Assembly: GCF_963678195.1 (NCBI RefSeq)
Contig: NZ_OY782759.1
Coordinates: 868,001 to 932,000 of the forward strand
DNA: 64,000 bases
Reading direction: 5' to 3'
From: an uncultured Hyphomonas sp.
GTDB lineage: Bacteria > Pseudomonadota > Alphaproteobacteria > Caulobacterales > Hyphomonadaceae
Below, one piece after another: positions 1-64,000 of the stretch. Position 1 is the first letter of the stretch. Every line of letters begins with the position of its first letter. A program made the translations under genes and the position numbers. Under the pieces are notes generated by a model. It searched no databases. It had not been told where the DNA came from and saw nothing but the letters and a program-made list of their open reading frames with translations.

Positions 1-41
1 GGGTCGAACGCGTGGGCGCCTGGGTCTGGGTCGTCTTTTGA
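1..41 (+). CDS. Possible 3' end of an upstream gene
   Basis: A frame open from base 3 reads VERVGAWVWVVF and stops with TGA at 39-41. Twelve residues are too few to name a family. It is listed only because the window starts inside whatever precedes ydbH. No function is proposed. Confidence 0.2.
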   Translation, partial: VERVGAWVWVVF

Positions 42-242
42 GTGTCCTGCATGGTGCAAGCCCCTCCGTTTTTGTCGCCACCCTTGGCATCCCGCCTGCA
101 ACTCCCGTGCAAGCGGACTTTTCTTCGCCAAATTGTTATCGCCTTTGCCTATTAAGGCTTTTGAAACGCGGCCGGAAAGGAATTCCCCTTTCAGGCAAGA
201 GTCTAGTTTCCAGAGAGAGCCGGATGCAAGCCGGATGAGTCA

Positions 243-3200
243 GTGACGCTACCAGATGACGGAGATTTAAACAAAGCGGTCGGCCGGACACCCCGGGTGC
301 CCGCACGCTGGGCGCGGCGTATTCTGCTGGCGGTTGTGTTGCTGATCCTGATTTCCGGGCTCACAGGCTGGGGCCTGCGCAAGACGGTGGCCCGGCAGGT
401 GTTGGCCGGATGGTGTGCTGAGCGGGATCTGACCTGTTCAAGCCGCTTCGACAGCCTGGGCCTCAGCGGTGCGGTCATCGGAGACCTGTCGGTCACAGGG
501 CAGGGGCACAAGGCGTTTGAGGCTGCTCTGGTCCACGTCCGGATGGACTGGCCTGGTGTTTTTTCCCCGCGTGTTGAAGCGGTGGAGCTGGATGCGCCTG
601 TGGTGCGCGGGGCGCTGTCCGACGGGCAGATCGGCTTTTACGGGCTGGAGCGGCTGGCGCCGTCCGGCGGCGGTGGCGGCGGCATCGCGTTGCCTGCGCT
701 CGACATTCGCGACGGCCGTATCCTGATCGCAACGAGTGCCGGAGACGTCAGCGCCAGCATCAAGGCGAGCGGGCAATTTCCACAAAACGGGCAGGCCTCT
801 CTCGTTCTCGAGCCAGCCAGCCTGAACGAACCGCAGGGATATGTCCGCTGGTCTGGCGGTGTGGCCGAACTGACAGCAAGGGATGGTCAGCTTGACGGGC
901 GCGTAAACGTCACCTTGGAAGCGCTGCGCACGGACGATGTAAATCTGACGAATGCGGAGCTCGTCGCCAGTCTTGAGGCTGGCCTCACGGATGATGCGCC
1001 TGCCCAGCTCGTCTGGGACGGTCAGGTCGAAGAAGCGACGGGCAAGGGGTTTGACCTGGCCGCGCTGCAAACCAGCGGGCATGCGAGTCTGTATCGTCTG
1101 GCAGAGGTATCGATTGCTGGTGTGCTTGATGCCCTGATCGAGGCGGACGTACAACTGGATGCAGGCAAGGTCCGCTGGGCTGGATATGCTGCTGAGGCCG
1201 CGCGCCTCGAAGCCTCCCTGCGGAAATCGGATGATGGCTTCGCCGGGCCGCTGGAAGTGAGTCTGTCTTCCGCTGCAGTCCCTCAAGGCCGCGCCGATCA
1301 GGCTTCTGCGGTGGGGGATGTGTCCTGGTCAAAGGCCGACGGTTTGCGCTTTGCGGGACCGGTTGCCACGACCGGGACGGCGCTGTCAGAGGAGACTGCC
1401 GAACCACTGCTGAACCACGTGAAATTACCCACTCCCCTTACGGCCCATGGCGACAGCCTGCGAGTGGCTTTCCGGCGGGCCTTGTCCGCCTTTAATGTGG
1501 AAACGAACCTGACGGCCAGCCTCCATGAGAATGGCCTGGCATTCGATGCGCAGGAGAGTGCATCGCTGACATCGAAAAGCGGGCTGAAACTGACAGTGTC
1601 CCAGCGCACCGGCGCGCCCTGGTTCAGCCTTCATCACGGGCAGGCGTCGATCACTGGCCGTCTTTCACTGCAAGGCGGCGGTGCCCCTGAACTGGCGATG
1701 GACCTGAACACGCTGACCTTCGGGCCGGATGGGCTGCTTCTTTCTGCCAAGTCGGTCGAGCTCTCACCCTGGTCCGTGAACGGAACGCAATTCGGCACGG
1801 ATCTGGACGCGCTTCAGGTCAGTTCCGGGGCGGAAGATCTACACGTCACTGCGGGCGGGGCGGTGACGCTCTCCGGGCCGGTGCTAGGCCTGACGCTGGA
1901 GCAATCGCGGCTGACTGGGGCCGTGCAGGTAAGCAATACGGATAAGGGGCTGCGTGTCGAACCCCTCAACGCCCCCTGTCTGATTTTTGAAACGCAGGGG
2001 CTGACGCTTGGCGGCGTTGTTTTCCAGCCAAACCGGCTGAACTTCTGCCCACGCGGGGGCGTCTTCATGAAGCCCGGTGCCGGCGATGCGTCGGGCAAGG
2101 CGTCTCTTGGCAATGTGTCCTGGCCATTTCAGTCAAAGTCCGTCACAGGCGTGCTCAATCTCAGCGATGCAGCAGTCGACTGGTCTGTCAGCAAGCAGTT
2201 CAGCCTGTCGCTGTCATCTCCGGACATTGGCCTGCCGATGGATATTGGCGACCGCACTTTGTCGATTGACGGCGCAAGCCCGCGCGTCCGGCTCGTCACG
2301 GCGAAAGGGAAAGCGCCTGCGCTCGCCGCAACGCTTGGCAGTACGGTGTTTGGCGGAACGCTGATTCCGGCAAAAGTCACCGCCGGGGAAATCCGTTTCG
2401 ATGGGGTGATCGGATCTGGCGGCCTGTCGGGCGACCTGGCGGGCAGCTCAGTCCTGATCCGTGATTTCCGGGACGACCCGGTTTACCAGCCGCTTCTTGC
2501 AGACCTGACGGCCGAAATGCGTGAGTGGCAGCTTGCCCTGAGCGGCCCGCTTCGTCTGCAAGCGAATGATGTTGCCGTCGGGGATATTACAGCCGACATC
2601 AATGTGCTGACGCTTGACGGGACGGCGCGTGTCGCGACACGGCCGCTGGAGTTCCGCAAGGGTGGTCTGCAGCCGGTAATGCTGTCGGAGCTTCTGCGCG
2701 GTGTCTACACCGATGCATCAGGCCGCATGGCGGCCGTGTCGGATGTGGTGATCGATGGCGGACGCCTTGCCGGAACAGCCGATGTATCGGTCTCGGACTT
2801 CGGGTTCCAGACCACACGGCTTGGCCGGGTTGAGAATGTGGATGGTTCAGTCCACTTCGACGACCTGTTCACGCTTTCCACCGCGCCGACCCAGGTGTTG
2901 ACAATTGGCGGCATGAATCCGGGCGTGCCTCTGCGGGATGGCCGTATCGTGTTTGCCTTGTCCGGCGGAAAAGTTCTGGTGGTCGAGTCGGCGGCCTTCC
3001 CATTCGCCGGTGGCACGCTTGCGCTCTCACCGTTCGACTGGACGCTCGGCGCGGACACACAGCATGTCGAGGTCACGGCGGATGCGATCGATCTGGCGGA
3101 ATTCGTCCGTATCCTGAAGCTGCCCAAGATCGAAGCCGAAGGCAGCGTCTCTGGCAGGTTCCCAATCGATGTGGAGCGATCGAAAGTCATGATCCGGGAT

Positions 3201-3593
3201 GCGCGTCTTCTCGCTGACGATGGCGGCGGGCGGGTTGCCTATCTTGGCAACGCGGCAGACTCCGCCGCGCAAGCCGACGCCAATGTCAGGCTGGCCTTCG
3301 AGGCACTGAAGGATTTCGATTTCACGGTGCTGGAAGTCGGGCTCGATGGGGACGTCGCCGACCGGGTGAAGATTACCTTGAAACTGGCTGGTAAAAGCCG
3401 GAATGACATCACCTATGGACAGAACGCCCACATCCTGAAAGGCCAGCCATTCGAGTTCAACATTGCTGTGGACTCGGCCCTGGCAGAACTGTTCCGCTCC
3501 AGCCAGTTCTATACCAATCAGCAGAAACTCACGGATTTTGTGGTTGAGGAGGTTCTGACGGACCGCGGGCTCAAAATCTCGGAAGATGAATGA
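243..3593 (+). CDS. ydbH: YdbH-family intermembrane lipid transport protein (AsmA-like)
   Basis: Large AsmA-like protein, 1116 residues. One membrane helix near residues 26-46 (rich in L, V, I) anchors it in the inner membrane; the rest is periplasmic and strongly beta-rich, as expected for a lipid-conducting groove. The C-terminal part (about residues 970-1110, around YLGNAADSAAQADANVRLAF) matches the YdbH/DctA-like domain. In Escherichia coli, YdbH, TamB and YhdP share the job of moving phospholipids to the outer membrane, and YdbH works with the lipoprotein YnbE. That partner and YdbL follow here in order, which makes the call firm. The start is GTG; no in-frame ATG lies close by. No hydrophobic gaps or frameshifts are seen. 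Confidence 0.88.
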   Translation: MTLPDDGDLNKAVGRTPRVPARWARRILLAVVLLILISGLTGWGLRKTVARQVLAGWCAERDLTCSSRFDSLGLSGAVIGDLSVTGQGHKAFEAALVHVRMDWPGVFSPRVEAVELDAPVVRGALSDGQIGFYGLERLAPSGGGGGGIALPALDIRDGRILIATSAGDVSASIKASGQFPQNGQASLVLEPASLNEPQGYVRWSGGVAELTARDGQLDGRVNVTLEALRTDDVNLTNAELVASLEAGLTDDAPAQLVWDGQVEEATGKGFDLAALQTSGHASLYRLAEVSIAGVLDALIEADVQLDAGKVRWAGYAAEAARLEASLRKSDDGFAGPLEVSLSSAAVPQGRADQASAVGDVSWSKADGLRFAGPVATTGTALSEETAEPLLNHVKLPTPLTAHGDSLRVAFRRALSAFNVETNLTASLHENGLAFDAQESASLTSKSGLKLTVSQRTGAPWFSLHHGQASITGRLSLQGGGAPELAMDLNTLTFGPDGLLLSAKSVELSPWSVNGTQFGTDLDALQVSSGAEDLHVTAGGAVTLSGPVLGLTLEQSRLTGAVQVSNTDKGLRVEPLNAPCLIFETQGLTLGGVVFQPNRLNFCPRGGVFMKPGAGDASGKASLGNVSWPFQSKSVTGVLNLSDAAVDWSVSKQFSLSLSSPDIGLPMDIGDRTLSIDGASPRVRLVTAKGKAPALAATLGSTVFGGTLIPAKVTAGEIRFDGVIGSGGLSGDLAGSSVLIRDFRDDPVYQPLLADLTAEMREWQLALSGPLRLQANDVAVGDITADINVLTLDGTARVATRPLEFRKGGLQPVMLSELLRGVYTDASGRMAAVSDVVIDGGRLAGTADVSVSDFGFQTTRLGRVENVDGSVHFDDLFTLSTAPTQVLTIGGMNPGVPLRDGRIVFALSGGKVLVVESAAFPFAGGTLALSPFDWTLGADTQHVEVTADAIDLAEFVRILKLPKIEAEGSVSGRFPIDVERSKVMIRDARLLADDGGGRVAYLGNAADSAAQADANVRLAFEALKDFDFTVLEVGLDGDVADRVKITLKLAGKSRNDITYGQNAHILKGQPFEFNIAVDSALAELFRSSQFYTNQQKLTDFVVEEVLTDRGLKISEDE

Positions 3594-3639
3594 CGAACAA
3601 CCACGTCCTTGATTGACGTTAAGCCGGGTCATGGCATGG

Positions 3640-3662
3640 TGGCCTCAGATCCAAGGAGGCCA
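3640..3662 (+). promoter_or_regulatory. Hairpin covering the ynbE ribosome binding site
   Basis: TGGCCTC (3640-3646) pairs exactly with GAGGCCA (3656-3662) around a 9-base loop. The strong Shine-Dalgarno AAGGAGG (3653-3659) sits partly in the right arm. A folded transcript would mask the site, so translation of ynbE may be tuned relative to ydbH. The pairing is seen; the regulatory role is inference. Confidence 0.4.
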
Positions 3663-3670
3663 TCACGCCC

Positions 3671-3856
3671 ATGACCTTACGAAACACGCTCCTCGTCGGC
3701 GCCGGATTTGCTATCCTGGCCGCCTGCACGCATACGATAAAGATTGAACCGTCGGACAAGCCGATCAAGATCGATCTGAACATTACCCAGGAGGTCCGCA
3801 TCATTCTCGACAAGGAAGTCGAAGAGCTGATCGCAGACAACCCGGACCTGTTCTAG
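3671..3856 (+). CDS. ynbE: YnbE-family outer-membrane lipoprotein
   Basis: Small lipoprotein of 61 residues. The signal peptide ends in the lipobox LAAC (Cys near residue 19), followed by THTIKIEPSDKPIKIDLNI, the beta-strand segment typical of YnbE. In E. coli, YnbE multimers form a bridge that extends the YdbH groove to the outer membrane. It sits 77 bases after ydbH and 19 bases before ydbL, the standard family order. The Shine-Dalgarno AAGGAGG is strong but lies within a hairpin at 3640-3662. Confidence 0.88.
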   Translation: MTLRNTLLVGAGFAILAACTHTIKIEPSDKPIKIDLNITQEVRIILDKEVEELIADNPDLF

Positions 3857-3875
3857 CGAAGAGAGGAGAGACAGC

Positions 3876-4223
3876 ATGACATCCCTTCGTACATTCGCAG
3901 CCGCTGCCGTTTTCGCCATTGGATCTTTTGCAATGGCGCCTGCCGCATTCGCCGGCGATCCGGTGATCGATGCCGCCATTGATGCGGGGCAGGTGGGTGA
4001 GACCATTGACGGCCTTCTCGGCGTGGTCGGCACGGCAGACCCGTCGCTGGTGCGCAAAGTAAACGAGATCAACAATCGCCGCGCGGCCAAATATGCCGAA
4101 GTCGCGGCTCAGACAGGCACATCCCCGGCGCAGGTTGCCCGCCTGACCGGCGAAAAGCAGATCCAGAAGCTCGATGCAGGCGAGTATTACATGGACGAGT
4201 CCGGCGTCTGGAAACGCAAATGA
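3876..4223 (+). CDS. ydbL: YdbL-family (DUF1318) periplasmic protein
   Basis: Protein of 115 residues with a Sec signal peptide (hydrophobic stretch at about 8-24, cleavage after AAFA). The mature part has the DUF1318 pattern: INNRRAAKYAEVAAQTG, then VARLTGEKQIQKL and a C-terminal YYMDESGVWKRK. YdbL is the third member of the ydbH-ynbE-ydbL operon; in E. coli it modulates formation of the YdbH-YnbE complex. The start ATG follows GAGAGGAGAG at good spacing. Same strand and tight spacing support one operon. Confidence 0.88.
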   Translation: MTSLRTFAAAAVFAIGSFAMAPAAFAGDPVIDAAIDAGQVGETIDGLLGVVGTADPSLVRKVNEINNRRAAKYAEVAAQTGTSPAQVARLTGEKQIQKLDAGEYYMDESGVWKRK

Positions 4224-4267
4224 TATCGTGACTTGCCCGCCCCGGCAGCGGCCCTAGGGTGGGGCGC

Positions 4268-4507
4268 ATGTCACGTAAAGCCATCGCCATCGTTTTTGCC
4301 TGTATCGCTGTTCTCGCAGTGGTACTGGCCGTCATGCCACGTTTCTGGATGGGAGGATCCGACGGGATCAGCGGGCATGGCTGGGCAGCCTATATCATCG
4401 GGGCCGTTATGACCGTTGGTCTCTCTGGTGGGTTGTTTTTCCTCACATTTTATTCCGCCCGCTCAGGCCATGACGATATTGACCGTCCGGATGACCCTTC
4501 GGTGTGA
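4268..4507 (+). CDS. Small two-helix membrane protein, unknown
   Basis: About 79 residues. Two membrane helices are visible: residues 5-22 (AIAIVFACIAVLAVVLAV) and about 39-60 (AAYIIGAVMTVGLSGGLFFL), with a charged cytoplasmic tail ending DDIDRPDDPSV. I chose ATG at 4268; a GTG three codons upstream is possible. It follows the ydb operon by 44 bases and precedes chpT on the same strand. No family was recognised and no function is proposed. Confidence 0.6.
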   Translation: MSRKAIAIVFACIAVLAVVLAVMPRFWMGGSDGISGHGWAAYIIGAVMTVGLSGGLFFLTFYSARSGHDDIDRPDDPSV

Positions 4508-4609
4508 TCTCTGCCGCTGTGACGGGAACTTCACGCAGCTTTGATTGACAGAGACGGCGGAGCACCCAATCCTGCTGCCATTGCCACACTATTATCTACA
4601 GGGCTGACT

Positions 4610-5257
4610 ATGTCATCGATCGATCCTGCGCGCCTTTCGGCGTACGTTGCGTCGCGTATTTGCCACGACCTTGTCTCGCCGGTGTCCTCGGTCACCAACG
4701 CGCTCGACCTCATGGGCGAGCCGGGGGACCATGAAATGAAAGAGCAGGCCGAAGCGCTGCTGCATGACGGGGCGGAGAAAGCGGCCGCGCGTATCCAGTT
4801 CCTTCGCTACGCATTCGGTTCCATCGGTCTGAATGCCGGCGCGGCGGACATTCACGAAGCCCGCAAGATTACCGAGGCCTTCGTCAAGAGCCACAAGCCG
4901 AGTGTGGAATGGGATATACAGGCCGACCATCTGAGCTTTTCTCATGCGCGCCTGATGATGAACCTCGTCATGATGGCGGTGGAATCCCTGCCGCGCGGTG
5001 GCGTGGTCAGCGTCCGCATCCGCAGCGAAGCGGGCGGGCTGACCATCACTTTGACTGCGAAGGGCGACCGTGCCCGCCTCAAGAGTGACGTGACGGCGGC
5101 GATTGAAGGCACCGAGCCGGAAGAGGGCTGGCGGGCGGAGAACATCCAGGCGCTTTTCACGAAGATGATCTCGGATGGCCTGGATGGCGAGCTGACCGCG
5201 AAGTCCAGCGAGAACCAGGTCATCTTCATGGTTACGGGACTGCGCGCCGAAGGCTGA
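4610..5257 (+). CDS. chpT: Histidine phosphotransferase ChpT
   Basis: ChpT relays phosphate from the hybrid kinase CckA to CtrA and CpdR in the alphaproteobacterial cell-cycle circuit. The protein has 215 residues from ATG 4610. The dimerisation helix carries ICHDLVSPVSSV, with the phospho-accepting His at residue 19, as in histidine kinase DHp domains; the rest is a degenerate ATPase-like fold (MMNLVMMAVESLPRGG). An in-frame TTG at 4541 would add 23 residues with no family support, so ATG was preferred. It neighbours a CheY-like gene and cheR; chemotaxis-type genes also lie beside chpT in Caulobacter. Its target ctrA is at 44807 in this window. Confidence 0.92.
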   Translation: MSSIDPARLSAYVASRICHDLVSPVSSVTNALDLMGEPGDHEMKEQAEALLHDGAEKAAARIQFLRYAFGSIGLNAGAADIHEARKITEAFVKSHKPSVEWDIQADHLSFSHARLMMNLVMMAVESLPRGGVVSVRIRSEAGGLTITLTAKGDRARLKSDVTAAIEGTEPEEGWRAENIQALFTKMISDGLDGELTAKSSENQVIFMVTGLRAEG

Positions 5258-5343
5258 GCTTGCTTCAGCTGCGGGGATGGAAAGTTTATGTTAAGACACT
5301 TCGGGGAGCGTCGGAAGCTTAGCTCCCAGTGGGGATGTAGTTC

Positions 5344-5709
5344 ATGAAAACGTGTCTGATCGTCGACGACTCGCGGGTGGTTCGGAAGGTGGCTGCCCGT
5401 ATTATCAAGGACATGCGCTTTGAAGTGACCGAGGCCGGCAATGGCTCGGAAGCGCTGGACATCTGCCGTAAACAGATGCCGGACGCCGTCCTGCTGGACT
5501 GGAACATGCCGGTCATGAACGGGCTCGACTTTCTTCGCGCCCTGCGCCGGGAAGAAGGCGGGAAAAAGCCGGTTGTCATGTTCTGCTCAATCGAGAATGA
5601 TGCCGAACACGTTGGCGAGGCTCTCAGGTCGGGTGCCGACGAGTTTATTATGAAGCCCTTCGACGCCGAAATTCTCGAGAGCAAGTTTGCCGAAGTCGGG
5701 CTGATCTAA
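5344..5709 (+). CDS. Single-domain CheY-like response regulator
   Basis: 121 residues, receiver domain only. The acidic pair is D8/D9, the phospho-acceptor is D52 (LLDWNMPVMNG), and the conserved lysine is K104 (FIMKPFDAE), so it should be phosphorylated. At the usual switch Thr/Ser the sequence reads MFCSIEND. With no output domain it must act by protein contact, for example on the flagellar motor or another signalling protein. It lies between chpT and cheR, 86 bases after chpT, so it may be part of a motility or cell-cycle signalling set. Which CheY paralogue it is cannot be told from sequence alone. Confidence 0.9.
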   Translation: MKTCLIVDDSRVVRKVAARIIKDMRFEVTEAGNGSEALDICRKQMPDAVLLDWNMPVMNGLDFLRALRREEGGKKPVVMFCSIENDAEHVGEALRSGADEFIMKPFDAEILESKFAEVGLI

Positions 5710-5777
5710 GTATTTCTTAACAATCCTTGCTGTACCGGTAACTTTTGCAACGCATCAGCCCGGGACCGGAGCGAATT

Positions 5778-6623
5778 ATGCAGGATGGGGTATTCAACGA
5801 ATTGGCAGATCTGGCCCTGAAAGGGTCGGGTCAGGCGATTCCGCGATCAAAATCCTACCTGATTGAAGCCCGGCTTGCGCCGATTGCGCGCCGTGAAGGC
5901 TTCGGATCGCTCGAGGACCTGGTTCACTGCCTGAAATCGCGGGCCAATCCGGTGTTCGCTGCAGAATGTGCCGCGGCGCTGGTTTCCAAGGATACGTGGT
6001 TCTTCCGGGAGCGGGACACGCTGCACCGGCTGGTCACCGACATCCTGCCCATGCGTCTGAAAGCGGGCAATACGGGCCGGGTGAAAGTATGGATCGCCGG
6101 TGGTTCGACAGGCCAGGAAGCCTATTCGCTCGCCATGCTTCTGGAGGATGACCCGCCGGTGGCCCTGCGCGGCGCGAAGATCGAGATCCTGTCCACCGAT
6201 CTTTGCAAAGCGGCCGTCGAACGAGCCCGCGCTGGCAGGTTCGGGCACTATGAGGTCCAGAAGGGCCTCTCTATCCACAGACTGATGGAGCACTTCACCC
6301 GCACAGACAGCGGCCAGTGGGAAATCTCGGAGGCGCTGCGCAGCAAGGTCAGCTTCCGTCAGCACAATCTGCTGGAAAGCGCCGGCGGTCTCGGCAAGTT
6401 TGACGTCATCCTGTGCCGCAATGTCCTGTCCGGTATGGACCGGTCTGCCCGCAGCCGTGTGGCAGACAATCTGGCAGCTCAGCTGATGCCGGGCGGACAC
6501 GTCATTCTGGGGCAGGGGGAAAGCCTGATCGGCCTGACCAATCAGTTGGAACCGTCACGCGATTTCCGAGGCAGCTGGGTGGCATCCGGCGGCAGTGCAA
6601 AGTCTGCCACCTCCGCAGCCTGA
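5778..6623 (+). CDS. cheR: CheR-type chemoreceptor methyltransferase
   Basis: Transfers methyl groups from S-adenosylmethionine to glutamates of chemoreceptors. About 281 residues. The N-terminal all-helical domain is followed by the SAM-binding part, with KVWIAGGSTGQEAYSLAM (the GCSxGxEPYS region, here GGSTGQEAYS), ILSTDLCKAAVERARAGRFG and DVILCRNVLSGM (usually CRNVLIYF). I prefer ATG at 5778, preceded by a GGAG-like site, to the TTG at 5745. It is the third gene in the chpT-cheY-like run. No receptor gene is in the window. The motif departures (A for P, SGM for IYF) are mild. Confidence 0.88.
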   Translation: MQDGVFNELADLALKGSGQAIPRSKSYLIEARLAPIARREGFGSLEDLVHCLKSRANPVFAAECAAALVSKDTWFFRERDTLHRLVTDILPMRLKAGNTGRVKVWIAGGSTGQEAYSLAMLLEDDPPVALRGAKIEILSTDLCKAAVERARAGRFGHYEVQKGLSIHRLMEHFTRTDSGQWEISEALRSKVSFRQHNLLESAGGLGKFDVILCRNVLSGMDRSARSRVADNLAAQLMPGGHVILGQGESLIGLTNQLEPSRDFRGSWVASGGSAKSATSAA

Positions 6624-6714
6624 ACAGGCCACCCCTTCACCTTCGCCTCTCTTGCCGCTATATGCGCGCCTCAACCTTGGCTGCTCCGGGCCTTGAACCC
6701 GGTGGGAGTGAGAG

Positions 6715-7899
6715 ATGACTGATACGAAAACGGCTGCCTGGACGGGCGGCATCAATTCCCTTGGATTCGCGAAAGCGCCGGCGGACATCCGTGTGGTTGC
6801 CGCCATGTCTGGCGGGGTCGACAGTTCCGTGGTTGCTGCCATGCTGAAAGCCGAAGGCTATGACGTGATCGGAATCACGTTGCAGCTGTACGACCACGGT
6901 GCCGCGATCGAGAAGAAAGGCGCCTGTTGCGCCGGGCAGGACATCCACGACGCGCGGAATGTGGCCGACATGATCGGCATCCCGCACTATGTGCTGGATT
7001 ATGAGTCGAAGTTCCGTGAGCAGGTGATGGAAGATTTCGCCGACACCTATCTTGCCGGATCAACGCCGATCCCCTGCATCCGCTGCAATCAGACCGTCAA
7101 GTTCTCGGATCTGCTGAAAACGGCGAAAGACCTCGGTGCAGATTGCCTGGCGACCGGTCACTACATCCGTCGCACCGAAGGGGCGGACGGGCCGGAACTC
7201 CACCGGGCCGCCGATGCTTCGCGCGACCAGTCATATTTCCTGTTTGCGACGACACGCGAGCAGCTGGAATTCCTGCGTTTCCCGTTAGGTGATCTTCCGA
7301 AGACGGAAGTCCGCGAAATGGCAGACCGGTACAGCCTGCCGGTCGCCTCCAAGCCTGACAGCCAGGACATCTGTTTCGTGCCGGAAGGGTCCTACGCGAA
7401 CGTGGTCGAGAAACTCCGCCCTGGCGCCGGGCGCGGTGGAGACATTGTACATATCGATGGCCGTGTTCTGGGTGAGCACAATGGGGTCATCCACTACACG
7501 ATCGGCCAGCGCCGCGGGCTTGGCGTTGCGACAGGAGAGCCGCTCTTCGTGGTGAAGATCGACGCACCGAACCGACGGGTGATTGTCGGACCGCGCGAAG
7601 CGCTGATGACATCTGGCCTGTTGCTGGAAGAACTGAACTGGATCGGGCCTGGAAGTCTCGAAGCTGCGGCAGATGCCGGGGCGCCTGTGCTCGTCCGTGT
7701 GCGGTCGACACGCCCGCCCGTTGCGGCCCGGCTTGGTTGGCATGACGGAACGCCGGTAATCTGGTTCGACGCACCGGAAGAGGGCGTTGCACGCGGTCAG
7801 GCGGCGGTCCTGTATGACCCGGATGGCAGTACGCGTATTCTGGGCGGCGGGTTCATCCTCAAGGCCATTCCGGCGGATGAGCGGGTTGTCGCTGCCTGA
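6715..7899 (+). CDS. mnmA: tRNA-specific 2-thiouridylase MnmA
   Basis: Thiolates U34 of tRNA-Lys, -Glu and -Gln using ATP and a persulfide sulfur. 394 residues. The PP-loop SGGVDSS is at residues 32-38; the two catalytic cysteines lie in [13 protein letters not shown] and [10 protein letters not shown]; the tRNA-binding insert HYIRR and the GQRRGLGV stretch are also intact. The N-terminus is about 20 residues longer than in E. coli. ATG 6715 follows GGGAGTGAG. It ends 7 bases before the convergent LuxR-type gene, so the two genes meet tail to tail with no room for a terminator. Confidence 0.95.
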
Positions 7900-7906
7900 G
7901 CTCTGG

Positions 7907-8638
7907 TCAGTCCACCATGCCGAGGGCAATGCCGCGCAGAGCGGCCGAAACCCGGTCATTCACATCGAGCTTGTCGAAACAGCGCCGGATATAAGTCTCG
8001 ACCGTATTGCGGGAGAGGTGAAGCACTTCGGCAATCTGCGAGTTCGTCCGGCCACGGGCGACCCAACGGAGGATTTCCCTTTCCCTGGCAGACAGGTTGG
8101 TGCCGTTCGGAAGATCGCGTAATAACAGGCGGCAATAGGCGAGATGCCCCATCTGGGCGCTTGCCTGCAACATAAGAACGTCGTCCGGGGGCGGGCGACC
8201 ATTGCTTCCAAAGCCAAGCGCAGCATATCCATGCCGGCCAGCCGGTCCGAAGAGCGGGATACCCAGACCTTCGCCCAGATTCTGTGCTGAGACGCGCTTG
8301 ACGTATTCGAGCTCGTCCTCTGTCAGGTTTGGCAGTTTAGGAATCTCTGACCAGAAGTGCGGACGGGTGAAACTTCCTGCCCGCCGGGCGAGTGGGTCGC
8401 TCAGGTGCAGTTTTTCATCAATATAGGTTTTCCGCCAGGCTTCCGGATAGCCAAATTGGTCGACTTGGATTTGTCCGTCAAAATCACGTGCACCGACGGG
8501 CGGATAATGGAAATAGCTCGCCATTACGACGTGCATGGAGTCGTAAAAAGCTGTCGCCGCAACGCGAAGATCCCGGAACGTCTGAGCGTCACGGTAAGCC
8601 CGGAAGCACTGTCTAAGAGACTCCATGTCGCGCGTCAT
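7907..8638 (-). CDS. LuxR-family regulator with autoinducer-binding domain (LuxR solo)
   Basis: 243 residues from ATG 8638. The N-terminal autoinducer-binding domain keeps the aromatic/acidic set typical of acyl-homoserine-lactone receptors: W and Y in AWRKTYIDEK, the DP pair in HLSDPLARRA, a later W in FWSEI, and a conserved G in EGLGIPLFG. The C-terminal HTH has LSAREREILRWVARGRTN and SRNTVETYIRRCFDKL. The purine-rich run GGGGGGAA just upstream favours ATG 8638 over ATG 8659. No luxI-type synthase is in the window, so by context this is a solo, either sensing foreign signals or paired with a distant synthase. Confidence 0.85.
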   Translation of the reverse strand: MTRDMESLRQCFRAYRDAQTFRDLRVAATAFYDSMHVVMASYFHYPPVGARDFDGQIQVDQFGYPEAWRKTYIDEKLHLSDPLARRAGSFTRPHFWSEIPKLPNLTEDELEYVKRVSAQNLGEGLGIPLFGPAGRHGYAALGFGSNGRPPPDDVLMLQASAQMGHLAYCRLLLRDLPNGTNLSAREREILRWVARGRTNSQIAEVLHLSRNTVETYIRRCFDKLDVNDRVSAALRGIALGMVD

Positions 8639-8707
8639 TTCCCCCCAAGGTCGCATCATATGGCCTCAGACAGTTTTAAAACGCAAGAAAAACCGGAATC
8701 GAAAAGA

Positions 8708-9784
8708 TCAGCTCAGCCAATCCGGGGCGGCTACTTTGTCGGACTGGCCCATATCCGGTTGGGGGTATCGCTCAAGCAGCTTGTCGACGATCACATCGGC
8801 AACCCGGTCGGCTTCCCGTAGCGGGGTGTAGGTCCAGGTTTCCAGCGTGCCGTCAAACCAGCGGGCCGCGCCATGCCCGATCAGGCTTTCGTGGAGCTTG
8901 TCGAACTTTTCCGACCGGCCTTCCAGTCTCGCGATGTGAAGCGGCAGACCATGCCATGTGGCATCGGACAGCATGTTGGCGCTGTCCTCGGTCACAATCG
9001 CAACGTCGGAGAAGGTCAGCCAGGCGATGTAGGGGTTCGGACCATCATCTGTACCGGACCAGAATTTGGCACCGATTTCATCGGCCATCCGGCGGAACCG
9101 CGCGCGGACCGGGTCGGGGGTTCGGCGGGACGCGGTGATGCGCAGGCGCCAGCCAAGACCGGCCAGGGCGCGCAGCTGGCTGTCGAGACGCTGGGCTGCG
9201 GCCTCGGTGAATTGGTGCGCCTTGCTGTCGCCCCCCAGGATGACAATCGCGCTCTTGCCGCGTTCGTCTGCGAGGTCGGCAAAGGCCTGGCCGGCGTCTT
9301 CTATCGTGTGCGGCGAAAAATAGGAGGGGGATCCGATCGTCTGAATGACGTTGGGTCCTGTCACGCCGTCATGAGCGGGTGTGACCAGCAGGTCGAAATT
9401 GTCGGGCGCAATGTGTGGGTCAAGAATCTGTACCGTCAGTGTCCGTCCGCCGGACCAGTCACGTACCGCCCGGCTGAAGGCGGCCGAACGGCGCCCGGCG
9501 GCGATCCAGACGGTGGGCCAGGGCGGCTGCAAGAGCGTGCGTTGTTTCGCAGGCAGGGCAGACAGGGGGGAGGGCCAGTTATCGGCCGGAAGCCAGGTCC
9601 ATGGCGCGCGCGGGGTCAGGACGACGGGGTCAGGGCGGTGCCCTTCGCCCGCAATGTGACCGATCTTCATCCAGCGGCGTGTCTCGCCCAGGGCCTGCAC
9701 CACGGCACGCACCTGGGCGGCGTTGCCTGCGCGGCCATCGGAGACCGCCCAGACTGAGGGTCCGAGCGGTCCCGGCCCGGACAT
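8708..9784 (-). CDS. ELM1-like (DUF1022) family protein
   Basis: 358 residues, matching the mitochondrial-fission ELM1/DUF1022 family found in many alphaproteobacteria. Recognisable parts are VWAVSDGRAGNAAQ at the N-terminus, PTVWIAAGRRSA, LDPHIAPDNFDLLVTPAHDG, and the hallmark AIVTEDSANMLSDA near the C-terminus, which resembles the nucleotide-sugar site of GT-B glycosyltransferases. Biochemical function in bacteria is unsettled; a glycosyltransferase-like role in the envelope is plausible. Its ATG directly abuts the greA stop codon, so the two are almost certainly co-transcribed and translationally coupled. Confidence 0.8.
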   Translation of the reverse strand: MSGPGPLGPSVWAVSDGRAGNAAQVRAVVQALGETRRWMKIGHIAGEGHRPDPVVLTPRAPWTWLPADNWPSPLSALPAKQRTLLQPPWPTVWIAAGRRSAAFSRAVRDWSGGRTLTVQILDPHIAPDNFDLLVTPAHDGVTGPNVIQTIGSPSYFSPHTIEDAGQAFADLADERGKSAIVILGGDSKAHQFTEAAAQRLDSQLRALAGLGWRLRITASRRTPDPVRARFRRMADEIGAKFWSGTDDGPNPYIAWLTFSDVAIVTEDSANMLSDATWHGLPLHIARLEGRSEKFDKLHESLIGHGAARWFDGTLETWTYTPLREADRVADVIVDKLLERYPQPDMGQSDKVAAPDWLS

Positions 9785-10258
9785 TTACCGGTACTCGACT
9801 TTGACGATTTCGTAGGCCCGGGCCCCCGAAGGTGCCGCGACTTCAGCCTCGTCGCCTTCTTCCTTGCCGATCAGGGCACGGGCGATGGGGGAGGAGATGG
9901 AAATCTTGCCTTCCTTCACATTCGCCTCGTCGTCACCGACGATCTTGTAGGAGGACTCTTCCTCGGAATCGACGTCGATCAGGGAGACCGTGGCACCAAA
10001 GCGGATTTTTCCGCCTGTCAGCTTTGACACATCGATCACGTCAGCGCGGGCGAGCTTGTCGTCCAGTTCGCTGATACGGCCCTCGATGAAGCTCTGCTTC
10101 TCTTTGGCGGCATGGTATTCGGCGTTTTCCGACAGGTCGCCGTGGGCGCGCGCTTCGGCAATCGCCGCGATAATATTCGGGCGCTCAACCGATTTGAGGT
10201 TTTTCAGCTCAGTTTGAAGCGCAGCATGGCCTTCTGCGGTCATGGGGATGCGTTCCAT
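9785..10258 (-). CDS. greA: Transcription elongation factor GreA
   Basis: Rescues backtracked RNA polymerase by stimulating transcript cleavage. 157 residues, the usual length. The N-terminal coiled coil carries the tip motif [15 protein letters not shown] with its essential acidic residues; the C-terminal FKBP-like domain ends [14 protein letters not shown] chose ATG 10258 rather than GTG 10267 because the AGAGGTG ribosome site lies too close to the GTG. It is 66 bases downstream of carB on the same strand and directly upstream of the ELM1-like gene. Confidence 0.95.
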
Positions 10259-10324
10259 GGGGGTCACCTCTGTAATTGGGCGAAAATCGTTGTCGTAAAT
10301 GTCAGCGTCGTCAAGTGGGGGTTG

Positions 10325-13300
10325 TCACGCCGATTGCAAGGCACGCACGGAGATTTCCCGTGACTTCATGCTGGTGATGGCGCGAACAGACGCCATCGAT
10401 GCGGCGAGCGTCGTGTAGTACGGAATCTTTCGAGCCACGGCAGTCCGGCGGATCGAGGCGCTATCTGCAATGGATGTTGCGCCTTCCGTCGTGTTGAATA
10501 CCAGCTGGATGTCACCATTGATCATGGCATCCACGATGTGGGGCTGGCCCTCATTCACCTTGTTGATTGAGCTGACCGGCAGGCCTTCAGCTTCCAGATG
10601 AGCCGCCGTGCCCGACGTGGCGACCAGAGTGAAGCCCAAATTGATGAGTTCGCGTGCCGCCTCGATGACGCCGGTCTTGTCCGAATCCTTCACCGATATG
10701 AAGACGGCACCTTCCGCAGGGAGAACCACGCCGCAACCGAGCTGGCTTTTCAGGAAGGCGGTGCCGAAATCATCGTCCCAGCCCATGACTTCGCCGGTAG
10801 AGCGCATTTCCGGGCCTAGCTGCGGGTCGACCCCCGGGAAGCGGGCGAATGGGAACACGGCTTCTTTGACGGCAATCCGGCGCGGATTGGCATGGGTCAG
10901 GTCAAACGCGGTGAGCTTCTCACCCGCCATGACTTTCGCGGCGATGCCGGCGATCGGCGCACCGACCGCCTTGGCGACGAACGGCACGGTCCGGCTGGCG
11001 CGCGGGTTGGCTTCCAGAACGTATATCTCTTCGCCTTTTACAGCGAACTGGATGTTAATCAGTCCACGCACGTCCAGCGCGCGGGCGAGCGCGATTGTCT
11101 GCTCGGCGAGCCGGCCCTGCAGCGCGGGCGAAAGTGTGAAGGGCGGAAGCACACAGGCGGAGTCGCCGGAATGCACGCCGGCTTCCTCGATATGCTCCAT
11201 GATGCCCGCGACGTGGACGTTCTCGCCATCGCAGATCGCATCGACATCCACTTCCGTGGCATCCGAGAGATAGCGGTCGATGAACAGAGACGCATCGCCG
11301 GAAACCTGGAGCGCTTCGGCAGCGAACTTGCGCAGGTCTTCATCGTTGCGGGCAATCTCCATGGCGCGGCCGCCAAGCACGAAGCTCGGCCGTAGCATGA
11401 CCGGGTAGCCGATCTCGTTCGCCTTGATCTGCGCTTCGTCCACGCTGCGCGCGGTTCGTGAAGGGGCCTGCTGGATGCCGAGCTTGTCCAGGAGCGCGGC
11501 GAATTGCTCGCGGTCTTCGGCCAGGTCAATCGAAGCCGGACTTGTCCCGAGGATCGGGATGTTCTGCTGATGCAGCGGATTGGCGAGCTTCAGCGGGGTC
11601 TGTCCGCCAAACTGGACAATCACACCACGCAGGTGGCCGGTGCCGCTTTCCTTGTGAATGATCTCGAGCACGTGCTCGTCTGTCAGCGGCTCGAAATAGA
11701 GGCGATCCGACGTATCATAGTCTGTAGACACCGTTTCCGGGTTACAGTTCACCATGATCGACTCCATGCCGAGGTCTTCCATGGCGAAGGCGGCATGGCA
11801 GCAGCAATAGTCGAACTCGATCCCCTGGCCGATCCGGTTTGGGCCGCCGCCAAGAATGACAGCTTTCTCGCGCGCGGTTGGCAGGGCCTCGCAGTCCGGC
11901 TTGTCCTGGCCGAACAGCGGATGCTCGTAGGTGGAGTAGAGATAAGGCGTCTTGGCAGCGAACTCGGCCGCGCAGGTGTCGATGCGCTTGTAGACCGGCC
12001 GGACGTCCAGCGCGTGGCGTTGGTCACGCACGGCTTCTTCCGTTTTGCCCGTCAGTTCAGCGAGGCGCTTGTCGGAGAAGCCCATCGCTTTGATGTCGGT
12101 CATTGCGTACGCGCTATCCGGCAGGCCTTGCGCGCGGATCATTTTCTCTGTGGCGATAATCTCTTCGATCTGGCGCAGGAACCATTTGTCGATCGAGGTG
12201 ATGGCGTAGACATCGTCGACGCTGAGATCCATTCGGAACGCTTCGGCGACGACACGCAGACGATCCGGTGACTGGATCGCCAGAGCGGCGCGCAGTTTCG
12301 TTTCATCCTCGAAGGGCAATTCGTTCAGACCGGTCAGCCCTGTTTCGAGGGAATTCAGCGCCTTCTGAAGGCTTTCCTTGAAGTTCCGGCCGATCGCCAT
12401 CGCCTCGCCGACAGACTTCATCGCCGTGGTCAGAACAGGTTCCGTGCCCTTGTACTTTTCGAAAGCGAAACGCGGGATCTTGGTGACGACGTAGTCAATT
12501 GTCGGCTCGAAAGAGGCGGGCGTCACACCGGTGATGTCATTGTCCAGCTCATCCAGCGTGTAGCCGACCGCCAGCTTCGCGGCGACTTTCGCAATCGGGA
12601 AACCGGTTGCCTTGGACGCCAGCGCGGAGGAACGCGACACACGCGGGTTCATCTCAATGACGACCAGGCGCCCGTCTGCGGGGTTCACTGCGAACTGGAC
12701 ATTCGAGCCGCCGGTCTCGACACCGATCTCGCGCAGCACTGCAAGCGACGCGTTACGCATCACCTGGTATTCCTTGTCGGTGAGCGTCAGGGCAGGGGCG
12801 ACGGTGATGGAGTCGCCGGTGTGGACACCCATCGGGTCAATGTTCTCGATGGAGCAGATGATGATGGCATTGTCCGCTTTGTCGCGGACGACCTCCATCT
12901 CATATTCTTTCCAGCCGAGCAGGCTCTCGTCGACGAGGATCTGTGCATTGGGAGACGCCGCGAGGCCCGAGCGGCAGATCTCTTCATACTCCTCGACATT
13001 GTAGGCAACGCCGCCGCCCGTGCCGCCCAGCGTGAAGGCCGGACGGATGATGGCCGGCAGACCGACAGTCTCCAGCGCATCCATGGCGCGCTTAAGACCT
13101 TCGATCCGGTCGTATTTGCCGTCGGCCTTTCTCGGCGAGGAGACAATTGTCGCGCGCGGATTTTCCAGGCCGATCCGGTCCATCGCTTCGCGGAAGAGGG
13201 CGCGGTCTTCAGCCATTTCGATGGCGTCCGCCTTGGCGCCGATGAGCTCGACGCCGTGCTTCTCCAGAATGCCTGCATAGTGCAGGTCCAGCGCGCAGTT

Positions 13301-13588
13301 CAGCGCGGTCTGACCGCCCATCGTGGGCAGCAGCGCATCCGGCTTTTCTTCGATGATGATCTTTTCGACGATTTCCGGTGTGATCGGTTCGATATAGGTC
13401 GCGTCGGCCAGTCCCGGATCCGTCATGATCGTGGCCGGGTTCGAGTTTACGAGGATGACGCGGTAGCCTTCATCCTTGAGTGCCTTCACCGCCTGGACGC
13501 CCGAATAATCGAATTCGCAGGCCTGTCCGATGATAATCGGTCCGGCGCCAATGACGAGAATGGAGCTGATATCTGTGCGCTTTGGCAT
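10325..13588 (-). CDS. carB: Carbamoyl-phosphate synthase large subunit
   Basis: Makes carbamoyl phosphate from bicarbonate, ammonia and two ATP for arginine and pyrimidine synthesis. 1087 residues, full length. Two homologous ATP-grasp halves are visible: the first begins [20 protein letters not shown], the second follows [20 protein letters not shown]; the C-terminal MGS-like regulatory domain runs from about residue 945 ([16 protein letters not shown]). The partner carA is on the same strand but about 4.6 kb upstream, with unrelated genes between. greA and an ELM1-like gene follow carB closely and may share its transcript. Confidence 0.97.
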
Positions 13589-13714
13589 GTGCCCCTACTC
13601 CTCGCGGTCAAACGGCTGCGTCATAGCAGAGTCGGAGGCTTGGGCAAGGTAAGAGTGGACAGAAAGTCGGCGCCCGCTGCAGTAAGTTGGTGGTTGCTGT
13701 TCTTCTGAACGAGT

Positions 13715-14194
13715 TCAGAGACACGCCTCTTCCTGGACGATTGTCGTCTGCTCCTGGACGAGGCGCCAGACGCCGCGGGCGTATTCGAACATTTGCCGGG
13801 AATGCTGGCGTTGGGATTTCCGGTCTTTCTCATGCGTCATTCCCTGAAGGCGCGCGTGGAACTCCACTACGGCCATATCGCCGGAGATCGTCACATCAAT
13901 CGGGGAATCGATCACGAGGGACCATTCGCAGAAGGTCTCCGACACCAGTGACGACCAGTAGGCGCAATAGGAGTCGAGCGAAACACTGACTGTCATATGA
14001 GCGCCGAAATCCGTCACCATCCGGATCGGGCCGTCGGTCACAATTTCACGTAGCTTTTCTGTAGGCAGCTTGCCATCGATGCTGCTCCACGCAGAGCACC
14101 AGGCAAACACCCGGGTCCTCACCTCCGTTTCGGGAGAGGTGGGTTCGCGCTGTGCCAAAACAGACGATGTCGAAGACGGGTGAGGTGGGGCCAT
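13715..14194 (-). CDS. SnoaL/NTF2-like protein
   Basis: 159 residues. The pattern of an N-terminal helix (VRTRVFAWCSAWSSIDG), a curved sheet and a C-terminal strand pair (MAVVEFHARLQGM, GVWRLVQEQTTIVQE) fits the NTF2/SnoaL-like fold, which holds small ligands or acts as a small enzyme. No catalytic set can be assigned. ATG 14194 has an ideal AAGGAG 6 bases upstream, so it was preferred to TTG 14212. It stands alone between carB and the glycine-zipper gene, on the same strand. Confidence 0.6.
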   Translation of the reverse strand: MAPPHPSSTSSVLAQREPTSPETEVRTRVFAWCSAWSSIDGKLPTEKLREIVTDGPIRMVTDFGAHMTVSVSLDSYCAYWSSLVSETFCEWSLVIDSPIDVTISGDMAVVEFHARLQGMTHEKDRKSQRQHSRQMFEYARGVWRLVQEQTTIVQEEACL

Positions 14195-14308
14195 GCCGCA
14201 CTCCTTGAGCAAAACGCTACAGATACAGTCCGTCAGAAACGCGCCAAGGTGGATCTGGTTCCCATTTAATTTTGCATTCTTGACGCTGTTGTTGAACGCC
14301 GGAAAAGG

Positions 14309-14337
14309 ACGGCCCCGTTCGGTTGGAACGGGGCCGT
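14309..14337 (-). terminator. Terminator after the glycine-zipper lipoprotein gene
   Basis: ACGGCCCCGTTC (14309-14320) pairs perfectly with GAACGGGGCCGT (14326-14337) around a 5-base loop. Read on the minus strand the stem is followed by CCTTTTCC. It lies 24 bases past the stop of the gene at 14361-14699. Confidence 0.75.
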
Positions 14338-14360
14338 TGATCGGTTAACTGGGCCGCAGG

Positions 14361-14699
14361 TTACCAGCGCGAGCGATCATAAGGGTAGCGGTCATAGGCG
14401 TTTGCCACGCCGTCACCGTCGGAATCTCGCTCGGTTTCCTGGTCTTTCACCCCGGGCATGTCGCAGTCTTCGGCCTCCGTGCAGCCTTTCGCTGCGCCGG
14501 CTGCGCCGCCAAGTGCACCACCGATGATGGCGCCGCGTTCCGCATCGCCATCGCCGACATTGTTGCCGATCACGGCGCCTGCAACGGCCCCTGCGGCAGC
14601 GCCATAGGCTGCGTTGCGTTCGGTTGTGCCGGTAGAAGTACAGGCAGCCAGAATGGCTGCGCTGGCACCAATGGCCATCAGTTTCACTGGGAGGGTCAT
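14361..14699 (-). CDS. Glycine-zipper outer-membrane lipoprotein
   Basis: 112 residues. The signal peptide ends with lipobox LAAC. The mature protein has a long glycine-zipper segment (AAYGAAAGAVAGAVIGNN and GAIIGGALGGAAGAAKG), as in the 17-kDa-antigen/YMGG families that insert in or associate with membranes. The C-terminus has DSDGDGVANAYDRYPYD, a thrombospondin-3/calcium-loop-like repeat. ATG 14699 has AAAGGA upstream. The gene has its own terminator and stands as a single unit. Likely an envelope-stability protein; exact role unknown. Confidence 0.78.
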   Translation of the reverse strand: MTLPVKLMAIGASAAILAACTSTGTTERNAAYGAAAGAVAGAVIGNNVGDGDAERGAIIGGALGGAAGAAKGCTEAEDCDMPGVKDQETERDSDGDGVANAYDRYPYDRSRW

Positions 14700-14798
14700 A
14701 TTGGGTCCTTTCGGGTGGCTATGACCGCAACAACGGCTGGCACCCGGGCCGGTTCCCCGCACAACATTACAATGAATTCAGAGACTTGACCGGACCCG

Positions 14799-15536
14799 TC
14801 AGCTCCAGCGCTTGGAAAGCTTCTGGCTGATCTCGTCCGGAGCCTGTTTCTCGGTGCCCTGGTAGCCGGTAACCGCGTCAGCGACGAACGGGTTGTCCTG
14901 ACGCTCCTGTCCGAAGGTCGAGAGCGGGCCGTGGCCGGGCACGAAGCGCATCTGCTCGCCGAGCGGCCAGAGCTTGCCGGTGATCGAGTCGATCAGCTGC
15001 TGATGATTGCCGCGCGGAAAATCCGTCCGTCCGACCGAGCCGCGGAAAAGCACATCGCCGACAAAGGCGAGTCCGCCCTCCTGGGAATAAATCACCACAT
15101 GGCCCGGCGTGTGCCCGGGCGTATGTACGACGCCAAACTTGTTGCCGGCCAGGTCGAGCACATCGCCATCGTGCAGGTACTGGTCCGGTTTGACGTTCCG
15201 GCCGTCCTTGATGCCATATTTTGCGCCCTGCGTTTCGATCTCATCCAGCAGCCACTGGTCGTCTTCGTGCGGGCCGATGATGGGGCAGCCGGTCCGCTCT
15301 GCCACGGCCGCTGCAGCGCCTGCATGGTCCATATGGCCGTGGGTCAGCCAGACCGCGACAATTTTAACGCCGAACTGTTCCGCAGCGCCCATCAGCTTGT
15401 CGATCTCACCACCCGGGTCGACGAAAACGCCTTCCTTGGTCTCGGTCGACCAGATCATGGACGTATTCTGCTGCAGGGGCGTGACCGGGATGATCCGGAT
15501 CTCGAGCTTGGGCTGGTTGGCGGGTGTCTCAGTCAT
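14799..15536 (-). CDS. MBL-fold metallo-hydrolase (glyoxalase II-like)
   Basis: 245 residues with the complete zinc-binding set of the metallo-beta-lactamase fold: WLTHGHMDHAG, then the histidine of HTPGHTPGHVVIY, the bridging Asp in FVGDVLFRGSVGRTDF, and the final His in FVPGHGPLSTFG. GRTDFPRG and overall size resemble the YcbL/glyoxalase II-like group that hydrolyses thioesters. Substrate cannot be read from sequence. It is transcribed divergently from the M48 protease gene across about 120 bases, which must hold both promoters. Confidence 0.85.
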   Translation of the reverse strand: MTETPANQPKLEIRIIPVTPLQQNTSMIWSTETKEGVFVDPGGEIDKLMGAAEQFGVKIVAVWLTHGHMDHAGAAAAVAERTGCPIIGPHEDDQWLLDEIETQGAKYGIKDGRNVKPDQYLHDGDVLDLAGNKFGVVHTPGHTPGHVVIYSQEGGLAFVGDVLFRGSVGRTDFPRGNHQQLIDSITGKLWPLGEQMRFVPGHGPLSTFGQERQDNPFVADAVTGYQGTEKQAPDEISQKLSKRWS

Positions 15537-15656
15537 GATCGCTACATAATCGGTCCGGCGGGGAACGCAAAGCGTGTGGCGGGTGCTTTTCCAGATCAGC
15601 GGGGTCCGCTAACAGGGAATGGGCACTCAGGATTGTCGAGGACGAGGGTCGTGCGC

Positions 15657-16628
15657 ATGCCGACACAACCAGGCGGGATGTATCGAGGCGGTGGAGGGAT
15701 CGCGCGTCTTCTGCGCAGCCGCTTTGGCCTGTTGCTGATCGCCGCAATCGGGCTCTTCCTCTACTGGCAGATGAACCAGAAGCCTGTGCCGTTTTCCGGG
15801 CGGACACAGCTGAATACGATCCCGGTCGAGCGGGAGGTCGAGCTGGGCCAGCAATCCTATCTGCAGATCCTCAATCAGGAGCAGAGTCAGGGCAACGCGG
15901 TATTATGTGCGGGCGGGAACTGTTCGGGAGAGGCGGCGCACCTGACCGCCACGGTGCGTGAGATCGGCGCACGGCTCCAGGCGGCCGCGGTCGAGCTTGA
16001 GCGGGAATTACTGGATGAGGGCTATGCCTTCACGCCGGTCGCAGAGACATTCGACTGGACCTATTACGTCGTCCAGTCAGCAACGCCCAATGCCTTCTGC
16101 CTGCCGGGCGGATATGTTGCGGTCTATACCGGCATCCTGGACATCACCGGTGACTATAATGGCCGGGTCGATCTGGATGATCTGGCTGACCCGGACAAGC
16201 TGGCCGTGGTGATGGGGCATGAGATCGGTCACGCGCTCGCTCATCACGGGGCGGAGCGGATGAGCCAGCAGCAGGTGATGCAGTTTGGACAGGTGGCTGT
16301 CGGCATGTCGATGGGAGACATGGACCCCTCACAGCAACGCGCGATCATGCAGGCCTTCGGGATCGCCGCGCAGGGCGGGATGCTCAAATTTTCCCGCGAG
16401 CACGAAACCGAGGCGGACAAGATCGGCCTCGATCTGCTGGTACGGGCCTGTTACGATCCGCGTGAGGCGCCGGAACTGTGGCAGCGCATGGGGAAGATCG
16501 GCGGTGGCCAGCGCCCGCCGGAATGGATGAGTACCCACCCTGCCAGCGAGACACGTGCTGAGAATTTCCGCAAATGGATGCCGGATGCCATTGCAGAATA
16601 TGAGCGTCGTTGCGGCCCGCTTCGCTAG
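15657..16628 (+). CDS. M48-family membrane-anchored metalloprotease
   Basis: 323 residues. An N-terminal helix at about 23-38 (FGLLLIAAIGLFLYW) anchors the protein; the remainder is likely periplasmic. The zinc motif is HEIGHALAHH (HExxH), the third ligand lies in REHETEADKIGLDLL, and PNAFCLPGGYVAVYTGIL is the usual M48 strand before it. A C-terminal THPASETRAENFRKWMP is typical of BepA/LoiP-like proteases that act on outer-membrane proteins. GGNCSG and a second cysteine upstream may form a disulfide. ATG 15657 has GAGGG 8 bases ahead. The frame is open far upstream, but that part is antisense to the MBL gene. Confidence 0.88.
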   Translation: MPTQPGGMYRGGGGIARLLRSRFGLLLIAAIGLFLYWQMNQKPVPFSGRTQLNTIPVEREVELGQQSYLQILNQEQSQGNAVLCAGGNCSGEAAHLTATVREIGARLQAAAVELERELLDEGYAFTPVAETFDWTYYVVQSATPNAFCLPGGYVAVYTGILDITGDYNGRVDLDDLADPDKLAVVMGHEIGHALAHHGAERMSQQQVMQFGQVAVGMSMGDMDPSQQRAIMQAFGIAAQGGMLKFSREHETEADKIGLDLLVRACYDPREAPELWQRMGKIGGGQRPPEWMSTHPASETRAENFRKWMPDAIAEYERRCGPLR

Positions 16629-16817
16629 GGATTGCAGCCTCCAGTCCGATCCGGCCTGTTGTTTCGAATGATCGCCCGACACAAAACTGCGCCCAGGCCT
16701 CTTCAGGCGGGCGCAGTTCGTTGGCGTCCCGCGCTAGCCTGCGGCCAGTCCCACCCAGCACATTACATACGCGGTTCCAAAAGGGTGCTCCGGGCAAGGA
16801 AAATCCTCCGGAACGCT

Positions 16818-16845
16818 TTGAAAAGTTACGTACCATTGGTATGAT
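16818..16845 (+). promoter_or_regulatory. Promoter with embedded palindrome ahead of the TetR gene
   Basis: A good -35 box TTGAAA (16818-16823) and -10 box TATGAT (16840-16845) are 16 bases apart. The palindrome TACCA-T-TGGTA (16831-16841) fills the spacer and touches the -10 box, the expected place for an autoregulatory TetR operator. The start codon of the TetR gene is at 16870. The boxes and symmetry are seen; binding by this TetR is inference. Confidence 0.6.
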
Positions 16846-16869
16846 AGGGCAGCAACGAAAAAATGCCCT

Positions 16870-17457
16870 ATGCCAAGGCGAACCGCAGAACAGGCTGAAA
16901 TCACGCGCGCCGCTATCCTTGAGGCGGCCCGGCACAGATTTGCCGAAGACGGATATAATGCCAGCATCGCCAGCATCGTTTCTGATGCAGGCGTTACGAA
17001 AGGCGCGCTTTTCCACCACTTCCCCAGCAAGCTAGATCTGTTCCGCGAGGTCTGGACAGACCTGCAAACCCGGATGGGGGAGGAGGCCCTTTCCGAAGCA
17101 CGCAAGATGAGCGGTGAGGACGATCCCTATATTCAGTTTCTGACCGGTGCCCGGGTCTATCTCAAATGGGCTGCCCGTCCGGAATACTTCAAGATCGTGC
17201 TCTATGAGGGGCCGGTCGTGCTTGGTCTACAGGGCTGGTACGAATCCAATCGCAACCTTGGTCAAAGCAACGTCCACAGGGCGATTGAGGTGCTTGCAGA
17301 GCGAGGCCGGATTGATCCGCGCCGCGTGAACTCCTACGCGGTCCTCATTCAGTCGGCGCTCAATGGGGCCGGGTTTGCGCTTGCCGAAGGGGTCGACGGG
17401 CTGAGCCCCGACGAGGTCTATGAGGCCTTTGAAATCATGGTTCGAAATCTGAACTAG
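16870..17457 (+). CDS. TetR/AcrR-family transcriptional regulator
   Basis: 195 residues. The N-terminal HTH is standard: ITRAAILEAARHRFAEDGYN, then IVSDAGVTKGALFHHFPSK. The C-terminal ligand-binding helices contain FLTGARVYLKWAARPEYFKI and GFALAEGVDGLSPDEVYEAF. It is preceded by a promoter with a palindrome likely bound by the protein itself. Its stop codon overlaps that of the convergent 2OG-oxygenase gene (shared CTAG at 17454-17457). The effector is unknown. Confidence 0.9.
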   Translation: MPRRTAEQAEITRAAILEAARHRFAEDGYNASIASIVSDAGVTKGALFHHFPSKLDLFREVWTDLQTRMGEEALSEARKMSGEDDPYIQFLTGARVYLKWAARPEYFKIVLYEGPVVLGLQGWYESNRNLGQSNVHRAIEVLAERGRIDPRRVNSYAVLIQSALNGAGFALAEGVDGLSPDEVYEAFEIMVRNLN

Positions 17458-18125
17458 GCGAGCGGATCGATGTGTCCCTGGATAGACGGGTTTACCCGCC
17501 ACCAGGCCGCAATGCCGAAACGGGACGCATGCGTCACTTCAACGGCATGCGGAACAGTTTCCGACAGCATGAACACAACCCCGGCCTTTTCCGGCAGCAG
17601 GCGCGCGGCGGGCTCTGCGGCCTCGTCGGTCCCCTCTGGCCAGACCACGAGCGCACCGCCATTCTCGGCGGGCCAGTCGTCATTCAGGTAGACGACCAGA
17701 GAGACCACCCGGTTGCGGGCGCCTTCAAAGCTGTCGAGGTGGCGGTCGTAGAATTCGCCTGGCCGGTAAACCGCGAAACAGGCCTCGAATTCGAACAGGC
17801 CGATCATGAGTGCTTGATTGAGAGACAGGCGCAGCTGTTCCGCCCACTGCAGGAAGTCTGCCTGCGCCGGAGTCGAGCCATCCATCCAGGCAATCCGGGA
17901 TTTGCGGATTGTTCTGTCCAGCTGATAGTCGGTTTCCCGGCCGATCCCGGCAGGCGCCAGATCGTCCTCTGAATTGGTTGCCAGAACTTCGGCGCGCAGC
18001 GCATGATACAATGCGTCCGGCAGCATGTGCGGCTGCCAGCTCCAGCCCTTTGAGGACAGGTCACCCAGAATTGCGCCCAGGCGGTTGTCGCCGGGCAGTG
18101 GGGCCTCACAGGCAATGGCCGTCAT
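17454..18125 (-). CDS. 2-oxoglutarate/Fe(II)-dependent oxygenase
   Basis: 223 residues with the complete iron and 2-oxoglutarate site of the prolyl-4-hydroxylase-like superfamily: HxD in EFYDRHLDSF, the distal His in SETVPHAVEV, and the Arg in ASRFGIAAWWR. The strand VVSLVVYLNDDW and the GGALVVWPEG segment complete the jelly-roll core. Substrate is unknown: a protein side chain or a small molecule are both possible. carA lies 26 bases downstream... in transcription order carA is upstream (its stop is at 18152), so both may share a transcript. Tail-to-tail overlap with the TetR gene by 4 bases. Confidence 0.82.
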   Translation of the reverse strand: MTAIACEAPLPGDNRLGAILGDLSSKGWSWQPHMLPDALYHALRAEVLATNSEDDLAPAGIGRETDYQLDRTIRKSRIAWMDGSTPAQADFLQWAEQLRLSLNQALMIGLFEFEACFAVYRPGEFYDRHLDSFEGARNRVVSLVVYLNDDWPAENGGALVVWPEGTDEAAEPAARLLPEKAGVVFMLSETVPHAVEVTHASRFGIAAWWRVNPSIQGHIDPLA

Positions 18126-18151
18126 GGCCTTAAACTTTCAAAGGGGGCGGA

Positions 18152-19339
18152 CTATTTTCCGGCCCGGTGTTTATCCATCAGATCCGCAAACCGCTGGAAC
18201 AGGTAGAAACTGTCCTGCGGGCCGGGGCTGGCTTCGGGGTGATGCTGAACCGAGATGATCGGCCGGTCCTTTACAGCGAGGCCAGAATTCGTTCCGTCGA
18301 ACAGCGAGCGGTGGCTCTCTTCCACGCCGGAGGGCAGGGTGGACGGGTCGACGGTGAAACCATGGTTCATGGACACGATCTCGACCTTGCCGGTGGAGAG
18401 ATCCTTCACCGGATGGTTCGCACCGTGATGGCCTTGCGCCATTTTCATTGTCTTTGCGCCAAGGGCGAGGGCTAGCAATTGGTGACCGAGGCAGATCCCG
18501 AGGATCGGCAGGCCGCTGTCGATGACCGCGCGGATCATGTCGCCGGAGCGCTGGATCGTTGCGGCTGGATCACCGGGCCCGTTGGAGAAGACCACGCCGT
18601 CCGGCTTGTGCGAGGCGATGTCCTCAAACGAGGCGTCGCCGTTCACCACGGTCGCGCGCACGCCGACATTGGCGAGATTGCGCAGGATGTTCTTTTTGAC
18701 ACCGAAATCGACCACGACGACATGGAAGCCAGGGGCATCGAGGTGCCCGTAACCGGTTTCCGGCTGCCAGAGGCTCTCGGAGTTTTCGAATTCTGCGTTC
18801 GTATCGACATCGGCCGCCAGGTCAGCTGTCTCCAGGCCTTCCCAGGCACGGGCTGTCTCAATCAGCGCATCGAGGTCGATATTTCCCCCCGGCTGGTGGC
18901 AGATCGCTGCCTTTTGCATGCCTTTTTCGCGGATCAGCCGCGTGATCGCGCGGGTATCGACACCGGAAAGGCCGACAATGCCGCGTTTCTGCAGCCATGA
19001 TTCGAAGGTTTCGGCGGACCGCCAGTTCGAAGGCGCGGTGATAGGCTCGCGGAAAATGGCGCCCCGGGCCGCATGGGAAGCGGGGTCTGAAGACTCTTCA
19101 TTGTCCTCGCCATTGGCGCCGACATTGCCGATATGGGGAAAAGTGAAGAGGACGATTTGCGAGGCGTAGGACGGATCCGTCAGGATCTCCTGATAGCCCG
19201 TAATCGCTGTATTAAAACACAATTCTCCGGTGTGGATGCCTTCCGCGCCCGTTCCGTGACCCAGGAAAACGGTGCCGTCTGCGAGGGCGATTGCTCCGGT
19301 GGCTGATGTCACCGCTTGAGTTTTGGCCATGTAGGACAT
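18152..19339 (-). CDS. carA: Carbamoyl-phosphate synthase small subunit
   Basis: Glutaminase subunit that feeds ammonia to CarB. 395 residues. The N-terminal CarA domain ([36 protein letters not shown]) is followed by a class I glutamine amidotransferase domain with nucleophile Cys in [14 protein letters not shown] and the His/Glu pair in [17 protein letters not shown] 19339 lies 8 bases after GGGAGGTG; the upstream GTG overlaps that site and was rejected. It is on the same strand as carB but about 4.6 kb before it. yqeY is divergent. Confidence 0.97.
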
Positions 19340-19499
19340 ATTTGTCACACCTCCCGGACGCCGCGTAGGGTCTCGTTAACCCATCCGCATGAAGTTCGTC
19401 CGGTGTATTGGGGCGGAGTCTCTGCGGCGTCAAGCGAGTGATGCGGCAGGGCTATGAGAGGCAAAACACGGCATGGGCCGAGAAGATGTGAGTGGATTG

Positions 19500-19970
19500 A
19501 TGTCGCTTAAGGCGCGCATTGCGAATGCCCTCAAATCAGAAATTGAGCAGGGCCAGCCGGGCGTTCGTCTTGCGACGCTGCGCCTGATCGATTGCGCCGT
19601 GCGCGACCGGGACGTGTGTGCCCGGGGGCGCGGGGCAGGCGAAGGCTGCCCGGATGCCGATGTTCGGCGCGTGCTCGAGACCATGGTCGCCCAGCGCGAA
19701 GTGGCGGCCCGCGAGCATGAAGATGCCGGCCGGCTCGAAGAAGCCATCCGCGAGCGTGAGGAAATCGAGATCATCCAGCAATTCCTGCCGGTTCCCCTGC
19801 AGGGCAAGGCCCTGGACTCGGCCGTGGATGAGATCGTGACAGACCTTGGTGCCTCGAAGCTCAAGGATCTCGGCCGTTGCATGAGTGCGCTCAAGGAGCG
19901 TTATCCTGGCATGATTGAGACCGGCGCCGCCGGCAAAGCTGTCCGCAAGGCGCTTTCACGCGCCAGCTGA
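19500..19970 (+). CDS. yqeY: GatB/YqeY-domain protein
   Basis: 156 residues. Typical YqeY sequence: MSLKARIANALKSEIEQGQP, IEIIQQFLPVPLQGKALDSA and GRCMSALKERYPGMIETGAA. The domain resembles the tail of the amidotransferase subunit GatB that contacts tRNA; the function of free-standing YqeY is unclear. Starting at ATG 19500 gives the family N-terminus; ATG 19473 is an alternative. YqeY commonly precedes dnaG and rpoD, as here, though a lipoprotein gene is inserted between. It is divergent from carA. Confidence 0.88.
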   Translation: MSLKARIANALKSEIEQGQPGVRLATLRLIDCAVRDRDVCARGRGAGEGCPDADVRRVLETMVAQREVAAREHEDAGRLEEAIREREEIEIIQQFLPVPLQGKALDSAVDEIVTDLGASKLKDLGRCMSALKERYPGMIETGAAGKAVRKALSRAS

Positions 19971-20057
19971 TCCGTTCAGTGAAACCTTCTTAACCTTCGG
20001 AACATTCCGAAGCACGTGCCCGTTCTTTCCCGCACAAGCCATGGAAAGGACGACCAC

Positions 20058-20822
20058 ATGAAACCCCTTCTTTTTACCGCCTCCGCGATCGCCCTGATGA
20101 TGGGCACCGCCGCCTGTTCGCAAGCAACCAGCCATGCAGAGACAACGCCGCCGGCGGCAACGGAAACCGCTGCCGCCACGCCGGACCAGGTCAAGGACGC
20201 GCACGCTGCTGACCTGAAAGAAATGACCCGGGCTGAAATTGAGCCCGCAGCCCGCGACACATACACAATGGCGCCGGATGAGTTGTTCGCTTCCAGCCTG
20301 ATCGGATCTGAAGTCCTGAACCCCGTCGGCGAGGAAATCGCCACCGTGGCAGACGTCTGGATTGGCGAAGCCGGTGACACGCCGAAACTGATCGTCCGTG
20401 AAGGCGGCGTGGCCGGCGTTGGCGGCACGCTTCATGCCATCGGGTTCGACAATGCGACGATCGAGAACGTCGCCGACGGGGGCGAGCCGGACGTGCGCGT
20501 GACCTATTCTGAAGCGTCGCTGGAAAGCCTCCCGGAATTCGAACAGAATGGCGTGGATGATTATCGCCTGGCATCCGAAGCCATGGGCACGACGGCCTCG
20601 CTTGCCTTTGGTGACACGCTTGCCCGGGTGAACGATTTCATCATGAAAACGGACGGCACGCCGGAATACGTCGTCATCTCTGACGGTCTGGCCGCAACGA
20701 CGAAATTCGTCGTCGATGCCGATACGCTGACCATCGAACAGGGTGACGGTGATGGCAGCCTGTTGATCGATGTCGATGCAGACGCCTTTGCCCACGCCAA
20801 AGTGCTGCCGGCCGATCAATAA
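20058..20822 (+). CDS. PRC-barrel domain lipoprotein
   Basis: 254 residues. The signal peptide ends at lipobox GTAAC (Cys near residue 19), followed by a Thr/Ala/Pro-rich linker. A PRC-barrel-like domain spans about residues 75-155 (LIGSEVLNPVGEEIATVADV, then KLIVREGGVAGVGG), and a second similar stretch follows (VNDFIMKTDGTPEYVVISDG). PRC barrels mediate protein contacts; a periplasmic or outer-membrane anchored role is likely. It is inserted between yqeY and dnaG and is followed by its own terminator, so dnaG probably has a separate promoter. Confidence 0.78.
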   Translation: MKPLLFTASAIALMMGTAACSQATSHAETTPPAATETAAATPDQVKDAHAADLKEMTRAEIEPAARDTYTMAPDELFASSLIGSEVLNPVGEEIATVADVWIGEAGDTPKLIVREGGVAGVGGTLHAIGFDNATIENVADGGEPDVRVTYSEASLESLPEFEQNGVDDYRLASEAMGTTASLAFGDTLARVNDFIMKTDGTPEYVVISDGLAATTKFVVDADTLTIEQGDGDGSLLIDVDADAFAHAKVLPADQ

Positions 20823-20845
20823 GCCACCGGTTCAGTAGAGTAGAG

Positions 20846-20875
20846 GAGGGTCCGGTACTGCCGGGCCCTCTTTTC
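20846..20875 (+). terminator. Terminator after the PRC-barrel gene
   Basis: GAGGGTCCGG (20846-20855) pairs with CCGGGCCCTC (20861-20870) with one G-T pair, around a 5-base loop, followed by TTTTC. It lies 23 bases after the stop. Confidence 0.75.
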
Positions 20876-20933
20876 GTGGGAAGACGTGAAAAGCTGCGTT
20901 TCCCCGGAGGCGGGAACGCGGTATCCTGACCGA

Positions 20934-22814
20934 ATGGCACCACCTTCCATCCGCATCCCTGATGGCTTCGTTGAGGAGCTGAAGGCCCGTATCCGGCCTT
21001 CGGACGTGATCGGCCGCAAGGTGAAGCTCACCAAGAAGGGCAAGGAATGGGTCGGCCTGTCGCCCTTCACCAATGAGAAATCGCCGAGCTTTTACGTCAA
21101 CGATCAGAAACGCATCTTCAAGGATTTCTCCTCCGGCATTGGCGGCGATGTCATCAGCTTCGTCATGGAAACCGAACGGCTGTCCTTCATGGAGGCTGTT
21201 GAGAAGCTCGCCGAAGAAGCGGGCATGCAGCTGCCGAAGGCGAGCCCCCAGGCTGCCGAGGAATATGACCACCGCAAGCGGCTGCAGGCCGTGTGTGAGG
21301 CAGCGGCGGCCTATTTCGAAGACCGGCTGAACTCGTCCGAAGGCGCAGCCGCGCGGACCTATCTGGAAGGACGAGGCCTCAGGCCCGCCGCCTGGAAACG
21401 CCACCGGCTCGGCTATGCCCCGGACGACTGGCGCAAGACGATCAACCATCTGAAGTCTGCAGGCTTCTCCACAAAAGAGATTCTCGAGGCCGGCCTCGCC
21501 AAGGAAAGCGACCGGGGCGGTGAGCCGTATGACGCGTTCCGTGGCCGCCTCATGTTCCCCATCGCCGATGTACGTGGTGGCATCATCGCGTTCGGGGGCA
21601 GGGCGTTGCAGGCAGATGCCAAGCCGAAATACCTGAACTCGGGCGACACACCGCTCTTCCACAAATCCCGCGTGCTTTACCGGTTCAAGACGGCGCGCGA
21701 GGCGCTGGGCAGCGGCGAAGGCGGCGGCCTCATCGTCTGCGAAGGCTATATGGACGCCATCGCGCTGGCCGAAGCGGGCTTCGGCATGTCCGTCGCCCCG
21801 CTGGGCACGGCGCTGACGGAAGACCAGCTGAGCCTGATCTGGAAGGCCGGGCCGGAACCTGTCCTCTGTTTTGATGGCGACCGGGCCGGACTGGGCGCGG
21901 CCTATCGTGCGATCGACCGGGCATTACCGCATGTCGAGCCGGGGCGTTCACTGTTCTTCGTGCTGCTGCCGGACGGCATGGACCCTGACGATCTGATCCG
22001 GGCACGCGGCCCCGGCGCCATGTCGGATGCGCTTGAGGGGCGGATCGCCATGTCGGAACTGCTCTGGATGCGCGAACGCGACGCCGAGCCGCTGGATACG
22101 CCGGAACGCCAGGCCGGCCTGGAGGCGCGTCTCATGGCGGCAGCTGCCCAGATCCAGCATCCGGGCGTCCGCTCGGCATACGAACGCGACCTCAAATCCC
22201 GCATGCGGGACCATTTCTGGCAAATCCGCCAGGCAGCCCGCGGCAAGCCAAAAGGCAGTGGCGACTTCAGGAAGCGCCCCGGGACGGGACAATTTCCCGC
22301 CTCAGGCGAACAGGGACAGGTTGAGCTGAAAGGCGGCGCGCCGGCCAAGCTGCGCGGCCTCGGCCAGGTGGTCCGCGCGGTCGATACGCCGGAGCTGCTC
22401 GACCTCGGCGCCGAAACGCTTGCAGCGGCGGCTTTTGCCGATCCCGATGTCAGTCTGTTGCGCGATGCCGTGCTTGATTTCGCAGATGCAGGAAAGCCTA
22501 TTGACCGCGGGGCATTGAGCGCCCATTTAGCGGAAGCAGGGAACATGCGCGCTGCCAGTCTGCTCAACGAATATCCCCAGACGCCTCCGATAGCGGTCGA
22601 CGGACCCGAGGCACGGGAATGGCTCATAGCCCTCGAGCAATACATGGTTGCAGGTCGTTCCGCTGAGCAGGACGCTGACGCTGGCATGGATGATGCTGGC
22701 GCAGATGCTACGTCGTCGCCATCAGCCTGGCGGCGGAAGCACCAGCTCGTCGCGGAACGCAGGGCTTTGAGGGCCCGCATGAACGAGGCAGCAGGAAAAG
22801 TCGGCGAAAGCTGA
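20934..22814 (+). CDS. dnaG: DNA primase DnaG (zinc-ligand-less N-terminal domain)
   Basis: Makes RNA primers at the replication fork. 626 residues from ATG 20934. The N-terminal CHC2-type region is clearly homologous (VGLSPFTNEKSPSFYVNDQK) but the zinc ligands are gone: S and T stand where C and H should be, and KDFSSG replaces the HCFGC part. The TOPRIM core is intact: GGLIVCEGYMDAIALAEAG with the metal-binding Glu, then CFDGDRAGLGA and PDGMDPDDLI. The C-terminal DnaB-binding region is divergent as usual. rpoD follows 64 bases later. Loss of ligands appears to be a lineage trait in some alphaproteobacteria rather than damage. Confidence 0.95.
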   Translation: MAPPSIRIPDGFVEELKARIRPSDVIGRKVKLTKKGKEWVGLSPFTNEKSPSFYVNDQKRIFKDFSSGIGGDVISFVMETERLSFMEAVEKLAEEAGMQLPKASPQAAEEYDHRKRLQAVCEAAAAYFEDRLNSSEGAAARTYLEGRGLRPAAWKRHRLGYAPDDWRKTINHLKSAGFSTKEILEAGLAKESDRGGEPYDAFRGRLMFPIADVRGGIIAFGGRALQADAKPKYLNSGDTPLFHKSRVLYRFKTAREALGSGEGGGLIVCEGYMDAIALAEAGFGMSVAPLGTALTEDQLSLIWKAGPEPVLCFDGDRAGLGAAYRAIDRALPHVEPGRSLFFVLLPDGMDPDDLIRARGPGAMSDALEGRIAMSELLWMRERDAEPLDTPERQAGLEARLMAAAAQIQHPGVRSAYERDLKSRMRDHFWQIRQAARGKPKGSGDFRKRPGTGQFPASGEQGQVELKGGAPAKLRGLGQVVRAVDTPELLDLGAETLAAAAFADPDVSLLRDAVLDFADAGKPIDRGALSAHLAEAGNMRAASLLNEYPQTPPIAVDGPEAREWLIALEQYMVAGRSAEQDADAGMDDAGADATSSPSAWRRKHQLVAERRALRARMNEAAGKVGES

Positions 22815-22878
22815 AAAGCACGGAACTTTGAGATGTATGGCGGGGCGAGCGCGCCGTATGTCACGGGAGAGAGAGTGA

Positions 22879-24867
<1,989 letters not shown>

Positions 24868-24902
24868 TTTTCGGTCCGGGACCGGGCCGGCATTGCCAAG
24901 AT

Positions 24903-24931
24903 AAAACGGGCGCCGCGGCGCCCGTTTTTTT
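24903..24931 (+). terminator. Strong terminator after rpoD
   Basis: A perfect self-complementary stretch, AAACGGGCGCC facing GGCGCCCGTTT, is followed by a run of T (to 24931). It lies 36 bases past the rpoD stop. Confidence 0.9.
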
Positions 24932-24961
24932 GTCTTCATCGTATCTGCCGGTCACAATAAT

Positions 24962-24979
24962 GCGATTGCATTAAATCGC
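24962..24979. promoter_or_regulatory. Inverted repeat upstream of the DUF1254 gene
   Basis: GCGATT (24962-24967) and AATCGC (24974-24979) are exact inverse copies with a 6-base spacer. They lie about 50 bases ahead of the likely start at 25028, a good place for an operator. No bound regulator can be named. Confidence 0.35.
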
Positions 24980-25027
24980 GACCGACCTATACCTTGGCCC
25001 TTGGAAAGCAAATACGAGGGGCTGACA

Positions 25028-26494
25028 TTGAAGCGTATCCTGACCGGCATAGTGATGGGCGTCGTCCTGATCGCCGCGTGCGTGCTGACCGCCGTCTTTG
25101 TTGCGAAGAATGGCGCCGTCAGCGCAGGCATTCGTGCCGCGACGTCTGGCATGGGGGATTCATCGGTCTCCGTGATGGGCGACGTGAAGCCCTATCCGCC
25201 GATCGAGTTTGCCGAGAAACACGCTTATGATCTTGGCGGTCAGGCCTATCTCTGGTTCTACGGCCGCTGGCGCATGATCCTGGAAGAGCGTGACTTTGTT
25301 CTGAAAAATGGCGCTGCGATCAATTCGCTCCTCAAATACCGTGATCCGCCCACCGCCGACGACGAGATCTATGTCACGCCGAACCTCGATGTCCTGAACA
25401 TCGTCTCGTTTTTCGACCTCGCGGAGCAGCCGCAAATCCTGACGATCCCGCCTATCGAGGATGGCCGCTATTACACATTCATGTTCGTGGACGCCTGGCA
25501 CAACATTATCGCCAACGTCTCGCGCCAGCATTATCCGCAAGGTGGCCAGCAGGTCGCGCTGGTCGGTCCGGGCTGGCAGGGGGAATTGCCTGAGGGCGCC
25601 ATTCGCCTGGACTCGCCGACAAACACAGTGGCGCTGCTGGGGCGTATCCGTGTCAGTCCCGAAATCCCGGAAGATGTGGCAAAGGCGCAGACGATTCTCG
25701 ATGCGGTAGAGGTGGCGCCGCTGAGCACGATGATGGACGTAGAGGTGCCAGACAGCAGCGTCCCGGGGCAGAGCTATGAGCTGATCGACCCGAATGCGCG
25801 GCAAACGCTGGCTGTTTTCGACAATTACCGCGAAATTCTCCGGCGCAATCCGCCCTATGGAAAAGACGCCTACGCGGCGGATATCTTCGAGGAAATCATT
25901 CCGGGCGCTGGCCTGGCCCCCAATCCGGCCTTTATGGCGGGGCTGAAGGAAACGGCGCGGGATAGCCAGCGCATGATCCGGTCGGTTCCTCTGGTATCCC
26001 GCCTGCGGGGCTGGAGCATGACCCCGCCGGAGGTCTCCACGCCAGACTGGTCGTGGCTGCTGCGGGCAGCGCTGACGGAGTACGGCATCCTCGTGAACGT
26101 GAAAGAGGAATCCGTCTACATCACCACAACGCGGGATGCGGGTGGTCATGATATGACCGGCGGAGAAGCCTATGAGCTTCGCCTTGCGTCACCGCCTCCC
26201 GTCAAGGAATTCTGGTCCATCACCCTGTACGATATGGCAACGGCGCAGCTGATTGCGAATGACTGGAACAAGTTCCGGATTGGCGACAACACGCCTGGCC
26301 TGAAATATGAGGAAGACGGATCACTTCGTCTCTTCATCTCACCTGAGCCACCGGAAGACGCTGACTATGTCCCCAACTGGATTCCGAGCACCCCGGACAA
26401 GGATATCCAGTTGAACATCGTCATGCGGATTTACGGGCCAACCGATGAAGTCCTCAGCAAGGAATGGTTCCCGGAAAACTGGCAGAAGCAGTAA
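25028..26494 (+). CDS. DUF1254/DUF1214 domain protein, exported
   Basis: About 488 residues. An N-terminal hydrophobic segment (ILTGIVMGVVLIAACVLTAV) is a signal peptide or anchor. DUF1254 starts near PIEFAEKHAYDLGGQAYLWF, and DUF1214 is at the C-terminus (FWSITLYDMATAQLIANDWN, later VPNWIPSTPDKDIQLNIVMR). These paired domains are widespread in environmental bacteria; the biochemical role is not established. I prefer TTG 25028 because CGAGGGG lies 6 bases before it; TTG 25001 would add 9 residues. It is a monocistronic unit between two terminators. Confidence 0.8.
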   Translation: MKRILTGIVMGVVLIAACVLTAVFVAKNGAVSAGIRAATSGMGDSSVSVMGDVKPYPPIEFAEKHAYDLGGQAYLWFYGRWRMILEERDFVLKNGAAINSLLKYRDPPTADDEIYVTPNLDVLNIVSFFDLAEQPQILTIPPIEDGRYYTFMFVDAWHNIIANVSRQHYPQGGQQVALVGPGWQGELPEGAIRLDSPTNTVALLGRIRVSPEIPEDVAKAQTILDAVEVAPLSTMMDVEVPDSSVPGQSYELIDPNARQTLAVFDNYREILRRNPPYGKDAYAADIFEEIIPGAGLAPNPAFMAGLKETARDSQRMIRSVPLVSRLRGWSMTPPEVSTPDWSWLLRAALTEYGILVNVKEESVYITTTRDAGGHDMTGGEAYELRLASPPPVKEFWSITLYDMATAQLIANDWNKFRIGDNTPGLKYEEDGSLRLFISPEPPEDADYVPNWIPSTPDKDIQLNIVMRIYGPTDEVLSKEWFPENWQKQ

Positions 26495-26510
26495 CGTCAT
26501 CCGGAGACCC

Positions 26511-26540
26511 AAAAAAGGGCGGTCAATTGGCCGCCTTTTT
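26511..26540. terminator. Bidirectional terminator between DUF1254 gene and yeiH
   Basis: GGCGG (26518-26522) pairs with CCGCC (26531-26535); A and T runs flank the stem on each side (26511-26516 and 26536-26540). It serves both convergent genes; the yeiH stop codon lies in its right edge. Confidence 0.65.
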
Positions 26541-27549
26541 ATTGGATGTGCAGTCCGGTCAGAACGAGGAAGCTGGCGCCAATCAGGACGGCAAGTGAGA
26601 GCACTCCGGTGGTCAGCACACGTCCGCCGCTGGCGAGAACGGCGCGCAGATCCACCATCAGGCCGAGGGCCGCCATCGAAACAAGGGTTAGCAGCGTTGA
26701 GGCCCCAGCGATCGGGGGCAGGGCGGCTTCCGGGATCAGATTGGCGCTGCGCAGGGCCATCATGGCGAGGAAGCCGATAATGAACCAGGGCAAGAGGCGG
26801 CTGAGGCCCGGGCGGCTGGCGCCTGCCGCTTTTCCGCCCGCAAGGCCGAGCAGCAGGATCACCGGGCCGAGCAGCAGCACACGGATCAGTTTCACCAGCG
26901 TGCCCACCTGCGTCGAGAGAAGGCCCACAGGCGCCGTCGCCGCCAGCACTTGTGGCACGGCATAGACTGTCAGGCCCGCCAGCACGCCATATTGCCGCTC
27001 GCTCATGTCCAGCTGCAGCTTGAACAGGGGCAGGAACAGAACGACGAGAATGCCGAGGGCGGCGGTAAAGGCGATGGAGGCCGTGACATGTTCCGACTCC
27101 GCCTCGATCACCGGCGCAGCCGCGACGATGGCGGAGTTGCCGCAGATCGAATTTCCACAGGCGACCAGAAGCGCCAGCTTGTGCGGCAGGCCGATCACGC
27201 GCCCGATGCCATAGCTGATCGCGATGGCCGCGAAGACGACCCCGGCAATCGCCGCCACCAGCGGCAGGCCCGCCTTGCCGATGGCTGCGGCACTGACAGA
27301 GGCGCCAAGCAGCACGATGGCCGCCTCCAGCAACAGTTTCGAGGAAAAGTGCACGCCGGGGCGCAGCCGGTCGTGCAGGCCGAAGATCGTATGGAACGCC
27401 ACGCCCAGCAGGATCGCCAGCACCAGCGCCTCAAACCAGGCGCGGCCGAACACCTGCACTTCCGCCACCTGCAGCCCCGCTGCCAGCAGGGCGATCAGCG
27501 CCGCCAGCACGAGGCCGGGCATGATGGATCGGGTGCGCTGGAGCAGCAT
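26539..27549 (-). CDS. yeiH: YeiH-family putative sulfate exporter
   Basis: 336 residues of the Cons_hypoth698/YeiH family. At least nine hydrophobic helices are visible, with the hallmark ACGNSICGNSAIVAAAP in the middle and LASGGRVLTTGVLSLAVLIG at the C-terminus. Family members are annotated as sulfate or sulfonate exporters; direct evidence is limited. It is divergently transcribed from a LysR-type gene, the arrangement also seen for yeiH/yeiE in enterobacteria, so the LysR probably controls it. Confidence 0.85.
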   Translation of the reverse strand: MLLQRTRSIMPGLVLAALIALLAAGLQVAEVQVFGRAWFEALVLAILLGVAFHTIFGLHDRLRPGVHFSSKLLLEAAIVLLGASVSAAAIGKAGLPLVAAIAGVVFAAIAISYGIGRVIGLPHKLALLVACGNSICGNSAIVAAAPVIEAESEHVTASIAFTAALGILVVLFLPLFKLQLDMSERQYGVLAGLTVYAVPQVLAATAPVGLLSTQVGTLVKLIRVLLLGPVILLLGLAGGKAAGASRPGLSRLLPWFIIGFLAMMALRSANLIPEAALPPIAGASTLLTLVSMAALGLMVDLRAVLASGGRVLTTGVLSLAVLIGASFLVLTGLHIQ

Positions 27550-27597
27550 GATTTCCGCCTTTCTCTGGACGAAGAGCAGATGCCAGCATCAATCATG

Positions 27598-27640
27598 TTA
27601 TTCTATCGAATAATCATGTACATTTCATTCGATATAAATG
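27598..27640. promoter_or_regulatory. Operator candidates between yeiH and the LysR gene
   Basis: A perfect 6-base inverted repeat with 4-base spacer, TTATTC-TATC-GAATAA (27598-27613), is followed by a second element CATTT...AAATG (27621-27640). The stretch is AT-rich compared with its surroundings and should contain both divergent promoters. Paired sites of this kind are typical of LysR-type regulators. Binding is inferred. Confidence 0.5.
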
Positions 27641-27649
27641 GACAAATAG

Positions 27650-28519
27650 ATGACCCTCGAACAATTGCGCATTTTCGTGGCCGTGGCCGAGCGGGAACAT
27701 CTGACCCGTGCGGCGGCAGATATCGGTCTGACAGCCTCGGCCGTCAGCGCGTCGATCCGGGCGCTGGAGGCATACTATAATGTGGCCCTGTTCGACCGGG
27801 TGGGGCGCGGGATTGAGCTGACGGAAGCGGGCCGTGTCTTTCTGGGGGAGGCGAAGGCCACCCTGGCGCGGGCGGAGGCCGCGGGGCTGGTGCTGAGCGA
27901 ACTGGGCGAGTTGCGCCGTGGCACGCTGCATGTGCAGGCCAGCCAGACGATTGCGCATTACTGGCTGCCGCCGCGCCTGATGCGCTTTCATGACGATCAT
28001 CCGGGGATCGACGTGCGTCTGGAGGTTGGCAACACCCGGAGTGTCGCCGATGCCGTTCTGAACGGGCAGGCCGAACTTGGCTTCATTGAAGGCGAGATCG
28101 ATGCACCGGCCTTGCATGTCAAGCTGATGGCAGAGGACGCGATGATGGTCGTGACCGACCGTGATCATCCGTTTGCGGACGGGCATCCGCTCACGGACAG
28201 GGAGCTTGCTGCGGCGAAATGGGTGATGCGGGAAGCGGGCTCCGGGACGCGGGCAGCGCTGATGGATGCGCTTGCCGGGCGCGGGCTTGCGCAGGCGGAT
28301 CTGACCATCGCGCTGGAATTGCCGTCTAACGAGGCCGTTGTCTCGGCCATTCGCGGCACATCCGGTGTCGCGGCGGTTTCAGGTGCGGTGGTTGCGCCTC
28401 TGATTGCCCGCGGCGATCTGGTGGCCGCCAACATGTCCCTCCCGGTCCGCCATTTTTATGCGCTTCACCACAAGGAACGCCGGCTGAGCAAAGCAGCAGA
28501 CGTGCTGCTGGGCCTCTGA
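27650..28519 (+). CDS. LysR-family transcriptional regulator
   Basis: 289 residues. The winged HTH is standard (MTLEQLRIFVAVAEREHLTR, then ASAVSASIRALEAYYNVALF and LTEAGRVFL). The effector domain has LRRGTLHVQASQTIAHYWLP, VNGQ-type turns and WVMREAGSGTRAALMDAL, close to the CysB/CbbR/YeiE group that senses sulfur or carbon metabolites. It is divergent from yeiH, so control of that exporter and of its own gene is the simplest guess. Confidence 0.9.
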   Translation: MTLEQLRIFVAVAEREHLTRAAADIGLTASAVSASIRALEAYYNVALFDRVGRGIELTEAGRVFLGEAKATLARAEAAGLVLSELGELRRGTLHVQASQTIAHYWLPPRLMRFHDDHPGIDVRLEVGNTRSVADAVLNGQAELGFIEGEIDAPALHVKLMAEDAMMVVTDRDHPFADGHPLTDRELAAAKWVMREAGSGTRAALMDALAGRGLAQADLTIALELPSNEAVVSAIRGTSGVAAVSGAVVAPLIARGDLVAANMSLPVRHFYALHHKERRLSKAADVLLGL

Positions 28520-28584
28520 GGCATCAGACCTGACCGCCACAAAAAGGCAGCCAATGGGTCGCTCTTGTTTTTTTGCGGATGAAA

Positions 28585-30360
28585 TTAGTTGGTGCTGCTG
28601 GCAGGCGTTCCCGGGCTGGCGCAGGATTTCATTTTCTCCGGGCGGAAAAGACTGACCTCATAACTCTTCAGGGTTTGCAGGCCGGTGTCGATTTCCTGTG
28701 TGCTGGCAGAAATCAGTGCGCGGGTTTCCGGAGGAATGTCCGGGTACTGGCAGGCAAGCTCTGCCGCCGCGGCATTGATGCGCATGGCCAGCATGGCATT
28801 GCGCCCTGCACTCAGATCGTTGATGCATTTGGCCCCGACAAACAGGCAGAGGCCGGCGAGAGCCGCCTGGCGCATCCGGTCATTCCAGCGTCGCGAAAGG
28901 GGAATAGCCAGCAGAATCAGTCCGAGCCAGGCATAATTGGCAAATGTGATGTAGCGGTTTGCAAAGGCCTGTTCCACGCCGAAGGTCGGCCACCTGCCGA
29001 GTGCCGTCAGGAAGTCTGCGCCGATGGCGAACGCGATCATGGCCAGCAGGCCACGCATGGCGAGCAGGGATGACCATCCCCGCCGCACAAGGGCGATTAA
29101 AACTCCGATCAGGCACAGCATACCTATCGCCGCGATCCATGGGGCACCTGGTCGGGAAATACGGGCAAACGCACTGCCCATGAAATTGGCCATATAGTGC
29201 ACAATGCCGAGGACAGCGTCACCCAATGGGCGGCTGCTCAGCATGTCCTCTGCATACCCTGTCCGGGTGAGCATGTAGTGCCAGAGCAGCGCCGCGGAGA
29301 GTGCGCCCCAGATAGACAGGGCCATGCCCTTCATTCGCCAGCCGGCTTGCGGGTGCAGGCAGATGAGCGCGAAACCGATGGGCAGCAGGGTCCAGGCGGT
29401 TGCAAACCCGTATATCGCAACCGCCGTTGCTGCTGCAGCAACAAGGGTCTGAGGCACGGTCAGGTTGGGGCGGGAGAGAAGGTCAATCGTCCACAAGACT
29501 CCTGTGGTGCAGATGAAGACGGCTACCTGCCAGCCCCACAGCCAGTTTGCTGCCTGGTCGAGCGAGAAGTACACGAAGGCGGCAATGCCGAGTGCAAGGG
29601 TGAGGTAACGGCTGGCATCGAAGGCATCGAGGGCGCGCCGGAGAATGTTCGAAAGCGCGAGGAAACCGACGCCAGCAATGGCAACGCTGATCAGCGGATC
29701 GATCCAGTGGCTCATGTGGCTCATGTCTGCCGTGGCCAGCATGACGAGATAGCCAGAGGCGTGCCAGTGCGAACCATGCTGTCGGAAGAGGTCTGCGAGT
29801 GTCAGGGTTCCCGATTGCGCCGCAGCATATAGCGGCACGATATCCCAATGGTCGAAATAGGGCACCTGATAGTGGAAGATGGCCGTGTAGAGGCCGGTCA
29901 TAGCGAACATGACGGCCGGGATGAGCCAGGGCTTCCAATCCCGGGGCCGGCTGGTCGCAGACCGATCCGGTGCAAAGGCGAGACTTCGTGACAGGATGTA
30001 GACCACAGGTGGCACCATCACGATCGTGACAGCGAAAGCATGCCAGTAGGGGGCGGAGAAAACATCCGTCATGATGCTGAAGATCAGCGCATTGAGTATC
30101 GCCCCGGTCCCGGCGGCAAAGGCAAATGCCGGCAAGGCTTTGGAATGCGGCTCGCTGGAGCGGAAGGTGAAATTATAATGGCCCAGATAGGAAACGCAGA
30201 AAGCCGTGAAGAAGCCAAGCAGGGTCGCGAAGGTTGGGCGGATCCCGCCGAATTCCACCGCTAGCCAGAGCACAAGAGCGTGTGTCAGGGTTGCCGCAAC
30301 GCCAACAATCCCGAAACGCATGATACGGGTTGCTGTCTGGAAGCGGTCACGCGTCATCAT
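28585..30360 (-). CDS. GtrA-domain protein fused to a large polytopic membrane domain
   Basis: 591 residues. Residues 14-130 form a GtrA domain of four helices (MRFGIVGVAATLTHALVLWL, FFTAFCVSYLGHYNFTF), which normally moves lipid-linked sugar across the membrane. It is fused to about 450 residues with ten or more further helices resembling GT-C glycosyltransferase scaffolds (HYQVPYFDHWDIVPLY after the first new helix carries acidic residues in the loop, as GT-C catalytic loops do). GtrA proteins are usually about 130 residues alone. Its start overlaps the end of the glycosyltransferase gene. Likely role: transfer of a polyprenyl-linked sugar to an envelope glycan. Confidence 0.75.
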   Translation of the reverse strand: MMTRDRFQTATRIMRFGIVGVAATLTHALVLWLAVEFGGIRPTFATLLGFFTAFCVSYLGHYNFTFRSSEPHSKALPAFAFAAGTGAILNALIFSIMTDVFSAPYWHAFAVTIVMVPPVVYILSRSLAFAPDRSATSRPRDWKPWLIPAVMFAMTGLYTAIFHYQVPYFDHWDIVPLYAAAQSGTLTLADLFRQHGSHWHASGYLVMLATADMSHMSHWIDPLISVAIAGVGFLALSNILRRALDAFDASRYLTLALGIAAFVYFSLDQAANWLWGWQVAVFICTTGVLWTIDLLSRPNLTVPQTLVAAAATAVAIYGFATAWTLLPIGFALICLHPQAGWRMKGMALSIWGALSAALLWHYMLTRTGYAEDMLSSRPLGDAVLGIVHYMANFMGSAFARISRPGAPWIAAIGMLCLIGVLIALVRRGWSSLLAMRGLLAMIAFAIGADFLTALGRWPTFGVEQAFANRYITFANYAWLGLILLAIPLSRRWNDRMRQAALAGLCLFVGAKCINDLSAGRNAMLAMRINAAAAELACQYPDIPPETRALISASTQEIDTGLQTLKSYEVSLFRPEKMKSCASPGTPASSTN

Positions 30361-31303
30361 CACTCGATCCTTGTTGAATCTCTTCGATGATGTAGATCGG
30401 CCGCCGCTTGGTCTCGGCAAAGATGCGGGCGATATACTCCCCCAGAATACCGATGCTCAGCAGCTGGAGGCCTCCAAGAAAGAAGATCGCTGTTGCAAGC
30501 GTAGCATAGCCGGGCGTGTCGCGGCCGAGAACAAGTGTTTTCGCCACGATCCAGGCCGCGTAAAGCAGCGCGAGGACAGCCGTGATCCCTCCGAAGACCG
30601 ACCAGACACGCAACGGTACCGTGCTGAAGGAGACAAGGCCTTGCCAGGCATAGGCGAACAGGTGACCGAACGACCATTTACTGGCGCCGGTTCTGCGCAT
30701 CTCCACTTCGTAGGGAATCGCCTGCTGCGAAAACCCGATCCACGCATAGAGCCCTTTCATGAAGCGGTTTTGCTCCGGCAGGGATTTCAGCGCATCGACC
30801 GCCCGGCGAGAGAGCAGGCGGAAATCCCCGGCCCCAGCCGGAATGGCAACTTCCGATGTCCGGGCGAAGATCCGGTAGAACATGTTTGAAAGCGGTCCGC
30901 GGATGGCTCCGTCCGTCTTGCGCGACTTTCTCAGGCCATAGACAACGTCAATCCCCCGATTGAAGGCTTCCATCATCGGGATCAGGACTTCCGGCGGGTG
31001 CTGAAGGTCTCCGTCCATGATCAGAACGGCTTTGCCTCTCGCTGTGTCCAGTCCGGATGTGATGGCGGCTTCCTTGCCGAAATTGCGGGACAATTTCACC
31101 ACGCGGATCGCCGGTGTCTGCTCGCGGGCCGCTACCAGGCGTTCGTAGGTGTCGTCCTTGCTGCCATCGTCAATGCAGATAATTTCCCATGTCACGCCCA
31201 GACCGTCGAGGACGGGGAGCAGGCGTTGGAACAGGGGGGCGATGTTGCCCGCCTCATTGAAAAAGGGAATGACGACAGAAATTTCCGGGGAAGTTTCAAC
31301 CAC
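30347..31303 (-). CDS. GT2 polyprenyl-phosphate glycosyltransferase (GtrB/DPM1-like)
   Basis: 318 residues. GT2 catalytic domain: EISVVIPFFNEAGNIAPLFQ, IICIDDGSKDDTYE, the DxD-like IMDGDLQHPPE, and a GAGDFRLLSRR stretch. Two C-terminal helices (VWSVFGGITAVLALLYAAWI and LATAIFFLGGLQLLSIGILG) and GEYIARIFAETKRRP are typical of enzymes that load a sugar on undecaprenyl phosphate. The start is GTG. The downstream GtrA-fusion gene overlaps its 3' end by 14 bases, so the pair forms a sugar-loading and flipping unit. Confidence 0.87.
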   Translation of the reverse strand: MVETSPEISVVIPFFNEAGNIAPLFQRLLPVLDGLGVTWEIICIDDGSKDDTYERLVAAREQTPAIRVVKLSRNFGKEAAITSGLDTARGKAVLIMDGDLQHPPEVLIPMMEAFNRGIDVVYGLRKSRKTDGAIRGPLSNMFYRIFARTSEVAIPAGAGDFRLLSRRAVDALKSLPEQNRFMKGLYAWIGFSQQAIPYEVEMRRTGASKWSFGHLFAYAWQGLVSFSTVPLRVWSVFGGITAVLALLYAAWIVAKTLVLGRDTPGYATLATAIFFLGGLQLLSIGILGEYIARIFAETKRRPIYIIEEIQQGSSDDDA

Positions 31304-31426
31304 AATTTATGTCCCGGATTGGTATCAGGCAGAGCTTCACCCTTTGCATGGTGCCCCGTCTTTGACAATCCGAAGTTACGCAATCATTAGGGGCCGCAAT
31401 GCTGCGCTGCTGTCGGGCTGTGAGAT

Positions 31427-31462
31427 ATCGGGATGAAGGAATGGGCACCCCTTCATCCCGAT
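31427..31462 (-). terminator. Long stem-loop after metY
   Basis: ATCGGGATGAAGG (31427-31439) and CCTTCATCCCGAT (31450-31462) form a perfect 13-base stem with a 10-base loop, 8 bases past the metY stop. No T run follows on the minus strand, so it may protect the 3' end or act with Rho rather than be an intrinsic terminator. Confidence 0.5.
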
Positions 31463-31470
31463 TGTCTGAA

Positions 31471-32757
31471 TCACATCGCCGCCTTCAGTGCCTGATCCAG
31501 GTCTGCGATCAAATCGTCGGCATCTTCGATGCCGATGGAGAGGCGGACGGTGTCCGGCGAGGCGCCGGCGGCGATTTGCTGTTCTTCCGTCAGCTGGCGG
31601 TGCGTGGTCGAGGCCGGGTGGATGACCAGCGAGCGGGCATCGCCAAGGTTTGCGACATGGCTGAACAGGTTCAGTTCCGCCACGAACTTGGTGCAGGCGG
31701 TGTAGCCGCCCTTCAGCTGCACGGTGAACAGCGCGCCAGCGCCTTTCGGGCAGATTTTCGGGATGCGGTCCTTGTAGGGCGAGCTGTCCAGCCCGGCATA
31801 GGTGACGCCGGCGACGGCCTCATGGCCTTCCAGCCAGGCAGCGATCTTCTTCGCATTGGCGATGTGTTTCTCCATGCGCAGTGACAGGGTCTCGATGCCC
31901 ATCAGCGTGTAGTGCGCGCCCTGCGGGTTCATCGTCATGCCGAGGTCACGCAGGCCGATGGCGATGCCATGGAAGGTGAAGGCGGCCGGGCCGAACGTCT
32001 CGTGGAAGGTGAGGCCGTGATAGGCCGGTTCCGGCTGGGAGAGGGAGGGGAACTTGTCGCTGGCCGACCAGTCGAACTTGCCGGAATCGACGACAACGCC
32101 GCCGGTGACCGTACCGTTGCCGGTCATGTATTTCGTGAGGGAGTGAACCACCAGCGTCGCGCCATGGTCGATCGGGCGGCAGAGATAAGGCGTCGCCGTG
32201 GTGTTATCCACGATCAGCGGAATACCGGCCTCGTCGGCGATGGCGGCGACGGCGTCGAGGTCGGTGATGTAGCCGCCGGGGTTGGCGATGGTCTCGCAGA
32301 AGATGGCGCGGGTGTCGTCATTGATCGCGGCTTTCACAGCGTCCAGATCGTCGAAGTCGACAAAGGTGCACGACCAGCCGAAGCGTTTGAAGGTCTGGCT
32401 GAACTGGGTGATCGTGCCGCCATAGAGACGCGTCGAGGCAACGATGTTGCGGCCTGGCGCCATCAGCGGGAAGAGCGCCATGATCTGCGCGGCATGGCCG
32501 GACGAGCAGCAGACAGCGCCCGCGCCGCCTTCCAGCGCCGCAATCCGGTTCTGGAGCGCGCCGATGGTCGGATTGGTCAGGCGGGAATAGATATAGCCGA
32601 CTTCCTGCAGGCCGAAGAGGGCCGCGGCATGGTCGGCGTCGCGGAAGACATAAGCCGTCGTCTGATAGATCGGCACCTGGCGCGCGCCGGTGGCCGGGTC
32701 GGCCTCGGTGCCTGCGTGAATGGCCAGCGTGTCAAAGCCCTGCGGTGTGTCGGTCAT
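31471..32757 (-). CDS. metY: O-acetylhomoserine sulfhydrylase (PLP-dependent)
   Basis: Makes homocysteine from O-acetylhomoserine and sulfide. 428 residues. The N-terminus FDTLAIHAGTEADPATGARQ and YIYSRLTNPT are typical; the PLP lysine is in VVHSLTKYMTGNGTVTGGVV; the C-terminus has GDARSLVIHPASTTHRQL and the VRLSIGIEDADDLIADLDQA motif of Cys/Met-metabolism enzymes. The long insert near residues 230-260 distinguishes MetY from MetB/MetZ. Start ATG 32757. It stands as a single gene closed by a long stem-loop. Confidence 0.93.
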   Translation of the reverse strand: MTDTPQGFDTLAIHAGTEADPATGARQVPIYQTTAYVFRDADHAAALFGLQEVGYIYSRLTNPTIGALQNRIAALEGGAGAVCCSSGHAAQIMALFPLMAPGRNIVASTRLYGGTITQFSQTFKRFGWSCTFVDFDDLDAVKAAINDDTRAIFCETIANPGGYITDLDAVAAIADEAGIPLIVDNTTATPYLCRPIDHGATLVVHSLTKYMTGNGTVTGGVVVDSGKFDWSASDKFPSLSQPEPAYHGLTFHETFGPAAFTFHGIAIGLRDLGMTMNPQGAHYTLMGIETLSLRMEKHIANAKKIAAWLEGHEAVAGVTYAGLDSSPYKDRIPKICPKGAGALFTVQLKGGYTACTKFVAELNLFSHVANLGDARSLVIHPASTTHRQLTEEQQIAAGASPDTVRLSIGIEDADDLIADLDQALKAAM

Positions 32758-32869
32758 GTCGTTTCCTCACTCGTGTACCTGCGGTTTCCCCGCCGTCTTT
32801 AGGGGAGGGGCCAGGGTGCAGCAATGAGGAAAACTGACGTGTTCACCGCAGGTTGGCTGAAGGCTGCCC

Positions 32870-33721
32870 TTACTGGCTGAACGTGTCGCAGGCGTTCGGA
32901 TCGCCGGTGGAGAGACCGCGGCGCAGCCATTCGACCCGCTGTTCCGCCGTACCGTGGGTGAAGGCTTCCGGCGTTACCTTGCCGGTCATGCGCTTCTGGA
33001 TCATGTCGTCGCCGATGGCCTGAGCGGTGCGCAGGCCTTCCTCGACATCGCCCGGCTCAAGCGCAACCGCGCCGTCTGAGACCTGCGCGGCATGGGCCGC
33101 CCAGACACCGGCATAGCAATCGGCCTGCAGTTCCAGAGCGATGGACCAGGCGTTTGCCTCTTCCTGGCTGCGCGCCGCCTGCTGGGCCTGGCGCACCTTG
33201 TCGCTGGCACCGGTCAGCTTCTGAACATGGTGGCCGAACTCATGCGCGATCACGTAAGCCTTGGCGAAGTCTGCACCGGACGCGCCGAGCTGGGTCTGCA
33301 TGTCCTGCCAGAAGCCGAGGTCGAGATACACGGTCTGGTCGGCCGGGCAGTAGAACGGCCCCATGGCGGCCTGGCCATAGCCACAGCCCGTGCCGGTGCC
33401 CTGTTCATAGAGCACCACGGTCGGCGCGCGATAGCCGCGGAGTGTCTGGCTCCACACATCATTGATATTGGCGCCGATGATGTCGACGAACTGGCCGGCT
33501 TCGTCTTCGGGTGTGCCGCGGACGCCTTCCTGCGTGCTGGCGGCGTTGCCAGCCGACTGGTTGCCGACGATCTGGGCAACTTCTTCCGGCTCCATGCCGA
33601 GGACGAAATAGCCGATCAGGGCGATGATGATGACGCCGATACCGCCGCCGGCCACCTTGCCAGGGCCCATGCCGCGACGGTCCTCGATATTGCCGCCCTT
33701 GCGTCCACCTTGCCAGCGCAT
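32870..33721 (-). CDS. YpfJ/KPN_02809-family neutral zinc metallopeptidase
   Basis: 283 residues from ATG 33721, preceded by CAGGAGAG. The N-terminal cytoplasmic part is basic (MRWQGGRKGGNIEDRRG), then one helix (VAGGGIGVIIIALIGYFVLG), then the catalytic domain with AYVIAHEFGHHVQKLTG (HExxH) and the ELQADCYAGVWAAH segment holding the third ligand. FYCPADQTVYLDLGFW and GEGLRTAQAIGDD-like stretches complete the family pattern. Substrate unknown. The frame is open for another 173 codons upstream, but that part is antisense to yjbQ. Confidence 0.88.
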   Translation of the reverse strand: MRWQGGRKGGNIEDRRGMGPGKVAGGGIGVIIIALIGYFVLGMEPEEVAQIVGNQSAGNAASTQEGVRGTPEDEAGQFVDIIGANINDVWSQTLRGYRAPTVVLYEQGTGTGCGYGQAAMGPFYCPADQTVYLDLGFWQDMQTQLGASGADFAKAYVIAHEFGHHVQKLTGASDKVRQAQQAARSQEEANAWSIALELQADCYAGVWAAHAAQVSDGAVALEPGDVEEGLRTAQAIGDDMIQKRMTGKVTPEAFTHGTAEQRVEWLRRGLSTGDPNACDTFSQ

Positions 33722-33832
33722 CCGCTCTCTCCTGATACTGTGCCGGGCCCCACGCCCGTCCATTGCCGTTATCCTAGCATTCATGCGAGGACGAAACAGT
33801 CCTTTTGGCCAGCCCATGCAGGGGGAGTTCTC

Positions 33833-34255
33833 ATGCACGAAACCATTGCTCTCAGGACTTCGGGGCAGGGCCTCTATGAATTCACCCGGGCCGTCCAGCG
33901 CTTCCTGTCCGATGCCTCCGTCCGCGACGGGCTGCTGACGCTGTTCTGCCAGCACACGTCCTGCTCTCTGCTGGTGCAGGAGAATGCCGATCCCGATGTG
34001 CAGGCCGACCTGAAGGCGTTTTTCCGCCGGCTCGCGCCACCGGCGAACGATCCTTCCATGAGCTATCTGGAACACCGCACCGAAGGGCCGGACGACATGC
34101 CTGCCCATATCAAGGCCGCGCTGACGCAGACATCCCTGTCCATTCCAGTTGTCGGCGGACGCATGGCGCTCGGCACCTGGCAGGGGCTTTACCTGTTCGA
34201 GCACCGCGACGCCCCGCACACACGCCGCGTGGTGGCGCACTTACTGGAAGGCTAG
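33833..34255 (+). CDS. yjbQ: YjbQ-family protein (UPF0047)
   Basis: 140 residues. Typical YjbQ sequence with LTLFCQHTSCSLLVQENADP, SYLEHRTEGPDDMPAHIKAA and the C-terminal RMALGTWQGLYLFEHRDAPH. The conserved Cys/His residues form the putative active site; some members have weak thiamine-phosphate synthase activity. ATG 33833 has GGGGGAG upstream. It is divergent from the zinc peptidase gene and its stop overlaps the convergent methyltransferase gene in a shared CTAG (34252-34255). Confidence 0.9.
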   Translation: MHETIALRTSGQGLYEFTRAVQRFLSDASVRDGLLTLFCQHTSCSLLVQENADPDVQADLKAFFRRLAPPANDPSMSYLEHRTEGPDDMPAHIKAALTQTSLSIPVVGGRMALGTWQGLYLFEHRDAPHTRRVVAHLLEG

Positions 34256-35298
34256 AACCCGGCCGGCGTCGGCAGGCCCCCGGAAGAGAGACAGATGGCC
34301 TTGAAGCGTTCGCCCATGTCTTTCGGGTCGATCAGGCGCTGGGCGGCGTTGAACATGGCTTCGGCGTCGTCCGGGTTTGCCTTCACCAGCTGATTGAGCC
34401 GCGCCTGCGCGCCGAGGCCCAGCAGGAACATGCCCTGCGGGGAGGGCCCGGCTACGTCCAGTCCAACTTTTTTGGCGAGGCGCGCCAGCCGCCCGAAATC
34501 GACATCCACCGTCAGGTCAGACTCGCCGGGCAGGGCGAGCGGGCTCACCTGCTGGCCATCCTTGTACGAACGGAGGCTGTCGCCGGGCGCGACATCTGCC
34601 GGGCCATAGTCCACGAACAGGGCGCGGAACGGACCGGGCCGTGTGACGAGGTCTGCCAGCAGGATATCGAGGCCGGTCTGGACTTCAACCACGGCGCTTG
34701 TCTCTGCGGCGCCTTCCGGCGCGGCCTGTTCATCGGCAGCAAGGCCGAAGACGAGCTGGTCGTTCGCATCGAGCCCGATCACGCATTCGCGCCAGCCATT
34801 GCCGTCCTTGCGGAACTGACGGGCGGGCAGGCAGTCGAGATATTCATTGGCCACCAGCAGCATCGGCCCGGCCGGCACTTCGGCGAGCGTGGCGGCAAAG
34901 TCCGGCTGGGCCGCGGCAAGGGCTTCACGCTGGATCTCGCGCATGGCGGGGGCGGGTTCCACGAGGGTGACGCGCATGGCGCGGGCGAAGTCTTCGCCGC
35001 CGGCCACCATGGCGAGGCGCAGCGCATCCTGCATCAGCACGCCGCGTCCGGGGCCGATCTCGACGATGCGGATCTCGGTTGGTGATCCCAGCGCCTTCCA
35101 CTCATGCACCAGCCATAGGCCGATCAGTTCCCCGAAGACCTGGCTGATCTCGGGCGCGGTGATGAAATCTTTCCCGATGCCAGGGCGGGTCGCGTAATAG
35201 CCCTGGCCTGTGTCATGCAGGCAGAGCTGCATATAGGTCGACACAGGGATCGGGCCGCCCGTTTCGATCAGGCGGATGAGGCGGTCTTTCAGGGTCAC
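34252..35298 (-). CDS. NDUFAF7/MidA-family SAM-dependent methyltransferase
   Basis: 348 residues. Family signatures: PIPVSTYMQLCLHDTGQGYY, the DFITAPEISQVFGELIGLW block, the SAM site RIVEIGPGRGVLMQDALRL, and VANEYLDCLPARQF. The mitochondrial homologue NDUFAF7 dimethylates an arginine in a complex I subunit; a bacterial role in complex I assembly is plausible but unproven. The GTG start overlaps the lgt stop codon by 4 bases (GTGA), so it is translationally coupled to lgt, a pairing common in alphaproteobacteria. Confidence 0.9.
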   Translation of the reverse strand: MTLKDRLIRLIETGGPIPVSTYMQLCLHDTGQGYYATRPGIGKDFITAPEISQVFGELIGLWLVHEWKALGSPTEIRIVEIGPGRGVLMQDALRLAMVAGGEDFARAMRVTLVEPAPAMREIQREALAAAQPDFAATLAEVPAGPMLLVANEYLDCLPARQFRKDGNGWRECVIGLDANDQLVFGLAADEQAAPEGAAETSAVVEVQTGLDILLADLVTRPGPFRALFVDYGPADVAPGDSLRSYKDGQQVSPLALPGESDLTVDVDFGRLARLAKKVGLDVAGPSPQGMFLLGLGAQARLNQLVKANPDDAEAMFNAAQRLIDPKDMGERFKAICLSSGGLPTPAGF

Positions 35299-36251
35299 GC
35301 GTCTTTCGGGGCCTTCGGCTTCAGCGCATGCCAGACGAGCCACGCACCGCCCAGCCACATCGGGATGGACAGGATCTGGCCCATGGTCAGCCATTCCGGC
35401 AGGCCGTGGACGAAACTGTCCGGCATACGGAAATTCTCCACCACGGTGCGGCCGAAGGCGTACATCAGCAGGAAGAGACCCGCGACAAGGCCTGGCCGCT
35501 TCAAGGCGCCGAAACGCCAGATCAGGATGGATAGCACGACCAGCGGCAGCCAGCCTTCCAGCGCGGATTCATAAAGCTGGCTCGGGAAGCGCGCCGTCTC
35601 GAAGCCGGTATAGACCCATTGGCCCGTCTCCCAGTTATAGGCCGGCGGCGTGGAACCGCGCACGATGCCTTCCGGGAACACCATGCCCCAGGGCGAGTCC
35701 GTATGGCGGCCATAGAGTTCGGCATTGATGAAGTTCGCAATCCGCACGAGGCCGATGCCGATCGGGGCCACGACGCCGGCAATGTCGCCGATGGCGTAGA
35801 GGCTCACCTTCCGCGACCAGGCGAAATAGACGAGTGCGATCGCGACGCCGGAAATCCCGCCATGGAAGGACATGCCGCCATCCCAGATCCGCAGGATCGT
35901 GCCCGGATCCTGCATCAGGACGTCAAACTGGTAGGGCACCATGTAGAAGAGGATATAGCCGAGCCGTCCGCCGAGGATGATGCCCAGGATGATCCAGAAC
36001 ATGATGTCATCCAGCTGGTCCTTGGTCAGCGGGCTCTCCCCCCCGAACAGAGCCGGGCGTTTGATCATTGCCGCGGCATACCACCAGGCGAGGCCGATCC
36101 CGGCCATATAGCCCAGCGCGTACCAGCGCAGATGGAACTTGCCGAGGCCGAGAAAACCGAAATCGATCGAGAAAAGGGCGGGGCTCATTTCAGGGAATGA
36201 AAGGGCACCCGCGGCCAGGTGCGCCCCCAGCAGCGTCATCGTGTCAAACAT
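35295..36251 (-). CDS. lgt: Prolipoprotein diacylglyceryl transferase
   Basis: Attaches diacylglycerol to the lipobox cysteine of prolipoproteins, the first step in maturation of the lipoproteins in this window. 318 residues, seven helices. Key parts: ILGGRLGYILFYMVPYQF, WDGGMSFHGGISG with the essential HGG, GIGLVRIANFINAELYGR (the Lgt signature, here with VRIANFIN for GRIGNFIN), and RFPSQLYESALEG. Start ATG 36251. It overlaps the downstream methyltransferase gene and is divergent from ubiK. Confidence 0.95.
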   Translation of the reverse strand: MFDTMTLLGAHLAAGALSFPEMSPALFSIDFGFLGLGKFHLRWYALGYMAGIGLAWWYAAAMIKRPALFGGESPLTKDQLDDIMFWIILGIILGGRLGYILFYMVPYQFDVLMQDPGTILRIWDGGMSFHGGISGVAIALVYFAWSRKVSLYAIGDIAGVVAPIGIGLVRIANFINAELYGRHTDSPWGMVFPEGIVRGSTPPAYNWETGQWVYTGFETARFPSQLYESALEGWLPLVVLSILIWRFGALKRPGLVAGLFLLMYAFGRTVVENFRMPDSFVHGLPEWLTMGQILSIPMWLGGAWLVWHALKPKAPKDA

Positions 36252-36340
36252 GCGGCCTCTTTTCCCTGTCTTGCCCCGGACCTATCTGTTACGGAAAGCG
36301 GCAGACAAGGTCAGCCACCCGCGCGCGAAGGAGTAGCCTC

Positions 36341-36598
36341 ATGGCGACGACAAATCCACTGCTCGATGACATTGCAGGTCTGATGACCGGCGCGCTCGGC
36401 GCGGCCCGGACCGCAGGCGAGGAAGCGAAGACGGCGGCCCAGTCCCGCGTACGGGGCATGATCGCCGATATGGACCTGGCCGGGCGCGACGAAGTCGAGG
36501 CGCTGAAGGCACTGGCCGTCTCGGCCCTCGAAAAGGTCGAGGCGCTTGAAAAGCGTGTGGCCGAGCTGGAAGCCGCCGCAAATCAGGGCGACAACTGA
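36341..36598 (+). CDS. ubiK: UbiK/BMFP-domain accessory protein
   Basis: 85 residues. A membrane-fusogenic-type amphipathic helix (DDIAGLMTGALGAARTAGEE) is followed by the coiled coil DEVEALKALAVSALEKVEAL ending EKRVAELEAAAN, the BMFP pattern. UbiK helps the ubiquinone-biosynthesis complex in proteobacteria. The start ATG 36341 has GAAGGAG upstream. It is divergent from lgt and followed by a YbjN-type gene after 130 bases. Confidence 0.82.
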   Translation: MATTNPLLDDIAGLMTGALGAARTAGEEAKTAAQSRVRGMIADMDLAGRDEVEALKALAVSALEKVEALEKRVAELEAAANQGDN

Positions 36599-36728
36599 GT
36601 CCTGCGCCTCCCGTAACTGTTGAAGCGGATGGACCTCGCGGCTGAGGGGGGTATGCATGGCCTATGCGTGGGGATAGCGCAGAGGGACGAATCCTGTCCC
36701 GATAACAAAGTCTGCGAGGGGAGCGTAA

Positions 36729-37232
36729 ATGACTGTCGGTCTGACCCGCAATGAATATAACATGATCGACCCGCTGGAACGGGTCGAACAGGCGCTCGAA
36801 GAGGGCGGCTGGCAGGCGGAGCGCGACGAAGAAGGTACGCTGCAGGCCGTTGCCGAAACCCGCTGGGGCGATCTCGGATCGCTGTTTGCCTATCGGCCGG
36901 ACCCGGCCGCGATCCATTTCTCGATGACGCTGGACGTGAAGCCGCAAACGGCGCGCCGCACCCAGATTGCCGAACTGATCATGATGGCGAACGAACGCCT
37001 CTGGCTCGGCCATTTCGACTACTGGGCCGATGAGGGCGTGATCATTTTCCGCTATACTTTCCCGATGATGGACCGGGACGAGCCGACGCTGGGCGAAGTG
37101 CGCAGCACGATGGCCGCTGCCGTCAGCGCGGTGGAGCGGTTCATCCCTGCTTTCAACTTCCTGATCTGGGCCGGAAAATCCCCGCGCGATGCCATCGATG
37201 CGGTGATGTTCGAAACCCACGGCGAAGCCTGA
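36729..37232 (+). CDS. YbjN-domain protein
   Basis: 167 residues. A YbjN-like fold is indicated by DPLERVEQALEEGGWQAERD, LGSLFAYRPDPAAIHFSMTL, IMMANERLWLGHFDYWADEG and VIIFRYTFPMMD. The family resembles type III secretion chaperones and has been called a sensory transduction regulator without firm mechanism. It ends 4 bases before proC, which suggests one transcript with proC. Confidence 0.82.
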   Translation: MTVGLTRNEYNMIDPLERVEQALEEGGWQAERDEEGTLQAVAETRWGDLGSLFAYRPDPAAIHFSMTLDVKPQTARRTQIAELIMMANERLWLGHFDYWADEGVIIFRYTFPMMDRDEPTLGEVRSTMAAAVSAVERFIPAFNFLIWAGKSPRDAIDAVMFETHGEA

Positions 37233-37236
37233 GGCG

Positions 37237-38043
37237 ATGGCCGCCCCATCGATCGCCCTGATCGGGGCAGGCCGGATGGGCGCCGCGCTCGCCAGCGGCT
37301 GGCTGTCCGGACGGGGCAAGCCCGACATCCGCATCCAGGATCCGAAGCCGTCTGAAACCGTCACCGCCTGGGCTGAGGCTGGCAAGATCGCGCTGAACCC
37401 TGAGCCGGAGCCGGTGGACGTGCTGGTCATCGCGGTGAAGCCGCAGCTCTTCCCGAAGATGGCCGAGAGTCTGAAGCCATGGATCGGGCCGCAGACGCTG
37501 GTCCTCTCCATCATGGCCGGGACGCGTCTCAAACAGCTGACCGAGCGCCTCGGCACAGGTCATGTCATCCGGGTCATGCCAAACACGCCCGGAGCTATCG
37601 GCAAGGGCGTCTCAGTCATGGCGAAGTCCGATATAGTCATGGCGAAGCAGCTCGAAATCGCCGGAAAACTGCTGAAGCCGCTGGGCGAAGTTATCGGTCC
37701 GGTCGACGAGAAACACATGTCTGTTGTCACCGGCCTTTCCGGCAGCGGCCCGGCCTATGTGTTCCTGATGGCCGAAGCAATGGCCGATGCCGCAATGGCA
37801 GAGGGCCTGCCGGCTGACCTCGCCGAACAGCTTGCCGCGCTCACCATCGAAGGGGCTGCGGCCCTGATGGTGCAGTCCGACGAGGCGCCAAGCGCTCTCA
37901 GAAAAGCGGTTACCTCACCCGGCGGCACCACCCAGGCGGCCCTTGACATCCTCATGGATGAGGGTGGGATGCCTATCCTGATGCGAAAGGCTATCCGCGC
38001 CGCTGCGAACCGCGACCGGGAGCTGTCTCGCGACACCGATTAG
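37237..38043 (+). CDS. proC: Pyrroline-5-carboxylate reductase
   Basis: Last step of proline synthesis, reducing pyrroline-5-carboxylate with NAD(P)H. 268 residues. The Rossmann motif is at the N-terminus (IALIGAGRMGAALASGWLSG), VIRVMPNTPGAIGKGVSVMA follows, and the signature SGSGPAYVFLMAEAMADAAM with the C-terminal VTSPGGTTQAALDILMDEGG is intact. It lies 4 bases after the YbjN gene and 15 bases before a TetR-like gene on the same strand. Confidence 0.95.
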   Translation: MAAPSIALIGAGRMGAALASGWLSGRGKPDIRIQDPKPSETVTAWAEAGKIALNPEPEPVDVLVIAVKPQLFPKMAESLKPWIGPQTLVLSIMAGTRLKQLTERLGTGHVIRVMPNTPGAIGKGVSVMAKSDIVMAKQLEIAGKLLKPLGEVIGPVDEKHMSVVTGLSGSGPAYVFLMAEAMADAAMAEGLPADLAEQLAALTIEGAAALMVQSDEAPSALRKAVTSPGGTTQAALDILMDEGGMPILMRKAIRAAANRDRELSRDTD

Positions 38044-38058
38044 GAGTGAAACAGCACC

Positions 38059-38715
38059 ATGGAGGCGGAGACTGGCGACATCGTCGAACTGGGCCTCCTC
38101 GCCGCGCTGCGCCTCGCTCAGGACACGCCCTGGGGCGACATCACCCTGTCTGCCATCGCTGAAGAGACCGGCCTGCCGCTGAGCGAGTTCTACGGCGTCA
38201 CGCGCGACGACCTCGCCAATGCCTTCGACGCGTATTTCGACCGGGCCATGTCCGCAGAAGGCCCGCCGGGCGGGGATTCCCCGCGCGAGCGCCTGTTTGA
38301 TGTCATCATGCTGCGCTTCGAGGCGATGGAGGACCACCGCGCGGGTGCCGTGGCGCTGATGCGGGACCGGGAACGCACGCCGCGCCTGTTGCTGCGCCTG
38401 CCGGCACACAGGGCTGCCAGCGCGCACTGGGCGCTTGCCTCGGCTGGCCTCGACGATGACAGCGGCGCCCCGCTGGGCCTGAAGATCGCCGCCATTGCGT
38501 TCGTCATCGCACAGACCGAGCGCGCCTGGCGCAAGGACAGGAATGGCGACTTCGCCCTCACCATGGCCGCGCTGGACAAGGCCCTGCGCGCCGCGGAAGC
38601 GCGGATGCTGCGGCTGAAGAAATACATACCCAAAAAATCAAAGAGCGGGCCGGAAGAGCCCGACGATGCGGAGGAAACCCATGAGCCGACCCGGCCTCGA
38701 CACCAATCCCCTTGA
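38059..38715 (+). CDS. TetR-like regulator
   Basis: 218 residues. The N-terminal 55 residues look like a TetR HTH (LAALRLAQDTPWGDITLSAI, then AEETGLPLSEFYGVTRDDLA), with FYGVT replacing the usual FYxHF. The remaining helices include GLKIAAIAFVIAQTERAWRK. It could also be read as a COQ9-like helical protein, which shares the TetR fold; the basic tail (KKYIPKKSKS) is unusual for a repressor. The 3' end overlaps the start of the kinase-like gene by 35 bases, suggesting coupling. Confidence 0.65.
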   Translation: MEAETGDIVELGLLAALRLAQDTPWGDITLSAIAEETGLPLSEFYGVTRDDLANAFDAYFDRAMSAEGPPGGDSPRERLFDVIMLRFEAMEDHRAGAVALMRDRERTPRLLLRLPAHRAASAHWALASAGLDDDSGAPLGLKIAAIAFVIAQTERAWRKDRNGDFALTMAALDKALRAAEARMLRLKKYIPKKSKSGPEEPDDAEETHEPTRPRHQSP

Positions 38716-39766
38716 GCTTACGCCGGACTGGTTCAACCAGCTTTTCGAAGAAATAGGCATCGATGCGGAGGTCTCCGGCCTCACCGCCAAGTCTATCGGT
38801 ACCGGACAGATCGGCGAAAATGTCCGTTTCGTCTTCAACTATGCCCGCAAGGGGGATGACGCGCCGGCGACGCTGGTCGGGAAATTCCCATCGGGCAGCG
38901 ATGCCAGCCTGATGACGGCCAAGATGCTTGGCCACTACGAGCGTGAGGTGAATTTCTACCGGACTTTCCCGAAAGTGGCGGGACGCATCACGCCGGAGGC
39001 GCTCTACACCGACTACGACCCCGAAACGAACCGCTTCGCCCTGATCATGGAAGACATGGCCCCGTCCGAGCAGGGGGACCAGCTGGCCGGGTGCGGTGTG
39101 GCGGATGCCGAACGGGCGTTGGATGCCGCGGCGATCCTGCACGCGGCCTACTGGAATAATGAGTCCCTCGATACCTATCCCTGGTTGCAGGGCACCAGCG
39201 TGGCGCCGCCCCCGGCAATGAGCCCGGAACAGGTTGCCATGCTGTGGACCGGCTTCAAGGATCGCTATGGTGCGTCTCTCACGCCGGATGTCATCGAAGT
39301 GGGGGACGCCTATGCCGAGGCCTTGCCGCGCATGCAGCTGGAGCAGGGGGAAGGGCCATTTGCTCTGACGCATAATGACTATCGCCTGGACAATATGCTG
39401 TTCGGCAAACCGGGCGCGCCGAAACCTCTGGCCGTGGTGGACTGGCAAACGGCGGGCAAGGGCGCGCCGGCCAGCGATGTGGCCTATTTCATCGGCGCCG
39501 GCCTGACACGGGAAGACCGGCCAAAGCATGAGCAGGCCCTGCTGCGCTATTATCATGCCCGGCTGCAGGAAGAGGGCGTCACGAATTATGATTTCGACGC
39601 GCTCTATGACGATTACCGCTACACATGTTTCTACGGCATGTCGGTGGCATTCGGGGCGGCAATGCTGGTCAAGCAGACGGAGCGCGGCGACCAGATGTTC
39701 CTGACCATGTTGCGTCGTCACGCGGCGCAGGCGCGGGACAATAATGCTCTCGAATTGCTGCCCTGA
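38681..39766 (+). CDS. Phosphotransferase-family (EcKinase/APH-like) protein
   Basis: 361 residues. Small-molecule kinase fold: IGTGQIGENVRFVFNYARKG with a nucleotide-binding loop, ATLVGKFPS with the ATP-contacting Lys, the catalytic loop FALTHNDYRLDNMLF (HxDxxxxN form, here HNDYRLDN) and AVVDWQTAGKGAPASDVAYF, where D plays the metal-binding DFG role. Closest by pattern to ecdysteroid-kinase-like and aminoglycoside-phosphotransferase-like families, which act on hydroxylated lipids or other alcohols. ATG 38681 follows GAGGA by 5 bases. Confidence 0.83.
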   Translation: MSRPGLDTNPLELTPDWFNQLFEEIGIDAEVSGLTAKSIGTGQIGENVRFVFNYARKGDDAPATLVGKFPSGSDASLMTAKMLGHYEREVNFYRTFPKVAGRITPEALYTDYDPETNRFALIMEDMAPSEQGDQLAGCGVADAERALDAAAILHAAYWNNESLDTYPWLQGTSVAPPPAMSPEQVAMLWTGFKDRYGASLTPDVIEVGDAYAEALPRMQLEQGEGPFALTHNDYRLDNMLFGKPGAPKPLAVVDWQTAGKGAPASDVAYFIGAGLTREDRPKHEQALLRYYHARLQEEGVTNYDFDALYDDYRYTCFYGMSVAFGAAMLVKQTERGDQMFLTMLRRHAAQARDNNALELLP

Positions 39767-39873
39767 CGCCGCAGATTTTTCTCAATCGTGTAATGTTTCC
39801 TGCAGAGTCTCGCCCGGTGTGCCGGGGCGGAACAGGTTTCCAAACATCCTCCTAATGCCCAACCGCAAAGTCT

Positions 39874-39887
39874 CGTAACGGGTTACG
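39874..39887. promoter_or_regulatory. Palindrome upstream of sciP
   Basis: CGTAAC-GG-GTTACG is a perfect inverted repeat about 85 bases before the sciP start. The region 39767-39972 otherwise holds no gene and must contain the sciP promoter. The bound factor is unknown. Confidence 0.4.
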
Positions 39888-39972
39888 CGTGGGCTTAAGG
39901 CGAAGCGCGTAGTGTCCATATTCCGGGCTCTCCAGAAGGAGTGCCTGCCCTCTATTGGAAGATGGTGTGGAT

Positions 39973-40245
39973 ATGGAACAGCAGAATGCAAAACCGACGA
40001 GCGTGAAAGGCCCGGATGGCCAGAAGCTCACTATGGCGGATCTCCCGTCGCCGAACATTTCCCGTTGGGTCACGCGCCGCAAGGCTGAAGTGGTCGCCGC
40101 AGTTGCCGGTGGCCTGCTGAGCCGCAAGGCCGCCTGCGACCGTTACAATCTGACGGATGAAGAGTTCGAAGGCTGGGAGCGTCTCTACCTGCGTCACGGC
40201 ACCAAAGGCCTGCGCACGACCCGCCTGCAACAGTATCGCCGCTAG
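39973..40245 (+). CDS. sciP: SciP, small CtrA-inhibitory protein (DUF1153)
   Basis: 90 residues. Strong match to SciP: GPDGQKLTMADLPSPNISRW, then RRKAEVVAAVAGGLLSRKAA and GLRTTRLQQYRR at the end. In Caulobacter, SciP represses CtrA-activated genes in G1 cells by contacting CtrA and DNA. ATG 39973 gives the family N-terminus; upstream TTG and GTG codons are in frame but unneeded. It sits directly before the fliF operon, as in Caulobacter. ctrA itself is 4.6 kb downstream. Confidence 0.93.
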   Translation: MEQQNAKPTSVKGPDGQKLTMADLPSPNISRWVTRRKAEVVAAVAGGLLSRKAACDRYNLTDEEFEGWERLYLRHGTKGLRTTRLQQYRR

Positions 40246-40252
40246 GCCGCTG

Positions 40253-40267
40253 TTAAACCCAAATTTA
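40253..40267. promoter_or_regulatory. Candidate CtrA site ahead of fliF
   Basis: TTAA (40253-40256), 7 bases, then TTTA (40264-40267): one mismatch from the CtrA consensus TTAA-N7-TTAA. It is about 60 bases before the fliF ATG, and a further GTTAAC lies at 40278-40283. CtrA control of fliF operons is known in Caulobacter; here it is inferred. Confidence 0.45.
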
Positions 40268-40327
40268 CGGGCGCCCCGTTAACTCTGGCGAAAGCATCCG
40301 GAATCCTCCGGGTGGCGGGAGTCCAGT

Positions 40328-40990
40328 ATGGCGCACGTAGCAACCGGTATTTCGCGCGGCGCGACGCCTTCCACACGGGCGCTCGCGTTCGCGGCGTGTG
40401 CGGTGGCCCTCGGCCTGCTTGCCTGGCGCGGTAGCGAGGTGATGAGCCGCGCGCCCATGTCGCCCGGTCCGCTTTCCCAGTCTGAAGCCTCTCTTCTCTC
40501 CGTGGCCGAAGCCATGGCGGGGCAGGGGCATGTCCGCATTTCCCTTGTGCGCCAGCCGGGCGGCGTCCGGCAGGTCTTGTTGCTGGTCGACACCAAGGCC
40601 GGCGTGGATGAGGCGGCGCTCTCAAATACGATTTCCCTAGCTGCCGGGCTCGACGCTGCCAAGGGCGAGCGTGTCGATCTTCAGCGTGTCGCCTTTGCGC
40701 CGGGCGTGAGCAGCGCGCCTTTGCCTCGCGACTGGGCCGAGCTGTCTCTGCTGGCCTTGCTGGCCGGACTTTCCGGCTGGATCGGGTTCAGGTCCGACCG
40801 CCGGGAAGAGGCGCCGGTCGAGCTGATGCAGGAAACGCTGCCCGCGCGCATGACTGCGCAATCTGCTGAACCGGCCGTTCGCCCCGCGCCGATACGTGAC
40901 GATGATGCCGCCGACCTTGCCCGCCGGGATCCCGGCCGTGCTGCCGACGTGGTCCGAGCCTGGATGAGCGGCAATGGAGGCAATGCATGA
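40328..40990 (+). CDS. fliF: Miniature FliF (flagellar MS-ring protein, reduced)
   Basis: 220 residues against about 550 for usual FliF. Helix 1 is near residues 17-34, helix 2 near 139-156. Between them, RISLVRQPGGVRQVLLLVDT and LAAGLDAAKGERVDLQRVAF match the end of the FliF periplasmic region (usually AVGFDxxRGDxVxVxxxPF). The cytoplasmic tail has ADLARRDPGRAADVVRAWMS, the FliG-binding helix pair. There is no space upstream for ring-building motifs 1 and 2, since sciP ends 82 bases before. The stop overlaps fliG by 4 bases (ATGA). Identity rests on tail motif, topology and operon position. Confidence 0.78.
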   Translation: MAHVATGISRGATPSTRALAFAACAVALGLLAWRGSEVMSRAPMSPGPLSQSEASLLSVAEAMAGQGHVRISLVRQPGGVRQVLLLVDTKAGVDEAALSNTISLAAGLDAAKGERVDLQRVAFAPGVSSAPLPRDWAELSLLALLAGLSGWIGFRSDRREEAPVELMQETLPARMTAQSAEPAVRPAPIRDDDAADLARRDPGRAADVVRAWMSGNGGNA

Positions 40991-41919
40991 GCGCGCTCGC
41001 AATCGCCCGAAACGAAACACCGGCCGATGGCCTGATGCGGTCTGCACGCCTGATGCGGGCCCTCGGCCCGGATGCCGCGCCGATCTGGGCGGAACTCTCC
41101 AAATCCGAAGTCCAGACGCTGACGGCCGCGATGGACACGCTCGGCCCGTCGCCGGAGGGTGAAACCGAGGCGGTTTCGCAGTTCATGGAAGCGCACCGCC
41201 GCCTGCGCCAGCCGGCCGAGTCCGGTGCATCGGTCTGGCGGCGCCTGGCAGATGCCGGAACGGAGACGTTGGCTGGCCTCTTTACGGATGAGCATGCCCA
41301 GACCGTGGCGCTGGTCCTGTCGCGCCTGCCGGGCGAAACCTCCGCGCGGCTCTTACGGGCTCTGCCGCCCCGGCTGGCGATTGACGCCATGCAGCGGCTT
41401 CTCAATCTTGGCCCAGTCCATCCGGCGGCCCTGTCTGCGTTTGAGGTCCGGCTCGAAGCAATCCTGTCCGCGCATGCGGGGGGTGGCCAGGCAAACGGGC
41501 ATGAACGCGTTGCCCGTATCTTCGACCGTCTCGACAGCCGGTCCGAAAAGACTTTCCTTGCCGCGCTCGACCATGCTGCACCGGGGGCGGGCGAGAAGGT
41601 ACGCGCGCTGATGTTCACTTTCGACGATCTGACCGGTCTCGACGCGGCGGGGCTGCAGACCCTGCTGTCGGCGGCCGATCGTGCGGTGCTGGTTGTGGCA
41701 CTGAAAGGTGCGCGTCCGGATACGTCTGCCGTCTTCTTTGCGAACATGACCCAGCGCGCCGGCGACCTGCTGCGTGAAGAAATTGCCTCGCTCGGCCCGA
41801 TCCGCCGCAGCGAAATCGAAACCGCCCGGCAGGAACTGGTCGAGCTCGCCCGCACGCTTATCCAGCGCGGTGATATCCGAGCCGATGGCCAGGTCGAAGA
41901 TGATGAACTGGTCGACTGA
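40987..41919 (+). CDS. fliG: Flagellar motor switch protein FliG
   Basis: 310 residues, slightly short. The middle-domain motif is DEHAQTVALVLSRLPGE (EHPQT form with A for P). The C-terminal torque domain is clear: ALMFTFDDLTGLDAAGLQTL, LVVALKGARPDTSAVFFANM, then QRAGDLLREEIASLGPIRRS and TARQELVELARTLIQRGDI. FliG sits on FliF and takes force from the stator. It overlaps fliF by 4 bases and fliH by 1 base, so the four motor genes form one tightly coupled operon. Confidence 0.92.
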   Translation: MSALAIARNETPADGLMRSARLMRALGPDAAPIWAELSKSEVQTLTAAMDTLGPSPEGETEAVSQFMEAHRRLRQPAESGASVWRRLADAGTETLAGLFTDEHAQTVALVLSRLPGETSARLLRALPPRLAIDAMQRLLNLGPVHPAALSAFEVRLEAILSAHAGGGQANGHERVARIFDRLDSRSEKTFLAALDHAAPGAGEKVRALMFTFDDLTGLDAAGLQTLLSAADRAVLVVALKGARPDTSAVFFANMTQRAGDLLREEIASLGPIRRSEIETARQELVELARTLIQRGDIRADGQVEDDELVD

Positions 41920-42338
41920 TGCAGCGCGCCGTCAAATCCCTCCAAGCATTCGACTTCCGCAGCGACTTCAACCCGCAGCCCGAGCCGGAAGTGGCCGCAC
42001 CGCCGGTTGAGGATAAGATCACACTATCAGCGCCGGACCTTGCCATGCTGCTGACAGAAGCGCGCGCTGAGGCCCATGCGGCGGCCATGTCGCTCAGGCA
42101 TGATGAACAGGCTGCCCGCCTGAAGCAGCTGACAGAGAACCTGACCGAAGCGCTGGCGAATCTTGTATCTCTGGCCCAGCATCTGGAATCGAGCGCCTAT
42201 TCGGACGGTTTCCGGCAGTCGGCCCTGCGCCTCGTCACGGCAACGGCGCAGCGGATCGTGGACGGACAGGGAGACCTGTTTGCACAAAGCCGGGAATTCA
42301 GCCAGAACTCCACTCCGACCGAGAAGGATGGATCATGA
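41919..42338 (+). CDS. fliH: FliH/FlbE-like flagellar export regulator, short
   Basis: 139 residues. N-terminal proline-rich part (FDFRSDFNPQPEPEVAAPPV), then a long helix (LTEARAEAHAAAMSLRHDEQ, KQLTENLTEALANLVSLAQH). FliH normally binds the export ATPase FliI and FliN through this sort of helix, and is about 200 residues or more. The C-terminal globular part looks reduced. In Caulobacter the gene at this place is flbE. Assigned mainly by operon position and helix character. Start overlaps fliG by 1 base and stop overlaps fliN by 4. Confidence 0.75.
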   Translation: MQRAVKSLQAFDFRSDFNPQPEPEVAAPPVEDKITLSAPDLAMLLTEARAEAHAAAMSLRHDEQAARLKQLTENLTEALANLVSLAQHLESSAYSDGFRQSALRLVTATAQRIVDGQGDLFAQSREFSQNSTPTEKDGS

Positions 42339-42601
42339 CCAAGCCTGCCAATCCTGCCCTGCAGAAAACCCTCATGGATGTGCCCGTGCGTGTGGACGTG
42401 GTGCTGGGTGAAGTGCGCATGCCGATGGAAGATCTGGTCGCCATGGCCCCTGAAGACGTTGTCGCGCTGGAACGGCGGACGGATGAACCGGTCGAGATCT
42501 ATGTGTCCGACCGGCTGATGGCGCGCGGGCGCCTTGTTGTTGCCGATGGGCAACTGGGCGTCACCCTGTCTGAGATCGTCGACTCGCGCGAAGCCGCCTG
42601 A
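42335..42601 (+). CDS. fliN: Flagellar switch protein FliN
   Basis: 88 residues, the SpoA/FliN domain only. LMDVPVRVDVVLGEVRMPME, EDVVALERRTDEPVEIYVSD, and LMARGRLVVADGQLGVTLSE match the FliN core that builds the C-ring and docks export substrates. Family members often have a longer N-terminus; the short form is common in alphaproteobacteria. Last gene of fliF-fliG-fliH-fliN; flhF follows after a 213-base gap with its own likely promoter. Confidence 0.92.
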   Translation: MTKPANPALQKTLMDVPVRVDVVLGEVRMPMEDLVAMAPEDVVALERRTDEPVEIYVSDRLMARGRLVVADGQLGVTLSEIVDSREAA

Positions 42602-42619
42602 TCGCGGGAAAATCCATGG

Positions 42620-42721
42620 TTAACAATGCGTTGCAGCCTGTCGCAGATGGCGCTGCATGAACGGGCTGTTTGCCTGTTCCGAATTCGGCAATTCCTAACG
42701 CCGGAGAGGAATTTGTTAACC
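42620..42721. promoter_or_regulatory. flhF upstream region with TTAAC-type half-sites
   Basis: The gene-free stretch 42602-42814 holds TTAACAATGCGTTGC (42620-42634) and TTAACC (42716-42721), both resembling CtrA half-sites, and an AT-richer patch just before flhF. No clear sigma-54 box was found. Binding is inferred. Confidence 0.35.
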
Positions 42722-42814
42722 TTTAGACGACACTAATGGTTACGGGAGAGTATGGCCCGTTCGCGTCTGGGGCGCGGGGAAGGCGGGCCTGTTCGAGAGT
42801 AAGGACGCCGCCGT

Positions 42815-43825
42815 ATGCGTATGAAGATGTTCGCCGCCGAGACCTTCGAGGCTGCCAAGGCGATGATTTTTGCCGAGATGGGTGCCGATGCGGTGATCCT
42901 GTCCGAGCGCGAAATCGATGGCGGTGTGGAAGTACGGGCTGCGGTCGACAAGATGGGCGGCGTCGGCATGGTGCCGAACGAGCCGCTGTTCATGCGCGAT
43001 GCACGCGGCGGCGGGCATGGCCGCGGTACCGAAAACCCGCTGTATAGCCGCGTGCGCGATGCGCTGAGCTGGCACGGGGCACCGAAGCGCTTTGCGGACC
43101 GCGTCGCGGCCGAAGGCGCCGGCCGCATTCAGAAACTGAGCGATCCGGAAGAGGCCATCGCTGAAGGCCTCGCCCGTATCGTAACCTGCGATCCGCTGCC
43201 TGCGCGCCTCAATCACGATATCGTTCTGGTCGGCCCGCCCGGGCATGGCCGCACCGCGACTGCGGCAAAGCTGACCCGCCGCGCTGCCATGGCGCGCGCC
43301 GAGGTCGCCCCCGTGGCGGCTGACCTTGATGGCACCGCTGGTGGGGACCAGCTGGCTGCCTATCTGGAACTGGAAAAGGGCCAGATCCGCACCTGTCATT
43401 CGCCGGACACCCTGTTCGCAACGCTGAAATCGCTGAAATCCGAAAACCGCCGCTGCGTGATCGACCTGCCGGCAATCAACCCGTTTGATGATGATGACAT
43501 GGCCAGCCTGCAGGACCTGATCTCTGTCATCCGTGCCGAGCCCGTTCTGGTCATGTCAGCTGAAGGTCACCCCGACGATCAGCTGGAAGCGGCCCGTGGT
43601 TTCGCCCGTGCGGGCATCAAGCGGGCCATTCTGACCAAACTCGATGTTGTCCGAAGGAGGGGCGGGGCCATATCTGCCCTGTCGTCGGCCGGCATTGCCT
43701 TCTCACATCTTGCCGTCACGCCGTTTATCGGCGGCGGGCTGGTACCGGCAGCGCCCATGCGCCTTGCCGCCCTGTTGATGGAAGACGCCCCGGGCGACGT
43801 GATCGCCCTGAAAGGAGCCGCGTAA
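42815..43825 (+). CDS. flhF: FlhF-like SRP-type GTPase with altered P-loop
   Basis: 336 residues. FlhF directs flagellar placement at the pole. The N-terminal B domain begins MRMKMFAAETFEAAKAMIFA and is intact. In the GTPase domain the P-loop reads GPPGHGRTAT (residues 140-149): Arg 146 replaces the essential Lys. The DTAGR element is replaced by DLPAI, while the TKLD base-recognition motif is kept. So GTP turnover should be weak or lost. flhG follows after 4 bases, the standard pair, which supports the identity. Confidence 0.82.
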   Translation: MRMKMFAAETFEAAKAMIFAEMGADAVILSEREIDGGVEVRAAVDKMGGVGMVPNEPLFMRDARGGGHGRGTENPLYSRVRDALSWHGAPKRFADRVAAEGAGRIQKLSDPEEAIAEGLARIVTCDPLPARLNHDIVLVGPPGHGRTATAAKLTRRAAMARAEVAPVAADLDGTAGGDQLAAYLELEKGQIRTCHSPDTLFATLKSLKSENRRCVIDLPAINPFDDDDMASLQDLISVIRAEPVLVMSAEGHPDDQLEAARGFARAGIKRAILTKLDVVRRRGGAISALSSAGIAFSHLAVTPFIGGGLVPAAPMRLAALLMEDAPGDVIALKGAA

Positions 43826-43829
43826 TCCA

Positions 43830-44672
43830 ATGAGTTTCATGATGCGCAAATCGCAGGAACGTCCGGCACCGCGGCCTACACCGCGGCGGGTGGAACCTGC
43901 CTCGATCATTGCTGTTGCGAGCGGGAAGGGCGGCGTCGGCAAGACGTTCATGGCCATCACGCTGGCCTCAGCCTTCGCCCAGGCCGGGAAACGGACCTTG
44001 CTGGTGGATGGTGACCTTGGCCTCGCCAATGTCGATGTCCAGCTCGGGATCGCCCCGGAGACTGACCTTGCCGCCGTGATCGCCGGCTGGGTCGAGCTCG
44101 ACGATGCGGTTACGCCCGTTGATGGCGGCGCCGCCGATGGTGGGTTCGATGTGTTGCCGGGCCGGTCAGGCTCTGGTGCGCTGGCGGAACTGCCGCCGGA
44201 AGAAGTTGCCCGTCTCGCGGCCGGATTGTCCGCGCTGGCCCTGCAATATGACCAGGTCGTTTTGGACCTGGGCGCCGGGATCGAGGCGAACTGCATGCGG
44301 CTTGCCCGTGCTGCCGACAAGGCCCTGATGGTGATTACTGACGAGCCGACATCGATGACCGACGCTTACGCCTTCATCAAAGTGCTGCGGGGTTATGCGC
44401 CGAATGTCGAGCCGGTGATTTGCATCAATCAGGCTGACAGCCGCGCCGCCGGGCAGCGGACCTATGAGGCCATTGCCCGGGCCTGCCAGACATTCCTTGG
44501 CTTCCGCCCGCATCTCGCTGGTGTGGTGATCCGCGACCCGAAGGTCCGCGACGCGATCCGTTGCCAGAAAACACTGATTTCCACAGATCCTCAGGCTCAG
44601 CCGATCCAGGATGCCATTGCGATCAGCCAGATGCTGATCGGGAATGCTCAGGCGGCGGAGTTGGGAAATTAA
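43830..44672 (+). CDS. flhG: FlhG/FleN (MinD-like ATPase)
   Basis: 280 residues. Limits flagellar number together with FlhF. The deviant Walker A is VASGKGGVGKTFMAITLASA; Walker A' and the following LLVDGDLGLANVDVQLGIAP are standard for FlhG; VVLDLGAGIEANCMRLARAA is the switch II region, and VITDEPTSMTDAYAFIKVLR is a family signature. The C-terminus is amphipathic. Unlike its partner FlhF, its nucleotide site is complete. Start ATG 43830, four bases after the flhF stop. Confidence 0.92.
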   Translation: MSFMMRKSQERPAPRPTPRRVEPASIIAVASGKGGVGKTFMAITLASAFAQAGKRTLLVDGDLGLANVDVQLGIAPETDLAAVIAGWVELDDAVTPVDGGAADGGFDVLPGRSGSGALAELPPEEVARLAAGLSALALQYDQVVLDLGAGIEANCMRLARAADKALMVITDEPTSMTDAYAFIKVLRGYAPNVEPVICINQADSRAAGQRTYEAIARACQTFLGFRPHLAGVVIRDPKVRDAIRCQKTLISTDPQAQPIQDAIAISQMLIGNAQAAELGN

Positions 44673-44702
44673 TCTGTGTGAAGATTTGGGGGATTTCGCG
44701 GG

Positions 44703-44794
44703 GAATCGCAGGGCTCTGTTAACTAGTGTTAAAGAAACAGCCTATAGGATTCTCAGAGTTAATAAAAACGACTAGCTTGTCGTTAGGCTGATTC
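44703..44794 (+). promoter_or_regulatory. ctrA upstream region with GANTC and TTAA sites
   Basis: Three GANTC sites lie at 44703, 44748 and 44790, the target of the CcrM methylase that times ctrA in Caulobacter. TTAA-N6-TTAA (44719-44732) resembles a CtrA box with a spacer one base short, and another GTTAA follows at 44758. The region is AT-rich. Autoregulation and methylation control are inferred from the known Caulobacter promoter. Confidence 0.6.
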
Positions 44795-44806
44795 GGGAGA
44801 CGACAC

Positions 44807-45520
44807 ATGCGCGTCCTGCTAATTGAAGACGATAGCGCCGTCGCGCGTTCCATCGAGCTGATGCTGAAGTCCGCTGGCTTCAATATCTACACAACCGATC
44901 TCGGTGAAGAAGGTGTCGATCTGGGCAAGGTCTACGAGTACGACATGATCATCCTCGATCTGTCTCTGCCCGACATCTCCGGCTATGACGTCCTCAAGCA
45001 GCTGCGTATGGGCCGCGTGAACACGCCGGTCATGATCCTCTCCGGTAACCCGGACATCGAGGCGAAAGTCCGCACGCTGGGCTATGGCGCTGACGATTAC
45101 CTCACCAAGCCGTTCAACAAGGACGAGCTGATCGCCCGTATCACCGCGATTGTGCGCCGCTCCAAAGGCCATGCCGAGAGCGTGATCCGCACCGGTGAGA
45201 TCCTGGTGAACCTCGACGCGAAGACGGTGGAAGTGGACGGCGACCGCGTGCACCTCACCGGCAAGGAATACCAGATGTTCGAACTGCTCTCCCTCCGGAA
45301 GGGCACGACGCTGACCAAGGAAATGTTCCTGAACCACCTCTATGGCGGCATGGACGAGCCGGAACTGAAGATCATCGACGTCTTCATCTGTAAGCTCCGC
45401 AAGAAGCTTCAGCAGGCCACCGGCGGCAACCACTATATCGAAACGGTCTGGGGCCGTGGCTATGTGTTGCGCGATCCGCGCCCGAGCTCGAAGACCAAAG
45501 AGGTTGAAGAGGCGGCATAA
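44807..45520 (+). CDS. ctrA: Cell-cycle master regulator CtrA
   Basis: 237 residues. OmpR-type response regulator that binds the replication origin and activates flagellar and division genes. The receiver has [20 protein letters not shown], phospho-acceptor D51 ([16 protein letters not shown]), and [15 protein letters not shown]. The winged helix ends [20 protein letters not shown] and [14 protein letters not shown]. The protein ends in AA, the ClpXP degradation signal known for CtrA. chpT and sciP in the same window are its phosphodonor and inhibitor. A strong terminator follows. Confidence 0.97.
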
Positions 45521-45543
45521 GCCTTTCCCATCGACGGAATAAG

Positions 45544-45571
45544 CGCCCCGGCCTTCGCGCCGGGGCGTTTT
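45544..45571 (+). terminator. Terminator after ctrA
   Basis: CGCCCCGGC (45544-45552) and GCCGGGGCG (45559-45567) form a perfect 9-base stem with a 6-base loop, followed by TTTT. It lies 23 bases after the ctrA stop and separates ctrA from recR. Confidence 0.88.
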
Positions 45572-45619
45572 CGTTCGGGCTCCGGTTTTCGTGCGGTCCG
45601 GGCTTGCATGAGGCGGCAA

Positions 45620-46246
45620 ATGCCTGACATTGGGGCCATGTCACAGCGATCCGCCGGCCCTGAGATTCTCCGCCTTATTGAGCTGATGTCCCGGCTTCCG
45701 GGCTTCGGGCCGCGGTCTGCGCGCCGCGCGGCTCTGTTCCTGCTGAAGCAACGCGACACACTGCTCTTGCCGCTGGCCGAAGCGATGTCCGATGCCGGGC
45801 ACCGCATCGAGAAGTGTGAAGTCTGCGGGAATTACGACACGCTGCAGCCTTGCGCGGTCTGCCAGTCAGGTGGCCGCGATGAAGGGCTGATCTGCGTGGT
45901 GGAGGATGTGCCGGACCTCTGGGCGCTGGAGCGGGGCGGGTCGTACAAGGGGCGGTATCATGTTCTCGGCGGGGTCATGTCCGCTGTGGATGGTGTCACG
46001 CCGGATGACCTCAACATTCCCACGCTCATTTCCCGCGTGGATACTGGCGGCATCCGGGAGGTGATCCTGGCGCTGAATGCCACCTTCGAGGGCCAGAACA
46101 CGGCGCACTATGTTGCCGACCAGCTGGCAGGCAAGGGGGTGCAGATAACCTATCTTGCTCACGGTGTGCCGGTGGGCGGGGAGCTGGACCATCTGGACGA
46201 TGGCACCCTCGCCGCCGCGCTGCGCGCGCGGCGGACGAGCGAGTAG
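45620..46246 (+). CDS. recR: Recombination mediator RecR
   Basis: 208 residues. Works with RecO to load RecA on gapped DNA. The helix-hairpin-helix is [20 protein letters not shown]; the four-cysteine zinc finger is [17 protein letters not shown]; the TOPRIM part begins [14 protein letters not shown] and the C-terminal Walker B-like stretch is [22 protein letters not shown] 45620 has AGGCGG upstream; ATG 45608 and 45638 are alternatives. The usual neighbours dnaX and ybaB are not present here. Confidence 0.95.
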
Positions 46247-46252
46247 CCGGGT

Positions 46253-47389
46253 CTAGTCGGTGAGGTCGACGCGGAAGATCCCATCCAGGTCTTTCGTTGC
46301 GACGTAGAGGTGACCGTCAGGTGCCTGAACGACATCGCGGATGGCGTATTCGTCCTTGAACAGGTTTTCGCGCTCGGTCACCGTGCCGTCTTTCAGCCGC
46401 AGGCGGACAAGTTCCAGCCCTGCCGGGCCGTTCATGCCGCCGACAAAGAAGTCACCTTTCCAGCCGGGGTAGACATCGCTGGTCAAGCGCGTCAGGCCGG
46501 ATGGCGCAATGGACGGCACCCAATAGGTGAGCGGCTGTTCCATGCCTTCCTTCTCGGTCTCTTCGGTGATGATCGTGCCGTCATAATTGACGCCATAGGT
46601 GATGACCGGCCAGCCATAATTGGCACCGGGTTTGATGATGTTGAATTCATCGCCGCCCTTGGGGCCGTGCTCGGTTTCGTAGAGCGTGCCTTCGGATGTG
46701 TCGTAATAAAGGCCTTGAATGTTACGGTGTCCGTAGGAGTACACGGCGGGGTTCCCATCGACTCCATCGGCAAACGGATTATCGGCCGGAATGGTGCCAT
46801 CTGAATTGATGCGAATGAGCGATCCATGCGTGATTTTCGGGTCCTGAGCAGCCTTCATGTATTTGAAGCCTTCGCCGAGTGAGACGAACAGCGTCCCGTC
46901 ATTGGCGAATTGCAGGCGGCCGCCGAAGTGATAGGCCGTATCGCGGGAGTCGGCGCGGAAAATCTCGGTGATATCCTCCAGAGAGGCATGGTCGTCGCTC
47001 AGACGGGCTCTGATGACGGCGGTACCGTTGTCGGCCTCTGTTCCCGCGGCATAGGCGACATAGATCAGGCGGTTGGAATCGAAATCCGGATCCAGCGTGA
47101 TGCCGAAATAGCCGCCCTGGCCCTCGGTCAGGGCAGGGGGCATGCCGGTCACCTGTGTGGCTTCGCCTTCGCCGCCGGCGACATAGTTCAGGCCGCCGTC
47201 TTTCTCGGTGAAGAGAAGGTCTCCGTTCGGCAGGAAGGCCAGCCCCCATGGAAACTCGGCGTCGACAACCGGGGTCAGGGTGACGTCCACGTCGCTGCTG
47301 ACATCAGGCGGGGCGGGGGCTGCAGCGGATCCGGAGCCACAGGCAGCAAGCGCAACGGCGGAAACAATACCGGCAAGGATCAGGCGCAT
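46253..47389 (-). CDS. Sorbosone/glucose dehydrogenase-like (GSDH) lipoprotein
   Basis: 378 residues. The signal peptide ends in lipobox ALAAC. The rest is a six-bladed propeller: EFPWGLAFLPNGDLLFTEKD, GGYFGITLDPDF, YHFGGRLQFANDGTLFVSLG, YSYGHRNIQGLYYD and ETEHGPKGGDEFNIIKPGAN are the conserved GSDH segments, including the catalytic-type His. Homologues such as Asd/YliI use PQQ to oxidise sugars; no PQQ genes are in the window. ATG 47389 has GGGAG upstream. It meets recR tail to tail with a 6-base gap. Confidence 0.87.
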   Translation of the reverse strand: MRLILAGIVSAVALAACGSGSAAAPAPPDVSSDVDVTLTPVVDAEFPWGLAFLPNGDLLFTEKDGGLNYVAGGEGEATQVTGMPPALTEGQGGYFGITLDPDFDSNRLIYVAYAAGTEADNGTAVIRARLSDDHASLEDITEIFRADSRDTAYHFGGRLQFANDGTLFVSLGEGFKYMKAAQDPKITHGSLIRINSDGTIPADNPFADGVDGNPAVYSYGHRNIQGLYYDTSEGTLYETEHGPKGGDEFNIIKPGANYGWPVITYGVNYDGTIITEETEKEGMEQPLTYWVPSIAPSGLTRLTSDVYPGWKGDFFVGGMNGPAGLELVRLRLKDGTVTERENLFKDEYAIRDVVQAPDGHLYVATKDLDGIFRVDLTD

Positions 47390-47464
47390 TGGGCGTCTCC
47401 CAGGATTGGTCGTTAAAAAGGGTATCAATGGCCAACATAGGTCAGCCCGGGGCAGGGGCCAAAT

Positions 47465-47492
47465 AAAAAGGGCGGCCCTGGCCGGGCCGCCC
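47465..47492 (-). terminator. Terminator after the first TonB receptor gene
   Basis: GGGCGGCCC (47470-47478) and GGGCCGCCC (47484-47492) form a perfect 9-base stem with a 5-base loop. On the minus strand it is followed by TTTTTATTT. It lies 24 bases past the receptor stop. Confidence 0.88.
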
Positions 47493-47515
47493 AATTCTGT
47501 AAGAGAGTGAACCTG

Positions 47516-50485
47516 TTACCAGGACTTCTTGACCGTGACGCCATAGAGCGCCGGTTCCGTCAGGAAGACGTTGGTGAACAGGCCGGAGGAGTCGTCGGTC
47601 AGGTAGTTACCCGTGATGACTTCCTCATCCGTCAGGTTCTTGGCGAACACTTCCACGCCCCAGCCGCTCTCTTCATTGTTGAAGAGAATGGACAGGTTGA
47701 GGTTGGACCAGGAGTCAAGCTGGTCACGCTGAGTGTTCCAGATCCGGCTGACGCTGTCGGCCTGATAGTAGTAGTCGCCGCGGATTGTCATATCCCAGCC
47801 CGAATTGCCGAGGCTCGGAATAGTATATTCAGCAGCGAGGTTCAGCGTCGTGTCCGGAGCGCCCGGGAGATTATTCCCATCGAGGCTCTTTGCTTCGCCC
47901 TCGATCGGGGTCAGCAGGCTGGCCGTCTGAGTTTGGCCGTTCGAGTCCACATAGGTGATACTCTGACCAGTGAGGCCAAGTGCCGCTTCTGCGGTCGCAA
48001 TGTCTGTAGCCGCGTTGCCGCTGCCTCCATCCGTTCCGTTGAGCGCATCATAGATTCCAGCGGCAAAGGCGCCGTTGCAAAGTCCGCGCGTCGCGCCTGC
48101 TGGAGCGCCGCCACCAGCAATTGCGCCCAGGAGGGTGGCATAGCCTTGAGCCGAGACGACGCAGTTTGCGAAGCTTGAAGCGTTTTTCAGCACAACAAGG
48201 TCAGACCGGCCGTTGGCGCGATCGAGAACGTCGATACCATATGCATCCTGGATCTCAGTATCCAGAATACCCAGGTTTGCCGTGAGCAACCAGTTGTCCG
48301 CCGGGGTCCAGAGGAACTCAACTTCGAGGCCTTTGATCTTGGCGTCGATGTTTGTGTTCACTGAAGACCGGTTGATGATCTGGGTGATCTGGTAGCCTTC
48401 ATAGTCATAATGGAACCCGGTCACATTGAGCTGGGCAACCCCGCCACCAAGCGTGTTCTTCGTCCCGATTTCGATCGAGTTCACGAACTCAGGATCGAAG
48501 GTTTGCGGGAACAGGTTTGCACCGGCAGGCTGCGGTGGGTTGATCCCGCCGCCTTTGTAGCCTTTCGAGTAAACACCATAGATAAGTGTTTCGTCGGTGA
48601 AGCCGAGATCCGGTGACCAATCGACACCAAAGCGTCCGGTCGTTTCCTTGTCTTCGGTGTTCAGGCTGCCATCTCCACCATCATCCGGGGCAGCGCCCAC
48701 GATCGGCGACGGTTTTAGCGGATCTGTGCCGGCGGCTCGCGGAGTAAAGAGGAAGGTCGGAATGACATCCTGCTCTTTCTTATCGATTGTGTTCCGCAGG
48801 CCAAGGGTGAACTTCAGGTTGTCAGTTGCCTGATAGTAAGCCTCGCCGAAGAAGGCGGTTGAATCGAGACGGTAAGGAGACAAGGAGCGGAAGTATTCAC
48901 CGCCATCGCCGTTCAGTGTGCCGTTGAACAGTCCGAGATTATTGGTGCTGCCGGAGTCGAGCGGGACATTCCCGCCGAAGACTGCGCCGCCGAGGGCGTT
49001 ATTCAACTGTGTGACGGCCGTCAGGGAATTCGAGAGCACATAATATCCGGCTGTGCTGTCATACGGGTCGATGGCCTCGTAATCGACCTTGATGGCACCG
49101 AGGTTGAAATTGAACGGTCCGTCAAAGTCAGACTGCAGGCGAATCTCGTGCGTGTCCTGATCGCTGCCGCCGCCCGATTGGTCGAACGTACGGAAGATGT
49201 TGGAGACACCAAGTTCCGGATCGGACACAACGCCGCCCGGGAACAGCAGGCTGTAGACGGCTTCTAAGCCCGGTGCGAGGAAGAATGGACCGGCCGTTTC
49301 GTTGAAGGCAATGGTCGGGGCGATCTTGTTGTAGTCTTCGATCGACTGAACCGAGCTTTCATTGTGGCTGCCAAGATAGGTGAACAGCAGGCTGTCGGTG
49401 ACGTTCCACTCACCTTTCCAGGTGATCAGGTCCTGGTCCGCTTTGTAGATCGGATCGAAAGCAGATTCGATGGTGCGCAGGTCCGGGTTCACCGGATCCA
49501 GGAAGGCATCGCCGTTCAGCAAGCCAGCAACAATGGCGAGACCACCACCAAGCGTTGCCTGCGAGTTTACCCTGTCCTTTGACTGGCTGAGCGGAGCATC
49601 CTGACAACCGAGCGAAGTTGCGAGCTGGTCTGCGGCAGAGACCGGGATACCGGCAAAGGTATCGAAGCCGGGATCCTTTTTACAAAGCTGCTTGCCGGCG
49701 CGCAGGCGGCTGTCATCTTCTTCGAAGTGTTCGTAGGAAACCCAGCCGCGCAGATTGTCGGTCGGTTCCACAGCGAAAGTCGCCCGGAAGCTGGAGAGGT
49801 CGCGGTCATCGATATCGTTGCCCGTGACGGCGTTTTTCACATAGCCGTCGCGCTGGAGAAGCGAGCCCGCGAGGCGCAAGGCGGCCTTTTCGCCAAGCGG
49901 CAGATTGATCATGCCCTTCGCTTTGAACGTATTTTCGTTGCCATAGGTCAGTTCGGCATTTGCCTGGAACTCGCCGAGCACCGGCTTGGCGGTGATCAGG
50001 TTGAACACACCGCCGGTGGCGTTCCGTCCGTACAGCGTGCCCTGCGGACCACGCAGAACCTCAACCCGTTCGACATCGTAGAATTCCGCTTCGAACAGGC
50101 GGTTTGCTGTCAGCGGGACATCATTCTGGTGGACGCCAACCCCCGCGTCACCAGACTGGGCGACCGAGTCCACACCGATGCCGCGGATCTTGAAGTTGAA
50201 GCCTGTGAAGTTGCCTTTGGTAAAGGTCACGTTCGGGATGGATTTGACGAGGTCCGGACCGCCGGTCAGCTGGAGGCGCTCAAGCGCTTCTTCGTCAAAT
50301 GCCGAGACCGCGATTGGAACATCCTGAATGGATTCCTCGACCTTCTGGGTCGTCACAGTAACCGTGGAAAGTGTTCTTGTGCTTTCGCTTTCCTCCTGGG
50401 CGACGGCAGCGGGTGCCAGCAGCCCCATGGCCAACACGGATGCGCCAGCCAACCAGACACATTTCGAGTCTCTGTATTTGGTCAT
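47516..50485 (-). CDS. TonB-dependent outer-membrane receptor 1
   Basis: 989 residues. Signal peptide (WLAGASVLAMGLLAPAAVAQ), a TonB-box-like LSTVTVTTQKVEESIQDVPI, the plug domain (IRGIGVDSVAQSGDAGVG, then RVEVLRGPQGTLYGRNATGG) and a long beta-barrel ending in an aromatic residue (YGVTVKKSW). The plug pattern resembles the large proteobacterial receptors for carbohydrates or other organic ligands rather than siderophores; the substrate is not readable. The Gly/Ala-rich insert around residues 760-860 looks like an extracellular loop. It has its own terminator and a separate upstream region. Confidence 0.93.
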   Translation of the reverse strand: MTKYRDSKCVWLAGASVLAMGLLAPAAVAQEESESTRTLSTVTVTTQKVEESIQDVPIAVSAFDEEALERLQLTGGPDLVKSIPNVTFTKGNFTGFNFKIRGIGVDSVAQSGDAGVGVHQNDVPLTANRLFEAEFYDVERVEVLRGPQGTLYGRNATGGVFNLITAKPVLGEFQANAELTYGNENTFKAKGMINLPLGEKAALRLAGSLLQRDGYVKNAVTGNDIDDRDLSSFRATFAVEPTDNLRGWVSYEHFEEDDSRLRAGKQLCKKDPGFDTFAGIPVSAADQLATSLGCQDAPLSQSKDRVNSQATLGGGLAIVAGLLNGDAFLDPVNPDLRTIESAFDPIYKADQDLITWKGEWNVTDSLLFTYLGSHNESSVQSIEDYNKIAPTIAFNETAGPFFLAPGLEAVYSLLFPGGVVSDPELGVSNIFRTFDQSGGGSDQDTHEIRLQSDFDGPFNFNLGAIKVDYEAIDPYDSTAGYYVLSNSLTAVTQLNNALGGAVFGGNVPLDSGSTNNLGLFNGTLNGDGGEYFRSLSPYRLDSTAFFGEAYYQATDNLKFTLGLRNTIDKKEQDVIPTFLFTPRAAGTDPLKPSPIVGAAPDDGGDGSLNTEDKETTGRFGVDWSPDLGFTDETLIYGVYSKGYKGGGINPPQPAGANLFPQTFDPEFVNSIEIGTKNTLGGGVAQLNVTGFHYDYEGYQITQIINRSSVNTNIDAKIKGLEVEFLWTPADNWLLTANLGILDTEIQDAYGIDVLDRANGRSDLVVLKNASSFANCVVSAQGYATLLGAIAGGGAPAGATRGLCNGAFAAGIYDALNGTDGGSGNAATDIATAEAALGLTGQSITYVDSNGQTQTASLLTPIEGEAKSLDGNNLPGAPDTTLNLAAEYTIPSLGNSGWDMTIRGDYYYQADSVSRIWNTQRDQLDSWSNLNLSILFNNEESGWGVEVFAKNLTDEEVITGNYLTDDSSGLFTNVFLTEPALYGVTVKKSW

Positions 50486-50645
50486 TTAATTTTTCCTCCC
50501 CTCGGGCCGGCGGGATTGCTGGCTTCGAGCTGTTCTTTGAGCCGTCTCTTTTCGGACGTGCTTCAGAATCCATCGAATGGCAGCCGCGAGGGAAAGTCAA
50601 TATTTTCAGTTGGAACGTTTGGCCCAGTGGACCCTACGTAAAGGC

Positions 50646-50680
50646 AAAAAATGAGCGGTGTCCGGGCCCGGACACCGCTC
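50646..50680 (-). terminator. Terminator after the second TonB receptor gene
   Basis: A 28-base perfect palindrome (50653-50680; left half GAGCGGTGTCCGGG) lies 29 bases past the receptor stop and is followed on the minus strand by ATTTTTTGCC. Being fully symmetrical with no loop bases, it folds with the two central pairs open. Confidence 0.88.
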
Positions 50681-50708
50681 AGGATGCAAATTTGTACCTT
50701 ACGAGAGG

Positions 50709-53285
50709 CTAGAAGCGTGTCCTCAAAGTCACACCGTAAGTGGCCGGATCCTGGATGTAGACACCGCGCGCCGTACCCCGGAGCGGCATGTTGAACGTCA
50801 CGTTCTTCGTCTGCTCGTCGGTGACATTGTTCCCCCAGATCTCGAACGTCCAGCGTTCGTCAGCCGTGCTGATGCCGGCCCGCAGGTTCACCTTCGAGTT
50901 GGCATCCTGGATGTCGTCAGCGAGGAGAACGCCCGCACTGTCGACGGCCTGGGTGGAAGTGCGGCGATCAGATTCGCTGCGCACCGTGCCGGTCAGGAAG
51001 TAGGGCATGCCGTTGTCCAGTGCGTTCTCCCAGGTCAGGCCGACCAGGCCGACCCATTCCGGTGCGTTGGTCAGCGAGAAGCCGCACAGGCGGTTGACCG
51101 GGTTGGACGGATCGAACCCGCCCGGCGCGCAATCCCGCGGATAGTACGCATCGGTATAGGTGATTGCGCCGTTTGCACTGAGGTTCTCGGTCAGCTGGGT
51201 CTGGACTTCCAGTTCAGCGCCCTTGCTGACGACCTTCGGCACGTTGAACGTCTGGAACTGGGTTCCGGTGAATTCAAGCACCTGGAAGTCTTCCATTTCC
51301 TGATGGAACACGGCCAGGTCAAACCGGCCACGTCCGTCATTGAACGTCCCTTTGAGGCCGAGCTCGGAGGCGTCGATCTTTTCAGAATCGAAGCGCGGAT
51401 CCGAACCGCCTACGGCTGCCGTCGGGTCGAGGTTGAAGCCGCCCGATTTGAAGCCGTGTGTGAAGCCTGCATAGAAGTTCAGCGTGTCCGTCAGCTTGGC
51501 GCCCATCTTCAGTGTGTAGACAAGTTCCTGATCTTTGAACTTGTCGTCGAACGTCCGGGGAAGCGGCAGGAAGGCCGATGCCGGAAGATCGGCCTGTGTT
51601 GCAAACGGGAAGCAGGTGAGGGCCAGCGCGGTAGGCGCCAGCGGGGCCACCGTTGCCGGGTACGCATTGGCAAGGATCCCGTTGGCGATGTTCGTACAGG
51701 TCGGTGAGGATGCCGACATCTGCTGGAACGAACCGTCTTTCGTCTCTTCCACATAGCGCAGGCCGAGGGTCAGGTTGATCCGGTCCGTCAGGTCAAGGAC
51801 GTTATGCGTGAAGATCGAGAACGACTCGCCTTGCTGGTTGAACTTGTTGTCTGCGTAGCTGCCCGCCGGGTCGACGCCGCCGAGTGCAGCCGGCACATTG
51901 CCTCCGAAGCCCACGCTGACTGCCGGAACGCCCAGCGCAGGTATCAGCAGGGCCGACACGTAGCGGCCATAGTCGCCGCCCAGCGTCATAACCGACCGCT
52001 CTTCAATATCCTCGTCGGAATAGTAGGCGCCGACCAGCCAGTCGAGCTGGCCTTGAAGGGCCTGGCCCTGCAGGCGAAGCTCGTGCGTTGTCGTCTTGAT
52101 GTCGTCATAGGAGGGTTTGACGCTCGGCCCGGCAAATGGCGCGGAGCGGTCCCCCACGGCATAAACGTCGAGGCTGACAAATTCAGAATGCTGAACGGAC
52201 TCTGCGTGGAAATCCCGGTACGAACCGATATAGACGAAGTCTGCGAAGCCCAGGTCCCAGTCGAGCTGGGCAGAAATGCCCTCCTGCTGGAATGGGTTCT
52301 GGAATTGCTCTCCATTTGACCGCCGGTTCTTGAGGGCGCTTGGGCCGGAAGCCGAAACACCGCCATTGGCGGGCAGGCCGACGGCGGCATAAATACCGGC
52401 GTCTCCCAGCGGGTCACTGACGACAATGGCGTCACAGCACTGTTCATCCGCGTCGGAATAGTCCGCAATCACGCGGAGTTTTGCATCCGGGGTGATCTGC
52501 CAGAGTGCTTGCCCGCGGATCATCCAGCGGTCACGCGTATGGCTTTCCGCACCAGTCGTGCTTTTGACCAAGCCATCACGCTTCCGGTATGCGCCAGAGA
52601 GGCGCACCGCGAACTTGTCTTCGACAACCGGTGCGCTGAAGCCACCCTGCACGCTCACCAGACCGAAATTGCCGGCGGTGATATTGGCAAAGCCATCCTT
52701 TTCACGAAGGTTCGGTGCTTTGGTCGTAATGTTCAGCGCACCGGCAGATGTGTTGCGTCCGAAGAGCGTGCCTTGCGGGCCGCGCAGCACCTCGATCTGT
52801 TGCAGGTCGACCAGGTCACCGAGGGCGACGCCCGGGCGCGACAGGTAAACGCCATCCAGGAAAACACCGACCGCGCTTTCGAGGCCAATATTGTTACCGG
52901 TGGTGCCGACGCCCCGGATCCGCATGGACGTGCCCTGCGATTCTGTCTGCGTGGAGTTCATGTTGAAGCTGGCCGAAAGATTGTCGAGCGCGCGAAGGTC
53001 AGCGACCCCCTGGCGTTCGATTTCTTGCGGGCTGATGGCGGTCACGGCCAGCGGCACGTCGAGAATGCTTTCCTCGCGGCGCGTCGCAGTCACTTTCACA
53101 ACGCTGAGACGTTTGTCGTCTTCAGCGGCGGGAGTGGAGGCGGCGGGAGGAGCAGCTTCTTCAACGGTGGTGGCGGTGTTCGGTGCGTCCGCTTCCTGTG
53201 CCAGCGCCGGGGCCTGAATCAGGCTCAATACGGCGGCAGAGGCACCTGCCAGCAAGACGCACTTCGGTTGTCGGGTTCTTTTCAA
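50709..53285 (-). CDS. TonB-dependent outer-membrane receptor 2
   Basis: 858 residues. The start is probably TTG at 53285 (MKRTRQPKCVLLAGASAAVL) after GAGGAAA; the frame is open 30 codons further up but those lack a signal. Signal peptide ends PALAQ. A Pro/Ala linker is followed by the TonB-box-like LSVVKVTATRREESILDVPL, the plug (IRGVGTTGNNIGLESAVGVF, VLRGPQGTLFGRNTSAGALN) and a barrel ending YGVTLRTRF. It shares its signal-peptide style (KCVLLAGAS against KCVWLAGAS) with receptor 1 and the same strand, so the two may be ancient duplicates. Ligand unknown. Confidence 0.92.
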   Translation of the reverse strand: MKRTRQPKCVLLAGASAAVLSLIQAPALAQEADAPNTATTVEEAAPPAASTPAAEDDKRLSVVKVTATRREESILDVPLAVTAISPQEIERQGVADLRALDNLSASFNMNSTQTESQGTSMRIRGVGTTGNNIGLESAVGVFLDGVYLSRPGVALGDLVDLQQIEVLRGPQGTLFGRNTSAGALNITTKAPNLREKDGFANITAGNFGLVSVQGGFSAPVVEDKFAVRLSGAYRKRDGLVKSTTGAESHTRDRWMIRGQALWQITPDAKLRVIADYSDADEQCCDAIVVSDPLGDAGIYAAVGLPANGGVSASGPSALKNRRSNGEQFQNPFQQEGISAQLDWDLGFADFVYIGSYRDFHAESVQHSEFVSLDVYAVGDRSAPFAGPSVKPSYDDIKTTTHELRLQGQALQGQLDWLVGAYYSDEDIEERSVMTLGGDYGRYVSALLIPALGVPAVSVGFGGNVPAALGGVDPAGSYADNKFNQQGESFSIFTHNVLDLTDRINLTLGLRYVEETKDGSFQQMSASSPTCTNIANGILANAYPATVAPLAPTALALTCFPFATQADLPASAFLPLPRTFDDKFKDQELVYTLKMGAKLTDTLNFYAGFTHGFKSGGFNLDPTAAVGGSDPRFDSEKIDASELGLKGTFNDGRGRFDLAVFHQEMEDFQVLEFTGTQFQTFNVPKVVSKGAELEVQTQLTENLSANGAITYTDAYYPRDCAPGGFDPSNPVNRLCGFSLTNAPEWVGLVGLTWENALDNGMPYFLTGTVRSESDRRTSTQAVDSAGVLLADDIQDANSKVNLRAGISTADERWTFEIWGNNVTDEQTKNVTFNMPLRGTARGVYIQDPATYGVTLRTRF

Positions 53286-53518
53286 GTCAATTTCCTCCCC
53301 TCGTCCAATCCTATGTGGACAAGATTTTTGTTTGTATGGTTGGTCTTTATCCAGGTGCGCTTCTGGCAGGCGCACTGCAGATACTACACAAAGGGGGAGT
53401 GCCCCGCCGTGTCAACCAGCTACCCTAGCGTCAACAGACGACTATTTTTGGTTGCGGCTCCGGAATGACACAGTTTTCCCGTCTTGGCCGGGTCAGCAGA
53501 GGCTGGTAGAGGCGCGCC

Positions 53519-54238
53519 ATGACCTCGCAGACCTCACCCTCCGTCACCCGGGCGCTTGTCCTTTTTTCCGGCGGTCAGGATTCGGCCACCTGCCTTGCCT
53601 GGGCGCTTGACCGGTTCGACCTGGTCGAGACGATCGGGTTCGACTATGGCCAGCGCCATGCCGTGGAACTGACCTGCCGCGAAAAAGTCCGGATCGGGAT
53701 GGCGAGTCTCAAGGAGGCCTGGGCATCGCGGCTTGGTGACGATCACATGATCGATGCCACGGTGCTCAAAAGTCTCGGCGAAACGGCCATGACTCATGAT
53801 GTCGCCATCGAGACGACTGAAGCCGGTCTGCCCTCGACCTTTGTGCCGGGCCGCAATCTCCTGTTCCTCACCTTGGCAGGTGCGCTGGGTGTCCGGCGGG
53901 GAATCTCCGTGTTGGTCGGCGGGATGTGCGAGACCGACTATTCCGGTTATCCGGACTGCCGGAATGACACGATCCAGGCTCAGGCCGAAACGCTTCGCCT
54001 CGGCCTCGGCAAGCCGATGTCGATTGAGACGCCGCTCATGTATATTGACAAGGCAGGCACCTGGGAGATGGCGCACGGTCTTGCCGGGCAGGCGCTGATC
54101 GACCTGATCGTGGAAGACACGCACACCTGCTATCTCGGCGACCGCTCGCACCGTCATGACTGGGGCTATGGGTGCGGCAGCTGCCCGGCTTGCGAGCTGC
54201 GCGCGGCTGGCTGGCAGCGGTGGCAGGCTGCGCGATGA
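53519..54238 (+). CDS. queC: 7-cyano-7-deazaguanine synthase QueC
   Basis: Converts carboxy-deazaguanine to preQ0 with ATP and ammonia, for queuosine. 239 residues. The PP-loop is [20 protein letters not shown]; the zinc cysteines are in [10 protein letters not shown] and [35 protein letters not shown] is the family mid-motif. It starts the queC-queE-queD operon; the queE ATG overlaps its stop codon by 4 bases. Confidence 0.95.
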
Positions 54239-54882
54239 CCTATTCGGTCAAGGAAGCTTTCTACACCCTGCAAGGGGAGGGCGCGCAGACCGGCCGGGCT
54301 GCGGTGTTCCTGCGCTTTGCCGGCTGTAACCTGTGGAGCGGCCTGGAACGCGACCGGGCGAGCGCTGTCTGCCAGTTCTGCGACACCGACTTTGTCGGCA
54401 CCGACGGAGAGAATGGCGGCAAGTACAGGACCGCCGAAGAAGTTGCCGCGCTGGTCTCTTCCATCTGGACATCCAATGCCGACACAGCCGGGAAGCCCTA
54501 TGTCGTGTGCACCGGCGGGGAGCCGCTGCTGCAGCTGGACCCGCCGCTGATCGGCGCGCTCCATGGCGAAGGCTTCGAGATCGCGGTGGAGACCAATGGC
54601 ACGATCGAGGCGCCGGAGGGGATCGACTGGATCTGTGTCAGCCCCAAGGCTAATGCGGCGCTGGTGCTGAAAAACGGCAATGAACTCAAGCTGGTCTACC
54701 CGCAGGATGAGGCCGAAGCGCAGCCCGAACGGTTCACGGAACTGGACTTTCAGCACTTTTTCCTGCAACCGAAGGACAATTCCGAGGCGGCCCGCAATGT
54801 GCAGGCTGCTGCTGCTTACTGTCTGAAGAATCCGCAATGGCGACTGAGCTTGCAAACGCACAAACTGACCGGGCTGCCCTGA
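54235..54882 (+). CDS. queE: 7-carboxy-7-deazaguanine synthase QueE
   Basis: Radical SAM enzyme, 215 residues. The cluster-binding cysteines are in [11 protein letters not shown] and [11 protein letters not shown], with the long spacer typical of the QueE subgroup that has a 14-residue insert. [20 protein letters not shown] opens the protein, and [16 protein letters not shown] follows. It overlaps queC by 4 bases and queD by 46 bases, so the three are co-transcribed. Confidence 0.95.
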
Positions 54883-55256
54883 GCCCTGAGGGCCGCGTGT
54901 TCGAGATCACCAAGGCGGTGCATTTCGAGGCGGCGCACTTCATGGGCGGCAAGCCGGAAGGGCATCCTTACCGGAACATGCACGGCCATTCCTTCCGTCT
55001 GGAAGCGACTGTTGCCGGCGTCGTGAAACAGGGCGAGCAGTGGGTCGAGGACTTCGCCCATCTGACGGCCTGCCTGAATGCGACAGCCGAAAAGCTGGAT
55101 CACAAACTGCTCAACGAGATCGACGGGCTTGAAATCCCGACGCTGGAGCGGATCTGCCTCTGGGTCGCCGAGGACCTGCGCGAGTCGCTGCCGGGGCTGA
55201 AGCGCGTCGCTCTGGCGCGCCCCAGCCTCAACGAGCGGTGTGAACTCGTCCTGTAA
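54837..55256 (+). CDS. queD: QueD-like 6-carboxytetrahydropterin synthase
   Basis: 139 residues. The zinc histidines are present (VHFEAAHFMGG, NMHGHSFRLEATV). The usual catalytic Cys before the HGH motif is missing: the sequence reads HPYRNMHGHSF where typical QueD has a Cys at about the Tyr position. DHKLLNEIDGLEIPTLE keeps the Asp/His/Glu segment, and a Cys occurs near the C-terminus (LNERCELVL). The operon with queC and queE supports the queuosine role; the altered residue suggests a subfamily variant. Confidence 0.85.
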   Translation: MATELANAQTDRAALSPEGRVFEITKAVHFEAAHFMGGKPEGHPYRNMHGHSFRLEATVAGVVKQGEQWVEDFAHLTACLNATAEKLDHKLLNEIDGLEIPTLERICLWVAEDLRESLPGLKRVALARPSLNERCELVL

Positions 55257-55268
55257 TCAGGACAGGCT

Positions 55269-55754
55269 CTAGTTCGAGAGCGTTCCTTCCTTCACGTCTT
55301 CCGCGAAGTTCCGGGCAAACCGGTTGGACGCCTTGTTGGCATCATACCAGGTCGTGATGCCGGTCATGCGGATGTCGGTTTCGTACCAGGAATACTCGTA
55401 CTCGCCTTCCTTCGTGCCGTCGGCGTCATAGGCGGTGGCGGTCAGTTTCATCCCGCCGGTGCTGCGCGAGGCGCCATAGTCGAGGCCGGGCTCGTCGCCC
55501 AGCTGTTTGAAGGTCGGCTTGGACGGGCGGGCATCGATAATGGTCACATCGATCCGGGCGACATCCACGCCGGCCTTCTTGAGTTCGCGGGTCAGGTCTT
55601 CCTTGATCTCATTCGAGAGATAGTCACCCTCGCGGGTGCCGTAGTCATCCTGCAGCTTGGTCTGGAAATCGTCAGACACGCCGACATTGATTTCCGCGGC
55701 CATGGCAGCCGGAGCAAGGAGAAGGGCGATAGCGGTGATTGGAACCAGTTTCAT
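55269..55754 (-). CDS. Secreted protein of unknown function
   Basis: 161 residues. A Sec signal peptide (ITAIALLLAPAAMAA) with cleavage after AMA. The mature part is charged and mixed alpha/beta: TREGDYLSNEIKEDLTRELK, VDVARIDVTIIDARPSKPTF, and SWYETDIRMTGITTWYDANK. It reads like a periplasmic or secreted single-domain protein. No family was recognised. It is convergent with queD, 12 bases between stops. Confidence 0.7.
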   Translation of the reverse strand: MKLVPITAIALLLAPAAMAAEINVGVSDDFQTKLQDDYGTREGDYLSNEIKEDLTRELKKAGVDVARIDVTIIDARPSKPTFKQLGDEPGLDYGASRSTGGMKLTATAYDADGTKEGEYEYSWYETDIRMTGITTWYDANKASNRFARNFAEDVKEGTLSN

Positions 55755-55832
55755 GTCAGAACCTCCATTAGGGTCTTTATTAAACTTACCATCACGCTCC
55801 CTGTTCCCGAAGTCACGCTGACGTGAAGCAGC

Positions 55833-56528
55833 TTAAATCGTGTCCACAAACACGATCTCGGCGTCCTGCAGGCCTTTGAGGCTCAGCGTCTCGGCGCCGG
55901 TGATCGCGGCCCCGTCGCGGGCCTTCAGCACATGGCCGTTCAGGCTGACAGAGCCGGCCGCCAGCACGAGATAACCATGCCGGCCGGGCGTGACCTCATA
56001 GTCCAGCGTATCGCCGGTGCAGAGCGTGGCGCCCATGACTTTTGCGTCCTGCTTGATCGGCAGCGCGTCGTCTTCGCCATCCCTGGCGGCGAAAACAGTC
56101 CACTTGCCGGAGCGGTCGCCTTTCGGGAATTGCCGCGTGCCCCAGCCCGGCTGGCCGCCCTGTTCGCGCGGCAGGATCCAGATCTGGAACAGCTGGCAGG
56201 TTTCGTCATCGGCATTCCATTCCGAATGCTGCACGCCGGCCCCGGCGCTCATCACCTGGACATCGCCGGCCTCTGTGCGGCCGGTATTGCCCATCGAGTC
56301 CTTGTGGGTGATCGCCCCTTTGCGGACATAGGTGATGATTTCCATGGACTGGTGGCCATGTGGCGGAAAACCGGTGTGCGGCTGGATCGTGTCGTCGTTC
56401 CACACGCGCAGGGCGCCTTCGCCCATGCGGTGGGGGTCATGATAGCCCGAGAACGAGAAATGATAGTTCGCGTCCAGCCATTCATTGCGGAAACGGCCGA
56501 GGCGGTCGAACGGGCGGAGGTCAATCAT
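55833..56528 (-). CDS. Pirin-family protein
   Basis: 231 residues. Bicupin of the pirin/YhhW type: metal-binding histidines are in PPHGHQSMEIITYVRKGAIT and the later GAGVQHSEWNADD, with Glu in MEI. FSFSGYHDPHRMGEGALRVW is the family opening. YhhW has quercetinase activity in vitro; physiological role of most members is unknown. It is preceded on its strand by a DUF3008 gene after 129 bases. Confidence 0.9.
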   Translation of the reverse strand: MIDLRPFDRLGRFRNEWLDANYHFSFSGYHDPHRMGEGALRVWNDDTIQPHTGFPPHGHQSMEIITYVRKGAITHKDSMGNTGRTEAGDVQVMSAGAGVQHSEWNADDETCQLFQIWILPREQGGQPGWGTRQFPKGDRSGKWTVFAARDGEDDALPIKQDAKVMGATLCTGDTLDYEVTPGRHGYLVLAAGSVSLNGHVLKARDGAAITGAETLSLKGLQDAEIVFVDTI

Positions 56529-56657
56529 GGCGGGCTCCTTCAGGTGCCGTATTGCTTGCTTTGCAGCGAATATGACGTGAAGCGCGCGGCGCTGTAGGGC
56601 AGGGCGGCAGAGAAGACTTATGCCGCCCCGGAATAAGTGCCCCTTTTAAAGGCTGGA

Positions 56658-56843
56658 TTAGGAAGGTTTCTGACCTGTTTCACCGTCCTCATCCGGTTCG
56701 GCGATGGCTTCCAGCTCTTCCATGCTGAGGTCGTCATACATCTGTTTGGCCTTGCCTTTCAGGTGCCATTTCGATGTGCGGCCACGGCGCGCAGACAGCG
56801 CAAGTCCGGCGGCCTGTTGCTCGGGGATCTGTTGTGCAGACAT
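56658..56843 (-). CDS. DUF3008 small protein
   Basis: 61 residues. Pattern matches DUF3008: QQAAGLALSARRGRTSKWHL, LKGKAKQMYDDLSMEELEAI, then an acidic tail. Small, soluble, basic then acidic; function unknown. Start ATG 56843 follows GGAGG. Confidence 0.75.
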   Translation of the reverse strand: MSAQQIPEQQAAGLALSARRGRTSKWHLKGKAKQMYDDLSMEELEAIAEPDEDGETGQKPS

Positions 56844-56968
56844 TTCGGCCTCCTGTGTTGTGGTGAAATATCAACGCGGGAAGGCGGGCGCGTGTTCCAT
56901 CCAGCACAAGCGGCCGGCATGGCGGGGCCATCCGGTGGGGGGAGGTGAATTTCACGTCTGCTTCCGCA

Positions 56969-57059
56969 GATGCCTGCGAAGGCAGGCATCCATGGACCAG
57001 GCATTTCCTCATGCGCAGCGGGAAAGACCTGTCCATGGACCCCTGCCTTCGCAGGGGTC
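56969..57059. repeat. Inverted pair of hairpin repeats, CATGGAC family
   Basis: Left copy 56969-56997 (GATGCCTGCGAAGGC..., ending CATCCATGGAC) and right copy 57031-57059, its inverse apart from the outer stem: left stem GATGCC/GGCATC, right stem GACCCC/GGGGTC. The pair changes are matched on both sides, so base pairing is kept. Each copy has a TGCGAAGGCA core hairpin. 33 bases lie between copies. Similar dispersed repeats are common in alphaproteobacterial genomes. Confidence 0.75.
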
Positions 57060-57077
57060 GTCGGAAAGTGGGGCGGT

Positions 57078-57467
57078 TCAGGGCGGACCACGGACGTGCA
57101 GGCCATGATCATACCGGACTACGTCATGACGAAGCATGACTATACCGGACTTATCCGGATCATGACGGACCACGTCATGACCAGGCATGATCATGCCGGA
57201 CTTGCCGCGCACGCAAACGGGCACATCGCTGGCAAGGGCAGGATGGTCCCAGCGCGGTACGCGCGGCGCTTCATATGTATAGAGATCATCGGGCGGCGGG
57301 GCATCGGCCAGGCAGACGAGCCGGATATTGCCGAAGCAATCGACCGCCATCAACGCTTCGCGCCCGGTGCGCGCGTGCCAGCGGGCGACACGCAGCAGGT
57401 TCCACACCAGCCAGGGCCAGAAGAGCGGCCAGACATGGTTGAAGTAGCGTTGAAGGTCAGGATGCAT
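57078..57467 (-). CDS. Conserved-looking hypothetical protein with repeat-encoded tail
   Basis: 129 residues. The N-terminal 85 residues look like a real protein: YFNHVWPLFWPWLVWNLLRV (amphipathic/aromatic helix), ALMAVDCFGNIRLVCLADAP, DDLYTYEAPRVPRWDHPALA. The last 40 residues come from the short repeats at 57104-57202 and contain repeated SGMIMPGHDVVRHD-like units (SGIVMLRHDVVRYDHG). The family is not named here; similar WPWLVWNL...FGNIR proteins occur in alphaproteobacteria. The tail looks like an extension by repeat growth. Confidence 0.55.
   Translation of the reverse strand: MHPDLQRYFNHVWPLFWPWLVWNLLRVARWHARTGREALMAVDCFGNIRLVCLADAPPPDDLYTYEAPRVPRWDHPALASDVPVCVRGKSGMIMPGHDVVRHDPDKSGIVMLRHDVVRYDHGLHVRGPP
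57104..57202. repeat. Three short repeats with CATGA..CCGGACT core
   Basis: CATGATCATACCGGACT (57104-57120), CATGACTATACCGGACT (57135-57151) and CATGATCATGCCGGACT (57186-57202) are near-identical 17-base copies, with ACGTCATGAC copies between. They lie inside the 3' end of the gene at 57078-57467. Confidence 0.7.
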
Positions 57468-57520
57468 GCCCTCAAAGATGGGGCGGCAAGCTATCAGACG
57501 AATTCAGACATCCCCCAACC

Positions 57521-57624
57521 TGTCATCCCGGAAAGCCCGCAGGGCTTATCCGGGACCTTCTCGCTGGTGTGCGCGCTACAGGAACAAGGTCCCGGATATT
57601 TGCTCCGCAAATTCCGGGATGACA
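57521..57624. repeat. Inverted pair of TGTCATCCCGGA hairpin repeats
   Basis: Left copy 57521-57559 and right copy 57586-57624 point at each other: the TGTCATCCCGGA ends face out, the CCGGGACCTT ends face in, with 26 bases between. Each copy folds with CCCGGA/TCCGGG as the base and a variable inner stem: AAGCCC/GGGCTT on the left, ATTTGC/GCAAAT on the right. The same ends and orientation flank the GIY-YIG gene at 63513-63964. Confidence 0.85.
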
Positions 57625-57661
57625 AGGGAAGGGTGTGGGATAGCGGGCGATCTCTCCTCAC

Positions 57662-57757
57662 GCGTCATCCCCGACGGCGCAGCCGTCCGGGGACCCATCT
57701 CCGAACGCATCGTTCAGAGCTGGACCCCCAGACCGCTTCGCGGCCGGGGGTGACGCG
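57662..57757. repeat. Inverted pair of GTCA-CCCC hairpin repeats
   Basis: Left copy 57662-57697 (GTCATCCCCGACGGC opening, GGGGACCCA closing) and right copy 57721-57757 (inverse form GTCACCCCCGGCCGC...GGGGGTCCA) have the same outward GTCA and inward ACC ends as the 57521 pair, but GC-rich stems. 23 bases separate them. Together with the 57521 pair they fill the gene-free stretch 57468-57829. Confidence 0.75.
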
Positions 57758-57829
57758 TGGGGGGAGTTTGGGTGAGAAGCCGTAGGGTAGGTATTGCCTC
57801 GCGCAGCCCCCACGCTTGCTAGGTGGCTC

Positions 57830-58714
57830 TTATACAGATGATAGAACTTGCAATATCCAAGTGGCTAAGAGATTGCCTGACGCGCCGACTGCAGCAGCAC
57901 CTGAAAGGTTGGCAAGTTTATGAAGAACGGATTCGTCTTTCGATTGGATTGAACGAATAGATGCTTTGACTTCTGCCTCATTTGCTTCCGTCAAACCGCC
58001 TTCAGCAAGCTCTTGTATCCGCCCTAATTCAATCGCGACTTCTTGAGGAATAGACTTTGAATCAATTAGTCTACCTATTTGATTTGAAAGACTATGATTG
58101 ACTTTAATAGAAGACCCGATGAGTTTTTGAAGACTTTTTACCTGACTTTCCAAACTGTCGATACGTTCTGATGAGGACGTTTTCGAGTACTCGAGCATTT
58201 CTCGAGTCATTCGAATTTCCATCTTCGCGATCTCAAGTTTGTTTTTGAGCTCTAGTGTGTCCAGGTCGTTTTTAAAATAGCCCGGTAGTGGCTGCGAGCC
58301 TTCGATGATTTCTCCATACATTTGAAGTTCAGCTTCAATAGTTTCAACATCACCGTTTGTTGTTTCTACAATAAGTGAGACGAGATTGCCTTTTTGGCTA
58401 ATTTTAATTTTCGCGTCATTTTCTGGGTATCGCTTATTCAATACTTCGGAAAAATAATTCAGGATTGAGATGCCAGCTTGTTTGTGTTCTGGCCGGAACT
58501 CCAAAGTCCGTTCAATTTTATGTACTACGTAGCCTGATTTTTTTGCAGCATCCGTCACCGCGTCTACACTGATGTCCATACATTCATTGCAAATGGACGA
58601 CGTAATTCCAGATTTATCATCTGTATTGACTACTACGTATCGCCGCTCATGTTGGTCGGCGCCGCAAAACGAACAAATGTACAATTTATTCGGGTCTATA
58701 GAGTTCTCGCTCAC
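57830..58714 (-). CDS. Orphan ClpX-type zinc-finger protein with coiled coil and hydrophobic tail
   Basis: 294 residues from GTG 58714. A ClpX-like C4 zinc finger is at the N-terminus: LYICSFCGADQ (C14, C17) and SSICNECMD (C42, C45). No AAA+ ATPase follows. Residues about 65-170 form a mixed alpha/beta module (AGISILNYFSEVLNKRYPEN, NLVSLIVETTNGDVETIEAE), then a coiled coil (LELKNKLEIAKMEIRMTREM, RIDSLESQVKSLQKLIGSS) and a Gly/Ala-rich hydrophobic end (AAAVGASGNLLATWILQVLS). The gene is visibly AT-richer than its neighbours and starts 2 bases after the gyrB stop, so it looks acquired and placed on the gyrB transcript. Function unknown; a role in conflict or defence is a guess. Confidence 0.7.
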   Translation of the reverse strand: MSENSIDPNKLYICSFCGADQHERRYVVVNTDDKSGITSSICNECMDISVDAVTDAAKKSGYVVHKIERTLEFRPEHKQAGISILNYFSEVLNKRYPENDAKIKISQKGNLVSLIVETTNGDVETIEAELQMYGEIIEGSQPLPGYFKNDLDTLELKNKLEIAKMEIRMTREMLEYSKTSSSERIDSLESQVKSLQKLIGSSIKVNHSLSNQIGRLIDSKSIPQEVAIELGRIQELAEGGLTEANEAEVKASIRSIQSKDESVLHKLANLSGAAAVGASGNLLATWILQVLSSV

Positions 58715-58716
58715 GA

Positions 58717-61197
<2,481 letters not shown>

Positions 61198-61250
61198 TCA
61201 GAGGGAACCGAAACGGGGGTTATTTTACAGCTTTGTGGAGGCGCAAATTA

Positions 61251-61278
61251 CCCCTGCAAAAACAAGGTCTTGCAGGGG
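61251..61278. terminator. Hairpin between the helicase gene and gyrB
   Basis: CCCCTGCAA (61251-61259) and TTGCAGGGG (61270-61278) form a perfect 9-base stem with a 10-base loop. It lies 34 bases past the helicase stop; on the minus strand it is followed by CCTAATTTGC, a weak T run. Terminator function is likely but not strong. Confidence 0.5.
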
Positions 61279-61311
61279 CCAAAAAGGGCGATTTTGGCGG
61301 CCCTTCCGGGT

Positions 61312-63363
61312 TCAGCCTTTTGCGGGCGGTTTCCGGTGCTTTTTCAGCGGTTTTGCGCCCTTCTGGAAGGCGGGTTTGCCGCCTTTGGGGCCACCCTTGC
61401 CAGCGCCCTTGGGGCCGCCTTTTCCAGGCTTGCCCTTGCCGCGCATGGGCGGCTTCCAGCCATCCTTGGCGTGCACTTTGGAGAATTTCTTCGCCGGCTT
61501 TGCAGGCTTCTCCCGGTCGTCCTGGATGTAGTCTGTCTGCGGGGAGGGGGCGCGTTCGGCTGCGGCCGGGGCGTCGTCCCGGGCAGCTTTCTTCTCATAG
61601 GGCTTCTTGCCGGAAAATTTGCGCGGGGCGTCCGGGTCGTAAGGTTTCTTGCGCAGGCGCGGGGCCGGGCGCTCGCTACGGTCTTCCCGGTCGAACCGGG
61701 CCGGTGCAGGTGGCGCACCGTCGAGCCGCGAGGCGCGCAGGCTTTTCTCCACCGTGCCATTCTCCCCGATCGTCTCGAAGAAGCGGGCCGCAGCGTCGCG
61801 GGTCAGCTCCACATGCGTGTCGCCCGGATTGATGCGGATGGCGCCGATATCGTCGCGGGACAGGCCGCCGGCCTTGCAGAGGACGGGCAGGATCCAGCGC
61901 GCCTCGGCGTTCTTCTTGCGGCCGACATTCAGCTGCACCCAGACGGCATCGTCGAAGCCTTTGCGTTCGGTCTTGTGGCGCTTCTCGCGCGGCTCGCGCT
62001 CGGGCCTGTCGCCGCGCTCTCCGCGTTCGCGGCGCTTCGGCGGGCTTGTGTCCACCGGGCGCAGGTCCTCGGGCGCTGAGCGGCCCTCACGCTGCTTGCG
62101 CAGGAAAGCGGCAGCGACCTGTTCGGGCCCGTGCTGTTCCAGCAGGGCGTCGATCATGGCGCGCTCGCTCTCATGCACCGGGCGGGTGAGGGACGGGTCG
62201 GCCAGCAGGCGGGCATCGTCCAGCGCGTTGATTTCGTCAGCCGATGGCGGCGTGCCCCAGGTCGCTTCGATCCGGGCATCGCTCAGCAGGCGTTCCACGC
62301 GGCGGCGGGCGCGCGGCGCCACGATCAGGGCGCTGACGCCCTTGCGTCCGGCCCGGCCGGTGCGGCCTGAGCGGTGCAGCAGCGTGGCGGGATCGCGCGG
62401 CAGGTCTGCGTGAATGACGAGACCCAGATTGTCGAGGTCGAGACCGCGCGCGGCGACGTCGGTTGCGATACAGACGCGGGCACGGCCATCGCGCAGGGAC
62501 TGGAGCGCATTGGAGCGTTCCTTCTGGCTGAGCTCTCCCGAGAGGGCGACGACCGGGAAGCCGCGATTGCCCATGCGGCTCATCAGCTTGTTCACCGCTG
62601 CGCGTGTCGTGCAGAAGACGAGCGCGCTCTCGCTGTCGGAATGGCGGACGATATTGACGATGGCATTCTCTTCATCGCCCGGCGCAACCAGAAGCGCGCG
62701 GTATTCGATGTCGCCATGCTGGCGCTGTTCGGACTCGGTGCGGACGCGTTCGGCGTCTTTCTGGTAACGCGCGGCAAGGTTTGCGATGCCTTTCGGCACG
62801 GTGGCCGAGAACATCAGGGTGCGGCGCGTTTCCGGCGTGCCCTGAAGGATATGCTCAAGCTCGTCGCGGAAGCCCATGTCCAGCATCTCGTCGGCTTCGT
62901 CCAGCACAACGACACGGATGCCGGCGGTGTCCAGCGAGCCGCGCTTGATGTGATCCGACAGGCGGCCGGGCGTGCCGACCACGATATGGGCGCCGCGGGC
63001 GAGGGCCTTGCGCTCGTCGCGCATGTCCATGCCGCCGACGCAAGTTGCGATACGTCCACCGGCCGGACCGTAGAGCCAGATCAGTTCACGGGCGACCTGC
63101 ATGGCCAGTTCGCGCGTTGGTGCCACGATCAGGGCAAGCGGGGTTTCGGCGCGGGTGAGGCGGTCTTCCTCGCCCAGCAACTCGCCCGCCATGGCGAGGC
63201 CGAAGGCGACGGTCTTGCCGGAGCCGGTCTGGGCGGAAACGAGCAGGTCACGCCCGGCGAGCGAAGGCTCGATCACGGCAGACTGGACCTGGGTGAGGGC
63301 GTCATACCCCTTATTGGAAAGGGCTTCGGCGAGGGCCGAGGGAACGGACGGATAAGCGGACAT
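61312..63363 (-). CDS. DEAD-box RNA helicase with DbpA-type RNA-binding domain
   Basis: 683 residues from ATG 63363 (ATG 63402 adds 13). Helicase core: SAQTGSGKTVAFGLAMAGEL (Walker A), VAPTRELAMQVAREL, VVGTPGRLSDHI, VLDEADEMLDMGF (DEAD box), MFSATVPKGIANLA, and C-terminal ATDVAARGLDLDNLGLVIHA with HRSGRTGRAGRKG. A DbpA/CsdA-like RNA-binding domain follows (WVQLNVGRKKNAEARWILPV, IGAIRINPGDTHVELTRDAA), then a long Lys/Gly/Pro-rich basic tail. Likely DeaD/CsdA-type role in ribosome assembly or RNA decay. Confidence 0.93.
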   Translation of the reverse strand: MSAYPSVPSALAEALSNKGYDALTQVQSAVIEPSLAGRDLLVSAQTGSGKTVAFGLAMAGELLGEEDRLTRAETPLALIVAPTRELAMQVARELIWLYGPAGGRIATCVGGMDMRDERKALARGAHIVVGTPGRLSDHIKRGSLDTAGIRVVVLDEADEMLDMGFRDELEHILQGTPETRRTLMFSATVPKGIANLAARYQKDAERVRTESEQRQHGDIEYRALLVAPGDEENAIVNIVRHSDSESALVFCTTRAAVNKLMSRMGNRGFPVVALSGELSQKERSNALQSLRDGRARVCIATDVAARGLDLDNLGLVIHADLPRDPATLLHRSGRTGRAGRKGVSALIVAPRARRRVERLLSDARIEATWGTPPSADEINALDDARLLADPSLTRPVHESERAMIDALLEQHGPEQVAAAFLRKQREGRSAPEDLRPVDTSPPKRRERGERGDRPEREPREKRHKTERKGFDDAVWVQLNVGRKKNAEARWILPVLCKAGGLSRDDIGAIRINPGDTHVELTRDAAARFFETIGENGTVEKSLRASRLDGAPPAPARFDREDRSERPAPRLRKKPYDPDAPRKFSGKKPYEKKAARDDAPAAAERAPSPQTDYIQDDREKPAKPAKKFSKVHAKDGWKPPMRGKGKPGKGGPKGAGKGGPKGGKPAFQKGAKPLKKHRKPPAKG

Positions 63364-63512
63364 GTAAAGGCTTTCGGGGGTTGGACTGTCAGGGATCGTC
63401 ATCGAGGCACGATCGACCTGTCAGAGGGAGTTTGCGGCCCTATGACACGTTTTTGCGCGCTGCACCATGGGTACGCGCAGGGCGTTCGTTAATGGGAAAA
63501 GCAATCCCGGTG

Positions 63513-63552
63513 TGTCATCCCGGAAAACGCAAAGCGTTTATCCGGGACCCAG
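63513..63552. repeat. Left 40-bp arm of the inverted repeat around the GIY-YIG gene
   Basis: Begins TGTCATCCCGGAAAACGC and ends TATCCGGGACCCAG. It is the exact inverse of 63925-63964 over all 40 bases, with no match beyond. It folds internally: CCCGGA/TCCGGG base and AAACGC/GCGTTT inner stem around a short loop, with one bulged T. Its last 15 bases encode the final four residues and the stop codon of the GIY-YIG gene. Confidence 0.95.
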
Positions 63553-63876
63553 AAGCGGACTTTCAGGCAGAACAGATCCGCTTGGGACTGCAAGCAAGTC
63601 CGGATAAAGATCTCGCCAATCCGGGTTATCCGTCTCAATCAGCTGAAGCTTCCATGCCCGGCGCCAGCGCTTGATCCGCTTCTCGCGCAGGATCGCTTCG
63701 TTGATATCGTCGTGGCACTCAAACCAGACGAGTAACTTGCAGCCATACTCTCTCGAAAAGCCGGGGAAGACATCATGCTTGTGTTGCCAGATGCGGGTTT
63801 CAAGGTTCGAGGTCACACCCGTGTAAAGCGTGCCGTTTCGAGCTGACGCGAGCATGTAAACAAAAGCATATGACAC
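63538..63876 (-). CDS. GIY-YIG single-domain nuclease (UPF0213/YhbQ-like)
   Basis: 112 residues. The GIY-YIG module is complete: FVYMLASARNGTLYTGVTSN (FVY and LYTG strands), LETRIWQHK with the conserved Arg, and NEAILREKRIKRWRRAWKLQ with the metal-binding Glu. NPDWRDLYPDLL is typical of the stand-alone group. The start is GTG 63876; later ATGs would cut the first strand. The last residues (LGPG) and the stop TAA lie inside the left inverted repeat. Stand-alone members are DNA endonucleases of uncertain biological role. Confidence 0.87.
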   Translation of the reverse strand: MSYAFVYMLASARNGTLYTGVTSNLETRIWQHKHDVFPGFSREYGCKLLVWFECHDDINEAILREKRIKRWRRAWKLQLIETDNPDWRDLYPDLLAVPSGSVLPESPLLGPG

Positions 63877-63924
63877 GTCCGGAACATATCATGAACAGTT
63901 ATTCCGGTCACGTTCTTTTTTGTG

Positions 63925-63964
63925 CTGGGTCCCGGATAAACGCTTTGCGTTTTCCGGGATGACA
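63925..63964. repeat. Right 40-bp arm of the inverted repeat around the GIY-YIG gene
   Basis: Begins CTGGGTCCCGGATAAACGC and ends CCGGGATGACA. Exact inverse of 63513-63552. It lies 48 bases upstream of the GIY-YIG start codon, so promoter sequence for the gene must lie between it and 63876 or within it. Confidence 0.95.
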
Positions 63965-63985
63965 AGCCGGGCGGTCTCTCTTCCG

Positions 63986-64000
63986 TGTCATCCCGGAATT
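63986..64000. repeat. Partial repeat copy cut by the window end
   Basis: TGTCATCCCGGAATT repeats the outer end of the 63513 family in the same orientation as the left arm, 21 bases past the right arm. The inner AATT suggests the ATTTGC stem type seen at 57586-57624. The rest is outside the window. Confidence 0.7.

Follow-up and report, generated by a model that had tools for sequence, protein, structure and literature searches.

A small GIY-YIG nuclease gene between inverted REP hairpins: a candidate REPtron-like unit with its own class of repeat

CGTC REPs, as defined in the available portions of Di Nocera et al. 2013 (PMC3733652), include the dRS3 repeats of Neisseria (equated there with CGTC-1) and RPE-4 and RPE-6 of Rickettsia, and are reported from five phyla. 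According to the same portions of the article these repeats apparently come without a dedicated transposase, and what moves them is left open. REP/RAYT systems (REPtrons, REPINs) do have an enzyme: in the accounts available to us in part, its gene lies between inverted REPs, and dispersed dimers are found elsewhere. Here we describe a locus at which a small GIY-YIG nuclease gene lies between inverted copies of what seems to be its own REP hairpin. Sequence comparisons lead us to regard it as probably a REPtron-like unit.

The locus lies at the end of the window, by which we mean the whole 64,000-nucleotide stretch of Hyphomonas DNA that was analyzed; the genome from which it comes is a single contig of 3.67 Mb. 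The features of the window are as follows.

63506..63552, plus strand: left arm, a REP hairpin with its head (TGTCAT) outward and its tail (ACCCAG) toward the gene; it carries the last four codons and the stop of the nuclease
63538..63876, minus strand: gene of the 112-aa GIY-YIG nuclease, listed with a GTG start (open reading frame listing, Pfam match)
63925..63971, minus strand: right arm, an inverted copy of the left arm, 40 bp identical (sequence comparison)
63985..64000, plus strand: third REP (inner part AATTTGCGGAGCAAAT), cut off by the window end; the whole copy is at C1:931988-932024 of the genome
57522..57558, plus strand: first of the two REPs in a dispersed heads-out dimer of this family; inner stem AAGCCC/GGGCTT
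57587..57624, minus strand: dispersed REP, second half of the same heads-out dimer, inner stem ATTTGC/GCAAAT
57664..57754: a further GTCA..CCA hairpin pair, 57664-57697 on the plus strand and 57721-57754 on the minus strand

An earlier note on this DNA had described two 40-bp arms that are identical in inverse orientation, with the last four residues of the nuclease (LGPG) and its stop codon inside the left arm. Both observations stand: the arms at 63513-63552 and 63925-63964 are exact reverse complements, the protein ends in ...LLGPG, and the match between the arms stretches to 47 nt at 96% identity (63506-63552 and 63925-63971). The third REP, of the same hairpin family, starts 21 nt past the 40-bp right arm. 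The window end appears to be intergenic: the minus-strand neighbor at 61312-63402 reads like a DEAD-box helicase gene, and the gene just past the window end like a cytochrome P450. The pattern TCATCCCGGN{8,30}CCGGGACC matches four times in the window versus zero times in each of 100 dinucleotide shuffles; the whole genome holds 36 matches, and the reversed control pattern has none there.

The same note held that each arm folds into a hairpin, and covariation among related repeats of the genus bears this out. The window-type repeat has 7 + 6 pairs (13) flanking a one-base bulge, and a loop of 3. In 28 distinct repeats of equal length, hand-picked from the genus list and so not a census, the ends and outer stem do not change, and the inner stem varies with compensation. 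Paired cells make up 99.5% of this set, against 78.1% in shuffles and at most 54.9% in slid controls; double-change cells number 72 versus 20, and the covariation score is 0.530 versus 0.112 in shuffles. Judged from these sequences the hairpin is real and, it appears, selected, being maintained through compensatory changes. Dispersed copies are also ordered with respect to each other: in the 33 close pairs among 128 listed genus copies (counts entered manually; listed copies that were left out had no listed neighbor within 200 bp) the heads-out arrangement is found 31 times versus 2. With 36 matches in the genome, dispersed multi-copy REPs thus occur as inverted dimers, as they do in REPtrons.

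The dimer at 57522..57624 is situated just upstream of the start of a 129-aa minus-strand gene (57078-57467), for which Pfam returned MASE2 at E 0.096, below the family cut-off. Gene and dimer together (57078-57624) recur at five further places in the genome with 74-91% identity, one of them without the dimer, and at many places in sister species; the unit may be cargo, or a family of genes that these repeats accompany. At 56960-57070 there is a pair of CCGCAGATGCCTGCGAAGGCAGGCATCCATGG-type hairpins (identified by eye), the class that surrounds the nuclease gene L002 described below.

The 112-aa protein matches the Pfam family GIY-YIG (PF01541) at E 4.2e-14, with 53 bits against a curated cut-off of 22.6. 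This is its only Pfam match, with none to the Y1 HUH tyrosine transposases, and NCBIfam returned zero families. The catalytic residues of GIY-YIG enzymes are Y, Y, R, E and N; Y7, Y18, R28, E65 and N84 are invariant across 18 aligned sequences. In the predicted model (pLDDT 85.5, pTM 0.75) residues 100-112 are disordered, and the four arm-encoded residues sit in this stretch. The best fold match is UPF0213 protein BH0048 (1zg2, E 2e-4), followed weakly by Slx1 entries (E 0.04-0.15); at the sequence level, solved structures match only weakly (E 0.011). The window genome has four short GIY-YIG genes, including that of the window, besides one in a 633-residue frame that is taken for UvrC. All four have hairpins nearby and the hairpins differ in sequence (partly judged by eye): L001 has a TGTCATCCCGGGG..CCCGGGACC pair, L002 has CCGCAGATACCTGCGAAGGCAGGTATCCATGG-type hairpins on both sides, L003 is the gene of the window, and L004 has two GTCAT-type hairpins, downstream only, with an automatic pair score (as L069) of just 8.

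Around each relative of the nuclease the highest-scoring inverted pair without gaps was taken from the 450 bp on either side, genes being compared with control windows of the same loci at a threshold of 16; UvrC loci (L037-L044) were left out as a flank control because there the domain match sits inside a long gene. The earlier note would have been contradicted had relatives mostly lacked flanking arms, or had arms been equally common near unrelated genes. Half or more of the relatives have them, and they are far rarer in control windows. Within the genus a pair was found at 19/38 loci versus 2/692 control windows, the 38 loci omitting four partial hits (L083, L084, G021:C45 and G039:C19) and containing orthologues and genes of a second clade (B, below), so that they are not independent. 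In named genomes the figures are 51/80 versus 9/999, the 80 loci being those kept of at least 579 confirmed relatives, and six of the nine control matches coming from one long palindromic contig, L086. The phylum sample outside the genus, 68 of 117 matches at E ≤1e-20, gave 41/68 versus 1/259; the named and unnamed locus sets may overlap in organisms. Loci from a plasmid collection had a flanking pair in 6/8 cases, and at a seventh, in the cyanobacterium Planktothrix, the gene lies between GTCATTCTGAG..GAATCTC repeats (by eye). An enzyme gene flanked by REP hairpins is thus a recurrent arrangement.

A second scan, for hairpins of the form GTCA..7-bp stem..CCA within 300 bp of the gene, compared 126 genes with 2007 windows. 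Such a hairpin was present on at least one side of 86/126 genes versus 218/2007 windows and on both sides of 60/126 versus 14/2007; within the genus the scan finds only 11/38. The commonest layout has heads out and tails toward the gene (35/60). According to automatic labels 37 of 212 genes lack both an A-type hairpin and an arm pair that reaches score 16 (classes A, B and C are described below). The stop codon falls inside an arm in 24 of the 193 genes whose stop was found, including the window gene and both of its orthologues. The matches listed come from, among others, alpha-, beta-, gamma- and deltaproteobacteria, Zixibacteria, Planctomycetota, Elusimicrobia, Calditrichota, Omnitrophota and Dehalococcoidia, and the proteins are 51-69% identical to that of the window across phyla.

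Several individual loci are worth recording. Positions of about 1.2-3.8 kb in L086, a Zixibacteria contig, form a very long near-perfect palindrome, possibly an assembly artefact. In L144 (Sphingomonadales, 4867-5395) arms of 101 bp, each with a CGTCATTGCGAGG..GCAACCCAG pair, surround the nuclease. The Planktothrix plasmid gene (L187, 3001-3285) has neighbors annotated as an MmeI-type restriction enzyme and DISARM drmA, amid GTCATTCTGAGTGAAACGAAGAATC repeats. L182 (NZ_CP119140.1) and NZ_CP119142.1 are Neisseria gonorrhoeae sequences of 2.17 Mb, listed as plasmids yet chromosome-sized; in L182 a GIY-YIG gene without an annotated feature lies amid dRS3-like GTCATTCCCGCG..GCGGGAATC repeats.

Weak hits of the family model proved to be mostly members of a second GIY-YIG clade (B) with another class of hairpin, CCGTTCGCCCTGAGCTTGTCGAAGGGCG and similar. 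In a first set of these genes 10/18 had a pair at score ≥16 versus 0/101 windows; the GTCA..CCA hairpin was found on one side of 2/18 and on both sides of 0/18. On a FastTree phylogeny of 212 proteins, which has few columns and many weak forks, hairpin classes A, B and C need three changes, and class B needs four gains or losses versus 11.8 in shuffles, 0 of 500 being as low. For this comparison some of the automatic labels were revised manually: 11 genes became A (ten of them formerly 'other' and one, L253, formerly B), L238 went from 'other' to B, five were kept as 'other' and not counted, and L232 keeps its automatic label A though its arm looks B-like. The B motif, composed after the B arms had been seen, occurs near 15/22 B-clade genes versus 3/190 other genes (39/1713 control windows), and the A-type hairpin near 2/22 versus 133/190 (200/1713). 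Motif and scoring were then fixed for an out-of-sample test on all 22 new B-clade matches, delimited by an E value line of 1e-28 set after the score gap had been seen. Paired arms were present at 20/22 of these genes versus 0/67 windows and the B motif at 13/22; A-type (CGTC-type) hairpins were at 0/22, versus 14/67 windows. Eleven GIY-YIG genes of other subfamilies, hand-picked from lower-scoring matches and four of them from one genus (g115), had no paired arms, one A match and one B match.

Seven genomes were seen to contain both clades. The B-clade gene has a B-type pair in 7/7 (genes scored), and the A-clade gene an A-type pair in 6/7 (L220 and L238 were labeled manually). The exception is G267, whose A-clade arm (L279, 'other') has a CCAG tail without the GTCA head. 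Three genes in these genomes (L215, L270 and L240) are below score 16. Across 92 loci, with host classes assigned by hand and 10 genus loci allowed in, arm similarity correlates with protein identity (Mantel r 0.418; largest of 999 permutations 0.249), also when only pairs from different bacterial classes are considered (r 0.383; largest of 999 permutations 0.207). A third clade in the genus (13 rows, support 91) contains both C-type arms, most of its rows being without a scored pair; a third hairpin class is only suggested. Taken together, these sequence data offer good support for the association between nuclease and hairpin and for its clade specificity. The proposal of the earlier note that the nuclease belongs with the hairpins has gained in strength: the match of clade to class is better evidence than was available when it was made.

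The association extends to whole genomes. Of 299 phylum genomes 59 contain the CGTC-type pattern GTCATNCCNGCGNNNGCNGGNATCCAG; copy numbers across the set range from 0 to 635, and the reversed control is absent from every genome. The nuclease family is found in 72/299 at E 1e-20, a line set after the score gap had been seen. The two are found together in 28/299 genomes (odds ratio 4.0, p 8e-6; counts typed manually). Outside the window's class the association has p 3e-6; inside, the odds ratio is 2.9 (p 0.055). Some genomes speak against such a link: repeat-rich phylum genomes without a nuclease match include G077, G204 and G093 (151, 110 and 42 copies), genus genomes with repeats and without the nuclease include G016, G024, G026, G028, G035 and G039, among others, and G002 has five short nuclease genes and zero copies of the window pattern.

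The history of the site itself was traced among relatives. In G019 and G037 the nuclease gene lies between the same neighbors, making this an orthologous locus in three species. The inner stems of the arms read AAACGC and AAGCCC in G019, ATTTGC and AAGCCT in G037, and AAACGC twice in the window genome (G000). The earlier note had taken exact identity of the arms as a sign of recent copying or exchange. The pattern does look like recent homogenization, but since the arms of the two orthologues have unequal inner stems, identity is not a fixed feature of the locus; it is probably the product of local, recent conversion. Differences between empty and occupied sites, another expectation of the note, were found: a stretch of about 535 bp in G000 corresponds to 23 bp in G036 and G033, and no target duplication was seen at this, the one genus site examined. 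The site was dropped as proof of transposition because the more distant G037 carries the gene, which makes loss as likely as gain. The orthologous site of G004 (L168) has an unrelated, B-class-like repeat pair (by eye); hairpins of differing classes are therefore taken up at one and the same intergenic spot. G020 and G026 have one REP-like hairpin each at the same site (by eye), and G006 and G007 have unrelated sequence of 848 and 956 bp.

A second case comes from Sphingobium plasmids. TomMM7A and TomTYG46 have arm-gene-arm at the site, TomTYG64 has a single fused palindrome built from the outer halves of both arms, TomTYG74 has a fused palindrome with base changes, and TomTYG72 has neither form. 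The TomTYG64 form is exactly what would remain after a deletion from the 8-bp direct repeat ACCCCGGG in one arm to its copy in the other, and the case reads better as deletion. A comparison of Sinorhizobium meliloti Ak57 with K101 was likewise dropped as proof of transposition, K101 retaining a poorly aligning hairpin cluster, and L180 and L181 gave no result as sources of empty sites.

It is most likely, judging from the association, that the nuclease acts on its own hairpins, and this part of the earlier note's reading, an autonomous element whose nuclease acts on the hairpins, holds up. Its autonomy has fared less well: the locus is common to three species, neither a target duplication nor a new insertion was seen, the empty sites may have arisen by loss, and some genomes keep repeats without having the nuclease. 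Autonomous movement of the unit we only infer. In the mechanism that we propose the nuclease would recognize its own hairpin class by the constant head and outer stem, the inner stem being free to vary, and would do so on a single-strand hairpin or a cruciform. The GIY-YIG domains of Slx1 and UvrC cut branched or distorted DNA, and the nuclease may similarly nick at the hairpin base; host replication and repair would then copy, swap or delete the hairpin and whatever lies inside a pair. Because GIY-YIG enzymes hydrolyze DNA and are not known to rejoin it, spread has to take another route than the cutting and rejoining performed by RAYTs. The dispersed REP dimers would stand to the nuclease unit as REPINs do to RAYTs, as its non-autonomous derivatives. 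The wider possibility, to which we incline with somewhat less assurance than to the REPtron-like unit itself, is a second, HUH-independent REP world: several minimal GIY-YIG clades, each with its own hairpin class (the CGTC type including dRS3 and RPE; TTCG..TGAGC..TCGAAGG; probably CCGCAGA..TCCATGG), that by nicking and subsequent repair mobilize dispersed hairpins, in some genomes as many as hundreds.

Other explanations have to be set against this. The nuclease could be a free-standing homing endonuclease that cuts REP hairpins or insert-free sites, repair from an occupied copy then installing REP-gene-REP, with hairpins as targets and not as transposon ends. GIY-YIG enzymes do include classic homing nucleases; at a Sphingobium site that holds arm-gene-arm in other plasmids, two sister plasmids show a fused palindrome alone; and for most pairs of genus genes that are not syntenic, DNA similarity reaches little beyond the coding region. 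However, the TomTYG64 palindrome is equally the exact deletion product, and multi-copy dispersed dimers without the gene require an extra explanation; we hold homing to be possible, if rather unlikely. Less likely still is a domesticated factor that removes or resolves hairpins for the host, the hairpins gathering through expression control or tolerance and no spreading taking place. Such a role would suit the retention of active-site residues, the stop codons carried by arms and the persistence of the gene at one site in three species; against it stand the sporadic presence of the nuclease (22/41 genus genomes, besides the 72/299 of the phylum), several paralogues per genome with differing hairpins, and the protein identity across phyla, which together resemble the behavior of a selfish or exchanged gene.

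That the repeats are ordinary REPs moved by Y1 (RAYT) enzymes, the GIY-YIG genes merely sharing their intergenic hot spots, we consider very improbable. Y1_Tnp is present in 174/299 genomes and does co-occur with the CGTC-type pattern (42/59 pattern genomes, odds ratio 2.0, p 0.016; counts again typed manually), and inside the window's class its association with the pattern is the clearer of the two (4.8, p 0.009). But the association of nuclease and pattern persists whether or not a genome is Y1-positive (odds ratio 5.9 with Y1; 3.9, p 0.011, without), the window genome has no Y1_Tnp match at E 0.001, and in the genus 8/41 genomes match at that value, 3/41 above the cut-off. Hot spots do not predict a hairpin class for each nuclease clade, and Di Nocera et al. 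(PMC3733652) report, in the portions available, no tyrosine transposase genes with flanking CGTC repeats. RAYT-driven spread was accordingly rejected as the main cause. Chance or an assembly artefact, for which the palindromic control contig is the one thing to be said, is negligible given shuffles and control windows, a single-contig genome and orthologous loci in two further species. The reading that we prefer remains a REPtron-like unit.

We found no paper linking GIY-YIG nucleases with REP, REPIN, dRS3, palindromic or hairpin repeats among the matches listed, in a search of published papers that took in few subscription journals, and the link may be in print elsewhere. 'GIY' is absent from the main text of PMC3733652 and from the available parts of the 2018 HUH survey (PMC6006769) and the 2025 RepRanger paper (PMC12306157); PMC10928387, in which GIY-YIG, RAYT and palindromic-repeat terms occur together, is, from the part available, unrelated to a nuclease-hairpin link. 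What appears to be new is a REP system with a GIY-YIG nuclease in the place of the RAYT and, as sequence comparison makes likely, acting on the hairpins. It would name a candidate enzyme, and for each clade a predicted substrate, for repeats whose mover was left open in the available text of PMC3733652, and so suggests the missing enzyme behind a widespread bacterial repeat family. If true, a minimal hydrolytic nuclease of about 95 residues is one more of the few enzymes by which non-coding repeats are spread.

Comparison with known systems places the locus as follows. With GIY-YIG homing endonucleases (I-TevI, Seg type) the family shares the domain and a sporadic spread; unlike them, the window protein shows no separate DNA-binding domain in its 112 residues, no intron is seen, and the flanking hairpins are clade-specific. 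UPF0213 BH0048 and Slx1 resemble it in modeled fold, but sequence similarity is weak. As in MITEs and insertion sequences with terminal inverted repeats there are inverted ends around, or without, a gene; here, however, the ends are hairpins, the enzyme is of no known transposase type and the one genus site lacks a target duplication. Most arms of relatives are of the CGTC-REP type, with which the family shares, as far as the partial text goes, the head CGTC or TGTC, the unpaired CCA tail and an occurrence mostly as dimers. The window arms (TGTC..CCCAG) have the head (CGTC, or TGTC, CCTC) and CCA tail that define these REPs; their two-part stem of 13 pairs is longer than the defining stem of 8-9 bp with a loop of 4-5, whereas several relatives' arms fit, for example L089 with stem 8 and loop 4. 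The available portions of PMC3733652 found no dedicated enzyme, whereas one is proposed here. REP/RAYT systems, in the partly available accounts, are like the present one in placing the enzyme gene between inverted REPs with dispersed dimers elsewhere, in the match of enzyme clade to REP type, in their patchy distribution and in repeats that may overlap the gene end. They differ in that the window enzyme is a GIY-YIG and not a Y1 HUH protein, in a genome without a Y1 match, and in the head, which is TGTC at the window, mostly CGTC or TGTC in relatives, or another motif, and not of the GTAG type. The system of the window may work like a RAYT system, but it is not one.
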